Shown here: piece after piece, positions 1-64,000 of the stretch
Numbering within the stretch: position 1 is the first letter of the stretch
Layout of the letters: every line of letters starts with the position of its first letter
From: Candidatus Thiodiazotropha sp. LNASS1
Lineage (GTDB): Bacteria; Pseudomonadota; Gammaproteobacteria; Chromatiales; Chromatiaceae
Length of the DNA stretch: 64,000 bases
Assembly: GCF_964212655.1 (NCBI RefSeq)
Contig: NZ_OZ156465.1
Coordinates: 1,798,001-1,862,000, forward strand
Direction of reading: 5' to 3'
The notes under the pieces: generated by a model
What the model was told of the DNA's origin: nothing
Database searches by the model: none
Seen by the model: only the letters and a program-made list of their open reading frames with translations
Translations under genes and position numbers: made by a program

Positions 1-617
1 TCGAATCCGATATCCATCAATCCCTGCAGGGATCGATCGCGCAACTCATCGAACATCCCACCCTGGACGATACCGAACAGGGCCGACGGATTGTCACCGT
101 GTGCGTCGCGACTGCGTGCCGCCCAACGCAGCGAGAGTTCCATCGACACCCTCGCCTCCTCTTCCGATGCCGGGTAGGGGGTACACTCATCGAAGATCAT
201 GACGATATCCGAGCCCAGCTCCCGTTGCACCTGCATCGACTCTTCAGGGCCCATGAAAACCTTGCTGCCGTCGATGGGCGAGCGGAAGGTGACCCCTTGC
301 TCAGAGATCTTGCGCATCTCCCCCAGGCTGTAGACCTGAAATCCCCCCGAGTCGGTGAGAATCGGTCTCTCCCAGTGGGCAAAACCGTGCAGGTCGCCAT
401 GCTTGCGGATCACCTCGGTTCCTGGTCTGAGCATAAGGTGAAAGGTATTGCCAAGTATGATTTCAGCACCCAAATCAACCAGTTCCTCAGGGGTCATTGC
501 CTTGACCGTTCCATAGGTGCCAACGGGCATGAATGCGGGGGTTTCGACACACCCTCTGTCAAACTGCAAACGACCACGCCGTGATAGCCCATCTGTCTGA
601 AATAGCTCGAATTTCAT
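1..617 (-). CDS. tgt: queuine tRNA-guanine transglycosylase, N-terminal part (cut by window edge)
   Basis: This enzyme exchanges guanine-34 of GUN-anticodon tRNAs for preQ1 on the way to queuosine. Translating the minus strand from the ATG at 617 gives a protein starting [17 protein letters not shown], with the family landmarks [44 protein letters not shown] and ALFGIVQGG. About 205 codons are visible; the catalytic aspartate nucleophile and the zinc site of this family (about 370 residues) lie beyond the left edge. It is downstream of queA on the same strand, the usual tgt/queA association. No frameshift is seen in the visible part. Confidence 0.95.
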
Positions 618-719
618 AGCATTTTTTAATATCGCCCGGGCGGCGGTAATTCAGAGGCGAGCCGGATCACCGGACTTTGTTAAATTTTGTGATGGCATTG
701 GGGTTTTCCCTAATCAATC

Positions 720-748
720 TTGACAGTCCCATAATTATATTAGAAAAT
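720..748 (+). promoter_or_regulatory. sigma-70-like promoter for the candidate sRNA
   Basis: A perfect TTGACA (720-725) is followed after 17 bases by GAAAAT (743-748), which matches four of six -10 positions including the key A2 and T6. Transcription would begin around 754-756, exactly at the first hairpin of the candidate sRNA. No protein gene lies downstream on this strand before the terminator. Confidence 0.45.
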
Positions 749-754
749 GTTTAT

Positions 755-841
755 GTGCTGATCATTTATCAGCATTTTTCACTCCTCCATCCTCCTTTGG
801 TGGATATATTCAGCGCGGCACCCCTGCCGCGCTTTTTTTTT
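755..841 (+). ncRNA. candidate small RNA with anti-Shine-Dalgarno motifs, between tgt and queA
   Basis: The plus strand of the tgt-queA gap, where both flanking genes are on the minus strand, holds a promoter-like site, three hairpins and a strong terminator but no convincing ORF. Hairpin 1 is TGCTGAT/ATCAGCA (756-762/768-774) followed by five T. Hairpin 2 pairs TCCA 786-789 and CC 791-792 with GGTGGA 799-804 and exposes loop TCCTTT. Hairpin 3 is the terminator at 813-841. The stretch between hairpins 1 and 2 reads CACTCCTCC. Both UCCUU and CUCCUCC can pair with Shine-Dalgarno sequences, as in C-rich-loop sRNAs of other proteobacteria. No Rfam family is recognised. The RNA would be antisense to the queA-tgt intercistronic region. 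Confidence 0.4.
813..841 (+). terminator. intrinsic terminator, plus strand
   Basis: Perfect 7-bp stem GCGCGGC (813-819) and GCCGCGC (826-832) with loop ACCCCT, followed by nine T. On the minus strand no T-run follows, so it does not terminate queA; it points to a plus-strand transcript. Confidence 0.8.
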
Positions 842-842
842 A

Positions 843-1880
843 TCATCTTGATTCCCCTGCAGGTGTCAGGAACATCGCATCACCATAGCTGAAAAAACGG
901 TAACGTTTTTCAATCGCATGCTGATAGGCCTTCATGATGCGATCATATCCGGCAAAGGCCGCCACCAGCATCAGCAAGGTGGACTGGGGCAGATGAAAGT
1001 TTGTGATCATTGCATCGACACTGCGAAACCGGTAACCCGGTTTGATGAAGAGTCGGGTATCACCCTGATAGGGCTCAATCGTTCCGTTACCCGAGGCCGC
1101 CTCAAGACTCCGCACGCATGTCGTGCCGACAGCCACCACACGCCCCCCCCTTTCGCGTGAGTCAACAACCTTTTGGCAGACTGCTTCGTCAACCTCAATA
1201 TACTCCCTGTGCATGATATGCTCATCCAGGTTGCTAACCCTGACCGGCTGGAAGGTTCCGGCACCCACATGCAGGGTCACAGTCGCAAGATCGACCCCCA
1301 TATCCTTGAGTCTATCCAACATTTCATGGTCGAAATGCAAACCCGCGGTGGGTGCGGCCACCGCACCGGGCTTCTGTGCAAAAACAGTTTGGTAACGCTC
1401 TACATCGACTGGTCTGTCACTACGATCGATATAAGGAGGCAATGGCATATGACCGTGCTTATCCATCACATGGTAGAAGTCGTCGGTCATGGTTCGAAGC
1501 AAATACAGATTGCCTTCTCGTCCCGTGACCTCCACTGTGTGATCACTGTCGACCAGTTTAATTCTAGAACCGGTCTTGGGTGTTTTACTGGTGCGAATAT
1601 GTGCCATCGCCAATCCCGGCTCCAGGATACGTTCAATCAATATTTCGACCTTGCCACCGCTCAATTTATTTCCATAGAGCCGTGCGCGCATCACCCGCGT
1701 ATCATTCAGCACCAACAGATCCCCAGGCTGTAGTAGTGAAGGAAGATCAGTGAACATCAGATCCTTCGGCCCCGTCTCCCCCTGTAACAATCCAAGCAGG
1801 CGACTTCCGCTACGTTGCGTATGCGGAAACTGAGCGATAAGCTCCTCGGGTAAGTGGTAATCAAAGTCGGATAGCTGCAT
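843..1880 (-). CDS. queA: S-adenosylmethionine:tRNA ribosyltransferase-isomerase
   Basis: QueA transfers and isomerises the ribosyl group of SAM onto preQ1-34 in tRNA, giving epoxyqueuosine. The protein begins MQLSDFDYHLPEELIAQFP, the classic QueA start, and contains LNDTRVMRARL, GAVAAPTAGLHFD, VTLHVGAGTFQPVR and ITNFHLPQSTLLMLV. Length is 345 aa against 356 in E. coli. An upstream in-frame ATG at 1922 would add 14 residues not found in the family, so 1880 is preferred. It is followed on the same strand by tgt after a 225-base gap that contains a candidate opposite-strand sRNA, so whether queA and tgt are cotranscribed is uncertain. Confidence 0.96.
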   Translation of the reverse strand: MQLSDFDYHLPEELIAQFPHTQRSGSRLLGLLQGETGPKDLMFTDLPSLLQPGDLLVLNDTRVMRARLYGNKLSGGKVEILIERILEPGLAMAHIRTSKTPKTGSRIKLVDSDHTVEVTGREGNLYLLRTMTDDFYHVMDKHGHMPLPPYIDRSDRPVDVERYQTVFAQKPGAVAAPTAGLHFDHEMLDRLKDMGVDLATVTLHVGAGTFQPVRVSNLDEHIMHREYIEVDEAVCQKVVDSRERGGRVVAVGTTCVRSLEAASGNGTIEPYQGDTRLFIKPGYRFRSVDAMITNFHLPQSTLLMLVAAFAGYDRIMKAYQHAIEKRYRFFSYGDAMFLTPAGESR

Positions 1881-2066
1881 AGCGCGCGGATAGTAGCACG
1901 TCACGTGAATGCGGTGAATCATTCACTTTTCCGCAATCTGGCATTATTATCAACCATTGGCCTTATTCTGAGTAAGGATTAGGGAGACATTCAGAGCCTC
2001 GGTCACAAACTTTGGCAATTGAAAACACCATCGAAATTGCCGGGTACATAGTTTTAGGGGATTAGG

Positions 2067-2933
2067 ATGATCATATGCAGGTTTCAGGCTCCATGCCGTA
2101 CATTTCAATGGTTGGCTGTCCTGGTCTTTTCTCTTCTGTCCGGTATAGCTCGTAGTGAAATTATCCACCTGCAAACGGACCGCGGTTTGACGATCAATGC
2201 GGAATACCTCGATACGACAAGCAGTGCCTCCCCAATACTGATACTGCATGGTTTTCTCCAGACTCGGGATTTCTTTACGGTACGCCGTATAGGTAATACC
2301 CTGCATGAAGCTGGTTACAAGGTACTGCTGCCGAATCTATCCTTGGGTATCAATAATCGACGGCAAAGTCTTGCTTGTGAAGCCGTTCATAACCACTCCA
2401 TGCAACAGGACACGAATGAGATCGCCCTTTGGGTGGATTGGCTCTACGATCAGACAGATCGCCCTGTTACCCTAATCGGTCATAGCGCCGGCAGTTTGAA
2501 CCTGGTTTCCTATCTCGATGCATATCCCGACTCTCCCGTTGAGAAGAGCCTGCTGATTAGCCTGATCGCATTCCTTCAAGGTCCTGTTGCAAAGGAGAAT
2601 ACGACAGAACGAATGCGTGCTGAAGCCGATCTGATTCTGAATGGAGTCCGAATAGAAAGATATCGGTTGGCATATTGTGACCACTACGCCACAACAGCAA
2701 AAGACTATCTTTCCTACCTTGCCTGGGACCCGAATCGAACACTAAAGGCGATTTCCGGTATGAAGGTAAAACCCACTATAATATTAGGTGGTGGTGACAA
2801 CCGTCTGGGTCCGGACTGGAAACCGCAGTTGCAGTCACATCAGGCTCATATTATAGAAATTGATGGGGCTAACCACTTTTTTGATCATGCATATGAATTT
2901 GATCTGCTTGATGGCATTGAAAAATCATTATGA
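2067..2933 (+). CDS. exported alpha/beta-fold hydrolase
   Basis: A 288-residue alpha/beta hydrolase of unknown substrate. The N-terminus (to about residue 30, ending SGIARS) looks like a signal peptide, so the enzyme is probably periplasmic. Visible landmarks are the oxyanion strand-loop LILHGFLQTRDF, the nucleophile elbow GHSAGS with Ser140, and the C-terminal GANHFFDH that would supply the catalytic histidine. The fold assignment is firm; the substrate cannot be named. It ends 25 bases before the GGDEF/EAL gene and may be cotranscribed with it. Confidence 0.75.
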   Translation: MIICRFQAPCRTFQWLAVLVFSLLSGIARSEIIHLQTDRGLTINAEYLDTTSSASPILILHGFLQTRDFFTVRRIGNTLHEAGYKVLLPNLSLGINNRRQSLACEAVHNHSMQQDTNEIALWVDWLYDQTDRPVTLIGHSAGSLNLVSYLDAYPDSPVEKSLLISLIAFLQGPVAKENTTERMRAEADLILNGVRIERYRLAYCDHYATTAKDYLSYLAWDPNRTLKAISGMKVKPTIILGGGDNRLGPDWKPQLQSHQAHIIEIDGANHFFDHAYEFDLLDGIEKSL

Positions 2934-2958
2934 GGGATTATAAACAGAGCCACTGTCC

Positions 2959-5208
2959 ATGACGTTCAGACCAAAACCGTTATCCCTCAGTCTCTTCACG
3001 ATACTCTTCGTGATGCTTTTTCTAATCCTGCTATTTACTCTCGGTAACCTCACTTACAGGGAGTTTGAGCATTTGGATACTAAATTTCGCATCGCCAATG
3101 CACATAGTGCAGCAGCTGAAATCGAATCGGCATTATCCGAAGCCATCAGCCAGAGCAAAGAAAAGACCCGCCAGCTCGCGGCTTGGGAGGAAGTTGGGCA
3201 ACAGCTCAACAACCCAACCTTTTACAGTTATTGGTACCAATACAGGGCAAAAAACATCGAATATGTATCGGCCTACACGCTCGATATTGCGATCTATGAC
3301 CTCCATGGCAATGTACTCGCTCCCATGGACACATCAATACTGCCCCAGAAGATAGATACCGCTGGTATCGGTCACTACATTCAGGTTAATGATTTTGAGC
3401 CGCTAATAGTGGTTATCATCCCAGTGAAGGAATCGATCAGCGGAAAAAAACTGGGATATCTGGCCACTTTAAGCAACCTATTCCCAATTCTTAAAGGCTT
3501 CAGCCACTTCAACTATATTGATCGAAGCAGTATCAGCGTTACCATCGATAAGATCGATATGATATCGAGCCAATCACTGTTGGAGAACATCGATTACAGG
3601 CTTACCAGCGACCCCTATGCACAAGCCATCAAGCCGGTTGTCAAGCAATCCTTGCTACAGCTGGCCGGTACCGCACTGATACTGACACTGTTGATCTTTC
3701 CATTGGCTGCCTGGCTTGTGAATCGTCCGATACTACAAATATCGCAACAGATCGATCAGTTGCAAAGCTCACCTCGAACAGCTGTTAAACAACAAGCAGT
3801 AAGACCACTGTTCATTAAGGAGTTGGATAAGATACAGACATCACTGTACGCCTACCACAACAGATTAAATCAGGCGAATTCTTACCTGGATCAGAAGACT
3901 CAAGAGTTGGATGATATCGTACAACATGATCCATTGACTGGCGTGATGAACCGCCGCGCCTTCGATAGTTACTGGAGGGAAGTAACCGATGTGTTCAAGC
4001 ACAGTGCTGATGAAATCTGTCTGATACTGTTCGATATCAACCACTTCAAGGCACTGAACGACACTTATGGTCATCATACTGGTGACGAAGTATTAATCGC
4101 CGTCGCACAAACACTGAAGCAAATATTGCACAGTCGTGATCAGCTGTTCAGACTCAGTGGCGATGAATTTGCGACCATTCTCATGGGTATCCCGTCCCGC
4201 AAAGCCATGCAGATTGCCAAACAATGTCATCTAGCCGTCATCAACTATCCCTTCGACAAGCTCGGCATCAATGAACCTGTGCGGATAAGTATTGGCGTGG
4301 CGGACATAAAAGCGGAGAAAGGTGAAAACATCAATGCCCTGCATTGGCAGGCGGATATTGCGATACATTTTGCCAAGCGCCCCGGCTATTCCAGTATTAT
4401 CCGCTTCAAACCGGAGTTGGCGGAAAACGCTCGCGGCCTCTTTTCCAATCGTACTCACATTGCCGTCTACGAGGCTGTCACCCGTGGTACCGGACTTGTC
4501 ATGCACTACCAACCGATTGTGGATTTGGAAAACGGCAAGCCCCAATATTACGAAGCCCTGGTGCGAATTGTTCATGACGGGCAACTGATCATGCCCTCTC
4601 ACATATTCCCGCTCGTCGAAGCACGAAGTCTTGATCTGGACCTTGATTTCCATGTTATTGAAAAGGCGATCAGCGACCTCCGGGAGGGCAGAATCCCTGT
4701 CAATACGGGGGTTTCACTCAATATTTCTGCGCCCGCCATCGTAGAGCATGAGCTGCTGCAACAGTTGGCGGCATTCAAGCCGTTCATGGCCGATTACAAA
4801 TTACTGATAGAGATCACTGAAACCGCTCTCATCACTCAGCTCCAAACAGCCAGAAAGAACTTGGAAATCCTGCGTAACATGGGCTTTAGTATCGCCCTGG
4901 ATGACTTCGGCAGCGGATACTCATCGCTGCGTTATCTGGGTGCCATGCCGGTTGATGTGGTCAAGTTTGATATCACCCTCACGCGGCTGGTCGACGATAG
5001 GGCGGATAACCTTATCCTAAACCACCTGGCAAAGATGATATCCGAGTCCGGGCACTTACTGGTGGCGGAGGGTATTGAATCGGCCCAGATCGCGGAACAG
5101 CTCGCCAAGCTGGGATTCCGCTATGGCCAGGGCTACTATTTCGGTCGGCCCGCACGGGCGATAGGGAAGACCGGCTCCTCCAAAGATTCCATCAATTATT
5201 CTGCATAG
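2959..5208 (+). CDS. membrane GGDEF/EAL cyclic-di-GMP protein, probably a phosphodiesterase
   Basis: 749 aa. A transmembrane segment at about residues 11-33 is followed by a periplasmic sensor region of about 200 residues with no recognised domain, a second membrane segment near 238-258, a HAMP-like linker, a GGDEF domain and an EAL domain. The diguanylate cyclase signature is SGDEF (Ser400) rather than GGDEF, and the inhibitory-site arginine is replaced (HxxD). The EAL domain keeps YEALVRI (Glu532), LNISAP, EITET, DDFGSGYSS, VKFD, AEGIES and QGYYFGRP, so it should be catalytically competent. The simplest reading is a c-di-GMP phosphodiesterase with a weak or regulatory GGDEF domain. Substrate turnover is inference. 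Confidence 0.9.
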   Translation: MTFRPKPLSLSLFTILFVMLFLILLFTLGNLTYREFEHLDTKFRIANAHSAAAEIESALSEAISQSKEKTRQLAAWEEVGQQLNNPTFYSYWYQYRAKNIEYVSAYTLDIAIYDLHGNVLAPMDTSILPQKIDTAGIGHYIQVNDFEPLIVVIIPVKESISGKKLGYLATLSNLFPILKGFSHFNYIDRSSISVTIDKIDMISSQSLLENIDYRLTSDPYAQAIKPVVKQSLLQLAGTALILTLLIFPLAAWLVNRPILQISQQIDQLQSSPRTAVKQQAVRPLFIKELDKIQTSLYAYHNRLNQANSYLDQKTQELDDIVQHDPLTGVMNRRAFDSYWREVTDVFKHSADEICLILFDINHFKALNDTYGHHTGDEVLIAVAQTLKQILHSRDQLFRLSGDEFATILMGIPSRKAMQIAKQCHLAVINYPFDKLGINEPVRISIGVADIKAEKGENINALHWQADIAIHFAKRPGYSSIIRFKPELAENARGLFSNRTHIAVYEAVTRGTGLVMHYQPIVDLENGKPQYYEALVRIVHDGQLIMPSHIFPLVEARSLDLDLDFHVIEKAISDLREGRIPVNTGVSLNISAPAIVEHELLQQLAAFKPFMADYKLLIEITETALITQLQTARKNLEILRNMGFSIALDDFGSGYSSLRYLGAMPVDVVKFDITLTRLVDDRADNLILNHLAKMISESGHLLVAEGIESAQIAEQLAKLGFRYGQGYYFGRPARAIGKTGSSKDSINYSA

Positions 5209-5223
5209 CCTGGAAAAATTAGG

Positions 5224-5229
5224 TATACT
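5224..5229 (+). promoter_or_regulatory. -10 element of the tRNA-Leu promoter
   Basis: TATACT lies 16 bases before the mature tRNA 5' end, overlapping the region just after the GGDEF/EAL stop. The -35 partner is weak (TCTGCA at 5200-5205), inside the end of that gene. Confidence 0.5.
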
Positions 5230-5244
5230 TTGCGGTTTCACGAA

Positions 5245-5331
<87 letters not shown>

Positions 5332-5616
5332 TCTAAGAAAGAACTTTAACTTTCCAAGTAAATTCTTGACCCCTAGTGGTGAAATGGCGCAGTCCCGATA
5401 ACTGCTCTACCACATTGTAAATAACTGTACACACCGTTTGCTCTCAGATAGTTCAATGCCTATAAATTGTAGAGGTATTGTGTATTTATTTGAGCATCGA
5501 TTTAGGAAATAATTTCCTTTTGAGAGAAGACAGGATTTTATAACTGTGCGGGGATGTGTATTCCAGGGACCGGTGTAAAACCTCTGCCTCAATATCTTGG
5601 GAATCACTATTACAGC

Positions 5617-5934
5617 ATGAAATCTTATTTAGATAAGCGAATTGGTATGGGGCCGATTCCCTCCGAACCCAAGTACTATCTCAAGAAAGAGCAGGTCAAT
5701 GGACTCGCTGTCCTAAGGAAATTCGGTTGGCGAATCGTCTGTATCAGACGACCATCCGTATTTGATACCACTACAATTCTATTGAACAAACACACCAACA
5801 AGTTGGGAGTTCTCGGCAGTGACGGCATACTCCGATTGACGAACAATATTAAGATTCGAGATAACAGCAAAAAAAAGAGGACGACTGATCGTAAAAAAAC
5901 GCAACCCTTGCAGTTCCGCAAAACCCTTAGATAG
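5617..5934 (+). CDS. small conserved-looking protein of unknown function
   Basis: About 105 aa, basic C-terminus (RDNSKKKRTTDRKKTQ), no signal peptide or membrane segment. The core, LRKFGWRIVCIRRPSVFD, then ILLNKHTNKLGVLGSDGILR, reads like a folded domain and resembles small hypothetical proteins I associate with Chromatiales genomes; no function is known to me. The ATG at 5617 is chosen over an in-frame upstream ATG at 5554 because the added 21 residues look non-conserved. It stands alone, after tRNA-Leu and a perfect AGGAAAT-A-ATTTCCT dyad (5504-5518) that could be an operator or hairpin. Confidence 0.5.
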   Translation: MKSYLDKRIGMGPIPSEPKYYLKKEQVNGLAVLRKFGWRIVCIRRPSVFDTTTILLNKHTNKLGVLGSDGILRLTNNIKIRDNSKKKRTTDRKKTQPLQFRKTLR

Positions 5935-6327
5935 CTAAAGAGAGTCTACCGAATAACGGCACTGCCGCTTGGTGGATCCTAAACCATGGATTCGACAGAA
6001 CAGGCCTTGGCAGAGGCGCTTTGTCCCCTTGCGTAAATCATACTCCATCCAACAGCCATTAATGATAATCATTTTTATTTATGCAGGCAATCGTGAGCGG
6101 CTGCCGTCAAACCATTGTGAGATCCGATCTCGATGACACAGGATTCAAATCCGGCCTTGGCACTCGACGCAACTTTGTAAGGCGAGCCCATTTATCGGCT
6201 TTTCCACCTATCGCATATATAGATTTTAGGTGTCTGTTCTGTTCAAATGTTATGGCTGTAATTCAAGAATGGTTGAATGGATGGCGACGGCATCCAGGCC
6301 AGCCTAAAAATCAGATAATAAGAGAGT
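5935..6327. other. intergenic region with a Fur-box-like site, no gene recognised
   Basis: 393 bases without a convincing gene. An open frame at 6081-6359 begins just after the Fur-like dyad but runs into the next gene and has no recognisable protein pattern. A dyad CACCTA/TAGGTG lies near 6206-6233. A weak AGCC/GGCT hairpin followed by TTT is near 6187-6206. Confidence 0.5.
6058..6076. promoter_or_regulatory. Fur-box-like palindrome
   Basis: The perfect dyad AATGAT-A-ATCATT (6061-6073) matches 15 of 19 positions of the classical Fur consensus. It lies 255 bases upstream of the Sel1/VWA/ABC unit with no good gene start close by, so its target is unclear. Fur binding itself is inference. Confidence 0.5.
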
Positions 6328-7056
6328 ATGACAAGTCCGGATTCCAAACTACCCGATGAGTATACCCAGGACGCGGAGACCATGACGAGCTCCGACAAGC
6401 TGCGTGTGGCGTTAGAGATAGCCATTGCTGCGCTGATACTCGTTGCTATCTACTACTTCTTTGCACCGGAAGAAGAGATCGATCTGGCGCCTCCTCTGGA
6501 GGAGAGTCAGATCGACCCCATCATTAGGGCTCAGATCGACTCAGCCACGGAACAGACTGCCCCGGTTGATGATGAGGTCGATACCGCTGAAAAAGCTGAA
6601 ATCGTGGATCACCCTTCACCCTCGGAAAACACTGCAATTGAAGCAGAATCTGCTGCAATTGAGTTCGCCGAAGGGGGATCAGCCCGCGCATTGATATCAA
6701 GCTTACGCTCTGGTGAAACCGCCTTAAATCCAGAACAAATCCTTAGCCAGGCGACTGCATACCAGAATGAAGGCAAATTGACAGACGCATATCTATTGCT
6801 CTTTTATGCCGCACGAGAAGGGGATGCTGCAGCGGCCTTTTCACTGGCCAGTCTGCATGATCCAAACCATTTTAATGATGGCAACCCCTTACTTGAAAAT
6901 CCTGATCCATATCAAGCACATAAATGGTATTCAGCAGCAGCTGACAAGGGTTTGACCAAAGCCGATGAGCGGCTCAGAATATTGAGAAAGACCACTGAAG
7001 AGCAAGCGAAAAAAGGGGACCTTGCAGCTAAGCGACTCTTACTCAACTGGCGGTAG
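6328..7056 (+). CDS. membrane-anchored Sel1/TPR-like protein
   Basis: 242 aa with a single N-terminal transmembrane helix (about residues 28-46) after a short cytoplasmic stretch, then an acidic, low-complexity linker, then an alpha-helical C-terminal part. That part has a Sel1-like pattern (LLFYAAREGDAAAAFSLASLHDP; AHKWYSAAADKGLTKADERL), so it is probably a periplasmic scaffold. It starts the cluster with the PpkA-like VWA protein (21-base gap) and an ABC transporter. Its partner role is inferred from context only. Confidence 0.7.
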   Translation: MTSPDSKLPDEYTQDAETMTSSDKLRVALEIAIAALILVAIYYFFAPEEEIDLAPPLEESQIDPIIRAQIDSATEQTAPVDDEVDTAEKAEIVDHPSPSENTAIEAESAAIEFAEGGSARALISSLRSGETALNPEQILSQATAYQNEGKLTDAYLLLFYAAREGDAAAAFSLASLHDPNHFNDGNPLLENPDPYQAHKWYSAAADKGLTKADERLRILRKTTEEQAKKGDLAAKRLLLNWR

Positions 7057-7077
7057 CCCTTATTCAAGGATAAAACG

Positions 7078-9093
7078 ATGGCCACTCTCAAATCGATCCT
7101 GACTCTGTTGATTGTTTTACTCTCCCCTTCCCTTCTCCTTGGTGCCGCGCAGCAACACCCCCTGCTCATGGATGGTAAGGAGGCTCTCTACCAGCGTGTG
7201 CTGAGTAAGCCAGGAGCTCATTTTTATAAGGAAATACAAAAGGCTAAGGGTGATCCCGCAACACCATTCAGCGCCTTCTATGTGTATGACCGAAAAATAG
7301 AGAATAGCACCACCTGGCTACTACTTGGCCATAATCGGTATGGCGAAATAGCCGGCTGGATAGCGGAAAATGACACCATTCCCTGGAATCAAGGGCTGAC
7401 TGTTGCATTTCGTGATCCAATAGGTAACGACCGGGTCCTGCTCTTCAATGAAAAAGAGCAGTTGAAAACCGTGCTCAAGAGTAATGACAAGGAGAAATAT
7501 CGACAACTCTATCAGGCTGCCGAGTCGGGTGAACTTGATGACAAATCACCGGTGATCGCCATCCAGCCAAGGACGCATATCGATATCTTGAAGGATTTCT
7601 ACCTGGTGCCCATCCGAGATCACGAAGATATCTATATCGGAAATGAGCAGGCACGCATGCTGCAAGTATCCAGCGTACCGCTACTGCCTGCGATAACAAG
7701 TGAACAGGCACAAGCTCCCGAAAAAAAGAAAGAAGAGGCCCGCAACAAGATCAAGCCTTTCCGCTCCGCCGTAGTATTCGTCATTGACTCCACCCTCTCG
7801 ATGGATCCCTATATCGACCGGACACGTGAAGCGGTGCGCAAAATATATGACACCATCACCGAAGAGGACCTGACTGGCGATGTGAGCTTTGGCTTGATTG
7901 CGTTTCGCGACAATCCACAGGCCGTTCCTGCACTGGATTACTTGACACAAACCTATGTCAATCTTCAACAGGGACAGGATGCAGATGGCTTTTTCAACCA
8001 GGTCTCGTCCCTTAAAGCCGCTTCAGTATCCAGCCGCGATTTCAATGAAGACAGCTTTGCCGGTGTCAACGAGGCTGTAGCAGGTATAGATTGGCAGGGG
8101 CAGGATGCCCGCTATGTTGTTCTGATCACAGATGCAGGCCCCCGAGAAGCAGGTGATCCGCTCTCCGGCACCGGCATGTCGAGCGCATCGCTTCGCCAGC
8201 TGGCCCAGGACAAAGGTATAGCACTCTCTGTCTTGCATCTTTTAACGCCAAGTATCATGGCGGATCACACACAAGCAGAAGAGACCTATCGCGATCTCTC
8301 ATATTATCCAGGCATCGGCAGTTTCTACTTCGGTGTCGAAACAGGTGATGTTGAACGATTCGGCAGAGTTCTGGATGCCCTGGCCAAGCAGATCACCGAA
8401 CAGGTCAAACTGGCCGCCCTGGCGGCGGCCGGGAAGAGTATGGCTATGGAACGCCAGGCCAGGAAAAACCAGGCAACACAAGATGAAGAAACCGATCAGT
8501 TGGCCCAATTCCAGGCAAAGGTCGCCAAACTGGGCTATGCCCTGCGTATGCGTTATCTTCAACAAAAAGACAAACAGCAGATCCCCAGTGTGTTCGATGC
8601 CTGGCTGGTCGATCGGGATATCAACGAGCCACAGAGACAAACCCTTGATGTACGCGTACTTTTGACTCGCGATCAACTCAGCGATCTGCACAGCATCATG
8701 CACCAGGTTCTCATTACAGCCGAAGAGGGCCTGCTATCTCCACGCACTTTTCTCAACGATCTGAAGAGTCTTGCCGCCACAATCGCCCGGGACCCGGAAC
8801 AACTTGGAACAACAACGCGAGTGACCGGTGCGCGCGAAGGCAACCTGGCAGACATGGGTTTTATGCGGGAATATATTGAGGACCTACCGTACACCGGTGA
8901 AGTCATGAATCTCTCTTTAGAGAATTGGCAGGACTGGCCGGCCCGGGACCAGATCAGATTCATCAATCGCTTGGAAGAGAAGATAAACTACTACCAGGTA
9001 TTGCATGATCATACAGACCTATGGGTTTCACTGGACGGAGGACCGATATCCGGTGACTCCGTCTTCCCGATCGCCTTGGAAATGTTGCCCTAG
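7078..9093 (+). CDS. exported VWA protein resembling the C-terminal part of T6SS kinase PpkA
   Basis: 671 aa. The signal peptide ends near LLGAAQQ. Residues 25-220 form an unrecognised periplasmic domain. A VWA domain begins around residue 228, with metal-site motif DSTLS (Asp237-Ser241) and FGLIAFRDNPQ downstream. The C-terminal 200 residues contain SPRTFLNDLKSLAATIARDP, GNLADMGFMREYIEDLPY and a terminal ALEMLP-like end, which I recognise from the VWA/periplasmic half of PpkA of Pseudomonas T6SS clusters. No kinase domain is present. The next two genes resemble TagT/TagS, supporting a shared envelope-sensing module. Homology to PpkA is from memory and needs a profile search. Confidence 0.75.
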   Translation: MATLKSILTLLIVLLSPSLLLGAAQQHPLLMDGKEALYQRVLSKPGAHFYKEIQKAKGDPATPFSAFYVYDRKIENSTTWLLLGHNRYGEIAGWIAENDTIPWNQGLTVAFRDPIGNDRVLLFNEKEQLKTVLKSNDKEKYRQLYQAAESGELDDKSPVIAIQPRTHIDILKDFYLVPIRDHEDIYIGNEQARMLQVSSVPLLPAITSEQAQAPEKKKEEARNKIKPFRSAVVFVIDSTLSMDPYIDRTREAVRKIYDTITEEDLTGDVSFGLIAFRDNPQAVPALDYLTQTYVNLQQGQDADGFFNQVSSLKAASVSSRDFNEDSFAGVNEAVAGIDWQGQDARYVVLITDAGPREAGDPLSGTGMSSASLRQLAQDKGIALSVLHLLTPSIMADHTQAEETYRDLSYYPGIGSFYFGVETGDVERFGRVLDALAKQITEQVKLAALAAAGKSMAMERQARKNQATQDEETDQLAQFQAKVAKLGYALRMRYLQQKDKQQIPSVFDAWLVDRDINEPQRQTLDVRVLLTRDQLSDLHSIMHQVLITAEEGLLSPRTFLNDLKSLAATIARDPEQLGTTTRVTGAREGNLADMGFMREYIEDLPYTGEVMNLSLENWQDWPARDQIRFINRLEEKINYYQVLHDHTDLWVSLDGGPISGDSVFPIALEMLP

Positions 9094-9128
9094 TTCTCCT
9101 TCATCGTGGAACTGGAGGAGTACCCGAT

Positions 9129-9902
9129 TTGACGACCACTGTAATCCACCCGGGCGCAATGCTGACCGGTGAAAAGGTACTCATCTATCATTTGCGTGAT
9201 GTAGAGAAGACTCGAGAAGCCGAAGGTAGTGCATTCCGTCTACGCGTACCGAGCCTGCAGATCGCACTGGGAGAGAAAATAGCGCTCATTGGTGAAAGTG
9301 GCTGTGGCAAGAGCACCCTGCTGGATATGCTCTCGATGACACTGAAACCGAGCAATATCGGGTCATTTCGTTTCAGACCTGAGCGGGGCGCAGAACCGGT
9401 CGATATTTCAGCGCTATGGCAGAAGAATCAACTCAACAAACTGGGTGATCTCCGTCGTTTGCGGATCGGTTATGTCATGCAGACAGGGGGGCTGCTACCC
9501 TATCTGACGGTTCGGGAAAATATCAATCTCTCCCGTCGCCTGCTCGATATGCAGGATGATGGATTGGTCGACGAGCTGGCGAATGACCTGGGTATACACA
9601 GACATCTGAACAAGCTGCCTCATATGCTCTCTGTCGGTGAACGTCAACGTGTTGCCATTGGTCGCGCCCTGGCTCATCGGCCGGCCATCGTAATTGCCGA
9701 CGAACCCACTGCATCGCTTGATCCCATTGCAGCCGAACGCATAATGTCACTGTTCATCGAACTTGTGGATGAACTTCATATCACTGTCATTCTGGCCAGT
9801 CATGCATGGCGTCACATCAACCGGTTGGGACTCCGTCACCTGGAACACCACACTCATAGAGAGGCAGATGGATCGATGACTGAAACTGTTGTGAGTGGCT
9901 GA
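9129..9902 (+). CDS. ABC transporter ATP-binding protein (LolD/TagT-like)
   Basis: 257-residue ATPase with Walker A GESGCGKST (about residue 56), a Q-loop VMQTGGLLPYLTVRENI, signature LSVGERQRVAIGRAL, Walker B VIADEPTASLD and a switch histidine in ILASHAWRH. The family energises FtsX-type permeases rather than importers. The TTG start at 9129 is supported by a GGAGGAG Shine-Dalgarno eight bases upstream; an ATG at 9159 would lose that spacing. Its stop overlaps the permease start by one base, so the two are translationally coupled. Confidence 0.9.
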   Translation: MTTTVIHPGAMLTGEKVLIYHLRDVEKTREAEGSAFRLRVPSLQIALGEKIALIGESGCGKSTLLDMLSMTLKPSNIGSFRFRPERGAEPVDISALWQKNQLNKLGDLRRLRIGYVMQTGGLLPYLTVRENINLSRRLLDMQDDGLVDELANDLGIHRHLNKLPHMLSVGERQRVAIGRALAHRPAIVIADEPTASLDPIAAERIMSLFIELVDELHITVILASHAWRHINRLGLRHLEHHTHREADGSMTETVVSG

Positions 9903-11113
9903 TGCGTCATCGATTTAAGGATATCATCTGGCTGGCCGGTCGTGATTACCGCAACGAATGGCAAATGTCGAGCTTCTTCATCATCGCCCTGGCAGCAGTG
10001 CTTGGGCCGATGATGATCCTGTATGGTCTAAAATTCGGCATCGTCGGCAGCATGCTCAACAGCCTTATAGAGGACCCGCGCAACAGGGAAGTACGTCCTA
10101 TCGGCAGTGGCCGCTATGACAGCGCCTGGATCGAACAACTGCAAGCCAGGGAGGAGATCGACTTTATTGTGCCGCGTACCCGCGCCATCGCCGCCACCAT
10201 CGACCTGAAGAGCCAAGCAGCGAAGCGCATCGTCTCAGTTGAGATGATCCCAACGGGTCTGGGCGATCCACTTTTGAAGGCACGAACAATCCCAAAGAGC
10301 CTGCAACAGATTGTGCTCTCGGAAAAGGCAGCACAACGGCTTAAGGTAAAGCCGGGTGACGAGATCAATGGCAGTCTGTCACGCCGATACAAGGGACGTA
10401 GTGAAAGGGTGCACGTTACACTCCAGGTAGTCGATGTAGCGAGACACGCCAGCTTTACCCGTGACGGCGCCTTCACCAATCTGAACCTGTTGGAGGCTGC
10501 GGAGGACTTCCGCGATGGTCGCGCGGTCCCGGCTTTCGGTTGGAGCGGCACAAAGGCTCCGAACGACGAGCGCACCTATCCCAGCTTCCGCCTCTATACA
10601 CGCTCCATCTATGACGTCGCACCAATCAGTGATGCACTGCAAAAATTGGGGATCGAAGTGAATACCCGGGCAGCCGACATCGACATCGTGCGCAGTATGG
10701 ATCAGAATCTGAGCCTGGTTTTCTGGTTGATCGCACTCATCGGACTTATTGGTTTCTCATTCTCTTTGGGCGCCAGTCTGTGGGCAAATGTCGACCGAAA
10801 GCGAAAAGAGTTAAGCGTCCTTCGACTGGTCGGTTTCCGTACTGGGGAGATAATCTGGTTCCCGGTTTTACAATCGGCATTTACCGCCTTCTTCGGATGG
10901 CTGACAGCATCACTGATCTATCTGGCTGTCAGTTTCACTATCAACGGATTATTCATGACACAGACCGAGGATGGTGAGACAATTTGCAGATTGTTACCTA
11001 ACCACTTTCTTGTTGCCCTACTTCTGACACTGGGATCATCAATTGTTGCCGCATCACTTGCAGGTTACCGTGCAGCAAGCGTGGAACCATCGGAAGGGTT
11101 GAGAGAGATTTAG
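9902..11113 (+). CDS. FtsX/MacB-type ABC permease (TagS-like)
   Basis: 403 aa with the FtsX/LolC layout: one N-terminal transmembrane helix (about 20-45), a large periplasmic domain (about 46-270) and three C-terminal helices (about 275-300, 320-350, 370-395), the last followed by AGYRAASVEPSEGLREI, the usual end of this family. With the preceding ATPase it should form a mechanotransmitting or lipoprotein-handling ABC complex. TagTS act upstream of the PpkA kinase in Pseudomonas; here the kinase domain is lacking, so the output is unknown. Confidence 0.88.
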   Translation: MRHRFKDIIWLAGRDYRNEWQMSSFFIIALAAVLGPMMILYGLKFGIVGSMLNSLIEDPRNREVRPIGSGRYDSAWIEQLQAREEIDFIVPRTRAIAATIDLKSQAAKRIVSVEMIPTGLGDPLLKARTIPKSLQQIVLSEKAAQRLKVKPGDEINGSLSRRYKGRSERVHVTLQVVDVARHASFTRDGAFTNLNLLEAAEDFRDGRAVPAFGWSGTKAPNDERTYPSFRLYTRSIYDVAPISDALQKLGIEVNTRAADIDIVRSMDQNLSLVFWLIALIGLIGFSFSLGASLWANVDRKRKELSVLRLVGFRTGEIIWFPVLQSAFTAFFGWLTASLIYLAVSFTINGLFMTQTEDGETICRLLPNHFLVALLLTLGSSIVAASLAGYRAASVEPSEGLREI

Positions 11114-11179
11114 AGGTCCACCTCAAATTGCAGTAACCCTATACCCGCCACCATATTTAGTAATGTAATAGGGAAGTAC

Positions 11180-11215
11180 GAACAAAGGCCCGTAAAGATC
11201 TCTCACCACGGGCCT
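11180..11215 (-). terminator. terminator of the VPLPA-CTERM gene
   Basis: Eight-base stem AGGCCCGT (11186-11193) and ACGGGCCT (11208-11215). On the minus strand it is followed by TTGTTCGT; on the plus strand a six-T run comes only seven bases later, so it may work weakly in both directions between two converging genes. Confidence 0.6.
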
Positions 11216-11245
11216 GTTGAATAGTTTTTTGTGCATTATGGAGCA

Positions 11246-11713
11246 TTAGATTTTCCGCCTTGCACTGAAAGCGATGAACCCAAGCAATGCAGAACCGAAC
11301 AACCAAGCCGCCGCAGGAAGCGGTACGGCCGATATTGTAAGGTCGTAGTCGGAGTAAATTTTGCTATCGAGCGCATTCAAGGCGAAACCTGAGAGTGTAA
11401 ATACGTAACTGCCCTTAGCCAAGCTCAAACTTTCCGAAAACACCGGTCCAAGATGAAAATCCATACCATCATTCGTGTTTGTCAGCAACATATCATCTGC
11501 CGCCATCCCGGTATGAGATCCAGAAAAGATAAGTGATAGTCCGGAAGTAGCAATATCAAAGTGAATAACGTCCGTAAAGATACCGGAATATGGCGACGGA
11601 TTGTAAGTGTCTCCATTCTCTGTAAATGTACCGGCATCAATGACTGTTCCGCCAAACACACTCGTTGAAACAATGCCGGCCATCAATACCAATGTGCAGA
11701 ATAACCTTTTCAT
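11246..11713 (-). CDS. VPLPA-CTERM sorting-signal protein
   Basis: 155 aa. A signal peptide (MKRLFCTLVLMAGIVSTSVFGG) is followed by a beta-rich secreted domain and the tripartite C-terminal sorting signal: VPLPAAAWLFG, a hydrophobic helix and the basic tail SARRKI. Such proteins are substrates of exosortases, which cut at the VPLPA-type motif at the inner membrane during export. No exosortase is in the window, so it must be encoded elsewhere. A strong Shine-Dalgarno (AAGGACGAGG) precedes the ATG. The function of the mature domain is not recognised. Confidence 0.85.
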   Translation of the reverse strand: MKRLFCTLVLMAGIVSTSVFGGTVIDAGTFTENGDTYNPSPYSGIFTDVIHFDIATSGLSLIFSGSHTGMAADDMLLTNTNDGMDFHLGPVFSESLSLAKGSYVFTLSGFALNALDSKIYSDYDLTISAVPLPAAAWLFGSALLGFIAFSARRKI

Positions 11714-12077
11714 GATCCTCGTCCTTTAGTCAGTGAAATAAACTCCTAAATCTCATCATAGATTGTAATAGCTAGTTTGCGACTTAAACAACATAAAAAT
11801 TCTAACAACTGCACAAAAAGACCACATTTTACAATTATTTTACAACTGCAATTTAGACCGCACATTAATCTTCCAGTGTTTAATTAATTGTTCGAGATAT
11901 TAACTGGCAATGGAACCAAATATGGCAGGTTATGCCACAGATCAACATCCGACCGGCCTGCACCACTTTTTACATCAAAAAAACACAGTTAGGGATGAAG
12001 AAATAAACATTGATCAATAAATAATATTTTAAGTGAAGTTAAACCAATAGTTAAAAATCAAATACCATCGATTGAGT
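11714..12077. other. AT-rich intergenic region with one NF1-like dyad
   Basis: 364 bases, strongly AT-rich, with no gene seen. It should hold the promoter of the VPLPA-CTERM gene. TGGCA-N5-TGCCA at 11923-11937 is a perfect dyad that may be an operator. A TGG/TGC pair that resembles a -24/-12 promoter is one base too short. Confidence 0.4.
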
Positions 12078-13577
12078 TTAGCTTGTCGCAAGCCGAAAAA
12101 TGAAGAGTATCAGCAACACAAAACTTACTACAATAAATGCAAGAAATATTTTTCTTTTTGTACTTTTCATGTCTACGCTGCCTCTTTGATCACTTACCCA
12201 TTGAGGCACAGGTTCATTGAACATATCCGGGCACCCATCAATTGTTATAGAAGGCAGCTCATCGGCAGCATCTGAAGAGATTTGTATCTTACGTTTGTCA
12301 TTAACTGACATCCACCAGACACCACCCCACTGATGTTCACTATTGGAATCGCGTGATTCGCACCTCTTCTGCCTTGAATTTTGTTCGAACTCAGCTTTTG
12401 ATATTTCACCTGATGAATGTGCGGCTTGATTCATTGCCCCATTGTATACGGATGGTAGGCCAGGATTATCCCACTCGATCCATTCCGTATCAGGCATATC
12501 CAAATCTTCCAATGAGAGGTCGAATTCATCGAACTCCTGCTCCCCTTCGTGAACAAAGATTGCAGCATCATGTATTGCCGTAGAATCGTTAGTGGCTGGT
12601 TGTCTTATGGATGACCCGACCATCTTACCGGAGCATGGCTCAACTGTCGGTGTATTGCCGCGTTTGCAAGGGAGTGTAGAGACAGCTTGAAACGGTTTTA
12701 CGGGTATATACCTCTCTTTTAAAAAATCAATTGTTTCATTTGAATGCAGTCTCAATCGACCCTCCTCGATTAACAACTCTGCAACCAACAATACATCATC
12801 AATACTTATCTGATGTCTGTTTTCCAATGCGGCGGCCAACAACAAACGACTCATTAAATGATTTATGAGTCGTGGTAGTCCCTGAGTGACATCATAGATA
12901 ATTGAATAGACTGATCTCTCAATGATGGGGTCATGCCTCCACCCCACCCGGTGAAGTCTGTGTTTTATATAACCTTCAGTCTGCTCAGCAGTCATGGTTT
13001 CAAGCTCGCACACCGCAGAAACCCTTTGCTGAATTTGTTCTATACCTGCTCCACCAACCGACTCCCGTAACTCGGGATTGCCTATCAGGACCAACTGAAG
13101 AACCGAGTGCCACTCCCGTTGCAGATCGGACAATAGCTTCAACTCTGCCGGTGAATTCGATGTAAGAATGTGAGCCTCATCAAGAAACAATATCAATCGC
13201 TTGTCTGTATAGTGCAGGTCATTCAGACGCTGATGAATGGAAGACAGCAATGTCGCTCTATTATATTCCTCTGCCGGCATACCTGATTCAAGCGCTACCT
13301 TCCTAAGCAACTCTTCCGCTGACAACTGCCCCATCATTATATTGATGGCAATACACTTATTTGGATCAAGCTTTGAGATAACATCTCTGCATAAGATTGT
13401 TTTACCCGATCCGGGAGGCCCGGTTAACAAGAGAACACCTTCACCCCGCTTCAGTGCATATGTTATGCAATCAGCGGTTCGCTCATAATTGCTGTGGGCA
13501 TAGCAGAATTGTTCGTCAGCGCATAAACGGAAGGGTGTCTCATTAAATCCATATAATGATTCGTACATCTTTGTCAC
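12078..13577 (-). CDS. AAA ATPase of the PEP-CTERM/GspA-ExeA type
   Basis: 499 aa. The start MYESLYGFNETPFRLCADEQFCYAHSNY and the ATPase core (Walker A TGPPGSGKT, Walker B LILFLDEAH, GLPRLINHL) are typical of the putative secretion ATPase found at PEP-CTERM/EPS loci and of ExeA/GspA. An acidic linker of about 180 residues and a C-terminal transmembrane helix (IFLAFIVVSFVLLILFIF) anchor it in the inner membrane, whereas GspA proteins have the helix before a peptidoglycan-binding domain that is missing here. The neighbouring VPLPA-CTERM gene supports a role in exosortase-dependent export or polysaccharide assembly. The first ATG (13577) or the one three codons on may be used. Confidence 0.8.
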   Translation of the reverse strand: MTKMYESLYGFNETPFRLCADEQFCYAHSNYERTADCITYALKRGEGVLLLTGPPGSGKTILCRDVISKLDPNKCIAINIMMGQLSAEELLRKVALESGMPAEEYNRATLLSSIHQRLNDLHYTDKRLILFLDEAHILTSNSPAELKLLSDLQREWHSVLQLVLIGNPELRESVGGAGIEQIQQRVSAVCELETMTAEQTEGYIKHRLHRVGWRHDPIIERSVYSIIYDVTQGLPRLINHLMSRLLLAAALENRHQISIDDVLLVAELLIEEGRLRLHSNETIDFLKERYIPVKPFQAVSTLPCKRGNTPTVEPCSGKMVGSSIRQPATNDSTAIHDAAIFVHEGEQEFDEFDLSLEDLDMPDTEWIEWDNPGLPSVYNGAMNQAAHSSGEISKAEFEQNSRQKRCESRDSNSEHQWGGVWWMSVNDKRKIQISSDAADELPSITIDGCPDMFNEPVPQWVSDQRGSVDMKSTKRKIFLAFIVVSFVLLILFIFRLATS

Positions 13578-13944
13578 TCAACTTCATGATTGCCCACTGT
13601 CACAACCAAGTATTTTAGTCTCAGCAAGACAAGCGATAACGTCGGACACTGGCAGGAAAATCAGTGTTGACGGATAAGGGCAGTAGTCACGACTGTAATC
13701 AATAAAAAAATAACAGCGTTTTTTTGTAAGGGTTCGATAATGTCAGACCGAATGGATAGCGCTGAGTCGCCAGACCAATTCATGACTCAGGCGACATAAT
13801 GTCAGAAAAAAATCCATTTTACACTCCTAAACCACTAAGTTACTGGGGAACATTTTGCAGGTCACTCGATACTTTCTCTTGCACAACACCAATGCACCCG
13901 GCAACTATTCCCAGACAAGAAGAATATAACACCAACTGTTAAAT
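13578..13944. other. intergenic region with repeated ATAATGTCAGA and a dyad
   Basis: No gene is seen. ATAATGTCAGA occurs twice in the same orientation (13737-13747 and 13796-13806). Between the copies lies the dyad CTGAGTC/GACTCAG (13762-13768/13784-13790), overlapping a second pairing GTCGCC/GGCGAC (13767-13772/13790-13795). The arrangement looks like a regulator binding region for the ATPase gene, 160-230 bases upstream of its start. Confidence 0.35.
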
Positions 13945-13984
13945 AAAAAAAACCTGCTGCAGATCAATCATGCAGCAGGTTTTA
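13945..13984 (-). terminator. terminator of the Ig/Fn3 lipoprotein gene
   Basis: Eleven-base perfect stem AACCTGCTGCA (13951-13961) and TGCAGCAGGTT (13971-13981); on the minus strand a run of T follows directly. It lies about 50 bases after the lipoprotein stop. Confidence 0.85.
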
Positions 13985-14032
13985 CTAGAATGTAATCTGT
14001 GACGTAGCAAATTGCTACGATCTAATTTTTGG

Positions 14033-15157
14033 TCAATTCACAGCAGTCTTCATTACGATATTCGAATAACTACTCATGTTATTCTGCTGATCGTATACGG
14101 ATACCGCCACATAGTAATCTCCAAGATCCAGGTTATCTAACACGTAGGTAGTCCTATCACCTTCATTGATGTCAGCAACCATCTGAAGATTATTTCTCGT
14201 GGTACCAACATAGACACAAAATCCTTGAATCTCTGACAGGTTGAGGGCCGAACCGTCAGTACGGGTTGTCGGCGCGACCCATCTCAGCGAAATTGAACCG
14301 GTCGCCGGCGCTGTGGTATCCGAATTTACGGTAACTGCAAATGCATTCAAGCTGTCCTCATCGGTGCCATCTGAAACAGTAATGACAATATTGTTGTAGT
14401 CACCTACATCATCAGCTGTTGGAGAACCGCTTAAGGTACCTGTCTGGTTGTTGAATTGGGCCCAGGCAGGCAGATTTGTGACGGAGAAAGTCAGATTGTC
14501 ATTGTCACTGTCCGTTGCGCTTGGCGTGAAGGAGTAGGACTCACCTGCATTCACACTGTTAGTCGGATTGCCTGTGATTACAGGTGCCTGGTTGTCTGAC
14601 TGCTGCGCATCTGTACAACGGCTGTTGGACGTAAAAAATTGTACCGGGGTGGCCTGAGTATATCGTGCTTGAACCGTGAAGCAGTGCTGAACGCTGAGGT
14701 CAAGGCCCTGAACGGTTGCCGTAGTGCCTGCTGTATTGCTCAGGTCCTTTGAATTCTCGCCATCGATGAATATGTTGTATCCGCCTTGCGGAACGTCATT
14801 GGCCTGACTCCAACTAAGGACGACATTGTCACCGGACACCGCTGCGGTTGTTAAAGACGCGGCACCGAACACCTCGGCAGGCTCACGGGTATTGGTCGTC
14901 GGTGCAGGCCTTACAGGTGTTGATGTGACAGGTGTCGACGTTACAGGTGGCGTTGTGGTAGTGGTCGGCTCATCAATCGATGCAGCGCCGTTTTTCGGAG
15001 GCGGTATGACGATTGTTTCGTTACCACTGGAGACAGCTGTTTCCTGATCAGGTATGTTGGCTACCTGATCAGACTCGGTCACAGCACTTCCACCACCGCA
15101 TGCACTGAGAATGATACTCAATGTTATTGCTGAAAAAGCCGCCTGGTGTAATCTCAT
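14033..15157 (-). CDS. lipoprotein with Fn3 and putative-Ig domains
   Basis: 374 aa. The lipobox LSAC places lipidated Cys20 after a short signal peptide. A Thr/Pro-rich linker (TTTTTPPVTSTPVTSTPV) leads to a fibronectin-III-like domain (about 100-190), then a cadherin/He-PIG-like module (about 192-282: APVITGNPTNSVNAGESYSF, LPAWAQFNNQTGTLSGSP) and a last Fn3-like domain. Such architecture is typical of surface adhesion or matrix proteins. It points the same way as the adjacent ATPase, after a gap of about 450 bases with its own terminator, so it is a separate transcription unit. The ligand is unknown. Confidence 0.8.
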   Translation of the reverse strand: MRLHQAAFSAITLSIILSACGGGSAVTESDQVANIPDQETAVSSGNETIVIPPPKNGAASIDEPTTTTTPPVTSTPVTSTPVRPAPTTNTREPAEVFGAASLTTAAVSGDNVVLSWSQANDVPQGGYNIFIDGENSKDLSNTAGTTATVQGLDLSVQHCFTVQARYTQATPVQFFTSNSRCTDAQQSDNQAPVITGNPTNSVNAGESYSFTPSATDSDNDNLTFSVTNLPAWAQFNNQTGTLSGSPTADDVGDYNNIVITVSDGTDEDSLNAFAVTVNSDTTAPATGSISLRWVAPTTRTDGSALNLSEIQGFCVYVGTTRNNLQMVADINEGDRTTYVLDNLDLGDYYVAVSVYDQQNNMSSYSNIVMKTAVN

Positions 15158-15525
15158 TTCGATGCCTCAGTATTGTAATTCCTGGAATAGATTACGGCAG
15201 ACCCATGGATGACCTGAGGAACTGGATCACAGATCAACATGACCTTATTCACAATACCGGACAGCTAATTACAACCAATTGATTTAATTAAAAATATATA
15301 TTCAGTTTAATCCCAAATCCGTGTGGCTGGATTGCTCAAAAAATAGCCAAATGACTCTCTTTTCGAGTTTGACATTACCAAGCAAAATAATCAGGATAGG
15401 CACAATAAAAAACTGAGCTCGTTTGATAAGTCAACATCCTGCCAAAACAGCAATCAACAATCCAAATATAACCACCGCAACCCGTGCAAGGACCAATTAC
15501 CGCAACCTTGCCAGGGGGGTATCAC
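15158..15525. other. divergent intergenic region
   Basis: AT-rich spacer between the minus-strand lipoprotein and the plus-strand aminotransferase. No gene or known RNA is seen. A CAAGG/CCTTG dyad lies near 15487-15511, just upstream of the aminotransferase promoter. Confidence 0.5.
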
Positions 15526-15555
15526 TTGATGCCAAATGGATTCGACACTTATACT
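15526..15555 (+). promoter_or_regulatory. promoter of the aminotransferase operon
   Basis: TTGATG (15526-15531) and TATACT (15550-15555) with an 18-base spacer; transcription would start about 35 bases before the chosen ATG at 15598. Confidence 0.55.
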
Positions 15556-15597
15556 CAGCAGCGTTTTTTTAAATTCGATAACAATAGGCAACGCAGT

Positions 15598-16773
15598 ATG
15601 ACGACTCCAAGTTTCAACCCACCCATCCGTACGCTCATGGGCCCCGGCCCTTCCGATGTACACCCCCGCATACTCGAGGCACTGTCACGCCCGACCATCG
15701 GCCATCTGGATCCGGTATTTGTCGAGATGATGGAGCAGACCAAAGGATTGCTTCAATATGCGTTCCAGACCGAGAACCAGCTGACAATGCCGGTTTCGGC
15801 ACCAGGATCGGCAGGCATGGAGACCTGTTTTGTCAACCTGGTCGAACCTGGCGACAAGGTCATCGTATGCCAAAATGGTGTTTTCGGCGGCCGTATGAAA
15901 GAGAATGTTGAACGTTGCGGCGGAACTCCGATCATGGTCGAGGATGAGTGGGGCAAAGCTGTCGATCTGACAAAGGTCGAAGCAGCTCTCGAACAAAACA
16001 GCGATGCTGCGATTCTTGCCTTTGTCCACGCCGAGACCTCAACCGGCGCCCGTTCAGATACCAAGGAACTGGTGGAACTTGCTCATCGCCATGACTGCCT
16101 TACGATTGTGGACAGTGTCACTTCCCTCGGCGGTTGTGAACTGAAAGTCGATGAATGGGGAATCGATTCAATCTATTCAGGGACTCAGAAATGCCTCTCC
16201 TGTACACCGGGCATCGCACCCGTCAGCTTCAACGAACGTGCCTTGGAAAAGGTACGTAACCGCAGCAGCAAGGTACAGAGTTGGTTTCTCGACCTGAATC
16301 TGGTGATGGGATACTGGGGTAGTGGCCAAAAGCGAGCCTATCATCATACCGCGCCGGTAAATGCACTGTATGGCTTACATGAAGCACTCTGCATACTCCA
16401 GGATGAGGGATTGGAAAACGCCTGGATGCGACATAACAAGATGCACAATGCTTTGAAGGCTGGCCTCGAAGCAATGGGTCTTACTTTTATCGTGGACGAA
16501 GCGCATCGGCTGCCCCAGCTGAATGCGGTTTCCATTCCCGAAGGCGTCGACGATGCAACTGTGAGAAGCCGCTTACTCAGTGAGTACAACCTGGAGATCG
16601 GTGCCGGCCTGGGCGCCTTGGCTGGCAAGGTTTGGCGTATCGGACTGATGGGGCATAGTGCCCGAGCGGAAAATATCCTGTTGTGTGTGGGCGCTTTGGA
16701 GGCCGTTCTGAGCGATATGAACGCACCGATAAATACAGGTGTTGCCCTGGGCCGCGTCCAGCAAGCGCTCTAA
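15598..16773 (+). CDS. class V aminotransferase, alanine/serine-glyoxylate type
   Basis: 391-residue PLP enzyme of the AGT/SPT family (fold type I). Landmarks are LMGPGPSDVHPRILEAL at the start, GSAGMET, HAETSTGARSD, VDSVTSLGG with the PLP aspartate, and YSGTQKCLSCTPG with the Schiff-base lysine Lys198. The family transfers amino groups from alanine, serine or ureidoglycine to glyoxylate; which one applies here cannot be decided. The upstream in-frame ATG at 15484 precedes the predicted promoter, so 15598 is used. It is first in a unit with rhodanese, SCO-like and psd genes. Confidence 0.88.
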   Translation: MTTPSFNPPIRTLMGPGPSDVHPRILEALSRPTIGHLDPVFVEMMEQTKGLLQYAFQTENQLTMPVSAPGSAGMETCFVNLVEPGDKVIVCQNGVFGGRMKENVERCGGTPIMVEDEWGKAVDLTKVEAALEQNSDAAILAFVHAETSTGARSDTKELVELAHRHDCLTIVDSVTSLGGCELKVDEWGIDSIYSGTQKCLSCTPGIAPVSFNERALEKVRNRSSKVQSWFLDLNLVMGYWGSGQKRAYHHTAPVNALYGLHEALCILQDEGLENAWMRHNKMHNALKAGLEAMGLTFIVDEAHRLPQLNAVSIPEGVDDATVRSRLLSEYNLEIGAGLGALAGKVWRIGLMGHSARAENILLCVGALEAVLSDMNAPINTGVALGRVQQAL

Positions 16774-16779
16774 TTCTTA

Positions 16780-17598
16780 GTGATAGCCGAAGTCCCACTG
16801 CTGCTCGAGCCCGAGCAGCTGCAAAACCTGCTTGGAGTGGAGAGCTTGGTGGTCATCGATTTATGCAAAGAGACCACCTATGCCCAACTCCATATTCCAG
16901 GAGCGGTACATCTGGCCTACAGCCGGATTGTGGCCAGCAACCATCCCGTGCATGGCTTGCTTCCGGATACCGATACAGTGGCACGGACACTCTCTGACCA
17001 TGGCATCGACAACGACAGCCATGTCGTAGCCTATGATGATGAGGGCGGCGGCAATGCCTCACGCTTGTTGTGGACGCTGGAAGCGATGGGACATGGGCAC
17101 TATTCGCTGTTGAACGGAGGACTGCACGCCTGGGCTAATGAGGGTCATGCCTGCAGTCGCGAATTATCACCGTCCGCAACAGCCGATTTCACCGCTGTAC
17201 CCTGTACGGATACAGTCGCCACCGCCGACTATATAACCGAACGTCTTGGTGAGCCTGACTTCGCCCTCTGGGACGCGCGCAGCTGGAATGAATATTCCGG
17301 TATCTCACGCTTCTCCAGGCATCCGGGGCATATTCCGGGAGCGGTCAACCTCGACTGGTTGGAGGTCATGGATCGCGATCGAAACCTGCGCTTAAAAGCG
17401 GACGAGGCACTGCAGACACGGCTCAACCAATTGGGACTGGAGCAAGATAAAGAGATCGTCGCTTACTGCCAGACTCACCATCGCTCATCTCTCGCCTGGT
17501 TCGTTCTGCGCCATCTGGGTTACCAGCACTGCAGGGGCTACCCGGGTTCATGGTCAGAATGGGGTAACAATGACGATACACCTAAAGCCATGCCATGA
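16780..17598 (+). CDS. two-domain sulfurtransferase (rhodanese)
   Basis: 272 aa, two tandem rhodanese domains as in thiosulfate or 3-mercaptopyruvate sulfurtransferases. The N-terminal domain is inactive (YDDEGGGNASRLLW, no cysteine at the active position). The C-terminal domain carries the catalytic loop CQTHHRSS in VAYCQTHHRSSLAWFVL, followed by GYPGSWSEWGN. No signal peptide is seen, so it is cytoplasmic. The start is GTG, seven bases after the aminotransferase stop, and the end overlaps the next gene by four bases. The sulfur acceptor is unknown. Confidence 0.88.
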   Translation: MIAEVPLLLEPEQLQNLLGVESLVVIDLCKETTYAQLHIPGAVHLAYSRIVASNHPVHGLLPDTDTVARTLSDHGIDNDSHVVAYDDEGGGNASRLLWTLEAMGHGHYSLLNGGLHAWANEGHACSRELSPSATADFTAVPCTDTVATADYITERLGEPDFALWDARSWNEYSGISRFSRHPGHIPGAVNLDWLEVMDRDRNLRLKADEALQTRLNQLGLEQDKEIVAYCQTHHRSSLAWFVLRHLGYQHCRGYPGSWSEWGNNDDTPKAMP

Positions 17599-18188
17599 GA
17601 CGGCCATCCAGTAAACAGCGCCGGGCAGTCATACTGATTCTGGCTCTGATCACATTTTCAGTCGCCTACTATGCTGGCCATACACAAAAGCAACATACCA
17701 GGACATTACCCCAAATCGACGGTGTTTTGATCAATCCCCCACTCCCGGTACCGCCAGTCGATCTCTACAACCAGCAGGGTGAACCCTTTTCCCTCAGCGA
17801 TCTGCAAGGTCATTGGAACCTGTTGATGCTTGATCCCGGTCCAGGAACAACCTCTTCAATCGCACTCACCAGACTGATTCAGGTACATAATCGCTTGGCG
17901 GCGGATCCTGATCTGCAACAGCAGATTCACTATTTCTACCTGCCCGGAAACAAGATTGAAGAAAAGGCGATATCGTTCGCATCGCTGTCAGACAACTTCC
18001 AGGCCTTGCACGGAGACAAGCAAAAAGTGGACATCGCCTTTACCGCCTTCGGCGGCGCCGACAACAAAACGGAATATACACTCTACCTGATTGGGCCGGA
18101 CGCAAAACTGCGTGCCCTGTTTACCCGGAATAACAATACGGCTACTATCGCTGAAGATCTCAATAACCTGATCGATGCAGTGCAGTAA
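17595..18188 (+). CDS. SCO1/SenC-like thioredoxin-fold protein lacking cysteines
   Basis: 197 aa, N-terminal membrane anchor (about residues 11-28), then a periplasmic thioredoxin-like domain with SCO-type order: VDLYNQQGEPFSLSDLQGHWNLLML, then FYLPGNKI, and a final YLIGPDAKLRALF. Where SCO proteins carry the copper-binding CxxxC, this protein has DPGPGTT, and it contains no cysteine at all, so it cannot bind copper or exchange disulfides as SCO does. It overlaps the rhodanese gene (ATGA, four bases) and is followed closely by psd. A structural or chaperone role is possible; the family call is moderate. Confidence 0.65.
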   Translation: MRRPSSKQRRAVILILALITFSVAYYAGHTQKQHTRTLPQIDGVLINPPLPVPPVDLYNQQGEPFSLSDLQGHWNLLMLDPGPGTTSSIALTRLIQVHNRLAADPDLQQQIHYFYLPGNKIEEKAISFASLSDNFQALHGDKQKVDIAFTAFGGADNKTEYTLYLIGPDAKLRALFTRNNNTATIAEDLNNLIDAVQ

Positions 18189-18192
18189 CGCT

Positions 18193-19104
18193 ATGAATCA
18201 ATCCGATACAGCTAAGGACACCAGTAAAAAGATTGCGCAATCCTTGTTCGTGGGTCTGCAATATCTGTTACCGCACCATCTGCTCTCCTCCTTGATGCAC
18301 AGCATTGCCCGTATCGAGCTGAAACCGGTGAAAGATCTTCTCATCCGTCAGGCGATCAAATGGTACAAGGTTGATATGCAGGAGGCGTTGGAGAGCGATC
18401 CTGCCCAATACAGGAGTTTCAACGATTTCTTCACCCGTGCATTGCGTCCCGATGCACGGCCGGTTGCCCAATCGGACAATCAGGTCGCCTCACCTGCTGA
18501 CGGGACACTCAGTCAGTCGGGCGATATCGAGGCGGGATTCCTGTTTCAGGCAAAGGAACACGACTACTCGCTACTCGAGCTGCTGGGCGGCGATGCAGAG
18601 ATGAACCGTCTGTTCGAAGACGGCAACTTCGCAACAATCTACCTTTCTCCGCGCGACTATCACCGCCTGCACATGCCTGCCAGCGGAAAATTGAAGCGTA
18701 TGCTCCACGTCCCCGGACGTCTGTTCAGCGTCAATGCAACCACCTGCGAGAAGGTACCCAGACTGTTTGCCAGGAATGAACGGGTGATCTCTCTTTTCGA
18801 GACCGATTTCGGCCCCATGGCGATAATCCTTGTCGGTGCTATTTTTGTCTCCAGCATCGAGACTGTCTGGGCCGGCACCATCACCCCCCTCCAACAACGG
18901 GTAAACAGTTGGGACTACGAACCCTCCGCCGCACCTGCCAGTATCGAGCTGGAAAAAGGCGAGGAGATGGGGCGCTTCAATATGGGATCCACCGTGATTC
19001 TGCTGTTCGCCAAGGATGCCATCGAGTGGCATGACGATTTCATTGCGGACAACCCCGTTAGAATGGGCGAAGCGATCGCCACTGCTACCGGTGGGGAGTC
19101 ATAG
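18193..19104 (+). CDS. psd: phosphatidylserine decarboxylase proenzyme
   Basis: Psd makes phosphatidylethanolamine at the inner membrane. Visible landmarks are SFNDFFTRALRPDARP, ASPADGTLSQSG, YLSPRDYHRLHMPASGKL and the self-cleavage region FNMGSTVILLF. The proenzyme is cut between Gly and Ser, and the serine becomes the pyruvoyl group; the motif here is MGST instead of the common LGST. Length is 303 aa against 322 in E. coli. The ATG at 18193 lies five bases after the previous stop; an ATG at 18175 inside the upstream gene would add six unconvincing residues. Confidence 0.95.
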   Translation: MNQSDTAKDTSKKIAQSLFVGLQYLLPHHLLSSLMHSIARIELKPVKDLLIRQAIKWYKVDMQEALESDPAQYRSFNDFFTRALRPDARPVAQSDNQVASPADGTLSQSGDIEAGFLFQAKEHDYSLLELLGGDAEMNRLFEDGNFATIYLSPRDYHRLHMPASGKLKRMLHVPGRLFSVNATTCEKVPRLFARNERVISLFETDFGPMAIILVGAIFVSSIETVWAGTITPLQQRVNSWDYEPSAAPASIELEKGEEMGRFNMGSTVILLFAKDAIEWHDDFIADNPVRMGEAIATATGGES

Positions 19105-19127
19105 CCCCATAATCACCTGTAACGCAT

Positions 19128-19970
19128 TCACGGCCTGGTCGCCTCGATCGTTGCCGAAACCACATACTCCTCGATCCCGCGTCCCGGTGCCCAATCGCGG
19201 ATGAATTCGCGGGATTCGTCCTTGGGTTCGATCTTGATATCTGTAAACCCTGCCGCGTCCATAATATCCTCCAACTCCTCGATCAACGACGCATTACCCA
19301 TGCATCCGGAGACCAGTTGAGGATCGTTTCTCATCTCTTGCGGTATTTCCACGGTTGCCACCACATCGGAGATGGCCAGGCGTCCCCCTGGTTTGAGTAT
19401 CCTGAAGGCCTCCCGAAACACTCGATCCTTATCCGGTGAAAGATTAATGACACAATTGGAGATGATCACATCCGCACAGCCGTCTGCAATCGGCAGGGCC
19501 TCGATTTCACCCAATCTGAACTCGACATTACTATATTTGCCGCGTAAGGCGTTATTACGCGCCTTGGATAACATATCCGGCGTCATATCCACACCGATCA
19601 CATGACCCGCATCACCCACTTCGGCGGCTGCCAGGAAGCAGTCAAATCCGCCGCCGGAGCCCAGATCGACCACCACTTCGCCCGGCTGCAAGGCGGCGAT
19701 CGCCTTCGGATTGCCACATCCCAAGCCCATATCGGCGCCACTCGGCACCTTGGCAAGATCGTCCTGGCTATAACCCAGGCGGCTTGAGATCAGGGTGTTG
19801 ATCGCCGTGTCGTCCGAGACACCGCAACAACTCGATTCGATGCCGCAGCAACCATTCGAATTGCTGGCCACCGCCACTTGCGCGTAGGCCTTGCGCACCT
19901 CCTGGCGATGGCTATCCTGGAGATCGGTCAATGATACTTCAGGTGCACTGTTGTTTGTTAAATCTGGCAT
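19128..19970 (-). CDS. arsM: arsenite S-adenosylmethionine methyltransferase
   Basis: 280 aa. ArsM methylates As(III) to volatile or excretable species using SAM. The Rossmann SAM site is VVDLGSGGGFDCFLAA; cysteines in NGCCGIESSCCG, ISNCVINL and SGCMGNASL fit the arsenic ligands of the family. The ATG at 19970 is preceded by GGAGAG; an upstream GTG at 19982 would consume that ribosome site. It overlaps the end of arsR by 32 bases and forms a two-gene unit with it, presumably induced by arsenite. Confidence 0.92.
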   Translation of the reverse strand: MPDLTNNSAPEVSLTDLQDSHRQEVRKAYAQVAVASNSNGCCGIESSCCGVSDDTAINTLISSRLGYSQDDLAKVPSGADMGLGCGNPKAIAALQPGEVVVDLGSGGGFDCFLAAAEVGDAGHVIGVDMTPDMLSKARNNALRGKYSNVEFRLGEIEALPIADGCADVIISNCVINLSPDKDRVFREAFRILKPGGRLAISDVVATVEIPQEMRNDPQLVSGCMGNASLIEELEDIMDAAGFTDIKIEPKDESREFIRDWAPGRGIEEYVVSATIEATRP

Positions 19971-20313
19971 CACGCTCTCCACTATTCTCTAATTCTGTTT
20001 GCGGAATGAAAAATTCCGATAGTTTGTCCAAAACCCCTGGATCGATCCAGCAATTGACACGCTTACCCTGTCGCTCCATCTCAATCAAACCCGCATAGTG
20101 GAGTGCTTTCAAATGGTGCGACAGGGTGGAAGGCGCAATCTGCATACCCTCGCCCAGCTGCCCGACACTGAAGCTGATCGCCTGCTCCAGATCACAGCGG
20201 GTGCCAGGCTGACAGCAGCGACTCAATCGCTGAAAAATAAGCAAACGGTGGGGGTTACCCAATGCTTTAAACATCTCCGCAAGCTGCTTGTCATTAGATC
20301 TAATCTTCGACAT
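19939..20313 (-). CDS. arsR: ArsR-family arsenic-responsive repressor
   Basis: 124 aa winged-helix repressor. The recognition region is PSTLSHHLKALHYAGLIEMERQGKRV. Cysteines in RCCQPGTRCDLE sit in the N-terminal third and probably bind As(III); this spacing differs from the E. coli ELCVCDL site. It precedes and overlaps arsM, and a 14-base perfect dyad overlaps its start codon, which indicates autoregulation. Confidence 0.88.
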   Translation of the reverse strand: MSKIRSNDKQLAEMFKALGNPHRLLIFQRLSRCCQPGTRCDLEQAISFSVGQLGEGMQIAPSTLSHHLKALHYAGLIEMERQGKRVNCWIDPGVLDKLSEFFIPQTELENSGERDARFNKQQCT

Positions 20314-20325
20314 ATTTCGAAATAT
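20312..20325. promoter_or_regulatory. ArsR operator dyad
   Basis: ATATTTCGAAATAT, a perfect 14-base palindrome that includes the first base pairs of the arsR start codon region. Operators of this TTCGAA-centred type are known for cysteine-rich ArsR proteins. Repressor binding there would block arsRM transcription. Confidence 0.6.
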
Positions 20326-20448
20326 AAAACAATATCTACGGAATTACAAATCACAGCCCGGAATAGACCATCACCCGTTTCAGCACAAGACGGGAACCGG
20401 TGATCTATTTACAGGCTTCTGAATTGATTTGAATGAATACCGGCAGAC

Positions 20449-21018
20449 TCACGACCAGGAACGGAAACGCCCGGTGTCGAGATGGATGAAATTGGATTTT
20501 GGATAGTAACCGACACCACCCGCCTTCATTGCGACGGCACAATCCCGCAGTGTTTTAAGATCGCAGCCACAGAGCCGGATATCGATTGCCCTACCCTGCA
20601 TATGCAGGCTCCGCTTCGCCACTCCTCCGCTCTTGTTGCGCAGCATCTCGTTTGTTTTCGGCGAGCGGTAGGCGGAGATGATTTCGAATTCACCATGAGT
20701 GCCAACAACCTGCTGCAGCTGGTAGACCATGTCCAGAAGCGCCCTATCCATGCTGGTTGACTCCCCGCTGCGGTGATCTCTGAGTAAACGGTCAAGAATC
20801 CGGAGATTATCGACCTGGTAATCTCCATCGCGCCAATAGGTAACCGTTTCTCTCTCCCCCGTATGGGTATGACGAAACGCCAGCGTGCGGTTCTCACTCG
20901 CGGCGAGCGCCAACAAGGGCGACGATATCAACAGGCCTGTCATTGATGCGCAGTTACGCAGAAAGCGACGTCTGCTGAAACTGGGATTGTCGTTGGTAGT
21001 CATCAGCGTTGGCAACAT
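20449..21018 (-). CDS. mepK: murein endopeptidase of the MepK (YcbK, M15/DUF882) family
   Basis: 189 aa. The N-terminus has a twin-arginine signal (SRRRFLRNCASMTGLL), so folded export to the periplasm is expected; tatABC are in this window. The zinc-peptidase pattern is RSLHMQGRAIDIR ... GGVGYYPKSNFIHLDTG, with His, Asp and His ligands. E. coli MepK cleaves 3-3 peptidoglycan crosslinks. It lies just after ldtD on the same strand, the same pairing as in E. coli, which supports the assignment. An internal ATG at 21003 is an alternative start. Confidence 0.88.
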   Translation of the reverse strand: MLPTLMTTNDNPSFSRRRFLRNCASMTGLLISSPLLALAASENRTLAFRHTHTGERETVTYWRDGDYQVDNLRILDRLLRDHRSGESTSMDRALLDMVYQLQQVVGTHGEFEIISAYRSPKTNEMLRNKSGGVAKRSLHMQGRAIDIRLCGCDLKTLRDCAVAMKAGGVGYYPKSNFIHLDTGRFRSWS

Positions 21019-21177
21019 GGATGCGGCTAACCTTGGATGGGAAACGTAACACTATTGTCGGCAGTGACCGACCAAAATCCACGCGCAGGTTAACAAATTC
21101 AGGCAGGGTAAAGCCAACCCTGTGACTCGAATCACATGAATGTGAGTCAGGATGCCTTAGCTGTGGGGTATGGGGCC

Positions 21178-21210
21178 GGGACAGATCGGATTAGTGTTAA
21201 CGGGCCCTAG
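21178..21210 (+). repeat. dispersed 33-base repeat, copy 1
   Basis: Matches the minus strand at 50506-50538 in 28 of 33 positions. The core TTAGTGTTRACRGG is flanked by near-complementary ends (CTAGGRCC and GGCCCTAG in copy 2), so the RNA could fold into a hairpin. It overlaps the last codon of ldtD. Confidence 0.6.
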
Positions 21211-22883
21211 AGCGAGGGATTCTCCGCCCTGCTCTCATGATGAGCGGTTAGATGCTCAACCCCTTCACCCATCACCAGCATTAATGCGGTATCTCTTTGA
21301 TAGATGTCGGGTCGAAAATGGATATCTCCCGCAGTATCCACCCAACTGGTGAAGTAGGTAAGGTAGACCGGCATCGGTTTGGCGAGCGGAGCCATCTGGG
21401 TTTCACCGCTGCGCAGGGCTTGCTGCAACCAGATATTCTGCGGCTGCTCTGCGTACTCTACCAGCAGTTGAGCCAACTGATCAGCTGCCTCAACCCTGAC
21501 ACACCCAGAGCTGTAGGCCCGATTCGGCCGCTCAAACAGGCCACGGGCAGGGGTGTCATGGAGATAGATCTGGTGAGCATTGGGCATATGAAATTTTATC
21601 CGTCCAAGACTGTTGCTGTTGCCCGCATCCTGTCTCAAGACAAAGGGAAAATTGTTTTCATGATAGCTTGCCCAATCGATACCGACCGGATCGATCTCAC
21701 CCCATTCTCCATCTGAACGCACATAGACGCGAAACTGTTTACGCGCCAGATACTCATTGTCCTGCTGTAGCTGCGGCAGTATATCCTGCACCGCGATGCT
21801 ACGGGGCACTGTCCACAATGGATTCATGACCAGATGTGTCACTTTGCTGCTGAACGAGGGCGTTTGTCGCTCCTGCCTACCGTTCACCGTGCGCTTGTGA
21901 AATACGACCTGGTCCCGATTCATGAGAGAAATCTCAAATCCCGCTGTATTGACCATCAGGTGCTGCGGCTCCAGTTCATGAGGCAGCCAGCGCCAGCGCT
22001 CAAGATTCGCCCGTAATTGTGCGATGCGTGTCTCCACCGGATCATTTAGGGCTCGCAGGGTGGCAGACCCCACAATGCCATCCGGCACCAATCCAAGTCG
22101 CCGCTGGAATCGTTTAACCGCCTTCGCCAGGTTGGTATCGAAATAGTTTGGATCGGGTATCTCTTCAGCTGTCCGGCTCGATTCCCCTTGTAACCGCTGC
22201 CGGAGGAGTGCAACTGCAGGATCCGAATCACCCAGCCGTAAACTGTCATCGAGGTGGAGGGTTGGCCAGCCCCCTTCGGCTTGGATGTCGCGATACTTCA
22301 CAAGCGCATCCTTCAGCTGCAGATAGGCGCTGTTGGTTGGTCGAAGGGTGTTGAGTAATTGTTCCAGTGCACCACCGGATAGTGCAGACGACAAGGCATC
22401 GACCGGATCGAAACTCTCGTTTGGAAACATCCAGAAAGGATCGAGGGACTGTGCATCATATCGCCCCAATCGCAGATCTCTGGCCAGCCTGAGATAACCG
22501 TCACTGAGCAGCAGCTCTCGATTGACCATGACTTCAGGTGACGGGTCGAAGACCAACCCACGCAGATGATCCAGATGGTAATCATCGGTATTCAAACCAT
22601 CCAGCTCCGCTGATGCCAGCCAACGAAAGAGGTGTCTACCCTGCTCAGTCAGTTCGCCTTCATGATGCCAAATGAATCGATGTCGCTGCTTGTCATAAAG
22701 ACGCTCAATCTGTGGCCAATCGATTACCAGCCCCCCCTCCAGCGCTGATTCAATCGGCACCACAAGCGACTCAGCTGCTGGACTGATAGCGATAACACCG
22801 GCCGCTTCGCCTCGGCTGAAAAACAGACAGAGAAGAATGCCAATCCAGTACCTGCTTTTATCTTTCAATATACTCCTGAACAT
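21207..22883 (-). CDS. ldtD: L,D-transpeptidase of the LdtD/YcbB family
   Basis: 558 aa. After a signal peptide (ILLCLFFSRGEAAG) come an amidase/scaffold domain, a peptidoglycan-binding helix domain (FDTNLAKAVKRFQRRLGLVPDGIVGSATL, split by insertions) and the YkuD catalytic domain with the motif HDTPARGLFERPNRAYSSGCVRVE, where the cysteine is the nucleophile. The enzyme forms meso-DAP-meso-DAP (3-3) crosslinks. Its neighbour mepK cuts these bonds, so the pair would make and remodel the same linkage. Length is slightly below E. coli LdtD (615 aa). Confidence 0.92.
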   Translation of the reverse strand: MFRSILKDKSRYWIGILLCLFFSRGEAAGVIAISPAAESLVVPIESALEGGLVIDWPQIERLYDKQRHRFIWHHEGELTEQGRHLFRWLASAELDGLNTDDYHLDHLRGLVFDPSPEVMVNRELLLSDGYLRLARDLRLGRYDAQSLDPFWMFPNESFDPVDALSSALSGGALEQLLNTLRPTNSAYLQLKDALVKYRDIQAEGGWPTLHLDDSLRLGDSDPAVALLRQRLQGESSRTAEEIPDPNYFDTNLAKAVKRFQRRLGLVPDGIVGSATLRALNDPVETRIAQLRANLERWRWLPHELEPQHLMVNTAGFEISLMNRDQVVFHKRTVNGRQERQTPSFSSKVTHLVMNPLWTVPRSIAVQDILPQLQQDNEYLARKQFRVYVRSDGEWGEIDPVGIDWASYHENNFPFVLRQDAGNSNSLGRIKFHMPNAHQIYLHDTPARGLFERPNRAYSSGCVRVEAADQLAQLLVEYAEQPQNIWLQQALRSGETQMAPLAKPMPVYLTYFTSWVDTAGDIHFRPDIYQRDTALMLVMGEGVEHLTAHHESRAENPSL

Positions 22884-23197
22884 TCGAAGCCATTGCTCGT
22901 ATGGGCAGTAGAGTAGTCGATGAAATAACGATCACACCATGCCCTGAAGTACCCGCAGCCGAAGACTCAAGCCATCGCCTGCCTCTATGCTTAAGCTTAG
23001 GTCCGGTATCGGAGATAAGACAGGTTTACCCCCTACAATTCATGGTTAGAGTCTAATCAGGCAAGACCAGACAATGGGTAAAAAATAGTTAAATCTGCAG
23101 AAAGAGATCAATATGGGAAACAACTTCCCACACATTGAATAGCGAACGATGCCAAGCATCTGTCCGCTCAGTGTGCGGGTTGATCATCGTGATAATT
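22884..23197. other. intergenic region
   Basis: 314 bases between epmA (end) and ldtD (start), both minus strand. It should hold the ldtD promoter. A TGGGAA/TTCCCA dyad (23113-23130) is present without a T-run. Nothing else is recognised. Confidence 0.5.
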
Positions 23198-24181
23198 TCA
23201 AGACCGGCCGATATCGAATGTAACCACCTGGCGTATGTCGTGCGTGCCGGTCAAAACCATCAGCAGGCGATCCAGGCCCAAGGCAACGCCCGAACACTCC
23301 GGCATCCCTGCCTCCAGCGCATCAAGCAGGGCTTCATCCATCGGCACTTCCGCTTGCCGGGAAGATCCACGCCGGCGATTGTCCGCATTGAATCGCTTTC
23401 GCTGCAGACCGGCACTGGTCAGTTCCTGAAACCCGTTGGCAATCTCCATTCCGCCTATATAGAGTTCGAAGCGTTCCGCTACCGGATATCTATCCTCCCG
23501 CACCTGCGCCAAGGCTGCCTGACTCGCGGGATAGTCATACAGGAAAGTCATTCCGCACTGACCCAGCTGGGGTTCAATCAAATGACTCAGCAGCAGGTCG
23601 AGCCAGCCGTCACAACCCTCTATGGCAAGCTGGTCCGCACCGGAAATACCCTGTTCTACGGCACATTGCCGCAACTGATCGAGATCGGCCGCATGGGGAT
23701 TCATTCCGAGCCGACGCTCGAATGCTTCGGCATAGGTCAGTTTTTCGATCGACAGCGGCCGCGCTGTCAATCTGTTGATCAGATTGGCCACCTCATCCAT
23801 CAGCTGATGATAATCGAGACCCGGTCGATACCACTCCAGAAGTGAAAACTCCGGATTGTGGCGCCGGCCAAGCTCACCGTTACGGAACACCTTACAGATC
23901 TGGTAGATCGGACCGCTGCCAGCCGCCAACAACCGCTTCATGGGGAACTCAGGGGAGGTATGCAGATAAAGATCGAGACCCTGAACCGCCTCGGGGCCGG
24001 TATAACGGGTATTGAAACTCTCTATTGCAGGGTCCGTTGCGGCAAAGCGCGAACAGACCGGTGTCTCCACCTCAACCACACCGATCTGATCAAAGAATCG
24101 ACGGATATGGCTCAGCATCTCCGCCCTGGCCCGTATAATCTGGATGGAGGCGGAAGGTCGCCAATCGTCCTTTTGGGCCAT
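23198..24181 (-). CDS. epmA: elongation factor P (R)-beta-lysine ligase
   Basis: 327 aa, a class II aminoacyl-tRNA-synthetase-like enzyme without anticodon domain (GenX/PoxA/YjeA). It attaches (R)-beta-lysine to Lys34 of EF-P. Motif 2 is FRNGELGRRHNPEFSLLEWY and motif 3 GVALGLDRLLMVLTG; LYLHTSPEFPMKRLLAAG is typical. It follows efp by eight bases on the same strand, while epmB is divergent, so all three members of the EF-P modification pathway are together. Confidence 0.95.
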   Translation of the reverse strand: MAQKDDWRPSASIQIIRARAEMLSHIRRFFDQIGVVEVETPVCSRFAATDPAIESFNTRYTGPEAVQGLDLYLHTSPEFPMKRLLAAGSGPIYQICKVFRNGELGRRHNPEFSLLEWYRPGLDYHQLMDEVANLINRLTARPLSIEKLTYAEAFERRLGMNPHAADLDQLRQCAVEQGISGADQLAIEGCDGWLDLLLSHLIEPQLGQCGMTFLYDYPASQAALAQVREDRYPVAERFELYIGGMEIANGFQELTSAGLQRKRFNADNRRRGSSRQAEVPMDEALLDALEAGMPECSGVALGLDRLLMVLTGTHDIRQVVTFDIGRS

Positions 24182-24189
24182 TAAACCGG

Positions 24190-24762
24190 TCAGTCTTCCT
24201 TGGCGCGTGAGACATACTCACCGCTGCGGGTATCCACCTTGATTGCCTCGCCGATCTGGACAAACAGCGGCACACGCACCACGGCACCGGTCTCTAAGGT
24301 GGCCGGCTTGCCGCCACTCCCTGAGGTGTCCCCTTTCAGTCCCGGATCGGTGTCGGTGATGTTCAGGATCACGAATTTAGGCGGTTCGACAATAATCGGG
24401 GCGCCATTCCACAGGGTCACCAGACAGACGTCCTCCTCCTTCAGCCATTTGGCACTCTCCGCCACTGCAGCCTGATCGGCGCTTACCTGTTCGTAACTAT
24501 CAGGATCCATGAAGTGCCAGAACTCGCCATCATTGTAGAGATACTGCATTTCAGACTCATGCACATCGGCCCCTTCAACCGATTCACCCGATTTGAAGGT
24601 TTTTTCCAACACCCGGCCAGTCTTCAGATTGCGTATCTTGACCCGATTGAAGGCCTGACCTTTGCCAGGCTTTACGAATTCGTTTTCAATAATGGAGCAG
24701 GGATCCCCATCCAGCATGATTTTCAGGCCACCCTTAAACTCATTGGTGCTATAACTAGCCAT
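24190..24762 (-). CDS. efp: translation elongation factor P
   Basis: 190 aa. EF-P relieves ribosome stalling at polyproline. It begins [19 protein letters not shown]; the modified residue is Lys34 in KPGKGQAF, and the OB domains end with [20 protein letters not shown]. The start ATG at 24762 has a GAGGA ribosome site; a longer upstream frame is not family-like. The start codon shares CATG with that of divergent epmB. A good promoter lies at 24797-24825. Confidence 0.97.
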
Positions 24763-25816
24763 GACATCCTCACGAAACATATCAATTGCGGCGCACATCA
24801 TACCTGAGACTGAGTCCTGTGTGCAGGCGTCAGTGTGGCGAAAAGCCCTCGCCGACGGTTTCACCGACGTACCCAGTCTGCTCGAATATCTACAGATCGA
24901 ACCGTCGGCGGTGTCCGATCACATCCGGGCCAGTAGGCAATTCTCACTGCGGGTACCCAAGGTCTTCGCCGCACTGATGCGCAAGGGCGATCCTGATGAT
25001 CCTCTACTGCTGCAAGTTCTCCCACATGCCAGCGAGATGGACCTGGCCGACGGATTCAGCACCGACCCGGTCGGTGATCACATGGCCGGGCATAGCCCCG
25101 GGCTGTTGCAGAAGTATCATGGCCGTATCCTGATCATCACCACCGGGGCATGCGCGGTCCATTGCCGTTACTGCTTTCGCCGACACTACCCCTATTCCGA
25201 CGCTACGGCCACCAACAGTCAATGGCGCCAGGTCATCGACTATCTTGTGGCCAATCCCGAGGTTGAGGAGGTCATCCTGAGCGGCGGAGACCCATTGATG
25301 ATCAGTGACGATAAACTCGGGCGATGGTTGGCGCAGCTTGAATCGTTGCCACAGATCAAACGCTTGCGCATTCACACCCGCTTACCGGTGGTCCTGCCCC
25401 AACGTATCACAGGTGAATTGCTTAGCGTCTTGAAGCGTTGCGCCATCAAAAAGGTAGTGGTAATCCACGCCAATCACCCCAATGAGCTGTCGCCCGCTGT
25501 CGCGGAGGGAGTGAAAAAAGTGGCGGCGTCGGGCGTCACCCTATTGAATCAGTCGGTCTTGCTGAAAGGCGTGAACGATCACGGCGATACCCTGGTCAGG
25601 CTCAGCAATCGCCTTTTTGAGATCGGTGTTCTGCCCTATTACCTGCACCTGCTCGACCGGGTTGAGGGCGCCGCCCATTTTGAGCTGGAGAAGGCAGCCA
25701 TCCTGAAACTGCAGCAACAGCTGCTGACCGAACTGCCAGGCTATCTGATGCCGAGAATGGTGCGTGAGACAGCAGGAGAGTTGTATAAGACACCCATTCA
25801 GGATTGCACAATTTAG
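24761..25816 (+). CDS. epmB: EF-P beta-lysylation protein, lysine 2,3-aminomutase type
   Basis: 351 aa radical-SAM, PLP-dependent enzyme that converts L-lysine to (R)-beta-lysine for EpmA. The cluster motif is [36 protein letters not shown] and [12 protein letters not shown] are typical. The N-terminus contains AAHIIPE, resembling AHIV of E. coli EpmB, which supports the ATG at 24761; however, that ATG lacks a ribosome site and overlaps the efp start codon, and a GTG at 24821 is an alternative. It converges with tsaD, whose stop is five bases away. Confidence 0.92.
24797..24825 (-). promoter_or_regulatory. efp promoter
   Basis: On the minus strand TGCACA (24825-24820) and TATGAT (24802-24797) are spaced by 17 bases, giving a start near 24790 and a 28-base leader with GAGGA before the efp ATG. 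The site lies inside the first codons of epmB if epmB starts at 24761. Confidence 0.55.
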
Positions 25817-25820
25817 GGCC

Positions 25821-26855
25821 TCACCCCCCACCACCCAGCGACTCCATGGGCCAGCGGGAGCGGACCGAAAACCTAAGCGCCTCGGATTCCCCGGCCAAAA
25901 GGCGCCGGCAGCCGGCATAAGCGATCATGGCCCCGTTATCAGTGCAAAACTTGGGACGGGGATAGTAGGCAGCCCCTTCTTCACCCGCCATCATCGCATC
26001 GATCCGCTGACGTAATCGTCGATTGGCGCTGACCCCGCCGGCCAGCACCAGCGTCTTGATACCACACTGCCTGACAGCCCTGCGACACTTGAGCAAAAGG
26101 GTGTCGACCACCGCCTCTTCAAAGGCGCGTGCTATATCGGCCCTGGTCTGAGCCGATAGGGCTCCCCCCTCCTCACGCTCTGCCCGCTGGATGGTATTCA
26201 GGGCAAAGGTCTTCAAACCACTGAAACTGAAGTCGAGGCCGGGTCTGTCGATCATCGGCCGGGGAAAATGAAACTGCTCAGGATCGCCCTGCTCAGCCAG
26301 TTTCGCCAGTTCCGGTCCCCCGGGATAGGGTAATCCCAAGAGCTTAGCGGTCTTATCGAAGGCCTCGCCGGCCGCATCGTCCAGAGTATCCCCGAGCAGT
26401 CGGTATCGACCCATACCTTCCACCTCCACCAACTGGGTGTGTCCACCGGATACCAGCATTGCGATGAAGGGAAAGGCCGGAGGATCAGGCTCAAGCATGG
26501 GCGCCAGGAGATGGCCCTCCATATGGTGCACACCAATCGCCGGGATACCCCAGGACCAGGCCATGCTCCGCCCCACCGATGCACCTACCAGCAAGGCGCC
26601 CACCAGACCCGGACCTGCGGTGTAGGCCACACCGTCCAGTGAAGCAGCCTCGATCCCGGCATCCTGAAACAACTGCCGGACCAACGGTAAAAGCTTGCGC
26701 ACATGGTCCCTGGATGCCAATTCAGGCACCACCCCACCATAATCTGCATGCAGATCGACCTGGCTGTGCAGGGCATGAGCCAGCAGACCCATTTCACTGT
26801 CGTAAACGGCCACACCGGTCTCATCACAGGATGTTTCTATACCTAATACCCGCAT
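25821..26855 (-). CDS. tsaD: tRNA N6-threonylcarbamoyladenosine transferase subunit
   Basis: 344 aa ASKHA-fold enzyme that, with TsaB and TsaE, makes t6A37 in ANN-decoding tRNAs. It starts [19 protein letters not shown] and has the metal-binding histidines in HMEGHLLAP (HxxxH), SGGHTQLV, and a late [10 protein letters not shown]. TsaD proteins are usually near rpsU and divergent from it in gammaproteobacteria, as here. Confidence 0.97.
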
Positions 26856-26875
26856 ATTTGTACCACTTTTTGCTG

Positions 26876-26881
26876 TAGAAT
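26876..26881 (+). promoter_or_regulatory. -10 element upstream of rpsU
   Basis: TAGAAT, five of six to TATAAT, lies in the tsaD-rpsU divergent gap about 90 bases before the rpsU start. A TTGTAC at 26858-26863 is too close (12-base spacer) to be its partner, so the -35 is unclear. Confidence 0.35.
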
Positions 26882-26974
26882 AGCCCTATACCTTTGCAAA
26901 CCGGGGTGGCTATGAGTAGAATCTCCGCCTTTCGACCGGTCGAGAAGCTTAACAGATTCGAGGAAACAACATCG

Positions 26975-27190
26975 ATGCCGAACGTACGCGTTAAAGAGAA
27001 CGAACCTTTTGAAGTCGCCATGCGCCGTTTCAAGCGCTCCTGTGAGAAGGCCGGGGTGCTCGCTGAAGTCCGCCGCCGGGAATTCTATGAAAAGCCCACT
27101 TGGGAACGCAAACGCAAGGCAGCAGCAGCCGTTAAACGCAACCTGAAAAAGGTTTCCCGCGAAAGCCGCCGTTTCGAACGCCAGTATTGA
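26975..27190 (+). CDS. rpsU: 30S ribosomal protein S21
   Basis: 71 aa, full family length. Begins [21 protein letters not shown] and ends with the lysine/arginine-rich [21 protein letters not shown] ribosome site precedes the ATG at 26975; upstream in-frame ATGs at 26894 and 26912 are not family-like. It is the first gene of the macromolecular synthesis operon. Confidence 0.98.
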
Positions 27191-27223
27191 TCATCCCCCC
27201 CTGCCCCGCAGGAGCCTGCCAGG

Positions 27224-27667
27224 ATGCTTAAAGAACAGATCTTAGATGACGTCAAGGCCGCCATGAAGGCCAAAGAGAAGTCACGTCTGGGCACTTTGCG
27301 TCTGATCACCGCCGCGATCAAGCAGCGCGAGGTCGATGAACGTACCGAACTGGATGATACTCAAGTATTGGCAATCCTGGAAAAGATGATCAAGCAGCGG
27401 CGCGACTCCATCAAGCAGTATGAAAGTGCAGGCCGCCAGGAGCTGGCAGAGCAGGAAAAGAGCGAGATTGCCATAATCGAGACCTATATGCCCGCAGGTC
27501 TGAGCGATGATGAAATTTCGGCAATGGTCGACAATGCAATCGCCGAAACCAATGCCTCGGGCATGCAGGACATGGGCAAGATCATGGGGCTGCTCAAACC
27601 TCAGATGCAAGGCCGGGCCGATATGGGCAAGGTCAGCGGCCTGGTAAAACAAAAACTGGCAGGCTGA
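27224..27667 (+). CDS. GatB/YqeY domain protein
   Basis: 147 aa cytoplasmic YqeY protein, related to the C-terminal tRNA-binding part of GatB. The pattern is MLKEQILDDVKAAMKAKEKSRLGTLRLI ... YMPAGLSDDEI ... MGKVMGLLKP-like end. It lies between rpsU and dnaG, its usual position. A short CCTGC/GCAGG hairpin just upstream (27199-27211) overlaps the ribosome-site region. Its cellular role is not settled. Confidence 0.93.
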   Translation: MLKEQILDDVKAAMKAKEKSRLGTLRLITAAIKQREVDERTELDDTQVLAILEKMIKQRRDSIKQYESAGRQELAEQEKSEIAIIETYMPAGLSDDEISAMVDNAIAETNASGMQDMGKIMGLLKPQMQGRADMGKVSGLVKQKLAG

Positions 27668-27734
27668 CTCACATCAGGCCATTATCAGCTATTCTTGCCC
27701 CATGGCCGATTCCCTTTAAGGCCAGTAGGAAAAC

Positions 27735-29483
27735 ATGGCCGGTAAGATCCCCACACAGTTTATCGATGACCTTTTGAACCGCATCGACGTTGTCGATGTC
27801 ATCAATCGGCGCATACCGCTTAAAAAGGCAGGCCGCGACTTTCAGGCGCGTTGTCCCTTCCACGACGAAAAGACCCCTTCATTCACTGTCAGCCAACAAA
27901 AGCAGTTCTACCACTGTTTCGGCTGTGGCGCCCATGGATCAGCCATCGGTTTTCTCATGGAGTATGAAAATCTCGGTTTTGTCGAGGCCGTGGAAGAGCT
28001 GGCTCACACTGCGGGCCTCGAGGTACCCCGGGAGGCCGGTTCCGACCAAGGCCCAGACCTGCGTCCGCTGTATGACTTGATGGAGGATGCAGCCCGCTTC
28101 TACCGCCATCAACTCAAAAACCATCCCAATGCCGAACTGGCAATCGACTATCTCAAGTCACGCTGCTTGAGCGGTGAAATCGCCGCCGCCTTCGGTATCG
28201 GTTATGCGCCTCCAGGTTGGGATAATCTGCTTACCACACTTGGCAAGGATACTTCCTCCGTCTCCAGACTGCTGGAGTGTGGATTGACTCAAGAGGGGGA
28301 AAGCAAGGGTTACGACCGCTTCCGAGACCGCATCATCTTTCCCATCCGGGACCGGCGGGGACGCACCATCGGCTTCGGCGGCCGCACCATCGGAGATGAA
28401 AAACCGAAATACCTGAACTCACCTGAAACCGCATTGTTTCATAAAGGACGGGAACTCTATGGCCTGTATGAGGCGCGCAAGGCAAACGCCAAGATTACAC
28501 GACTACTGGTGGTGGAGGGCTATATGGATGTGGCCGCACTGGCCCAGCATGGCATCCTCAATGCCGTTGCAACCCTCGGTACGGCCACCACTCATGACCA
28601 TCTGGAATTGATCTTTCGCACCTGTCCCGAGGTAGTATTCTGTTTTGACGGTGACCGTGCCGGTCGGGATGCGGCCTGGAAAGCACTGCAGACCAGCCTG
28701 CCTCTGATGCGGGATGGACGAGAAGTCAAATTCCTCTTTTTACCCCAAGGCGAGGACCCGGACACCCAGATACGCAAAGAGGGTGCCGATGCCTTCAATG
28801 TACGCATGGAGCAGGCCCAACCTCTGTCGAAATTTCTCTTCCAACAACTTACCGATCAGGTACAGATGGAGAGTATCGATGGTCGCGCAAAACTTGCCCA
28901 GCTGGCGTCCCCCCTTCTGGAAAAGCTCCCATCCGGGGTGTTTCGCCGCATGATGTTTCAGCATCTGGAAGAGGTGGTGGGTATCAGAGACGGCCATCTC
29001 GACAAAGGCGTTCAGCAAAAAGGCCAAAATCGCCAAAGGAGTGTGGTGCCTAGTGAAAAGCAGCAACGCCCTACCCCGATTCGAATGGCCATTGCATTAC
29101 TGCTCGACAACCCCCATCTATACACCATTGCAGACAGCGTTGAAAAAGATTGGCAAAAGTGGGACGCACCCGGCATAAGCATTCTCAAACAGTTACTTGA
29201 AATAATCCGTTCCCAACCTACGCTTAACAAAGCAGCTTTGTTGGAACGATGGCGAGATACGGAGCACTTCAATCACCTCAACAAATTAGCCAATTACGGG
29301 TTTGATCTGCCGGGCATGGATCAGGAGGCTGAATTACGTGATGCACTCCTCAAATTAAATGCGCAGTTTCATAAAAATTCCCGACCGCAACCGGGGAATC
29401 TACGTCCCAGCGAACTGTCTGATGATCTGCTCAATGAGCTGAAACGCCGCTATCCCGGCACCCTCAGCCAGGATGAGCAGTAA
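27735..29483 (+). CDS. dnaG: DNA primase
   Basis: 582 aa (E. coli 581). The CHC2 zinc ribbon (CPFHDEKTPSF ... YHCFGCGAHG) is followed by the RNA-polymerase domain, the Toprim motifs VVEGYMDVAAL and FCFDGDRAGRDAAW, and a C-terminal helicase-binding domain. Primase makes the RNA primers for both replication forks. It is in the conserved rpsU-yqeY-dnaG-rpoD order. Confidence 0.98.
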   Translation: MAGKIPTQFIDDLLNRIDVVDVINRRIPLKKAGRDFQARCPFHDEKTPSFTVSQQKQFYHCFGCGAHGSAIGFLMEYENLGFVEAVEELAHTAGLEVPREAGSDQGPDLRPLYDLMEDAARFYRHQLKNHPNAELAIDYLKSRCLSGEIAAAFGIGYAPPGWDNLLTTLGKDTSSVSRLLECGLTQEGESKGYDRFRDRIIFPIRDRRGRTIGFGGRTIGDEKPKYLNSPETALFHKGRELYGLYEARKANAKITRLLVVEGYMDVAALAQHGILNAVATLGTATTHDHLELIFRTCPEVVFCFDGDRAGRDAAWKALQTSLPLMRDGREVKFLFLPQGEDPDTQIRKEGADAFNVRMEQAQPLSKFLFQQLTDQVQMESIDGRAKLAQLASPLLEKLPSGVFRRMMFQHLEEVVGIRDGHLDKGVQQKGQNRQRSVVPSEKQQRPTPIRMAIALLLDNPHLYTIADSVEKDWQKWDAPGISILKQLLEIIRSQPTLNKAALLERWRDTEHFNHLNKLANYGFDLPGMDQEAELRDALLKLNAQFHKNSRPQPGNLRPSELSDDLLNELKRRYPGTLSQDEQ

Positions 29484-29536
29484 GAAACAGGGGTCTTCAG
29501 AGAAAGACCAATGGCTGGTACAAGTATATGAAAGTG

Positions 29537-29545
29537 TGCTAATAT
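29537..29545 (+). promoter_or_regulatory. extended -10 promoter before rpoD
   Basis: TGCTAATAT, an extended -10 (TGN plus TAATAT), in the 112-base dnaG-rpoD gap, about 50 bases before the rpoD ATG. It would give rpoD an extra promoter independent of rpsU. Confidence 0.45.
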
Positions 29546-29595
29546 GGTGAGTTCAGTCTCAGTGTTGTACACCTCGTCTGACTACAAGGTAAAAG

Positions 29596-31428
29596 ATGAA
29601 CCAGGAACAGCAGCAATCTCAACTAAAGCAACTGATTGCAAAGGGTAAGGAACAGGGATTCCTCACCTACGCGGAAGTTAATGACCACCTTCCTGAGGGC
29701 ATAGTAGAGCCTGAACAGATCGAGGATATCGTCCGCATGATCAACGACATGGGCATCACGGTCCATGAATCGGCGCCCGATCTTGAAGACAACACCCTCA
29801 GCGACTCGGTCGTCTCCGCCGATGAAGATGCCGCCGAGGCGGCAGCTGCCGCCCTGGCCAGCGTCGATAGCGAATTTGGCCGCACTACTGACCCTGTACG
29901 CATGTATATGCGTGAAATGGGCACTGTCGAACTGCTGACCCGTGAAGGCGAACTGCGCATCGCCAAGCGCATTGAGGAGGGCCTGCATCAGGTCTCCGCC
30001 GCATTGTCCACCTTCCCCACCACCGTCGACCTGCTGTGCACGCTGCTGGAGAAGATTGAACCCGGCGAATCACGGCTTGCCGACATCACCAGCGGCTTCA
30101 TCGATCCCAACGAACCCGATGAGATCCCCACACCGGTGCAACCGCAGGATGCCAGTAACAACAATAATTCCAGTGATGACGACGATGACAGCAGCGACGA
30201 TCCGGAAAACACCGGCCCAGACCCCGAAGAGGTCGCGGCAAAGGGAAAAGAGCTTCGCAAGCGTTATAACTCGCTGTGCTCCGCGCTGAAGAAACAGGGC
30301 CGTGCCAGCGCCAAGTCGCAAAAGGCCCAGGATGCGGTTTCAGAGACATTCCTTGAATTCAAGCTGGTACCCATCACCTTCAATCTGCTCGTCTCCACGT
30401 TAAGAGACACTATCGAGCGCATCCGCAATCAGGAACGCATCATCATGAACCTTTGCGTCGACAAGGCACGCATGCCCCGCAAAGAGTTTATCGCCTCGTT
30501 TCCTGACAATGAGACCAACCTCGATTGGATAATCGACCAGATCAATAAAGGCAAGCCCCATTCGGAAGCCCTCAAAGAGTATGCCGACGAGATCATTCGT
30601 GCGCAAAAGCGCCTTGTCGGCATTGAGAGCGACTGCCTGTTGACCATTGGTGAAATCAAAGAGACCAATCGCAAGATGTCGATCGGCGAGGCCAAGGCAC
30701 GCCGCGCCAAGAAAGAGATGGTGGAAGCAAACCTGCGCCTGGTCATCTCCATTGCGAAGAAATACACCAACCGCGGACTGCAGTTTCTCGACCTCATCCA
30801 GGAAGGCAATATCGGCCTGATGAAGGCAGTGGACAAGTTCGAATATCGCCGCGGTTACAAATTTTCAACCTATGCGACCTGGTGGATTCGTCAGGCCATT
30901 ACCCGTTCTATCGCCGATCAGGCGCGCACCATCCGTATACCGGTGCATATGATAGAGACCATCAACAAACTGAACCGCATCTCCCGGCAGATGATTCAGG
31001 AGATGGGCCGCGAAGCCACACCGGAAGAGCTGGCAGAACGCATGGATATGCCGGAAGACAAGATTCGCAAGGTACTCAAGATAGCCAAGGAACCGATCTC
31101 CATGGAGACACCGATCGGTGACGATGAGGATTCCCACCTGGGTGATTTTATCGAGGATTCCGGCGTGGTCTCCCCCATCGAATCAGCCACCGCGGAAGGC
31201 CTGGGCGAAGCGACGCAAAACATGCTGGCCGGATTGACCAGCCGGGAAGCGAAAGTGCTGCGCATGCGCTTCGGCATCGACATGAACACCGACCACACCC
31301 TCGAAGAGGTTGGCAAACAGTTCGATGTCACCAGGGAACGTATCCGCCAGATCGAAGCCAAGGCACTGCGCAAACTGCGCCACCCTTCGCGCTCAGATCG
31401 CCTCCGCAGCTTCCTCGACAGCGATTAA
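29596..31428 (+). CDS. rpoD: RNA polymerase primary sigma factor (sigma-70)
   Basis: 610 aa (E. coli 613). Region 1.1 is at the N-terminus, then [21 protein letters not shown] (region 1.2), an acidic non-conserved insert ([14 protein letters not shown]), region 2 [39 protein letters not shown] (split over 2.2-2.4), region 3, and the region 4 helix-turn-helix [30 protein letters not shown]. It is the last protein gene of the operon, followed by a terminator-like hairpin and a tRNA gene. Confidence 0.98.
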
Positions 31429-31441
31429 TTACAGGAGCCCA

Positions 31442-31474
31442 GCGCAACGACAGCAAAAACTGCTGTTTTTGCGC
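31442..31474 (+). terminator. terminator after rpoD
   Basis: Hairpin ACAGC/GCTGT (31450-31454/31462-31466) followed by TTTT, inside a longer pairing GCGCAA/TTGCGC (31442-31447/31469-31474). It separates rpoD from the tRNA promoter. Confidence 0.6.
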
Positions 31475-31481
31475 CGGGATC

Positions 31482-31490
31482 TGATACAAT
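31482..31490 (+). promoter_or_regulatory. promoter of the CAU tRNA
   Basis: TGATACAAT, an extended -10, ending 12 bases before the mature tRNA 5' end. Confidence 0.55.
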
Positions 31491-31502
31491 CCCGCCGATT
31501 CC

Positions 31503-31579
<77 letters not shown>

Positions 31580-31719
31580 ATAAAATTGATTACATTGATA
31601 CCGGTTTCTCTGTTGAGATAAACCTTTTCAAATCCTAATTTGTAACTCTGACTCTGAACTCGTTCGGCCGTGGCTGCCGTAATTCGGTAATCTGATTTGG
31701 TATGGCACCTACCAGCGAT

Positions 31720-32391
31720 TCATTGATCCACCAATTCCCCTTCAGGCGTGACAACGGGTAACCCGAACACCTGCCATAGTTGCATACCACCACGGTAGTA
31801 ATACAGCTTTTCCGCAGGATAGCCGATGCTGAGCAAGCCGCGGATCGCCGTGGGTGACTGACCGCACCAAGGCCCGTTACACCACAACACCAAGGTTTTG
31901 GCTTCAGTGAAATCCCAGTTCTTGTCTCTCTTTTTAGCGCCGAACAGTATCAGTGACTCCTCCAAGGTGATCTCGTCCGCGCCCTGATCTGGATTTAGGT
32001 GTGTAAAGGGGACATTGATCGACCCTGGAATGGTGCCGCGTTCATGCCAGTCAGTGGTCCTGGCATCGATCAACAGGCCACTGCCCTCACCCAGTGCTGT
32101 TTTCATGAAAGCGATCAGCTCAACCTCACCGATGGTATTGACGCCGCTCGTCACTTCTATCGGTTGTGCACAAAAGGGAGGGCATGGTCGTGAAGTGCGG
32201 GCAAAATCGAACTCAAGCAGGGCGTCGGTATCCTGGTTGCGGCGTATCAACAACTCCTTGCCGGCATGTTTGACACTGAACTCCCCTATCTCGGGAGTAA
32301 TCATGACCTCTAAAGTATCTGCACCAGATATGGCCGATATCGATGCCGCAAACAGGCTTAAAATTAAAACAGAAATCTTGTTATTTCCCAT
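31720..32391 (-). CDS. exported rhodanese-like protein
   Basis: 223 aa. A signal peptide (MGNNKISVLILSLFAASISAISGA) sends it to the periplasm. An N-terminal part of about 90 residues carries a CPPFC cysteine pair; the rhodanese domain follows, with LLIDARTTDWHERGTIPGSINVPFTHL (split), and active loop LVLWCNGPWCGQSP, which holds two cysteines. The loop CNGPWC is longer than in ordinary rhodaneses. The ATG at 32391 has an AGGAT ribosome site; an ATG three codons earlier does not. It stands alone. A periplasmic sulfur-transfer role in sulfur oxidation is inference. Confidence 0.75.
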   Translation of the reverse strand: MGNNKISVLILSLFAASISAISGADTLEVMITPEIGEFSVKHAGKELLIRRNQDTDALLEFDFARTSRPCPPFCAQPIEVTSGVNTIGEVELIAFMKTALGEGSGLLIDARTTDWHERGTIPGSINVPFTHLNPDQGADEITLEESLILFGAKKRDKNWDFTEAKTLVLWCNGPWCGQSPTAIRGLLSIGYPAEKLYYYRGGMQLWQVFGLPVVTPEGELVDQ

Positions 32392-32556
32392 AGGGATCAT
32401 CCTGTCGATCTGAATTTCAATGGAGATTATATCAATTCACAGATCAAAACAGTTGAATAGCTTAAGTGAATCAAATTTGACCTCTCGACGACAGCTCACT
32501 AGGCTCAGAGGTTAGTATCGATTGCTAACGGTAAAAAACTCGATATACCAACCAAG

Positions 32557-34563
32557 ATGGCAACAGCGAACGAAATCAAACATCTCGTTGAAAAGTTGAA
32601 CGCTGCCACCGTACGCATCAAACAGCGCCTTACCGAGCGGTACCTTGCACAAATCCCGACTCAGCCGAAGACCAAGAGGGGATCCGACCCAAAATCGATC
32701 TGGTGGGGTTATTTTCCGGTAGTGCTGGTAGCCATACTGGGACTTACAATAACCATAATGCTGTTCGTGCAATCAATGCGATGGGAAAAAAATCAGGTTG
32801 AAATCGCGTTCAGAGAGGCCTCTCAGGACAGAATCCTGGTGATCCAGCGTGAAATCAAACACTCACTGCGCATTGTTCTCGACATTGCCAGTTTTTTTGA
32901 AGCTTCCGAAATCGTCGGTCGGCGCGAATTTCGAAAATTCGTCGGCCCGGCATTGAAGAACCAGGCCGGAATAAAAACTCTGGAATGGGTCCCTGTCGTT
33001 ACTGACGAGATGCGTCAGACATTCATCGAAGAAGCCCGGCAGAGTTTTCCTCCATTTGAAATCCTGGAAATGGATGACTCCGGCATGCTCAACAAAAGTC
33101 CGCGTCGGCTGTTCTACTACCCGATTCTCTACATACAACCCTATCAGTACAATAAACAGCTGCTCGGTCTCAACATGGGGACCGACCCAACCGCCTCCAA
33201 TCTGTTCAGTGAAGCGGAAATCACGCGTGAAATCCAGGTTTCTCCCGGCATTTACCTTAATGACGATGGAGAAAGAAAGACCGGAATCATGGTTGCCGCC
33301 CCTGTCTTCTTCAATGCTGACAATGCAAACGAAGAGCCCCCCCAGGCGAACTCATCAATTAGAGGATTTGCCATTGGTGTGTTCTATATCGGTGAGATCA
33401 TCGAACGCGCATTGGAGAGTCTCCTTCCCGGCGGGATAGACATCCACTTCTACCAAAGCGATGAGGATGAGGAAGGACGCCTACTCTATAGCCACCATAC
33501 CCGATTGCGAGACAGTTCAACGGTTACTGATAGTGACATTAACCAAGAAATCTCCTACGCTCAGGAGATAAATGTCGGAACTCAGCAATGGAAAATAGTA
33601 TGCAACAGCGCATCGGGCAAGTTCACGGCAGACACGTGGAGCAGTTGGGTCATCTTCTTTGGGAGTCTGGCCTTCACTCTGCTGTTTACGATCTATATCG
33701 CAACACTCGTCGGACGAGCGAGACAGGTCAGGCTGGAAGTCGAGGAGAGAACAGCACAACTATGGGAAGTGGTGCAGGCACTGAATCAGGAGGTAATCGA
33801 GCGCAAATCGGCTGAGCAAGAGTTACAGAGGCTTAATGAAACCCTGGAACACCATATCGCCAACCGCACGGCAGAGGCTGAGCGCAGAGCTCAATACCTC
33901 GAACAGTTCGCCTATGTCACATCGCATGACCTGAAGGCGCCTTTACGTGCGGTATCGAATCTTGCCCAATGGATCGAGGAGGACATCCATGACAAACTGG
34001 ACGATGCGGCTAAAGAGCAACTTGCCCTGCTCCGTGATCGCGTCAAAAGAATGCATGATCTCATAGAGGGATTGCTAGAGTACTCAAGGGTCGGCCGGAG
34101 TTCCGACCCGGAGAGCCTGGTGGACACCCAGGAGCTGGTAGAGGAAATTATCGATTCCCTCTCCACTTCTGATAGATTTTCTATCAAGATCAAAGGCAAG
34201 ATGCCAACTCTGAATACTGATCGCCTGCAGCTTGTACAAGTCCTTTCCAATCTGATCAGCAACAGCCTGATGCATCATGGTGGAAAGAAGGGGAAGATAC
34301 GGATCAAGTGTGACGATTTAGATCAATTTTACCAATTTTCAGTTTGTGATGATGGGCAAGGTATTGCGCCGCAATACCACAAAAAGATTTTCCTGATGTT
34401 CCAAACACTGGAATCAAGTGATTTGGAAAGCAGTACCGGCATTGGCCTGGCACTGGTAAAAAAGATTGTCGAAGAGCATGGAGGCACCATAAAATTAACA
34501 TCGGAACCCGGGGAAGGAGCATGCTTTTATTTTACCTGGCCAAAAGTCAGCCCGTCCGAGTAA
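32557..34563 (+). CDS. CHASE-domain sensor histidine kinase
   Basis: 668 aa. Transmembrane helix at about 51-71, periplasmic CHASE domain (about 85-330: IKTLEWVPVV, NKSPRRLFYYPILYIQPY, MGTDPTASNLF), second helix near 360-385, coiled coil (410-450), HisKA with phosphorylatable His457 in SHDLKAPLRAV, and HATPase domain (NLISNSLMHHG, DDGQGIAP, STGIGLALVKKIVEEHGG). CHASE domains sense small extracellular ligands, often cytokinin-like or short molecules; the ligand here is unknown. The response regulator follows after 49 bases and is probably its partner. Confidence 0.9.
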   Translation: MATANEIKHLVEKLNAATVRIKQRLTERYLAQIPTQPKTKRGSDPKSIWWGYFPVVLVAILGLTITIMLFVQSMRWEKNQVEIAFREASQDRILVIQREIKHSLRIVLDIASFFEASEIVGRREFRKFVGPALKNQAGIKTLEWVPVVTDEMRQTFIEEARQSFPPFEILEMDDSGMLNKSPRRLFYYPILYIQPYQYNKQLLGLNMGTDPTASNLFSEAEITREIQVSPGIYLNDDGERKTGIMVAAPVFFNADNANEEPPQANSSIRGFAIGVFYIGEIIERALESLLPGGIDIHFYQSDEDEEGRLLYSHHTRLRDSSTVTDSDINQEISYAQEINVGTQQWKIVCNSASGKFTADTWSSWVIFFGSLAFTLLFTIYIATLVGRARQVRLEVEERTAQLWEVVQALNQEVIERKSAEQELQRLNETLEHHIANRTAEAERRAQYLEQFAYVTSHDLKAPLRAVSNLAQWIEEDIHDKLDDAAKEQLALLRDRVKRMHDLIEGLLEYSRVGRSSDPESLVDTQELVEEIIDSLSTSDRFSIKIKGKMPTLNTDRLQLVQVLSNLISNSLMHHGGKKGKIRIKCDDLDQFYQFSVCDDGQGIAPQYHKKIFLMFQTLESSDLESSTGIGLALVKKIVEEHGGTIKLTSEPGEGACFYFTWPKVSPSE

Positions 34564-34612
34564 GCTGAGATTGAGATCCTATTCCACATACTGAGAAACA
34601 AGTATCCTGATC

Positions 34613-35026
34613 ATGCTGAACCAAGATGAAACAATCCTGCTGATAGAAGATGACCGAGTCGACATCATGACGGTTCAGCGCGCCTTGCAAAAAAACAATA
34701 TCAGCAATCCTCTACTGATCGCCAGAACAGGACTAGAAGCCCTCGACATGCTGCGCGGTACAAATGGCGTCAAGAAAATCACCCCCTTACCGGCACTCAC
34801 ACTGCTGGATCTCAATCTTCCCAAAATGAGCGGATTCGAGTTTTTACAGGAACTGCGCAACGACCCAGAACTCAATTCACTGCGTATCATTGTGCTGACA
34901 TCATCCAACGAACCGAAAGACCGTGCAGCTGCGTTTGAGTTTGAGGTTGACGATTACATCGTCAAACCTCATTCATTTGATGAATTTACACGCGCTGTAG
35001 CCACCATCCTTGCACTCTGGGAGTAA
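34613..35026 (+). CDS. single-domain response regulator (Rcp1-like)
   Basis: 137 aa, receiver domain only. Acidic pocket IEDD, phosphorylated Asp66 in LLDLNLPKMSG, switch Thr in VLTSSNEP and Lys in IVKPHS. There is no output domain, so signalling must go through protein contacts. Its close position after the CHASE kinase indicates they form a two-component pair, similar to phytochrome/Rcp1 sets. Confidence 0.92.
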   Translation: MLNQDETILLIEDDRVDIMTVQRALQKNNISNPLLIARTGLEALDMLRGTNGVKKITPLPALTLLDLNLPKMSGFEFLQELRNDPELNSLRIIVLTSSNEPKDRAAAFEFEVDDYIVKPHSFDEFTRAVATILALWE

Positions 35027-35341
35027 ACAGGCGACTGTTTTTCGCGGCAGATAGAAAACACACCATATTTTGGGACTCAGCAAGTGTAAACGCTAAATAA
35101 TGCTATTATTCGGCTATGGGGCAGACAGGTTGGCGCACTCCTTAAACAGGCATCCGATCAAAGGCTTGATGCTGTCATCAACCATTCCTCTCATAAGCAT
35201 ATCTCACTGATCGAGCAATGGTTTTTTTGGGAATGCGCTAACTTCAATCCGGCTTTGTATCCATTTTTTATCAGTATTTTATAATTGCTTTTTGTAAAGA
35301 ATACGCAGAGAAGACAAACCGACAATAATCAAGGATGTATC
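35027..35341. other. leader region upstream of the TonB receptor
   Basis: No gene is seen. A weak hairpin AAACAG/CTGTTT (35025-35040) follows the response regulator. AATAAT-GCT-ATTATT (35096-35110) is a dyad that could be an operator. A hairpin pair is described separately. No cobalamin riboswitch motif is recognised. Confidence 0.4.
35166..35228 (+). promoter_or_regulatory. possible attenuator hairpins
   Basis: TTGATG/CATCAA (35166-35171/35176-35181) overlaps by two bases the left arm of AACCATT/AATGGTT (35180-35186/35217-35223), which is followed by a run of T to 35228. The two structures exclude each other in part, and the second could terminate transcription ahead of the TonB receptor gene. 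The 30-base loop makes the terminator reading uncertain. Confidence 0.3.
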
Positions 35342-35512
35342 ATGATCAGACAATCCACAGCAGAATGGGGCTGTCCCATATATTCGCCATATATCCGACC
35401 ATATTTAAAGCAAAACAATGGATATCGGAAAATCTGCTCCCAGACAAATATCCTCTCTAGTCATCCAGGCCTGATAAGCCTGGAAAAGGATTTTAATTCC
35501 CGCCGCATATGA
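35342..35512 (+). CDS. possible short leader ORF coupled to the TonB receptor
   Basis: 56 codons (MIRQSTAEWGCPIYSPYIRPYL and on), preceded by AAGGATG at good spacing. Its stop overlaps the receptor ATG (ATGA), and the receptor start itself lacks a ribosome site, so translational coupling is possible. The peptide has no recognised family, signal peptide or membrane helix. It could be chance. Confidence 0.35.
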   Translation: MIRQSTAEWGCPIYSPYIRPYLKQNNGYRKICSQTNILSSHPGLISLEKDFNSRRI

Positions 35513-37596
35513 TCAATACCAAGCTTATCCCAATTGTTGTCGGTCTTATATTAAGCACCACTGCTCAGGCTATGCGTGATCAGCAATTAGACCATTTCCT
35601 CTCCTTAAGTTTGGAACAGCTGATGGAATTGGAGATAACAATCTCAACCGATACCAAGCAAACCGTTTCGCAGGCACCCGCTGCAGTATCCGTTATCACT
35701 GTGGAAGACATCGAGGCAACTGGCGCCACCAACCTTGTGGAGATCCTGGAGAGCGTCCCTGGTATACATGTGAGAGCCAGTCAGTTTGCATTCAGGCCAT
35801 TGATACAATTTCGCGGTACCAACGCCAATCAGACCTTGCTGATGATCAATGGCACTTCGATGCGGGACCTGATGTGGGGATTCGGTATTTTCTGGAAAGG
35901 CATACCGAGCAGTATCATCGACAGAGTGGAAATAATACGTGGCCCCGGGTCTGCCCTATTCGGCGCTGATGCCTCTGCAGGCGTTATTAATGTCATAACG
36001 AAAACCGCAGGAAAGATAAACCACAATGAAATGGGCCTGAGGAGCGGTAGTTTCAATTCCAACACCGGGTGGTTGCAATATGGAAGCAGCTGGTACGGAT
36101 TTGACATCGGTCTCACCATCAACCTGGCCACTACCGATGGACACGACCCGTTTGTTGCGGCAGATGGCCAGACACAACAGGATGCTGCACTGGGCAGTAT
36201 GGTCTCCCTTGCACCGGACAATGCCCAATTCGGCTGGAAGAATCAGGATATCAGACTCTCAGTCGCGAAAGACGATTGGCAATTGCGTGTAGACTACATG
36301 AAGCATAGCGACCTGAAGATTGGTCTGACAGGGGCAGGTGTTCTGGATCCTCTGACAACAGCGGAAGACAGCCGATTCAACCTCGATCTGCTCTATAACG
36401 ATCCTGATTTCAGCAACGACTGGGGAATTGATGCGGAATTGCGATACCAGGACCTGGATTACACCTCAGGCGATGGTTTTCAGGAACGTCCGCCCGGTGC
36501 ATTCAACGGCGATTACCCGCAAGGGGTTATCAATCGAATGCAATCAGCTGAGCGCAGGCTCAGTTTCGAGGCCAGCGGTCTCTTCACAGGGGTCGATAAA
36601 CATGCGCTACGACTTGGTCTGGGCTATACCTGGCAAGACCTCTATTTGGTCAAGCAACTGATAAATATGGGAATTGGGCCAGATGGCAATCCACTGCCGC
36701 CAGGCAGTCCGCTTGTCGATGTCTCAAACACACCGTATGCTTTCGCCCCTGAAAAGACACGCTCGATTCGGTATCTGTTTCTACAGGATGTTTGGTCATT
36801 CAGTGACAACTGGCAATTAACCGCAGGTGTCAGATATGACGACTACTCCGATTTCGGCGATACACTGAATCCTCGACTGGCTCTTGTATGGCAGGTTTCA
36901 GATAGGTTCACTACGAAATTGCTTTATGGAAGGGCATTTCGCCCGCCATCCTTTCAGGAGTTGTTCGCTGAAACATCATTCTCAAGACCGAATCCCGACC
37001 TGGATCCGGAACGATCTGAAACAGTTGAGCTGATCCTGTCCTACATTCCAAATAACGATCTCAATATCGGGATGAATCTCTATAATCTGCGGCAGTCCGA
37101 TTTCATCCGCGCCACAACCTTGCCCGGAGAGAGTGGCCGGCGATTCCAAAACACCGGTAATCACACAATTCAAGGTATTGAACTGGAGGCGAAATGGCAA
37201 GCTGCAAAGACTCTGAGATTCTCAGCAAACTATTCAATACGCAATCCTGACAATAACCTATTTCGTGCCATTGATGAGCCGAAACAAGATGCCTATGCGC
37301 GGGTTGACTGGAATTTCCGCCCAGATTGGAACCTGAACATGCAGACAAACTGGATCGGTGAAAGGGAACGACGCAGCAATGACCCAAGATCATCACTCGA
37401 TGACTATACCCTCACCGATACGACACTGCGATACACCGGGCTGAACGCCTGGGAGTTCGCATTTTCGATCCGCAACCTATTCGATGAGGACGCAAGGGAA
37501 TACACGGCACCTTCAGTAACCGATGACCTGATACTGCCAGAACGAAGTTTATATGCTGAGATCAAATATAAGCTCCATAGCGGACGGTATGAGTAA
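35509..37596 (+). CDS. TonB-dependent outer-membrane receptor
   Basis: 695 aa. A signal peptide (ending TTAQA) is followed by a plug domain (SQAPAAVSVITVEDIEATGA, then VDRVEIIRGPGSALFGADASAGVINVITK-type sequence) and a 22-strand barrel ending SLYAEIKYKLHSGRYE-like, of the BtuB/CirA type. The substrate is unknown. It is grouped with a YfiR-type gene and a hybrid kinase, a set that suggests ligand-dependent signalling rather than simple uptake. No Fur box is seen directly upstream. Confidence 0.92.
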   Translation: MINTKLIPIVVGLILSTTAQAMRDQQLDHFLSLSLEQLMELEITISTDTKQTVSQAPAAVSVITVEDIEATGATNLVEILESVPGIHVRASQFAFRPLIQFRGTNANQTLLMINGTSMRDLMWGFGIFWKGIPSSIIDRVEIIRGPGSALFGADASAGVINVITKTAGKINHNEMGLRSGSFNSNTGWLQYGSSWYGFDIGLTINLATTDGHDPFVAADGQTQQDAALGSMVSLAPDNAQFGWKNQDIRLSVAKDDWQLRVDYMKHSDLKIGLTGAGVLDPLTTAEDSRFNLDLLYNDPDFSNDWGIDAELRYQDLDYTSGDGFQERPPGAFNGDYPQGVINRMQSAERRLSFEASGLFTGVDKHALRLGLGYTWQDLYLVKQLINMGIGPDGNPLPPGSPLVDVSNTPYAFAPEKTRSIRYLFLQDVWSFSDNWQLTAGVRYDDYSDFGDTLNPRLALVWQVSDRFTTKLLYGRAFRPPSFQELFAETSFSRPNPDLDPERSETVELILSYIPNNDLNIGMNLYNLRQSDFIRATTLPGESGRRFQNTGNHTIQGIELEAKWQAAKTLRFSANYSIRNPDNNLFRAIDEPKQDAYARVDWNFRPDWNLNMQTNWIGERERRSNDPRSSLDDYTLTDTTLRYTGLNAWEFAFSIRNLFDEDAREYTAPSVTDDLILPERSLYAEIKYKLHSGRYE

Positions 37597-37783
37597 TACT
37601 GGATTAGTGATATGGAATTGTTTTTTGGCAATAAGATAATTATTCAAACCGTTGTTTCGGAAGTAATTATTCTGATTATTAGCATAGAGCTATTTAATCA
37701 AAAAATTAATGGTTATGTATATTTTTCACCATGGATAATGGACTAATCTGCCATACTGGCTCATGTGAACTGGATAGACTGAA

Positions 37784-38326
37784 GTGACGACAAGGCTGTT
37801 GACTCTTATAACACTCCTAGCACTTGGTTGTATAAATTTTGCGGCATTCGCAGAGCAACAACAAGGTGAAGAGAATTTACTGAAGGCAGCCTTTATTTTT
37901 AACTTCGCGAAATTCGCTCGCTGGCCAGATGGAATATGGTCGGAGGACAGGCCGTCATTAAAAATATGTTCCATTGGTTATGATGAATTGGCAAATACCC
38001 TCATCCGACTCAACGGCAAGACACTCAGAGAACATCCTGTACAAATCATGCAAAAACAGGAAACAGACCAATTGGATGTTTGTCATGTCCTGTATCTGGC
38101 CAATTCACTCAAGTACGAAGCGATTGAGATAACGGATTTACTTCAGGTTAAACCAATACTGACTGTCAGTGAAATACCGGGCTTTGCCGAATCAGGTGGA
38201 ATGATCGAGCTCTACCAAAGAGACGGCCGGATACGATTCAAAGTCAACCTGCGTATTACCCGTGAGGCCGGATTGGATCTCAGCTCACGTCTGCTTAAAC
38301 TGGCTATTGTTGTCGGCGGACCGTAA
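37784..38326 (+). CDS. YfiR/DUF4154 periplasmic protein
   Basis: 180 aa. A signal peptide (LITLLALGCINFAAFA) precedes a domain with the YfiR/DUF4154 pattern: LLKAAFIFNFAKFARWPDG, LKICSIG, and the C-terminal RIRFKVNLRITREAGLDLSSRLLKLA. YfiR of Pseudomonas is a periplasmic inhibitor of a membrane diguanylate cyclase. Here its likely partner is the hybrid kinase that starts two bases later and has a periplasmic sensor. The start codon is GTG. Confidence 0.88.
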   Translation: MTTRLLTLITLLALGCINFAAFAEQQQGEENLLKAAFIFNFAKFARWPDGIWSEDRPSLKICSIGYDELANTLIRLNGKTLREHPVQIMQKQETDQLDVCHVLYLANSLKYEAIEITDLLQVKPILTVSEIPGFAESGGMIELYQRDGRIRFKVNLRITREAGLDLSSRLLKLAIVVGGP

Positions 38327-38328
38327 TT

Positions 38329-40677
38329 ATGTATCTATTACGAAATGCCTCAATAAAGCACAAGCTTGAAGCCATCATTCTGGTAACGACAGCATCTGTT
38401 CTGCTGCTCAGTTTATTATTATTCATGATAGTTGAGATAAACTCCGCCCGAGGAGAAACTGCGACCCGCCTGCAATCTCTTGCCATATTACTCGGTGCAA
38501 ACAGCAGTGCTGCCATCACCTTCGATGATCAAAGTACCGCTAAAGATATATTGTCCACACTGTCAACACAAAAGGATGTTGTTGAAGCCACTATTTTTCT
38601 CAATAACGGCGAGTCCTTTGCCAGATACCAATCAGAGAATTACAAATCCACCTTGGATTTCAGTGATAACAGATCAGGGATTGGTTCCTATTTTAAGCTG
38701 GTTGCAATCAAAGAAAAGATCTTACTCGATGGCGAGAATATTGGTTATCTGCATATTGTCGGCGATATGAGTAGGGCCCATTCCCTCCTGCTTCATCAAT
38801 CACTTATGGTTCTGGGTGTATTCATTGTCTCTATGCTGTTCGCATTCTGGCTCTCCAATCGTTTTCAAAGAGTGATCTCAAGGCCTGTACAACAACTGCT
38901 TCGCACCATGAAGAAGATCGCAGTCAAGAGAGATTTTTCCCACCGTGCAAAACGGCTGAGTAACGATGAATTGGGAAGTTTGGTCGATGGCTTTAATGCC
39001 ATGCTTGACCGCATTCAGAGGCATGACAGTAAACTATCGGCATATCATCAGGATTTAGAACGCCAGGTGACCGAGAGAACACATCAGTTGAATACTGCAA
39101 AGAATGAAGCTGAGGCCGCCAGCCAGGCTAAGAGTGACTTTCTGGCCACCATGAGCCACGAGATTCGCACACCGATGAGCGGTGTCATTGGTTTCGGGCA
39201 TTTATTGAAAAAAACAACTTTGAATGATCAGCAGAGAGAGTACGCAGACATTATCATCAGTTCTGCTCAAGGCTTACTTGAAATCATCGATGACATACTC
39301 AACTTTTCCAAGATGGAGGCTGGCAAAGTCACCCTGGAGTACAGTAATTTCGTCATGGAAAACCTGGCCCATGGTGTTGAGATACTATTTGCCCCCAAGG
39401 CCCTGGAGAAAGGTATCATCCTCACATCATCCGTTGCTGATGATGTACCACCACTACTCTATGGAGACCCTGCCAAAATACGCCAGGTACTCATCAACCT
39501 GGTCGGCAATGCAATAAAGTTCACCGACGAGGGTAGCATCAGCATCAAGATAGATAAAGAAGATCAACAGGGCGATGAGGTTACAATTCTCATCACTGTC
39601 AGTGATACGGGTATCGGTATCAGCCAACAACAGCAGTCCCAGCTTTTCCAACCTTTTCAACAGTGTGATGGCTCAATCACGCGTAATTATGGAGGAACCG
39701 GTCTCGGCTTGGTTATTGCTCAACGCCTTGTTGATCTAATGGAGGGTGAAATAACATTAACCAGCAAGCCTGACGAAGGATCGACTTTCGTTACCCGTAT
39801 TCATCTGAATACGGCAAAGAAGGCAGAAGGCATTGAGCAATTACCAGACATACCCAATATTACGGCAAATCTGCTTGTACCACCGGATGGTATCGACAAC
39901 ACAGACTCGCTTTTCGATAAGTTGACTATTCTTGTTGTTGATGACAGTAATGTGAACCTGACATTGGCTAAGGCACTGCTACTCAAAAAAGGTGCGCAAG
40001 TAGTTGCGGCAACAAGCGCATTAGAGGCCCTGGAAGCAATCGACAGCCGGGAATTCAATCTCATCCTCATGGATTTGGAAATGCCTAAAATGAGTGGCAT
40101 TGAGGCAACCAGAAAAATTCGTGAGACACATGATTCAAGACAGCTACCGATCGTTGCCGTTACAGCTCATGTGTTGCCTCAAAAAAAAGAGGATGTATTC
40201 GATGCAGGAATGGATGACTTGCTGACAAAACCCTATCTACCTGATCAGCTTTATAGAATCGTGAGTAAATGGACAGGGCACCTGTACAATCCGGCAGATG
40301 AGCAATTGCCCCATTCAAAGATCGACGGCGATTCAGCCATCTATGACCAACAGACGGCACTGGCCAGTGTCGCAAATGACAATAAGACTGCAGAACTGAT
40401 ACTTGATGAATTCCTTGAAATGCTACCAGGCTGTGAAGCCGCTTTGAAAGAGGCCTGTTCTGCAGGGGACCATACGGCCCTATACCAAACAGCCCACAAG
40501 CTGGAAGGTTCGGCCAGCACGAGTGGTGCCTCTTCAATATACGAGGAAGCAGTCACCCTGAGAACGGCATTAAAACAAAAATCAGTACAATCGGATCAGA
40601 TCGACCGATGTGTCACCGCATTATTAGAGCAAACAGACCAATTCAGGCAATACTTTTCTAATAAGGTAAAACATTGA
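38329..40677 (+). CDS. hybrid sensor kinase with receiver and Hpt domains
   Basis: 782 aa. Transmembrane helices near 17-35 and 157-180 enclose a CHASE8-like periplasmic sensor ([20 protein letters not shown]). HAMP (about 185-235), HisKA with His277 in [11 protein letters not shown], HATPase ([30 protein letters not shown]), receiver with Asp582 in [13 protein letters not shown], and Hpt with His723 in AHKLEGSAS follow. This is the unorthodox phosphorelay layout. No DNA-binding response regulator is adjacent, so the final output lies elsewhere. It forms one unit with the YfiR-type gene. Confidence 0.92.
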
Positions 40678-40816
40678 TTGATCCATACGATGTACAACGC
40701 AAGGTATTCATTCCCAATATTCTGATACCAACAAATCTTTCAGCACACCAATATCCCGACATCAGCCGGGATTTTGGTGGGATTGATATGGACAAGAAAC
40801 TGCGCGGCTACAGAGA

Positions 40817-41227
40817 TCAATCCCAGTGATATCTGTTGTGGCGATGTGAAGAGTATTCATCATGATAGGCAATATAGCGGTCAATGCCATTACGCATATA
40901 CTCTCTGATCAAGCGGCTGTTCTTGTCCAATTTACGCGTCAAATGGTTATACTCGCTGCGAGATAAGTAACCATCGTCCCGATACTCCCGTGATAAGCGG
41001 CGTATCTTACGATACCGCTTTTTGAGCTGCTTTGCTTCTTTGTGAGTCAGTCTGTCTCTGTCAATACCACGCTCGATTCTGTGATATTGCCGATCCATTC
41101 GCTTTTCGATCTTGTGCACCTTTTTATGGTCGCAATAATCTCCCCTGTGTGAACCTCCGGCATATGACGGTGCCGCCATAACAAGGCTAAGCGATACAGC
41201 AATCAGTGTAGTACGAACTAAATTCAT
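40817..41227 (-). CDS. small basic exported protein of unknown function
   Basis: 136 aa. A signal peptide (MNLVRTTLIAVSLSLVMAAPSYA) precedes a charged, helical mature part of regular Arg/Lys/Glu pattern (KIEKRMDRQYHRIERGIDRDRLT, KEAKQLKKRYRKIRRLSREYRDDG in two stretches) and a His-rich end. It is probably periplasmic and coiled; no domain is recognised. The ATG at 41227 has a GGGAGA ribosome site and starts the signal peptide; an upstream start would add seven residues. Confidence 0.7.
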   Translation of the reverse strand: MNLVRTTLIAVSLSLVMAAPSYAGGSHRGDYCDHKKVHKIEKRMDRQYHRIERGIDRDRLTHKEAKQLKKRYRKIRRLSREYRDDGYLSRSEYNHLTRKLDKNSRLIREYMRNGIDRYIAYHDEYSSHRHNRYHWD

Positions 41228-41482
41228 GGTAGTTTCTCCCGTGATCAATATCTGTCAAGACTCAACTACAGAATATGCCGCCGATGCTGAACGAAAACTG
41301 AATGGGGCACTTGTTACCGCCAGATCGAAAAAGTGCCAATTCGACACTGGCAAGAAGCCACTCTATTGGTTATCCTCAGACCCGTTATCTCGACGTGTAG
41401 CGGGAACGGGATTGAATCAAGAATCTCGCACCACCCCCACATATATTTTCATTGCTCGCCGTCGCTTCGAGGGATGGATTGA

Positions 41483-42106
41483 ATGAAGTGCATTAGAAAT
41501 TGTATTTTTGGACTGTGCCTGATTGGCTGCAATCACACCGCAATGGCGGAAACCAGGTATGTTACGGATGAATTGCAACTCTCCCTGTTTGAGCTGATAA
41601 ATTCCAAGGGCAAACTTCTGCAACGTCTGAATAGCGGCGCTGAACTTGAACTATTGCAACAAGAGGGCCTGTTCGCCAAGGTCCGCACAAAGGATGGTAC
41701 TGAAGGCTGGACCAAGGCCGGCTTCCTTATCGAACGGAAGCCGGCACGCACCCAACTGATCGAACTCCAGCAACAACATCAAGCACTGACTTCGAGTCTG
41801 GAACAAAGTGAATCCGATCTGAAGAAAACCCGGAACGAGCTTGAGAATCTTAAACAGCAGGAACAGCAGGCCAACACTGAACTGCAGGATCAGTTGGCGA
41901 ATACGGAAGGAGTCATCGCCGCGTTGGATAGGATACAGCAGGAAAATGAGGTGCTTCGCAATAGCCAAAGCCAGATGCATTCCGCCATACCATTGAACTG
42001 GGGATTGATTGCAGCCGGTATCAGTTTTGTGCTGGGAATTACTGCGGGCATCGCATTGTTCGACTATCGCAGTCGAAAACGCCACGGCGGTTATCGTATC
42101 TATTAG
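41483..42106 (+). CDS. YgiM-type SH3-domain membrane protein
   Basis: 207 aa with signal peptide, a bacterial SH3 domain (about 24-85: YVTDELQLSLFELINSKGKLL, VRTKDGTEGWTKAGFL), a coiled coil (about 90-165) and a C-terminal transmembrane helix (WGLIAAGISFVLGITAGIALF). This is the TIGR04211/YgiM architecture of the proteobacterial inner membrane. Its role is not established, probably in the envelope. Confidence 0.85.
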   Translation: MKCIRNCIFGLCLIGCNHTAMAETRYVTDELQLSLFELINSKGKLLQRLNSGAELELLQQEGLFAKVRTKDGTEGWTKAGFLIERKPARTQLIELQQQHQALTSSLEQSESDLKKTRNELENLKQQEQQANTELQDQLANTEGVIAALDRIQQENEVLRNSQSQMHSAIPLNWGLIAAGISFVLGITAGIALFDYRSRKRHGGYRIY

Positions 42107-42136
42107 CTGCCACGCTCCAGGCAGCCGACCAGCCGT

Positions 42137-43090
42137 TCAACACTCGATGGCGTATTTTTTCATCCGATAAAGCAGTGTATCGCGACTGAGCCCCAGCATT
42201 CTTGCCGCTTTACTGCGGTTACCGAAGGTTTTATTCAATGCCTGTTCGATCAAGCTGGCCTCAAGCTCATCCATATTGAGACCCTGATCAGGCAACTGAA
42301 AGGTTCCGTCAGCCGATGCATGTTGGCTTGGGGTTGCGCGAAACTCTTGGGGCAGATTTTCCGTTTCGACTTTACGGCCGGAGAACAGGATCAACATACG
42401 CTCGGAGAAATTCCTGAGTTCTCGTACATTGCCAGGCCAATGATAACTGTTCAGCAATTTCATCACTGCCTTACTGTAGACCGGTGGACGAAGCTTGTAA
42501 TTTGCCGCCAGTTCAGCGGTCAGACCTGAGAGGAGCAGATTCACATCACCCGGTCGCTGCCGCAAAGGTGGCAATTCGAGGGGCACGACATGCAGGCGGT
42601 AGTAGAGATCCCTGCGAAAGCCACCGTCATCGATCAACCGGCTCAGGTCACGGTTGGTTGCAGCGATTACCCGTACATCGACGCATTGGTTATTCGCCCT
42701 ACCGACGGTTTGACACTCCCCTGTCTCCAAAAAGCGTAATAATTTCGCCTGAACCGCCAGCGGCAACTCGCCGATCTCGTCCAGAAAAAGGGTACCGCCA
42801 TTGGCCGCCTGTACTTTTCCGATACTGTCGGTGGAAGCACCGGTGAAAGCACCCTTGCGGTGACCAAAAAGCTCGCTTTCGGCCAGTTGCGTCGGCAGTG
42901 CCGCACAGTTGACAGTTACGAAGGGTTTGTCGCGCCGTCGACTGTTCCGATGCAGCGCCTGTGCCAGTAACTCTTTACCAGTCCCGCTCTCACCGGAAAC
43001 CAATACTGTGGCATCCGTCACTGATACAATGCGCATTGCCCTTAGCAAGGACTGAAATTCAGGGGCCTTTCCTAACATAACCGTCTCCAT
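42137..43090 (-). CDS. sigma-54-dependent activator without receiver domain (PspF-like layout)
   Basis: 317 aa. The AAA+ domain has Walker A GESGTGKE, the sigma-54 contact loop GAFTGAST, Walker B GGTLFLDEIGEL and arginine fingers in FRRDLYYRLHVVPLELPPLRQR. A Fis-type helix-turn-helix ends the protein (NRSKAARMLGLSRDTLLYRMKKY). There is no N-terminal sensory domain, so activity must be set by partner proteins, as for PspF by PspA. The ATG at 43090 is chosen with a GGA ribosome site; the longer frame from 43201 is not family-like. No psp genes are in the window. Confidence 0.88.
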   Translation of the reverse strand: METVMLGKAPEFQSLLRAMRIVSVTDATVLVSGESGTGKELLAQALHRNSRRRDKPFVTVNCAALPTQLAESELFGHRKGAFTGASTDSIGKVQAANGGTLFLDEIGELPLAVQAKLLRFLETGECQTVGRANNQCVDVRVIAATNRDLSRLIDDGGFRRDLYYRLHVVPLELPPLRQRPGDVNLLLSGLTAELAANYKLRPPVYSKAVMKLLNSYHWPGNVRELRNFSERMLILFSGRKVETENLPQEFRATPSQHASADGTFQLPDQGLNMDELEASLIEQALNKTFGNRSKAARMLGLSRDTLLYRMKKYAIEC

Positions 43091-43211
43091 AGCTGTTCCA
43101 CGACATTGTAAAACAGTTTTCCCATTGAGGAAAACAGGTTGGGAACCCCCTTCCCTCCAACGGTGCATCCTGAAACTCCCTGACTGTTGACCGTTTGGCA
43201 TCTGGGGCCTG

Positions 43212-44132
43212 TTAGTTAAACACCTCTTTCACAATCTCAAGGAATCTTTTCGCCTGTGGTGACAGAAACTTACCACGGCGCAATACGATCCCGTAGCTGC
43301 GATCAGGAAAGTACTCACCCAGCGGAATGGTCGAGATCTGCTCTTCGCCTGTAAGACAGACATCCGTCACGATGGATATACCCAGACCGATCTCGACATA
43401 TTTTTTTATCACTTCCCAACCACCGGCCTCTAGTGTGACGTTGTAGTTGGCATTATGCTGCTTGAATACCAGATCCACCATTCTCCATGTACTCAGATGG
43501 TGGGGTGGCAGGATAAGCCCATAGGGACTTATATCATGTAGCTGAATCGACTCCTTTTTTGCCAGGGGGTGGTCAAGCGGCGTAATCAAAACCGGTGCAT
43601 AATTGACCACAGGCTGGTAGGTCACATCGTCAGGAATTTCCAACATCGAGCCTATCGCCAGATCCGTCTCATCCGCTCTCAACATGGCCATGCCATCGCG
43701 CCCTGTCACATTGTGCAGTTTCACCCTGATCCCCGGGTAGCGTTCGGCAAATCGACGAATGGGTTCAGGCAGGATATACAGAATGGTTGATTCGCCCGCA
43801 GCGATATTCAGTTCACCGCTCTCGAGTTTTCCACAAGAGGCGGCAAAGGTCTCCTGCAGTTTATCCATCCCCTCCACCAAGGGCTGGGAAAGCTTATAAA
43901 GGGTCTCCCCCTCCGGCGTCAGCTTGATTTTCGGCCCTCTACGCTCGAACAGAACCGTTTCCAATTCACGCTCAAGTGCCTGGATCTGCAGTGAAACTGT
44001 CGGCTGACTCAAATAGAGTCTCTCCGCTGCCTCACTGATCGACCCTGTCTGTGCCGCATGGCAAAAGGCACGCAGTTGCTTCAACCGGTTTTGCTTATAA
44101 TGAATCTGTGGTGTTCCAGCCATGTCAGCCAT
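43212..44132 (-). CDS. LysR-family regulator, CysB-like
   Basis: 306 aa. Winged helix-turn-helix at 16-75 (LKQLRAFCHAAQTGSISEAAERL, YLSQPTVSLQIQALERELETVLF in part), then a periplasmic-binding-protein-like effector domain. The effector part (LVLITPLDHPLAKK-like stretch, EAGGWEVIKKYVEIGLGISIV) resembles CysB/Cbl regulators of sulfur metabolism. It reads away from the pentapeptide gene, and an operator-like dyad lies five bases upstream of its start, consistent with autoregulation. The inducer is unknown. Confidence 0.88.
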   Translation of the reverse strand: MADMAGTPQIHYKQNRLKQLRAFCHAAQTGSISEAAERLYLSQPTVSLQIQALERELETVLFERRGPKIKLTPEGETLYKLSQPLVEGMDKLQETFAASCGKLESGELNIAAGESTILYILPEPIRRFAERYPGIRVKLHNVTGRDGMAMLRADETDLAIGSMLEIPDDVTYQPVVNYAPVLITPLDHPLAKKESIQLHDISPYGLILPPHHLSTWRMVDLVFKQHNANYNVTLEAGGWEVIKKYVEIGLGISIVTDVCLTGEEQISTIPLGEYFPDRSYGIVLRRGKFLSPQAKRFLEIVKEVFN

Positions 44133-44136
44133 CCAG

Positions 44137-44159
44137 TAGTATTAAGTAAATCAATACTA
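44137..44159. promoter_or_regulatory. LysR-type operator dyad
   Basis: TAGTATT-N9-AATACTA, a perfect 7-base inverted repeat containing the T-N11-A core of LysR boxes, between the LysR gene and the divergent pentapeptide gene. Confidence 0.55.
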
Positions 44160-44311
44160 GATGTAAGAGCTACCAATGGCAATAATAAATAAATAGCGCT
44201 ATTTATCGGATCGACTCGCAATATGACCCGAGATTTCGCTATTCTTAACCGCTGGACCGGAATGGAAAGATTGTTCCAACACTATCTACAGGTAAATAAA
44301 CAGAGGTATCC

Positions 44312-44650
44312 ATGCAGAAGCCCCAGCTGAAACAGGACCCCATGTATCAACTTCTTAAAGAGGGGAAAGTCCAGGAGTTCAATCAACGACGAGCCGCCGG
44401 TGAGACGTGCGACCTGCGGAATGCCGATTTAAGAGGCATCGATTTAAGGGACATGGATGCGCGAGACCTGGATATGTCCGGCGCCTATCTGCGCCATGCA
44501 GACCTGCGGGGACTTAATCTCAGCGAAACCAATCTTGAAGGTGCAAGCATAAACAGCGCAAAGATTTCGGGCACCTATTTCGCATCGACACTCTCTGCCG
44601 AGGAGATCACACTTTCACTGGTGCACGGTACGCGCCTGCGCAATCGTTGA
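44312..44650 (+). CDS. pentapeptide-repeat protein
   Basis: 112 aa. Seven or so A(D/N)LXX-type repeats (NADLRGIDLRDMDARDLDMSG, then AYLRHADLRGLNLSETNL) predict a right-handed beta helix. No signal peptide. It lies divergent from the LysR regulator, behind the dyad at 44137-44159, so it may be its target. Function unknown. Confidence 0.8.
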   Translation: MQKPQLKQDPMYQLLKEGKVQEFNQRRAAGETCDLRNADLRGIDLRDMDARDLDMSGAYLRHADLRGLNLSETNLEGASINSAKISGTYFASTLSAEEITLSLVHGTRLRNR

Positions 44651-44725
44651 TCCGCCAATTATCAAGCCGGATTCTTGGCTGATTCACTCTGAATCGAGAA
44701 CCGGAAAGCGGACGATCAAGGGCAG

Positions 44726-45850
44726 TCAGTGGTCTGAGTCGATTTGGGCAAGGATGTTCCTTGCCACCAGGCGTTGATCCGCATTACCCTCCTCAAGTAG
44801 TTCATACAGCAGTTCCCTGGCCTTTTCCACTTCCCCGCTGTCTCTGTATTCCTGCACTTGCCGGAGTTTACTCTCGCCACTGTCGATCTCTGTCTCGGCC
44901 TCTTCCTGTTCATCCGTCTCGATGGCGTCCAGCTCTGCCTCCATCTCCTCATCGGTAAGGGGCACGAAACGGTCCGGATCCACATAGTCGCCTGCGGGAT
45001 CGATATCCCTGCCGACCACATCATCCTGCTGCTTCCCGTGATACTCCTCCCCGTCTGGTGCGGCCGATGCGGCCACCGCCTCATCAGGCAGATTATCGGT
45101 GTGCTCCTTGGGACGGTTGACAAAACCTTTAGAAAAGATGAGGCCCAATTCGAACAATACCCACATGGGCAGGGCCAGCAAGGTCTGTGAGATGACATCC
45201 GGCGGAGTCAGAAACATACCGACCACAAAGGCCCCAACGATCACAAATGGGCGTTTGTGGCGCAGCTTTTCCGGTGTGGTGATGCCCATCCAGACAAGAA
45301 TAATGGTTGCAATCGGCACCTCGAATGCGACCCCGAAGGCAAAGAAGAGGGTCATCACAAAATCGAGATAACTACCCATATCGGTCGCCACTTCGACGCC
45401 ATCGGGCGCGGTGCCGGCCAAAAACGTAAATACCAAAGGAAAGACGACAAAATAGGCAAAGGCCATTCCGAGATAGAAGAGCAAAGTGCTGGAGACCAGT
45501 AGCGGCATGACCAGCTTCTTTTCATGGCGATAGAGACCAGGGGCCACAAAGGCCCAAAACTGATAGAGGATAAAGGGTACCGCAATGAATATCGCCAGCT
45601 GCAGACTCAATTTAAAGGGTATCAGAAAGGGATCGATGGGCTTGGTGGAGATCATCGTACTGCCTTCCGGCAGTGCTGCGCGCATCGGACCCGCGATGGC
45701 GCTGTAGAGGTCATTGGCGAAAGGGAACAGCACCAGGAATACTGCCAGCACGACCAGCACCATGCGCAACACACGATCGCGCAATTCGATCAGATGGGAG
45801 ACCAGGGGCTGTTCCTTGGTTGTGGTATCGGGGGTGTTCTGCGCCGACAT
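44726..45850 (-). CDS. tatC: Sec-independent translocase TatC with FimV-like C-terminal extension
   Basis: 374 aa. Residues 15-255 are a normal Tat[56 protein letters not shown] in two stretches, FGVAFEVPI and [20 protein letters not shown]. TatC proteins are normally about 250 residues. Here an acidic linker (about 275-325) is followed by a helical module [20 protein letters not shown] then [19 protein letters not shown], which resembles the FimV C-terminal domain (TPR-like). The extension is cytoplasmic. tatC ends the his-tat gene row. Confidence 0.93.
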
Positions 45851-45859
45851 CTCTATTGC

Positions 45860-46198
45860 TTAGCTTTTATTGTCGGACTCTTGTTGGCTTTCGAGAGCAT
45901 CCTGACTCTGTTTTACCTGCGTGGCTGTTTCTTGTTTGATCTCATTGAGATCCTTCCGGGTCTCCTCAACGATCTCATGGACCGGATTGGCGAGAGTTGC
46001 CTGTTTCTCGATGACCTCCCGCAGCTCTTCCGCCTTGATCTCTTTATCGATATCAGCCTTCACATTGGCAATGAACCGGCGCCCACGGCCAAGCCACAAA
46101 CCCGCCGTGCGGGCAACCTTGGGCAGACGTTCAGGACCGATCACTATCAATGCCACAAGGGCGATGATTGTCAGTTCCCAGAAACCAACGTCAAACAT
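45860..46198 (-). CDS. tatB: Sec-independent translocase TatB
   Basis: 112 aa. N-terminal membrane helix (MFDVGFWELTIIALVALIVIG), the conserved GPERLP turn, an amphipathic helix and a charged, coiled tail ending ESQQESDNKS. TatB binds the twin-arginine signal together with TatC. It lies ten bases ahead of tatC. Confidence 0.95.
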   Translation of the reverse strand: MFDVGFWELTIIALVALIVIGPERLPKVARTAGLWLGRGRRFIANVKADIDKEIKAEELREVIEKQATLANPVHEIVEETRKDLNEIKQETATQVKQSQDALESQQESDNKS

Positions 46199-46236
46199 GG
46201 TATTTTCTCATCAATCCAGAGTGCGAAACCGGGTTT

Positions 46237-46494
46237 TCAGCTCTTGTCACTCTCCTTGGAGGTGACTTCACCATCGACTACTGTGCCCGACTCCGATTTC
46301 TCAATCTGCTCATTGGCCTTATTCTCTTCCTGTTTTTCACCGTCCTTCATCGCGCCTTTGAATCCCTTGATGGCCCCGCCCAGGTCGGAACCGATATTTT
46401 TCAACCGCTTGGTGCCGAACAACAGCAGGACTATGGCAAGAACAATCAACAGTTGCCAGATACTGATACCACCAAAACCCATAATCTTCTCCAC
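46237..46494 (-). CDS. tatA: Sec-independent translocase TatA
   Basis: 85 aa. Short start [15 protein letters not shown]-type helix, the hinge [27 protein letters not shown] and an acidic, charged tail. TatA oligomerises to form the transport pore. In the window the mepK product carries a twin-arginine signal. The gene follows hisE after a gap of 141 bases. Confidence 0.95.
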
Positions 46495-46635
46495 TCACCG
46501 GCATTGCCGGCATATAATTTAACCCGAATCAAGGCTTCAGGTTGTTATGTGTTCATCATATCCGCCCTCAGGGGCGATATATTGTCTGATCAAGACTGGG
46601 ATCATACCCCAGATAACGACCTTCTGTCTCCAGAG

Positions 46636-46953
46636 CTATTCGACCCGTTGCGCCTTCTCCTCAAGCCCCGAAAGACCGAAACGACGCTCAAGCTCCTGCA
46701 GCACATGCGCTGGGCTCAATCCCTGGTGAGCCAGTAACACCAGGGTATGAAACCAAAGATCGGCGGTCTCATAGACAATCTTCTCCGGGTCACCGTCCTT
46801 GGCCGCCATGACTGTTTCGGTCGCCTCTTCGCCGACCTTCTTCAGGATGGCATCGAGCCCTTTGGCATACAATTTCGCCACATAGGAGCTGTCGGGCTCG
46901 GCCTGCTTTCGCTGTTCCAGAATCTCAGCCAACTGTTGCAGTACGTCACTCAT
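46636..46953 (-). CDS. hisE: phosphoribosyl-ATP pyrophosphatase
   Basis: 105 aa all-alpha MazG-like enzyme for step 2 of histidine synthesis. Landmarks are [23 protein letters not shown] and the metal-binding acidic helix [20 protein letters not shown]. It is separate from hisI, unlike the fused HisIE of E. coli. Confidence 0.96.
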
Positions 46954-46970
46954 GAAACACCCTCATACGA

Positions 46971-47351
46971 TTAATCATATATTTCACGGGGATCTTTGAG
47001 TATCGGTTCCACCTCCACCCAGACATCATCCTGAAGTTCGCGATAAAAACAGTTATGCCTGCCAGTATGACAAGCAATACCGCCTTTCTGCTCCACTTCC
47101 AGCAGAATCACATCGCCATCGCAATCGATCCGGATCGCCTGCACTCTCTGTTGATGCCCGGACTCTTCGCCCTTGTGCCAAAGCTTCTTCCGGGAGCGGG
47201 ACCAATAGACAGCATGTCCGCTCTCCTTGGTGAGTCGCAATGCCTCGGCGTTCATCCAGGCCATCATCAGCAGCTTGCCGCTACCGACTTCCTGCGCGAT
47301 TGCCGGCACCAGACCGTCACGATCCCATTTCACCGCGTCCAGCCAACTCAT
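46971..47351 (-). CDS. hisI: phosphoribosyl-AMP cyclohydrolase
   Basis: 126 aa. Opens the adenine ring in step 3. Conserved [32 protein letters not shown] and the zinc cysteine motif [13 protein letters not shown] are present, as is [13 protein letters not shown]. It overlaps the end of hisF by four bases (ATGA). Confidence 0.97.
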
Positions 47352-48118
47352 AACCTCACCTCAATGGCTTGATCCCGCATATACCGTTTGGCCTCGCCGA
47401 CCGAGTATTCGGCAAAGTGAAAGATGCTGGCCGCCAATACGGCATCCGCCCCTCCCTGTTTTACGCCATCCACCAGATGCTGCAGATTGCCGACACCGCC
47501 TGACGCGATCACCGGAATCGGCACGCTATCGACAATCGCCCTCGTCAGTGCATTGTCAAAACCGATCTTGGTGCCATCCCGATCCATACTGGTCAATAGA
47601 ATTTCTCCGGCACCATAGTCACTCATGCGTTGCGCCCATTCAATGGCATCGAGCCCGGTCGGTTTGCGCCCGCCATGGGTGAAGATCTCCCATTTCAGGG
47701 GTTCACCCTCGCCACTCACCTGCTTGGCGTCGATCGCCACCACGATACATTGCGATCCGAACCGCTCGGTGGCCTCTTTGACGAACTCTGGATTGAAGAC
47801 CGCTGCGGTATTGATGGCCACCTTATCGGCACCCGCATTGAGCATGCGTCGGATATCGTCCGCACAGCGAATCCCACCACCGACGGTCAAAGGAATGAAG
47901 ACTTCGCTGGCCACCTGTTCGACAACGTGCACAATGGTCTCGCGATCGTCTGAGCTGGCGGTAATGTCGAGAAAGGTGATCTCGTCGGCACCCTCCTCGT
48001 TATAACGTCGCGCCACCTCGACCGGATCACCGGCATCGCGGATATCGACAAACTTCACGCCCTTGACCACACGGCCGGCATCCACGTCGAGGCAGGGGAT
48101 GATACGTTTGGCTAACAT
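47348..48118 (-). CDS. hisF: imidazole glycerol phosphate synthase, cyclase subunit
   Basis: 256 aa TIM barrel. It begins [20 protein letters not shown] with the catalytic Asp11; the second acid is in [23 protein letters not shown] and [14 protein letters not shown] bind phosphate. It forms the complex with HisH, whose ammonia it uses. It follows hisA by 27 bases. Confidence 0.98.
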
Positions 48119-48145
48119 GATGTCTCTAATTTTGAATAGTGAATT

Positions 48146-48880
48146 TTACGATAGTTCATCCGCCAGCTTTTGGCCGGTCACCAGATCGAGTGTGCCCTCG
48201 TAGATTGCCCGACCGGTGATTGCCCCCATTATATTTGTCGTATCTGCCTTGCAAAGCGCCTCGATATCACCAATATGAGTGATTCCACCTGAAGCAATCA
48301 CCGGTATGGTAATCGCATTCGCCAGCGCAGCTGTTGCTTCGATATTGGGCCCTGACAGCATACCGTCGCGGCCGATATCGGTGTAAACAATGGCGGAGAC
48401 ACCGGCATCCTGAAAACGCCGGGCAAGTTCAGTCACTTCCTGGTCGGTGACTTCGGCCCATCCGTTGATGGCGACCATGCCGGAAATGGCATCGAGTCCG
48501 ACGATCACGTGCCCTGGGAAGGCCTTACAGGCGCGGGCCACAAATTCCGGCTCCTTCACGGCCTGGGTGCCGATAATACAATAGCTGACACCGGCACCCA
48601 GATAGGCCTCGATCGTGGCTTCGTCGCGAATCCCGCCACCCACCTGAATCGGCAGGTCAGGGTAGGCGTTGGCGATGGAACGGATCGCACTCCCGTTTAC
48701 CGGTTCACCGGCAAAGGCACCGTTGAGATCGACCAGATGCAGACGGCGAGCGCCCTCTTCAACCCAGCGCGTCGCCATCTCCAGGGGGTTGTCCGAAAAC
48801 ACGGTATCATCTTCCATGCGACCCTGGCGCAGCCTGACACATTGGCCATCCTTCAGATCAATAGCGGGTATTAACAGCAC
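48146..48880 (-). CDS. hisA: 1-(5-phosphoribosyl)-5-[(5-phosphoribosylamino)methylideneamino]imidazole-4-carboxamide isomerase
   Basis: 244 aa TIM barrel, step 4 of histidine synthesis. It begins (V/M)[16 protein letters not shown]; the second catalytic acid is in [14 protein letters not shown]. The GTG at 48880 is preceded by GGGAA; the frame extends 13 codons further to a GTG at 48919 but this lies in the REP-like repeat. Confidence 0.96.
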
Positions 48881-48904
48881 GATTTCATTCCCATGTCTTT
48901 TGGA

Positions 48905-48958
48905 TGCGGCAAACCGCACCCTACATATAATTTATTAGGTCGGGTGCGGCTTGCCGCA
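48905..48958. repeat. REP-like inverted repeat between hisH and hisA
   Basis: The arms TGCGGCAAACCGCACC-CTA (48905-48923) and its near complement (48936-48958) pair except for a few positions, with a short AT-rich loop. The motif GGGTGCGG-TTGCCGCA resembles dispersed intergenic repeats of other bacteria. It may fold in the his mRNA and stop or stabilise it. Confidence 0.6.
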
Positions 48959-49006
48959 CTATGAATCCCTGGTTAGCATGAGATTCAGGTACAACCCCCA
49001 AACCCA

Positions 49007-49651
49007 TCATGTCGGATTCCATCCGATGAAGTTGCGCAGCAGTTGCAATCCTGCATCCGCACTCTTTTCCGGATGAAACTGTACCGCGAAAAGATTTCTG
49101 TCAGCGATGGCGCTGGCGAAGCGGACACCGTAATCCGTGGTCGCGGCCACCAGCGCCTGTTGTTCAGGATCGACATAGTAACTGTGTACGAAATAGAAGC
49201 GGCTATCCTGCCCGATACCGGTCCAAAGGGGATGATCATAGCCCTGATGCACCTGATTCCATCCCATATGCGGTATCTTCAATGCCTCGCCGTCAGGCGC
49301 TGTGCCCCCGGGGAATCGCCGCACCCGTCCCTCTATCAGACCCATCAGCTCGGTGCCGTTATTCTCTTCACTGAATTCCAGCAGCACCTGCTGACCCATA
49401 CAGATTCCAAGGAAGGGTTTGCTCTGGGCGGCATCCAGTACGGCCCGGTTGAGGTGATGATCGGAGATTGCCGCCATACAATCTCTGGCCGCGCCCTGTC
49501 CCGGAAATACTACCCGGTCGGATGCGAGGATCAGTTCCGGATCGTCAGTGACCAAAACCTCGTCATTGCCTGCCGCTACATGTTCAACCGCCTTGGCGAC
49601 AGAACGCAGATTGCCCATACCGTAGTCGATCACGGTGATACGTTGTGTCAT
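49007..49651 (-). CDS. hisH: imidazole glycerol phosphate synthase, glutaminase subunit
   Basis: 214 aa class I glutamine amidotransferase that feeds ammonia to HisF. Begins MTQRITVIDYGMGNLRSVAK; the nucleophile is in LGICMGQQVLLEFS and the His-Glu pair in QFHPEKSADAG. It sits between hisB and hisA. Confidence 0.97.
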   Translation of the reverse strand: MTQRITVIDYGMGNLRSVAKAVEHVAAGNDEVLVTDDPELILASDRVVFPGQGAARDCMAAISDHHLNRAVLDAAQSKPFLGICMGQQVLLEFSEENNGTELMGLIEGRVRRFPGGTAPDGEALKIPHMGWNQVHQGYDHPLWTGIGQDSRFYFVHSYYVDPEQQALVAATTDYGVRFASAIADRNLFAVQFHPEKSADAGLQLLRNFIGWNPT

Positions 49652-49669
49652 CGTTACACCTGTGAACCG

Positions 49670-50260
49670 CTATAGACTACCCTTTGTAGAGGGTATTCGT
49701 TGCGCCATCCGGCGATCTGTCTCCAACGCCATGCGCAGGGCCCGGCCGAACGCCTTGAACACAGTTTCAGCCTGATGGTGGGCATTGCTGCCACGCAGGT
49801 TGTCGATGTGCAGGGTCACACCGGCATGATTCACCAGTCCCTGAAAAAACTCCTGAAACAGATCGACGTCGAACTCACCGATGCGTGCCCTTGCGAACGC
49901 GAGATTGTAGACCAGGCCAGGTCTCCCGGAAAAATCGATCACCACCCGAGACAGTGCCTCGTCCAAAGGCACATAGGCGTGACCGTAACGATAGATACCC
50001 TTTTTGTCGCCAACCGCTTTGGCCAGGGCCTGTCCCAGGGAGATACCCACATCCTCCACCGTGTGATGGGCGTCGATGTGCAGATCACCTTTCGCTGTAA
50101 TGCTGAGATCGATCAGTCCGTGACGGGCAACCTGATCCAGCATGTGATCGAGAAAAGGGACGCCAGTATCAAAAGAGGCTTCACCTGTTCCATCCAGATT
50201 GAGTGAAACAGTAATCTGGGTTTCCAAGGTATTGCGCTCAATCTGCGCGGTACGCTGCAT
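49670..50260 (-). CDS. hisB: imidazoleglycerol-phosphate dehydratase
   Basis: 196 aa, dehydratase only, without the N-terminal phosphatase of enteric HisB. Metal-binding motifs are [23 protein letters not shown], and late [16 protein letters not shown]. It is the first gene of this his row; hisG, hisD and hisC are not in the window. Confidence 0.97.
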
Positions 50261-50290
50261 TATAATGACTCCGGTATTGTCCGATCAGAA

Positions 50291-50299
50291 ATATTAACA
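50291..50299 (-). promoter_or_regulatory. possible promoter of the his-tat operon
   Basis: TGTTAATAT on the minus strand is an extended -10 about 31 bases before the hisB ATG. The only -35-like hexamer, GTGACA, is too close (13 bases). Confidence 0.35.
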
Positions 50300-50505
50300 A
50301 AACTGTGGCTGTCACTTGTATCCACCCGACACAGCCTTACGACAGATCAGAGGCCAACGATACACAGTCGAGAGCCTCGCACACATGAGCCCACACTCAT
50401 AAGAAACCGCTTATTTTAGTGGAAAACTTCTGAAAAGACAGCGCCGGTTTATCGGCTTCCACACAAATGCCGGTGAATGGGTCTGTCTGAGGCAGCCAAA
50501 CGGCA

Positions 50506-50538
50506 CTAGGGCCTGTCAACACTAACCCGATCGGTCCT
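50506..50538 (-). repeat. dispersed 33-base repeat, copy 2
   Basis: Second copy of the element at 21178-21210, 28 of 33 identical. It begins at the stop codon of the metallo-beta-lactamase gene. The ends CTAGGACC and GGCCCTAG are near complements, so it may work as a 3' hairpin. Confidence 0.6.
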
Positions 50539-51496
50539 AGAAGAGCTCAGCCTCGACTTCCAGGTAAGCAAGACTGATATGCCGTCCGACGTTTCGCTGA
50601 AAATCGACCCAGTCGTGAAAGTCATGCAACGATTCAATAATCAGAGGATTCATCTCAAAATCACTAAGACCCTCTTCATAGTGCTTTGCGACCTCACTTT
50701 TCAGGGTGTCTAAATAGCTGAGATAGGTCTCCGGTACCTCACGGCCACCTGTCTTGCCGTGACCGGGAACAAAGACCTCGGCCCGGGTCCCCAAAGCACG
50801 TTCGATAGCGGCGATATTACCTGTGAAGGTGGCGTGATCCATTCGACCCATACGTTTGCTCAGGACATTGTCACCGAGAAAAAGCACCTTGTGTCGCGGT
50901 AATTCAATCATGATATCCGAGTGGCTGTGTGCCTTTGCTTCATAATGGATGCGCAAGGTCACACCGCCAAGGGCCATCTCATCACCGTGTGCCGTGGAAC
51001 GGTCGGGCGGCACCTCGACCGTGCCTGCAACCGCACCTTCCGTCATACGCATCAGGGTGGCGAGAAAAGCCTTGCCATCGCCCTTTTCCACCAATCGGCG
51101 CATCTCTTCATGACCATAGATCGCCACATCGGGAAATGCCTCGCGTATTGCCTGATTGGCAAACCAATGATCGCCGTGGATATGGGTATTGAATACTGCA
51201 ACCACAGGAAGATCGCTCAATTTACTGATCTGTCGCAGTACCATCTCCCCCGTCTGGACGCTCGATCCCGGATCGATGACGACCACCCCTTTGTCACCTA
51301 TCACAAAACCCGGGTTATTCATGAAACCCTGATTCTCCACCGATGGCACACCCAGCGGGCCATGTATGACATAAACTCCGTCCGCTATCCTGTCCGCGGG
51401 GTAATCAGGGACTGCGGGACCGCGCTCATCGGCGATGGCGTATGAAGAGAACAGGATTGAGATAAACAACAATTGGGGGAGGTACCTGATCAGCAT
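50537..51496 (-). CDS. exported metallo-beta-lactamase-fold hydrolase (SoxH/relay type)
   Basis: 319 aa with a signal peptide (LLFISILFSSYAIADE). The zinc motif is NTHIHGDHWFAN; further ligands lie in AKAHSHSDIM, FLGDNVLS and VPGHGKTGG. The family includes SoxH and the quinoprotein-relay metallohydrolases, whose substrates are not well known. It follows dtd on the same strand (53-base gap). The dispersed repeat overlaps its stop. Confidence 0.8.
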   Translation of the reverse strand: MLIRYLPQLLFISILFSSYAIADERGPAVPDYPADRIADGVYVIHGPLGVPSVENQGFMNNPGFVIGDKGVVVIDPGSSVQTGEMVLRQISKLSDLPVVAVFNTHIHGDHWFANQAIREAFPDVAIYGHEEMRRLVEKGDGKAFLATLMRMTEGAVAGTVEVPPDRSTAHGDEMALGGVTLRIHYEAKAHSHSDIMIELPRHKVLFLGDNVLSKRMGRMDHATFTGNIAAIERALGTRAEVFVPGHGKTGGREVPETYLSYLDTLKSEVAKHYEEGLSDFEMNPLIIESLHDFHDWVDFQRNVGRHISLAYLEVEAELF

Positions 51497-51549
51497 AATT
51501 TTGAGTTCACCTGTTTGCCACTGTTAAAGACACTATAGAAATCAACAAC

Positions 51550-51987
51550 TCAACATTCCAGCCAAAACGTCACCGGACCATTATTGATGAGGGCCACCTG
51601 CATATCAGCGCCAAAAATACCACAGGCCACCGGTTGGTGCAGTGCTTGCGCGCTCTCAGTCAAATAGGAAAACAGATGTTTTCCCACTTCCGGATCGGCG
51701 GCGCTGGAAAACCCCGGTCGCATACCCTTTTTTGTATCGGCCGCCAGGGTAAACTGAGGAATCAGCAGCAAACCACCCTGAATATCCCTCAGGCTCAAGT
51801 TCATACGGCCGGTCTCATCGTTGAAGACACGGTACCCCAGCAATCGTTCAAGCAGGCGATCGGCTTTGCCGCTATCATCGTTTTTCTGAATCCCTACCAG
51901 CACGGCCAGTCCCCGGTCGATCTCAGCAACCGGTTCACCGTCGATATGCACGCTTGCCTCATTCACCCGCTGCAGCAGCCCGATCAC
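51550..51987 (-). CDS. dtd: D-aminoacyl-tRNA deacylase
   Basis: 145 aa homodimeric enzyme that removes D-amino acids (and glycine from tRNA-Ala) from tRNA. Landmarks are MIGLLQRVNEASVHIDGE, LLIPQFTLAADTKKGMRP and the active-site NGPVTFWLE with the cis Gly-Pro. It overlaps pip by four bases. Confidence 0.97.
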   Translation of the reverse strand: MIGLLQRVNEASVHIDGEPVAEIDRGLAVLVGIQKNDDSGKADRLLERLLGYRVFNDETGRMNLSLRDIQGGLLLIPQFTLAADTKKGMRPGFSSAADPEVGKHLFSYLTESAQALHQPVACGIFGADMQVALINNGPVTFWLEC

Positions 51988-52934
51988 GGCAACTCCTTTG
52001 CAAATCTGTCCGTTGCCTCGATCAAGGCACTGCGGATACCGGGTTCCGCCGCGGAGTGGCCGGCATCCCCGATTACTTTCAGTTCACTGCCCGGCCAGGC
52101 GTGATGGAGTTCCCAAGCGGAGGTCATGGGGCAGATAAGATCATAGCGCCCTTGCACAATGACACCTGGTATATCCGCCAGCCTATCGCTCTCCAGCAAC
52201 AATTGATTGGGGCGCAGGAAGGCATGATTGACAAAATAGTGGCACTCGATGCGGGCCAGACTCAAGGCTGTGTGAGGATCTGAAAAAAAACTGACCACCG
52301 CAGGGTTTGGATGGAGGCTGGCAGTGCGGCCTTCCCATACCGACCACGCCTTGGCAGCCGCCATTCGATCAATATCGTTCTCGCCGCTAAGGCGGCGTTG
52401 ATAGGCGTGTAACAGGTCGTCCCGTTCCTGTTGTGGGATCGGGGCGATGAAATCCTCCCAATAATCCGGAAAGACACGGCTTGCCCCATGCTGATAGAAC
52501 CAACGGATCTCCTCATCACGGCAGAGAAAGATGCCCCTGAGGACCATCCCTGTGACCCGATCCGGGTTGGATTGAGCATAGGCAAGTGCGAGTGTCGATC
52601 CCCAGGAACCGCCGAACAATAACCATTGCTCGATGTTCAGCTGCTGGCGAATTCTTTCGATATCACCCACCAGGTCCCAGGTGGTGTTGGCTTCCAACGA
52701 GGCATGCGGTGTGGAGTGGCCACAGCCACGTTGATCGAAGAGCACGACCCGATAGTGATCGGGATTGAAAAAACGGCGGTGATAGGGTTCACAGCCGGCC
52801 CCCGGGCCACCATGGAGAAACAGCACCGGAATCCCATCCGGCTTGCCAACCTGCTCAACGTAGAGTCGATGGCCGTTATCCACAGGCAGCATTTGCGATG
52901 TGAACGGTTCAATGGCTGGATACAGGTCTTTCAT
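51984..52934 (-). CDS. pip: proline iminopeptidase
   Basis: 316 aa alpha/beta hydrolase of family S33 releasing N-terminal proline. It begins MKDLYPAIEPFTSQMLPVD and has HGGPGAGCEP, DQRGCGHSTPHA, the nucleophile GGSWGSTLALAYAQ, WSVWEGRTASL, and C-terminal Asp/His in VQGRYDLICP and GDAGHSAAEPG. It is first in the pip-dtd-MBL row. A second ATG one codon upstream exists. Confidence 0.95.
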   Translation of the reverse strand: MKDLYPAIEPFTSQMLPVDNGHRLYVEQVGKPDGIPVLFLHGGPGAGCEPYHRRFFNPDHYRVVLFDQRGCGHSTPHASLEANTTWDLVGDIERIRQQLNIEQWLLFGGSWGSTLALAYAQSNPDRVTGMVLRGIFLCRDEEIRWFYQHGASRVFPDYWEDFIAPIPQQERDDLLHAYQRRLSGENDIDRMAAAKAWSVWEGRTASLHPNPAVVSFFSDPHTALSLARIECHYFVNHAFLRPNQLLLESDRLADIPGVIVQGRYDLICPMTSAWELHHAWPGSELKVIGDAGHSAAEPGIRSALIEATDRFAKELP

Positions 52935-52951
52935 CAATATTCATGTCGCCA

Positions 52952-52969
52952 TGTAGGAAAAATCCTACA
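52952..52969. promoter_or_regulatory. GacA/UvrY-type upstream box
   Basis: TGTAGG-AAAAAT-CCTACA is a perfect 18-base dyad that differs from the GacA consensus (TGTAAG-N6-CTTACA) at one position per arm. It lies about 90 bases upstream of the Csr/Rsm-type sRNA start, the expected side for GacA activation. A second weaker dyad TGTG-N8-CACA is at 53000-53015. Confidence 0.65.
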
Positions 52970-53046
52970 TCGATTAGAGAAAAATCTCACAAACAATATG
53001 TGCGGAATCCCACAGTAAAAGTTACATTTTGTGTCATTATTAAGTT

Positions 53047-53170
53047 GTCGTCATCAGGGATGTACACCAAGGACATAGAGCTCAGGAGAGCACAGGGACG
53101 ATTAGCTTAGCCAACCAAGCCGACGACTATAAGCCCAACTGCAAGGAATGCGGTTGGGCTTCTTCTTTTA
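53047..53170 (+). ncRNA. Csr/Rsm-type regulatory sRNA (CsrA/RsmA-binding)
   Basis: A plus-strand RNA gene of about 120 nt between the starts of pip and the end of typA. Five GGA motifs lie at 53058-53060, 53071-53073, 53085-53087, 53096-53098 and 53145-53147, several as CAGGGA, CAAGGA or TCAGGA, the CsrA/RsmA recognition core. GCTC-AGGA-GAGC (53080-53091) is a typical GGA-in-loop hairpin. GTCGTC (53047-53052) can pair with GACGAC (53122-53127), enclosing the 5' domain. A strong terminator ends it. A GacA-type dyad lies upstream. Such RNAs titrate CsrA/RsmA. The transcription start is inferred from CATTAT at 53035-53040. Confidence 0.82.
53131..53169 (+). terminator. terminator of the Csr/Rsm-type sRNA
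   Basis: Stem AAGCCCAAC (53131-53139) and GTTGGGCTT (53153-53161), extended by three inner pairs, with GGA in the loop AAGGAAT, then CTTCTTTT. On the minus strand no T-run follows. Confidence 0.85.
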
Positions 53171-53255
53171 TACATGACTGACATTACCTCAGACCCGCCA
53201 TTCTGCCAAACCCGAAATTAATAAACGTATCCGATCCAGGATCTGTTGCCTTGCC

Positions 53256-55070
53256 CTACAACTCCCGTGATGCACGTTTGCGCTCATGCTCCCTGAGGTG
53301 CTTTTTGCGCAACCTGATGGCACCCGGAGTGACTTCCACCAGTTCGTCATCCTCAATGAACTCCAACGCCTGCTCGAGGCTATATTGCAGCGGGGGCGTC
53401 AGAATGATTGAGTCGTCCTTTCCGGCGGCCCGAATGTTGGTTAATTGCTTGCCTTTCAGAGGATTAACCACCAGATCGTTTTCCCGGGAGTTGATACCCA
53501 CTATCTGCCCCTCATAGACATCATCACCCGGCGAGGCGAAAAGCCTGCCTCGCTCCTGGAGGTTAAATAGGGCATATCCAAGCACCTTACCCTGGCCATT
53601 GGCGATTAAAACGCCGTTTTTCCTCGCGGCTATCCCCCCTTGTTGGGTGGGACCATAGTGATCGAAAACATGGTAGATCAACCCGGTGCCTGAAGTGGTG
53701 GTCATAAATTCGGTCTGAAAACCGATCAATCCCCGGGAGGGTATGATGTAGTCGAGTCGGACTCTTCCTTTGCCATCCGGCACAATATCCTTGAGTTCAC
53801 CCTTGCGCGCGCCCAGTGCCTCCATGATGCTGCCCTGATCCTTCTCCTCCACATCCACGGTCAACTGCTCGTAAGGCTCGCAAACCTCTCCCTCGACTTC
53901 GCGAAAGATGACCTCCGGCCGGGATACGGCCAGTTCATAACCCTCACGGCGCATGTTCTCGATCAAGACCGAAAGATGCAGTTCACCCCGCCCGGAAACC
54001 TTGAACTTCTCCGGGTCTGTCCCTTCCTCGACCCGCAGTGCCACATTGTGAATCAGCTCTCGCTCGAGGCGCTCTTTAAGTTGTCTGGAGGTGAGATATT
54101 TACCTTCCAGTCCGGCAAAGGGCGAGGTATTGACCTGAAAGGTCATTGAGACGGTGGGCTCATCCACGGACAGTGGAGGCATCGCTTCTACATGCTCCGG
54201 ATCGCAGAGGGTGTCGGAGACATTGGGCGCCTCCAGTCCGCTGATGGCAATGATGTCTCCGGCGCTGGCTTGGTCGACCTCGAAGCGCTCCAGACCGAGG
54301 TAACCGTAGACTATCCCTATCTTGCCGCGGTGCTGTTCTCCATCATATTTCACCACGGTGACCTGTTGATTGGGTTTCACCGTACCGCAGGTCACTCTCC
54401 CCACCGCGATCGCCCCGACATAGCTGTTGTAGTCCAGATTGGAGATCTGCATCTGGAAGGGACCGTCCGGATCGACTTCAGGCGCCGGGCAGTGATTGAC
54501 AATCGTTTCGAACAGCGGCCGCATGTCGCCCTGATTCACCTGACTCTCCAGACCTGCGTAACCATTGACCGCCGAGGCGTAGATGATGGGGAAATCGAGC
54601 TGCTCGTCAGTCGCACCGAGACGGTCGAACAACTCAAATACCTGATCGATAACCCAGTCGGGTCTCGCCCCCGGTTTATCGATCTTGTTCACCACCACAA
54701 TGGGTCGCAGGCCGTGCTTGAACGCCTTCTGGGTGACGAACCGGGTCTGTGGCATGGGGCCTTCCTGGGCATCCACCAGCAATAGTACGGAATCGACCAT
54801 TGACAGCACACGCTCCACCTCACCACCAAAATCGGCATGTCCAGGTGTATCGACGATATTGATACGATATTCCTTCCAGCGGATGGCCGTGTTCTTAGAC
54901 AGGATAGTGATACCCCGTTCCCTCTCCTGATCGTTGGAGTCCATGACGCGCTCGACATTGCCAAAACGCTCACCCAGGGTTCCAGACTGTTTCAACAGTT
55001 CATCCACAAGTGTGGTTTTGCCATGATCGACATGCGCGATAATGGCGATATTTCTTAGATTCTCGATCAC
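53256..55070 (-). CDS. typA: ribosome-associated GTPase TypA/BipA
   Basis: 604 aa translational GTPase of the EF-G type, needed for ribosome assembly and stress adaptation. G1 is AHVDHGKTT, then [40 protein letters not shown]; domains III and V and the BipA-specific C-terminal domain follow ([35 protein letters not shown]). The start is GTG. It is transcribed alone from a promoter at 55106-55111. Confidence 0.97.
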
Positions 55071-55105
55071 TGAAACAGCCCGTCCGGAGTAAAAAAAGAT
55101 GGCGG

Positions 55106-55111
55106 ATTATA
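55106..55111 (-). promoter_or_regulatory. -10 element of typA
   Basis: A perfect TATAAT on the minus strand, giving a leader of about 28 bases. No good -35 is seen; upstream DNA is very AT-rich (55128-55165). Confidence 0.5.
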
Positions 55112-55838
55112 CCCTTATCACGAAAATTATCTTTTTATTTTTTATAATATATTTTAATTCAATGAGTTACAGAGCATTCTGAAGAGTAATAGTTATCATC
55201 TATCGACAACCCCTTTTCATTTCATAACTTTCAGAATTACCCACAAGTTCTGTGGATAACATTGTTGATAAATCCTGAAAACCACCCTCAAAGGCAGATA
55301 AAACGGGGGAATTCATTAAATCGTAAAAAAAATGAACAATTTGTTGTTAGCCTTTAAAAACATAGAGTTAGATTGATATATAAGGCCCGTGCCCAACCTT
55401 GGTTCAGGTAAATGTCTGAGTCAATCCCTCAACCTTTCCCTATGTGCACAGTTTATTATTATGATCTCGGCAAAAGCCTGTCTGTGGGTAATGAGGAAGC
55501 TCCTCTAGCAAAATGCGATCACAACTCCAGCTACCTCCGTGTAGATATAACCTGCAATGCGATTATCCAGGTCATACTGCTTATTCCTCGTTACTCCGCG
55601 ATTGGCTCTTTTTCAGACACGACGGTAAGAAACACAAGAAAAATAACAGGTGCTAGTTAAACAGTTACTAATAATCAAATAGATTGGACTTCTTCTAAAG
55701 CTTGCACTCTGGGAAGAATATGGACAGGATAGAGCGAGACGCAACCTGAGCAAAAAATAAAGCCGGGGTTGGAATTTCAACACCAATACCTACGAGTTGC
55801 GCGACTTAAAACAAGCAGAAAATGAAGTAGAACCATCC
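55112..55838. other. long intergenic region with DnaA-box-like sites
   Basis: 727 bases without a convincing gene. TGTGGATAA (55251-55259) is a perfect DnaA box on the minus strand, TTACCCACA (55237-55245) has one mismatch and TGTTGATAA near 55265 one or two. An AT-rich tract (55128-55165) lies next to them. An open frame at 55412-55660 has no protein pattern. The MoxR promoter must be in the right half but is not obvious. Confidence 0.4.
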
Positions 55839-56795
55839 ATGAACTCATCCGACCTTGCTCCGCTCCGTGAACATTTGGCTTCGCGTGTCATCGGCCAGAC
55901 CAGTTTTATCGAAAGTATGTTGATCTGTCTTCTCAGTGACGGCCATCTACTCATCGAGGGTTTGCCCGGCCTTGCTAAAACCACTGCCGTAAAGGCCCTG
56001 GCGGAGGCCATTGAAGGCGATTTTCACCGTGTCCAGTTTACACCTGATCTTCTGCCGTCCGACCTCATCGGTACCGATATCTATCGCCATGAAAAGGGTG
56101 AGTTCGAATTCCGTCAGGGGCCGCTGTTCCACAATATCCTGCTTGCGGACGAGGTCAACCGGGCACCGGCCAAGGTACAGTCGGCGTTACTGGAGGCGAT
56201 GGGAGAACAACAGATCACGGTAGGTCAGACAACCTACCCGCTGCCCTCGTTTTTTATGGTACTGGCAACCCAGAACCCGGTTGAGCAGGAAGGCACCTAT
56301 CACCTGCCGGAGGCCCAACTCGACCGTTTTCTGATGCAGGCCAATGTGGATTACCCGAATCGGGCAGAGGAGCTTGAGATTCTGGACTTGGACAGTGCCC
56401 AGCAAAAACAGAAACCGACACCACCAGACAAACCATTGACGCAAAAGAAGCTGACATCAATTCGCCAACAGGTGGCCGAACTCTACCTCGATCCGAAGCT
56501 CAACAGCTATATCGTCGACCTGGTCCAGGCAAGCCGGGATCCCAAGGCCTATGATAAGGACCTGGCCCGCTGGTGTCGCTTCGGCGCTTCGCCTCGCGCC
56601 AGTATCGCATTGGCAAGATGCGCACGCGCCAAGGCCTGGCTGGACGACGAAGAATTCGTCGCTCCCCACCACATTCAAGCCGTTGCCCCGGCCATTCTTC
56701 GACACCGCATCCTGCTGACCTTCGAAGCGGAGGCCGAAGGCATCACTACTGACGATTTTCTCTCCCGCCTGTTGGATATGGTTGCCATTCCCTAA
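55839..56795 (+). CDS. MoxR-family AAA ATPase
   Basis: 318 aa from the ATG at 55839. Walker A IEGLPGLAKT, Walker B ILLADEVNRAPAKVQSALLEAM, sensor ATQNPVEQEGTYHLPEAQLDRF (in two stretches) and C-terminal lid are those of MoxR chaperone ATPases, which mature VWA proteins. A TTG at 55797 would add 14 residues. It heads the Bat-type operon, 21 bases before the DUF58 gene. Confidence 0.93.
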   Translation: MNSSDLAPLREHLASRVIGQTSFIESMLICLLSDGHLLIEGLPGLAKTTAVKALAEAIEGDFHRVQFTPDLLPSDLIGTDIYRHEKGEFEFRQGPLFHNILLADEVNRAPAKVQSALLEAMGEQQITVGQTTYPLPSFFMVLATQNPVEQEGTYHLPEAQLDRFLMQANVDYPNRAEELEILDLDSAQQKQKPTPPDKPLTQKKLTSIRQQVAELYLDPKLNSYIVDLVQASRDPKAYDKDLARWCRFGASPRASIALARCARAKAWLDDEEFVAPHHIQAVAPAILRHRILLTFEAEAEGITTDDFLSRLLDMVAIP

Positions 56796-56816
56796 CCTGC
56801 AGGGCGCCGTATCGCT

Positions 56817-57728
56817 ATGAGCCTCTATCCCCATATCGATGATCTGCTGGAACTACGCCATCAGGCCCATACCCTGGGACTTGCCTCGCACCATCTGGTG
56901 AATACCAGCTTCAGCGGTCTCTATGCTTCCGTGTTCCGTGGCACCGGTCTCGATTTCGAAGAGGTGAGGGAGTACCGCGAAGGCGATGATATACGCAACA
57001 TGGAATGGAATGTCACCGCACGCACCAACGTACCCCATTTAAAGATCTTTCGCGAAGAGCGGGAGCGTAGCGTTGTTCTCTGTATCGACAGAGGCCCGCA
57101 TATGAGCTTCGGCACGCGGGGTACTTTTAAATCGATACAGGCCGCCAAAGCGGCCGCCCTGCTCGGCTGGGCCGCATCCAAGCTGCATGACAGGGTTGGG
57201 GGCATGCTGTTTGGCGATAATCGCCTGGGGATGCAGTACTTCCGTCCCACCAAGGACCGCCGGGCACTATGGCGCCTGCTGCACGCCCTCACAAAAGAGG
57301 GCACCACGCAGCAACCGCATATCGATTGCCTCTCTGAAGCCTTGCAACGGGCCGACCGGGGTACGGCAACCGGATCTCTGATCTTTGTGATAGCCGACAT
57401 GAACCGTGAGATCCAGGACCTGAAGCAGACCCTGGGTCGACTTTGCCAACACCATACCCTGGTGCTGGTACCGGTTGATGATCCAGCGGACAGGGAGCTA
57501 CCCGATATGGGACAGGTCACCTTTGTCGGTCCTGACGGTAACGCGCTGGAGATCGATACCCGCGACCACCAGGCCAGAGAGCGTTATACGCAAACCTGGC
57601 ATATGCGCCGGCACACACTGATCCAGTTGACCAACGTCCTGGGCATACCTTTGATGCCGATTGCCACCAATGAAGAGATCCACCTGGCCTTGTCTCATGG
57701 CTTGGCGAAGCATTTTGGCAGGCGCTGA
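56817..57728 (+). CDS. DUF58 protein (VWA-like, Bat operon)
   Basis: 303 aa cytoplasmic. It contains the DUF58 signature FRGTGLDFEEVREYREGDDIRNMEWNVTART (in part) and a VWA-like fold with CIDRGPHMSFG. It nearly always follows MoxR in such operons. Its stop adjoins the next start. Confidence 0.92.
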   Translation: MSLYPHIDDLLELRHQAHTLGLASHHLVNTSFSGLYASVFRGTGLDFEEVREYREGDDIRNMEWNVTARTNVPHLKIFREERERSVVLCIDRGPHMSFGTRGTFKSIQAAKAAALLGWAASKLHDRVGGMLFGDNRLGMQYFRPTKDRRALWRLLHALTKEGTTQQPHIDCLSEALQRADRGTATGSLIFVIADMNREIQDLKQTLGRLCQHHTLVLVPVDDPADRELPDMGQVTFVGPDGNALEIDTRDHQARERYTQTWHMRRHTLIQLTNVLGIPLMPIATNEEIHLALSHGLAKHFGRR

Positions 57729-58208
57729 ATGGACCCGTTGCGCGATATTCGAGGTATTGACCCAGCCCCCTGGTGGCCACCCGCCCCCGGATGGTGGTTG
57801 CTGCTGGCACTGCTCCTACTGTTGGCGCTGTTGATCTGGCTATTCATCAGGTGGCGCCGGCTCTATCCGTTAGGACGATGGCAACAGGACGCGCGGCGCC
57901 ACCTGCTCGCCTTACGGCGGCGCATGAAACGCGAGCCGGCGAAACAGGTGGCAAGTGAGCTCTCCGAACTGCTGAGGCGTATCGCCATAGCCCGTTGCGG
58001 CCGGGAGGTGACCGCCGCCCTTACCGACGAGACCTGGCTCGACTGGTTGCAGAGCAACGACTCAAGCGGTTTTCTATGGCGTGAAAAAGGCCGGATACTG
58101 CTGGTACTCCCCTATGCCCCGCCTGATCGCGATGCCGACAAGAGTGATCTGGCGCAACTGATCGATGCCGCCATCCACTGGGTCAGCGAGGAAGCCTGTC
58201 ATGTTTGA
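57729..58208 (+). CDS. DUF4381 membrane protein
   Basis: 159 aa with one N-terminal transmembrane helix (WWLLLALLLLLALLIWLFIRW) and a cytoplasmic charged domain (RREPAKQVASELSELLRRIAIARCGREV-like). This is the standard DUF4381 partner between DUF58 and the VWA proteins of proteobacterial Bat operons. It overlaps the next gene by eight bases. Confidence 0.9.
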   Translation: MDPLRDIRGIDPAPWWPPAPGWWLLLALLLLLALLIWLFIRWRRLYPLGRWQQDARRHLLALRRRMKREPAKQVASELSELLRRIAIARCGREVTAALTDETWLDWLQSNDSSGFLWREKGRILLVLPYAPPDRDADKSDLAQLIDAAIHWVSEEACHV

Positions 58209-59241
58209 GTTTCATTGGCCCTGGATGGCGCTCTTACTGCTGCTCCCGCTATTGATCCGACTCTTTTGGTCGCGCCCGCCGAATAGACAGCATGAATCGG
58301 TGGAGGGGATGCAAACCACCCTGCTGCATCCAAGCCTGACCCACCTGCAGGACGCCTTTCACACACGTCAACCGCGCCAGCCCCTGAGTGCCCGCCTGTA
58401 TAGCTGGCTGCTCCATCTCTTATGGCTGGCGCTGGTGTTGGCATTGATGCGCCCCCAATGGCTTGAACCCTATACCGAAAATCGCACCGCGGGATATGAC
58501 CTGATGCTGGCTGTGGATGCCTCCCATTCCATGAATGCCCTCGATTTCACCCTGAATGATGAACAGGTCAGTCGAATGCAGGTGGTGAAGGGGGTGGTCG
58601 CCAAGTTCATCGAGGGGCGACAGGGAGACCGCATCGGTCTGGTGGTGTTTGGCAGCAAAGCCTACGTACTCTCCCCCCTCACCTATGATCGCAAGGCAGT
58701 CAACAGCCTTCTGAGTGAAGTGATCCCCCGTATCGCCGGTGACGGGACCGCCATAGGTGATGCCTTGGGCCTGGGCGTAAAGAAACTCAGAGAGCGACCG
58801 CAGGGATCCAGGGTCTTGTTGCTGATTGCAGACGGCGAGAATACAGCGGGTACCATACCGCCCCTGAAGGCCGCCCAACTGGCTGCAGAGGAAGGTATTC
58901 GAATCTACAGCATAGGCGTTGGCAGCGATAAGAAGCGTGTACCGATCATGGAGAATGGCCGAATCATTACCCGCACCGACCTGGGATTCAATGAAGCGGT
59001 CATGCGTGAGATAGCGGAGACCGCAGACGGCGCCTATTTTCGCGCCACCGACACCGCGGCACTGGAAAAGATCTATCTGCACATCGATGAGCTGGAAAAG
59101 ACCGAGGCCGAATCCCGCACCGTATTCATCCCCCAACCTCTCTACTATTGGCCACTCAGCGCTGCACTGCTGCTGTTGTTGCTTCTGGGGATCTATCCAG
59201 AAGGCAGGCAAAGGCGGCTGAGAGGGGGCGGTTATGCCTGA
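58201..59241 (+). CDS. VWA membrane protein BatA-like
   Basis: 346 aa. Two N-terminal helices (about 5-20 and 70-85), a periplasmic VWA domain with metal-site motif DASHS and DGTAIGDALG, and a C-terminal helix (LSAALLLLLLLGIY). The arrangement of helices around the VWA domain is that of BatA/BatB. It likely forms a complex with the next VWA protein and the TPR protein, with assembly by MoxR. Confidence 0.92.
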   Translation: MFEFHWPWMALLLLLPLLIRLFWSRPPNRQHESVEGMQTTLLHPSLTHLQDAFHTRQPRQPLSARLYSWLLHLLWLALVLALMRPQWLEPYTENRTAGYDLMLAVDASHSMNALDFTLNDEQVSRMQVVKGVVAKFIEGRQGDRIGLVVFGSKAYVLSPLTYDRKAVNSLLSEVIPRIAGDGTAIGDALGLGVKKLRERPQGSRVLLLIADGENTAGTIPPLKAAQLAAEEGIRIYSIGVGSDKKRVPIMENGRIITRTDLGFNEAVMREIAETADGAYFRATDTAALEKIYLHIDELEKTEAESRTVFIPQPLYYWPLSAALLLLLLLGIYPEGRQRRLRGGGYA

Positions 59242-60262
59242 ATCGCTGTTTCACTTTGCCCGTCCGGAATGGCTGTTCGCCCTGCTCGGCCTGATTCCGG
59301 TCCTTGGGTGGCTGATCTACAGTGTAGTACGTCCCGCTAAAGGTCCTCTTCACCGCTATGCCGACGAACACCTGCTGCCACACCTGACGGGGGTGAGGGA
59401 ACTGAGTGTGGATGAGCGCTGGAGTCGATTCACACGCTGGGGTCTGTTATGGATTCTGCTGGTATTGGCATTGGCTGGTCCACGCTGGGACTACACCGAT
59501 ATCGAGGCCTTCTCGCCAGCCAGTGATCTGGTCATTTTGATGGACATCTCCCGTTCTATGAACGTAGCTGATGTACCGCCATCCCGCCTGGCTCGGGCGC
59601 GCCAGGAGGTGCAGGATCTGGTTGCGCTGAACAGGGAAGTGCGTATCGGCATGATCGCCTTTGCAACCGTGCCCCATGTGGTGGCTCCGATTACCGAAGA
59701 CACTCAAAGCATCCTCAACGCATTGCCGGCAGTCTCTTCCGACCTGGCCAATCTCCAGGGCAGCCGCCTGATCGCCGCATTGGAACGTACTCAGCAACTG
59801 CTCGGTAGTGAAGGCACAAAGAGTTCAAGCAGTATCCTGCTGATCAGTGATGGAGATTTTGACGAGCCAGGACTCTTGGAGCGAATCGAGGATCTCGCGG
59901 AACAGGGCATCGTTTTGCACACCATGGGTATAGGCACAACGGGGGGTGGTCCCGTGCCTGCCCGCGTTGGCCAGAGTGAGTTGATGAGAGAGCGGAGCGG
60001 CAAGATCATTGAATCCCGACTCAACGAACCCCTGTTACAACAACTCGCGCAGGCAGGGGGCGGTTACTATCAGCGTGCGGACTTTCGAGACCAGGACAGC
60101 CGCAATATTCTGAAACTTGCCATCGGCGATGTCGGCAGACCGGCCCCCACAGAGGAGAAGACCCGGGTTTGGAATGAGCGCTTCTACTGGTTGATTTTCC
60201 CCTTACTGCTATTCCTGCTATCCCGTTTCAGGGTGAGACGACCGGGAGAGACCCAGGCATGA
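59234..60262 (+). CDS. VWA membrane protein BatB-like
   Basis: 342 aa. Same layout as its upstream neighbour: membrane helices near 12-32 and 62-78, VWA domain with DISRSMN and a later TMGIGTTGGGPVPA, and a C-terminal helix (FYWLIFPLLLFLLSRF). It overlaps both neighbours (eight and four bases), so the operon is tightly coupled. Confidence 0.92.
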   Translation: MPESLFHFARPEWLFALLGLIPVLGWLIYSVVRPAKGPLHRYADEHLLPHLTGVRELSVDERWSRFTRWGLLWILLVLALAGPRWDYTDIEAFSPASDLVILMDISRSMNVADVPPSRLARARQEVQDLVALNREVRIGMIAFATVPHVVAPITEDTQSILNALPAVSSDLANLQGSRLIAALERTQQLLGSEGTKSSSSILLISDGDFDEPGLLERIEDLAEQGIVLHTMGIGTTGGGPVPARVGQSELMRERSGKIIESRLNEPLLQQLAQAGGGYYQRADFRDQDSRNILKLAIGDVGRPAPTEEKTRVWNERFYWLIFPLLLFLLSRFRVRRPGETQA

Positions 60263-61599
60263 AGATCCTCTATCTCTCCGCAACACTCCTCCTGTCTGCC
60301 TCACTGGCAGAAGCCAACTGGTTTCTGAATCAGGAGCAACAGGCAGCAGAGAACTACAACCAAGGTCACTATGAGGAGGCGGCGAAGGAATTCGAGGACC
60401 CCTATCGCCGAGGGGTCGCCCACTACCGCACCGGCGACTACCAGGCTGCCAGCGAGGATTTCAGCCAGGTAGAGCGGGAGGAGGTCAAACTGGATGCCCG
60501 TTACAACCAGGGTAACAGCCGCTACAAACTGGAGGACTACCAGGGCGCCATCGAAGCCTATGAACAGGTACTGGAAAGCGATCCGGACCATACCGATGCA
60601 CGCCACAATCTGGCCCTGGCGAGAGAAAAACTGGCACAGCAACCCAAAGACGAGGAAGAGGAAAAAGAGGAGGAACAGGAATCTGAGACGGAGGAAAAAG
60701 AGTCTGAGTCGAGTGAGGAGCAACAGGAGCAGGAGGAGCAGCAGTCCGGCGAAGAGCAACAAGAGCAACAGCAGTCCGGCGAACAACAACAGGAGCAGCA
60801 GCAGTCCGGCGAAGAGCAACAGGAGCAGCAGCAATCCGGCGAAGAGCAACAGGAGCAGCAGCAATCTGGCGAACAACAACAGGAGCAGCAGCAGTCCGGC
60901 GAACAACAACAGGAGCAGCAGCAGTCCGGCGAGCAACAACAGGAGCAGCAACAATCCGGCGAGCAGCAAGGAGAAGCGCAACAAACCGGCCAACGACAAC
61001 AGGAAAAACCCTCGGAGGATGGCAAAAAACAGCAGGATGAGGAGCAGGAATCCGGCGATCGGAAGGAGAGCGAAGAGCAGCAGGATGGCAGTGAGACATC
61101 GGCAGAGCAGCAAGAGATGAGTGGGGAGCAGGAACGGCAGCAGGATAAGAGTGACGGTGAGGCATTCAGGGAAGAGCAACAGACCGAATCAGGCGAGGAA
61201 GAGCCGCAGGATCAACCACGCGAGGGCGAACAAGCTGATGAAAAGTCTGCTAATCTCGATGCAAAGGGAGATGAGGAGGAGAAACAGGCACCTGGATCAC
61301 AACGGCGCGACGAACTGGGTCGGGATACCGGTGAACGCCATGTCCGCCCGGAAGATGAGGCCCGTTCCGAGGCAGTGGATCAGGTGGATCAAAGCGATCA
61401 GCCCCAGGAAAGTGAGCAACAAGCTGATGGGGAGGGTATTAAAAAGACCCGTTTAAGCGGTGCAAACGCATTGATGGAACAATGGCTGGATCAAGTTGAG
61501 GGAGACCCGGCCCAACTTATGCAACAGCAGTTCAGATTGGAAGAGTATAAATACCTTCGTAGCCGAGGCGGCCGCGATACGGAGACAAGACCCTGGTGA
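60259..61599 (+). CDS. TPR protein BatC-like with long Gln/Glu repeat region
   Basis: 446 aa. Signal peptide (ending SLAEA), two or three TPR units (about 25-125: YNQGHYEEAAKEFEDPY, YNQGNSRYKLEDYQGAIEAY, LESDPDHTDARHNLALA), then some 270 residues of extremely Glu/Gln/Ser/Gly-rich sequence containing tandem SGE(E/Q)QQEQQQ decapeptides (DNA at 60745-60984), and a more ordinary end (SGANALMEQWLDQVEGDP). BatC-like proteins have a shorter disordered tail, so the repeat may have expanded. The long minus-strand frame opposite it is a shadow. Confidence 0.88.
   Translation: MKILYLSATLLLSASLAEANWFLNQEQQAAENYNQGHYEEAAKEFEDPYRRGVAHYRTGDYQAASEDFSQVEREEVKLDARYNQGNSRYKLEDYQGAIEAYEQVLESDPDHTDARHNLALAREKLAQQPKDEEEEKEEEQESETEEKESESSEEQQEQEEQQSGEEQQEQQQSGEQQQEQQQSGEEQQEQQQSGEEQQEQQQSGEQQQEQQQSGEQQQEQQQSGEQQQEQQQSGEQQGEAQQTGQRQQEKPSEDGKKQQDEEQESGDRKESEEQQDGSETSAEQQEMSGEQERQQDKSDGEAFREEQQTESGEEEPQDQPREGEQADEKSANLDAKGDEEEKQAPGSQRRDELGRDTGERHVRPEDEARSEAVDQVDQSDQPQESEQQADGEGIKKTRLSGANALMEQWLDQVEGDPAQLMQQQFRLEEYKYLRSRGGRDTETRPW
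60745..60984 (+). repeat. 30-base coding tandem repeat
   Basis: Eight units of 30 bases encoding SGE(E/Q)QQEQQQ, the last degenerate (SGEQQGEAQQ). Units differ mainly at GAAGAG/GAACAA codons. No spacers, so not CRISPR. Strand slippage could change the copy number without shifting the frame. Confidence 0.93.
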
Positions 61600-63329
61600 C
61601 ATATCTAGCTTCCAGACGATGGGAAAGCATGGGTTCGACAGGACTTGTGTTGATCACGCTGATCCTGTTGTCCGTTCATTGCCCTGCCACGGCCAATCCG
61701 TTTCCGGGCAACTCTCCTTGGCAAGGGATGCCGCCAGGGCAGTGGAACTTCGCCCCACCCGATCGACGCCAATCCAACACGCCTACAAAAAGTCAGCCGA
61801 CCGCTACGGCCCAATCACCCTATGCGGGTTGGCCTGGCCGCCAATACCCCGGATATTCACCACAGAACTACTATTCAACACCGACCCAGGCACCTCAGAT
61901 TGAAACCAAGCTTTCGATACAGAGCCCCTATGTGCAACAGAACGTAATTCTCAAAATCAGTGTCATCAGCCAAAACAACCTGCGTACTGCAACGCCGCAC
62001 ATTCCATCGAGTGACCACTTCATCCTGCAGCAGCTTGAGGATCCTGTTACCTACTCCCGCACCCGTAATGGTAAAAGGCAGATCGTAAACGATTTCTATT
62101 TCACCCTGACCCCGCTTAAGGCGGGCCTGTATCAGCTACCCAAACTGAGCATCACGGGAGAGGAGGAGCAACTAACCACATATAGCCGGGGCAACAGGCC
62201 ATTCGATGTATCGATGAACAGCCCGCCACAGCTTGAAATTAGAGAGACCGACCCAGACAGTACGCCCTGGCTGCCCGTGGAACAGCTCGATCTGAAAATC
62301 AAATTGCCTGGCAAGCTCAAAGCTGCCGCCGGCAAGCCCTTCACCCTGGTAACCGAAATCAATGCCGTGGGCATTGCTGGTGAACAACTCCCCAGCCTTG
62401 AACAACAGCTCAAATCCGATGCATTCCGTATCTACCGGGAACAGAGTCGGGTGGAGACCAACCTGACCAAGAGTACCGATAAGCTCGTCAGCCGTCGCCT
62501 GGAGACTTTTACCCTGGTACCTCAATATGGTGGTGATCTGAAACTACCCCAGTTGAGCGTTAGCTGGTGGAATACACGAATACACGTTCCACAACGGGCC
62601 TCTATCCCCCTGCAGCCGATCGCTGTCAGCGGTACCCGTAAAGCAAACGGTTTTTTCAACGTCGACGAAGAGAGTACCCTGTTTCCTGCAGGCACCTCCT
62701 CCGCATTCTGGATTCCTCTCTCTGTGGTGTTCGGTGTTATTTTCGGGTACTGGATGGCAATCTGGATCTCCCACCGCAGAAAGGGAGACACACAACATTC
62801 CCCATTGGCGCCATTGGTCGCATTTCTACAACGCCCGATGCAACAGATGGCACCGGCCTTTTCACCACTCAAGGCGAAGCTCCGCACCACTACCGCCGTC
62901 CTCAATCCCGCCGCCCATTGGCAACGCTGGCGTCGCAATTTGGTAGGCATGTTACCTCTGTCAGTGCGTTTCTATTTTTGTGTCCGCTTCGTGGATGAAG
63001 AGACGGATCCGGAGGTGTGGGGCTACACCCTGAGGTTTCTCGCCAACAAACATCTCAGTCTACCGCCTAATGTACCCTTCAGTGTCATTGGCAAGCATAT
63101 CATCGACTTCCACCCCAAGGCACAGGAAGAGAAGATCCATACCCTCATACACGAGCTGGAACAGGCGATCTACGGTCACAGCAACCTTGATTTCGATCGC
63201 TGGAAAGAGGCCTTCAAACATGAAATTCGGCCCAGCATAAGATTATGGCCCCGCCGATCCAGAGTAAAAAGCACACCCTCCGGATCCCTATTACCAAACC
63301 TCAATCCGGACAAGGCCACCAGTGGCTGA
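61596..63329 (+). CDS. BatD-like membrane protein
   Basis: 577 aa. Signal peptide (ending CPATANPF), a Pro-rich stretch, BatD beta-sandwich domains (VQQNVILKISVISQNNL, HFILQQLEDPVTYSRTRNGKR, LKAGLYQLPKLSITGEE, then the second copy), a transmembrane helix (about 370-390: IPLSVVFGVIFGYWMAIW) and a cytoplasmic C-terminal part of 190 residues. It is last in the operon. The GTG start overlaps the previous stop by four bases; an ATG twelve codons in is an alternative. Confidence 0.9.
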   Translation: MTYLASRRWESMGSTGLVLITLILLSVHCPATANPFPGNSPWQGMPPGQWNFAPPDRRQSNTPTKSQPTATAQSPYAGWPGRQYPGYSPQNYYSTPTQAPQIETKLSIQSPYVQQNVILKISVISQNNLRTATPHIPSSDHFILQQLEDPVTYSRTRNGKRQIVNDFYFTLTPLKAGLYQLPKLSITGEEEQLTTYSRGNRPFDVSMNSPPQLEIRETDPDSTPWLPVEQLDLKIKLPGKLKAAAGKPFTLVTEINAVGIAGEQLPSLEQQLKSDAFRIYREQSRVETNLTKSTDKLVSRRLETFTLVPQYGGDLKLPQLSVSWWNTRIHVPQRASIPLQPIAVSGTRKANGFFNVDEESTLFPAGTSSAFWIPLSVVFGVIFGYWMAIWISHRRKGDTQHSPLAPLVAFLQRPMQQMAPAFSPLKAKLRTTTAVLNPAAHWQRWRRNLVGMLPLSVRFYFCVRFVDEETDPEVWGYTLRFLANKHLSLPPNVPFSVIGKHIIDFHPKAQEEKIHTLIHELEQAIYGHSNLDFDRWKEAFKHEIRPSIRLWPRRSRVKSTPSGSLLPNLNPDKATSG

Positions 63330-63350
63330 TTCTTGACAGCGCTGTGACTT

Positions 63351-63971
63351 TTATTCACGGGCCAACAGGGATACCAATTGGGTATGCCCCTGCTGTGCAG
63401 CCAGATCAGTGCTTGTTTCTCCATCGTGGCTGATCAGCGAAATATCAGCTCCGTGGCGGATCAGAAGTCGTGCTATATCGATGTGGCCCTCGAGGGCGGC
63501 AAACATGAGAGGTGACCAGCCGTCATGGTTATTCCAATTAGGATCCACACCTTGATTCAGTAACAATTCTGCAACTTGTGTGTGTCCATTCCAGGCAGCC
63601 GCCATTAAGGGAGTATTTCCATCCAGATCGGCCAAATTCACTTTCGCCCCGTTTTTCAGCAGGGAGCTGACAATTTGATGATGACCTCTCACAGCAGCAT
63701 AAAACAGGGCTGTCCACCCCTCCTGGCTCTGCTGGTTGATTTGTGGCGCCTTGCTGATTAACAGATCAACGAGATCCAGGCGCCCCACCCAGGCTGCCTT
63801 CATGAGGGCGGTTTCGCCACTACTGCTGACACTATCGACAGGGGCGCCTGCAAGCAGAAGCTGCAGGACTTCCTGTCGATCACCATTGTTAATTGCAGTT
63901 ATCAAATCATCGCTTGTGGGCCGGTTGACAGCCTGTGATCCGATTCCGTGTATTGGTTTAGTTTCTGACAT
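63351..63971 (-). CDS. ankyrin-repeat protein
   Basis: 206 aa made of five or six ankyrin units (GETALMKAAWVGRLDLVDLLIS, GWTALFYAAVRGHHQIVSSLL, GNTPLMAAAWNGHTQVAELLL, GWSPLMFAALEGHIDIARLLI) without signal peptide. A protein-binding scaffold; partner unknown. It converges on the BatD gene with a gap of 21 bases. The upstream sequence runs to the window edge. Confidence 0.9.
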   Translation of the reverse strand: MSETKPIHGIGSQAVNRPTSDDLITAINNGDRQEVLQLLLAGAPVDSVSSSGETALMKAAWVGRLDLVDLLISKAPQINQQSQEGWTALFYAAVRGHHQIVSSLLKNGAKVNLADLDGNTPLMAAAWNGHTQVAELLLNQGVDPNWNNHDGWSPLMFAALEGHIDIARLLIRHGADISLISHDGETSTDLAAQQGHTQLVSLLARE

Positions 63972-64000
63972 CTTTGTGGTTATTTCTTCAAACGCTGCGA

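Follow-up and report, generated by a model that had tools for sequence, protein, structure and literature searches.

Between pip and typA, a Candidatus Thiodiazotropha genome carries a small RNA (sRNA) gene whose product, judging from its anatomy and conservation, very probably sequesters CsrA. The RNA also has a conserved segment complementary to the 5′ leader of csrA, so one RNA seems to act on both CsrA and the csrA message. CsrB and RsmZ titrate CsrA through GGA motifs. The reading preferred here, held at a probability of about 0.82, is that of a GacA (UvrY)-activated sponge that would also dock on csrA mRNA via the conserved segment. The complementarity to the csrA leader exists, and true sRNA/leader partners match each other better than permuted ones.

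The sRNA locus and its candidate regulatory partners

The window, i.e. the whole 64,000-nt stretch of DNA that was analysed (G000:C1:1798001-1862000), belongs to a genome consisting of one 4.75-Mb contig from Candidatus Thiodiazotropha; Ca. T. endolucinida is assigned by NCBI to Chromatiales, Sedimenticolaceae. The sRNA gene is intergenic, with pip on one side and typA on the other. Its features are given below in window coordinates, followed by two loci of the same genome.

51984..52937, − strand: pip, prolyl aminopeptidase, flanking and divergent (TIGR01249, 429 bits)
52952..52969, no strand assigned: GacA/UvrY-like box TGTAGG-AAAAAT-CCTACA, an 18-base dyad beginning 95 nt upstream of the sRNA start
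52974..52991, no strand assigned: degenerate second box TTAGAG-AAAAAT-CTCACA, 22 bp downstream of the first and beginning at −73
53047..53169, + strand: sRNA gene, modelled as ~123 nt, with ends inferred from conservation, closing helix and terminator
53047..53052, + strand: 5′ arm of the closing helix, GTCGTC
53058..53060, + strand: GGA 1
53071..53073, + strand: GGA 2
53080..53091, + strand: GCTC-AGGA-GAGC hairpin, with GGA 3 (53085-53087) in its loop
53096..53098, + strand: GGA 4
53105..53120, + strand: GCTT-AGCCAACC-AAGC hairpin, presenting the csrA-complementary segment
53110..53121, + strand: csrA-complementary segment GCCAACCAAGCC, 12 nt
53122..53127, + strand: 3′ arm of the closing helix, GACGAC
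53131..53170, + strand: intrinsic terminator, a 13-pair stem (53131-53161) and a T-rich tail, with GGA 5 (53145-53147) in its loop
53256..55070, − strand: typA/bipA, ribosome-dependent GTPase, flanking and convergent (TIGR01394, 948 bits)
around G000:C1:1209689-1209700, − strand, outside the window: csrA-leader site GGCTTGGTTGGC, from 87 to 76 nt before the csrA start codon
G000:C1:2035158-2035283 (L349 1501-1626), outside the window: second, diverged sRNA of the same family, found with R2, the broader of two covariance models

The preliminary description had read this region as a Csr/Rsm-type sRNA gene from five GGAs, an AGGA hairpin, a GTCGTC/GACGAC pairing, a strong terminator and an upstream dyad, and on reading the sequence every one of these is found in its place, including the GGA that had been claimed for the terminator loop and the dyad TGTAGG-N6-CCTACA at 52952-52969. 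Five GGAs within 123 nt, some of them displayed in hairpin loops (the AGGA hairpin and the terminator loop), the upstream box, the intergenic position with a terminator and the presence of csrA and a gacA-like gene in the genome all fit a CsrA-sequestering sRNA of the Csr/Rsm class. The folding energy lies 3.07 s.d. below that of dinucleotide shuffles, of which 0 of 200 fold as well. A simple promoter scan revealed no sigma-70-like promoter at the locus.

The genome contains one csrA (90.6 bits). The best match to UvrY/GacA scores 276-277 bits, just below the cut-off of 280, and the next best scores 190; an ORF that reads as UvrC-like follows this GacA/UvrY-like regulator, with one ORF between them.

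The upstream box

The upstream dyad agrees with the GacA/UvrY box consensus. The pattern TGTARG-N6-CYTACA occurs at two places in the genome, the other being within an ORF read by eye as HD-GYP, and a reversed control pattern gives an equal number of matches; the box was rejected as stand-alone evidence, its genome-wide frequency being at chance. The conservation of locus and box among relatives nevertheless speaks for a real gene. Among 83 sequences upstream of the sRNA and its relatives, the best box has no mismatch in 43, one in 8, two in 14, three in 15, four in 2 and five in 1, whereas 1660 mononucleotide-shuffled upstream sequences never contained a box with 0 or 1 mismatch and had two in 2.5% and three in 15.5% of cases.

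The position of the box is also recurrent. In relatives outside the genus the best match mostly begins 72-76 nt upstream of the RNA start, while among the 18 genus sequences listed the box is at −95 in 14 (one reads −99 through its coordinates) and a perfect box is at −74, ~21 bp nearer to the RNA, in the remaining four. The −73 place of the degenerate second box in the window is, when positions are compared by reading, that of the box in many relatives outside the genus. The stretch 52952-53014 looks modular, with boxes or half-boxes ~22-24 bp apart (TGTAGG..CCTACA, TTAGAG..CTCACA and TGTGCG..CCCACA).

A sequence family of its own

The preliminary description had likened the RNA to CsrB and RsmZ and proposed Rfam as a check: no CsrB, CsrC, RsmX, RsmY or RsmZ match was found in 51900-54300 with E up to 10, nor in 10 loci holding relatives with E up to 1, which makes the sRNA a sequence family of its own. 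BLASTN with the locus identified 22 of 56 genomes: each of the 21 genus members (own included), among them G009 with a locus 99% identical, plus one from another genus of the family. The covariance model R1, built from genus sequences alone, matches 93 of 210 genomes of the order, in 32 of 61 genera; at least four weak matches look false, those in G079, G123, G130 and G167 being without the seed (the csrA-complementary segment) and probably spurious. In a sample of the class, R1 matches 3 of 369 genomes, two from the own genus and a third (G233) that by reading consists of the terminator only.

R2 was trained on sRNAs that mostly carry the seed, so its matches are partly selected for the seed. 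It matches 16 of the 369 class-sample genomes at E <= 0.001, three in the own family and 13 elsewhere. Ten of these 13 were read (G233, G404 and G476 were left out); G049, G457 and G552 look true, having box and seed, and the other seven are doubtful.

In 48 aligned sequences (own included) there are 4-9 GGAs within 109-141 nt. The loss of conserved GGA positions in related genomes had been named beforehand as grounds for abandoning the Csr/Rsm reading; in the alignment these positions are kept, while the surrounding sequence is largely drifting. The closing helix is paired in 98.2% of cells across the 48 sequences and has 12 changes on both sides, all at one of its six pairs, compared with 3.7 in shuffles (0 of 500 as many); by two other measures of its covariation between genera, further pair types and pairs with both-side changes, the observed values were each reached by 498 of 500 shuffles. 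Across the 48 sequences, both-side changes occur in 9 of the 11 consensus pairs of the terminator; within the genus, the terminator shows them too, as do three of the four pairs of the AGGA hairpin, with 88.6% of cells paired. In the genus alignment, 494 of 500 shuffles had at least as many further pair types as observed, and 14 of 500 had at least as many pairs with both-side changes. The recurrence of GGAs, closing helix, AGGA hairpin, terminator and box in relatives, with compensatory changes, lends support to the Csr/Rsm-type reading.

The best-conserved segment of the RNA is not a GGA; it is (U/A)GCCAACCAAGC, located directly before the closing arm and absent from the preliminary description. 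An exact pattern on this segment gives 58 matches on 54 contigs in 84,980 species genomes, from Thiodiazotropha, Sedimenticola, Solemya, Escarpia and Lamellibrachia symbionts, many unclassified gammaproteobacterial assemblies and two Cycloclasticus, a genus assigned by NCBI to Thiotrichales, i.e. another order. The matches on contigs L119 (Coriobacteriaceae) and L125 (Balneolaceae) lie in coding sequence and look like chance.

Complementarity to the csrA leader

All 12 nt of the segment GCCAACCAAGCC are complementary to GGCTTGGTTGGC, which is part of the genome's own csrA 5′ leader. The 4.75-Mb genome has three copies of GCTTGGTTGGCW, one in the csrA leader, one antisense to the sRNA and one antisense to an ORF. 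From the own genome alone the helix is moderately unusual, with 4 of 2000 leader shuffles scoring as high. Whole-length RNAduplex energies were not significant (50 of 500 and 29 of 500 shuffles as low) and this measure was not used.

The second sRNA of the genome differs from the window sRNA over most of its length. It has five GGAs, a GTCGCA/TGCGAC closing helix and a box with one mismatch at −74. Its own perfect 12-nt match to that csrA site, ATTGCCAACCAA, differs from that of the window sRNA and is displaced by three bases. Among ~4000 random 200-nt stretches of the window, a 12-nt match to the two sRNAs was found in 0 and 1 respectively. This second gene adjoins genes that read as folate-type and is present in G009 too (L350).

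Across genomes, the best unconstrained helix falls on the seed and the csrA site in 63 of 77 genomes with a csrA leader. It falls elsewhere in eight (G031, G056, G106, G116, G117, G149, G223 and G226), in G223 as a result of a shifted anchor, and the other six are without a usable anchor or leader, four of them being probable false sRNA matches. For the pairing analysis, 84 of the 93 R1-positive genomes (without G008, G025, G087, G111, G127, G131, G194, G196 and G225) were combined with the two Cycloclasticus, and anchors were set on each side independently of complementarity. Both anchors were obtained in 73 of these 86 genomes; those left out had no csrA leader available (G005, G010, G012, G017, G065, G083 and G119), a leader cut by a contig end (G029) or no sRNA anchor (G077, G079, G123, G130 and G167, of which G077 pairs by eye). 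G031 and G149, whose anchors were misplaced, were removed before permutation, and where there were tandem sRNA copies or several csrA matches, one copy and one leader per genome were used.

The resulting 71 genomes (58 distinct rows, 23 genus labels) have sRNA/csrA-leader helices of 8-17 contiguous pairs. The mean helix length is 12.4 compared with 11.6 for permuted csrA partners, and the observed mean is reached in 0 of 5000 permutations, in which relatedness is not fully corrected; with one row per genus, the means are 12.38 and 11.41, and again 0 of 5000 permutations reach the observed value. With all rows, the total number of pairs is higher than in any of 5000 permutations; reduced to one row per genus, it is higher than in 4819 and is reached by the other 181 of 5000. 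Altered seeds are accompanied by matching csrA changes in G070, G094, G077, G223, G084 and G091, and the variant seed/target pairs include AAGCCAACCAAA/TTTGGTTGGCTT, GCCAACCAAGCTC/GAGCTTGGTTGGC, AATACCAACCAGG/TCTGGTTGGTATT and CAGACCAAGCCTGG/CCAGGCTTGGTTTG. Complementarity to one mRNA is conserved and tracks changes on both sides.

Predicted pairing in further genomes

In Cycloclasticus, the pairing was predicted and then found, with 15 and 11 pairs, the csrA leaders having been fetched after the sRNAs. The csrA site is 42-49 nt upstream of the start, and the sRNAs are preceded by TGTAAG-N6-CTTACA boxes.

A held-out set consisted of the 33 R1-negative genomes of the order used for this purpose, whose csrA leaders were fetched before their sRNAs were known. 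R2 has matches in 15 of these 33 R1-negative genomes and none in 18. In seven of the nine strong matches (E < 1e-8) the best helix is at the predicted site; it is equalled by 0 of 100 shuffles in five of the seven, by 2 of 100 in G219 and by 4 of 100 in G168. The strong matches include the variant pair CAGACCAAGCCT/AGGCTTGGTCTG. In the other two, G027 and G197, the best helix lies off the expected site and is equalled by 7 and 8 of 100 shuffles, and a 9-nt match can be seen by eye at that site. The weaker held-out R2 matches mostly have no such csrA match.

The csrA leaders L236, L238, L240, L242 and L249 come from genomes of the order lacking a confident sRNA and have CTTGGTCTGG or a similar sequence. 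Leaders of this type predict a partner sRNA with CCAGACCAAG, for which there is only a weak candidate, in G118.

Proposed mechanism

In the proposed mechanism, GacA (UvrY) would activate transcription of the sRNA, the GGA motifs of which, to judge by its anatomy, would bind CsrA dimers and titrate CsrA. GCCAACCAAGCC would pair with GGCTTGGTTGGC in the csrA 5′ leader where the two RNAs, as we infer, meet in the cell. The most likely consequence is that, with the Gac signal on, the sponge would dock on the csrA message and both the activity and the synthesis of CsrA would be controlled jointly.

Across genomes the pairing site is located ~42-118 nt upstream of the csrA start and ~25 nt from the guessed transcription start (median of 68). 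Given the extent of the ribosome footprint, the site lies mostly outside it, which makes plain obstruction of ribosome binding improbable. When the site was held open in folding, accessibility of the csrA ribosome site went up in 21 and down in 13 of 68 leaders, with no consistent sign, and the ribosome site itself is partly paired (mean unpaired 0.41). The csrA leader of the own genome also carries GGAs, and a docked sponge could bring CsrA to these sites or take it from them. In E. coli, csrA is autorepressed via CsrA sites in its leader (PMC7652899).

That pairing represses csrA, through a leader that is blocked or destabilised or through CsrA dimers held beside the csrA-leader GGAs, stands at about even odds. 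Activation of csrA by freeing of the leader is a weaker though serious candidate, and a role of csrA mRNA in sRNA turnover seems unlikely.

The target is abundant in life, given the high place of csrA in expression tables. A study of Ca. T. endolucinida from three clam hosts lists csrA first in its shared top-100 table, with medians of 78-85 thousand TPM, rbcS being higher in one host (PMC13137333); csrA is also among the 55 shared orthogroups in the top 100 of another survey of lucinid-clam symbionts (PMC12172469).

Somewhat favoured is a deeply conserved dual inhibitor, in which the Gac-induced sponge would base-pair with the mRNA of its own protein target, so that CsrA is caught at its place of synthesis and its production is set along with its activity. 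The circuit would be old, its signs being present in Chromatiales and Thiotrichales, at least two orders of the Gammaproteobacteria, and not in E. coli. If true, a sponge with the csrA message as a second target would change the circuit model to one with a double negative or homeostatic feedback. It would offer an RNA arm of Gac/Csr control in clam and tubeworm chemosynthetic symbionts (Thiodiazotropha, Sedimenticola, and the Escarpia and Lamellibrachia symbionts), and the conserved seed can be used to look for Csr sRNAs missed by Rfam.

Alternative explanations

The RNA could be a plain sponge of the CsrB/RsmZ type, with the GCCAACCAAG segment serving as a structural or processing element only and the csrA complementarity being without function. 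The invariance of the GCTT/AAGC hairpin pairs in the genus alignment would fit this, as would the moderate own-genome complementarity and the 181 of 5000 permutations that reach the total pairs with one row per genus. This explanation is nonetheless given little credence, since the complementarity recurs in 71 genomes with a mean helix length that none of 5000 permutations of the partners reaches, tracks variant seeds in held-out genomes and is kept in the diverged paralogue, and the GCTT/AAGC hairpin is not kept across all other genera. Less probable still is a shared DNA-binding site, recognised by a single regulator in the csrA leader DNA as well as in the sRNA gene: each copy has a promoter-like or box region at most ~170 bp upstream of it, but species-specific flanks match between partners and the sRNA copy sits near the transcript end, before the closing arm and terminator, an unusual place for an operator. 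The orientation, too, always fits RNA complementarity, although the anchor search demanded that orientation and the count is therefore not independent.

Pairing might instead mainly control the sRNA, with abundant csrA mRNA capturing it or exposing it to RNases, for which the leading place of csrA in the shared table for Ca. T. endolucinida in three clam hosts would speak (PMC13137333); this is improbable, if less so than the two explanations above. That there is no RNA gene at all and the GGA-rich intergenic sequence arose by chance is scarcely credible: the chance-level frequency of the box pattern and the outcome of the sigma-70 scan would agree with it, but conservation, compensatory changes and a box recurring across many genera do not.

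Comparison with known systems

The E. coli CsrB and CsrC RNAs resemble the window sRNA in having a Gac/UvrY-linked box, many GGAs and a Rho-independent terminator and in being non-coding. They differ in length, being 369 and 246 nt in E. coli K-12 compared with ~123 nt, in the Rfam searches, where the window sRNA and its relatives have no match to them, and in their complementarity to csrA, which over 154 nt of leader is not in excess (298 and 44 of 300 shuffles as high). Pseudomonas RsmX, RsmY and RsmZ are similar in size, number of GGAs, a TGTAAG-N6-CTTACA-type box and the presence of more than one copy per genome; the window sRNA differs in having no Rfam match to them, and it carries the csrA-complementary segment.

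PMC7652899 presents the CsrA protein as the target of Csr sponge RNAs. No description of a CsrA sponge pairing with csrA mRNA was found in the open-licence literature searched, and so no claim of priority is made. In Pseudoalteromonas fuliginea, PMC11882849 describes the GGA-rich Csr sRNAs Pf1-Pf3, for which imperfect pairing with a few mRNAs is predicted, and a separate antisense sRNA predicted against csrA mRNA; there the csrA antisense is another RNA, whereas in the window family the sponge itself carries the match, and does so in many genera. The Pseudomonas aeruginosa sRNA srbA is reported to lower rsmA expression via predicted pairing with the rsmA message; in contrast to the window sRNA, it is not presented as an RsmA sponge in the part of the source available, and its duplex is predicted to hinder ribosome binding directly (PMC12203948).

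Additional copies in related genomes

Tandem arrays of four sRNA copies are present in five Thiodiazotropha genomes (e.g. L016 563-1720, L012 565-1720 and L015 1496-2671). In the L016 array, exact boxes precede two of the four copies, and the fourth array copy has a compensated closing helix, GTCATC/GATGAC, together with an altered csrA seed. The tubeworm symbionts (Escarpia and Lamellibrachia; L045, L048, L052, L110, L122 and L140) have up to three or four separate model matches, some of them weak, which show two loop types.
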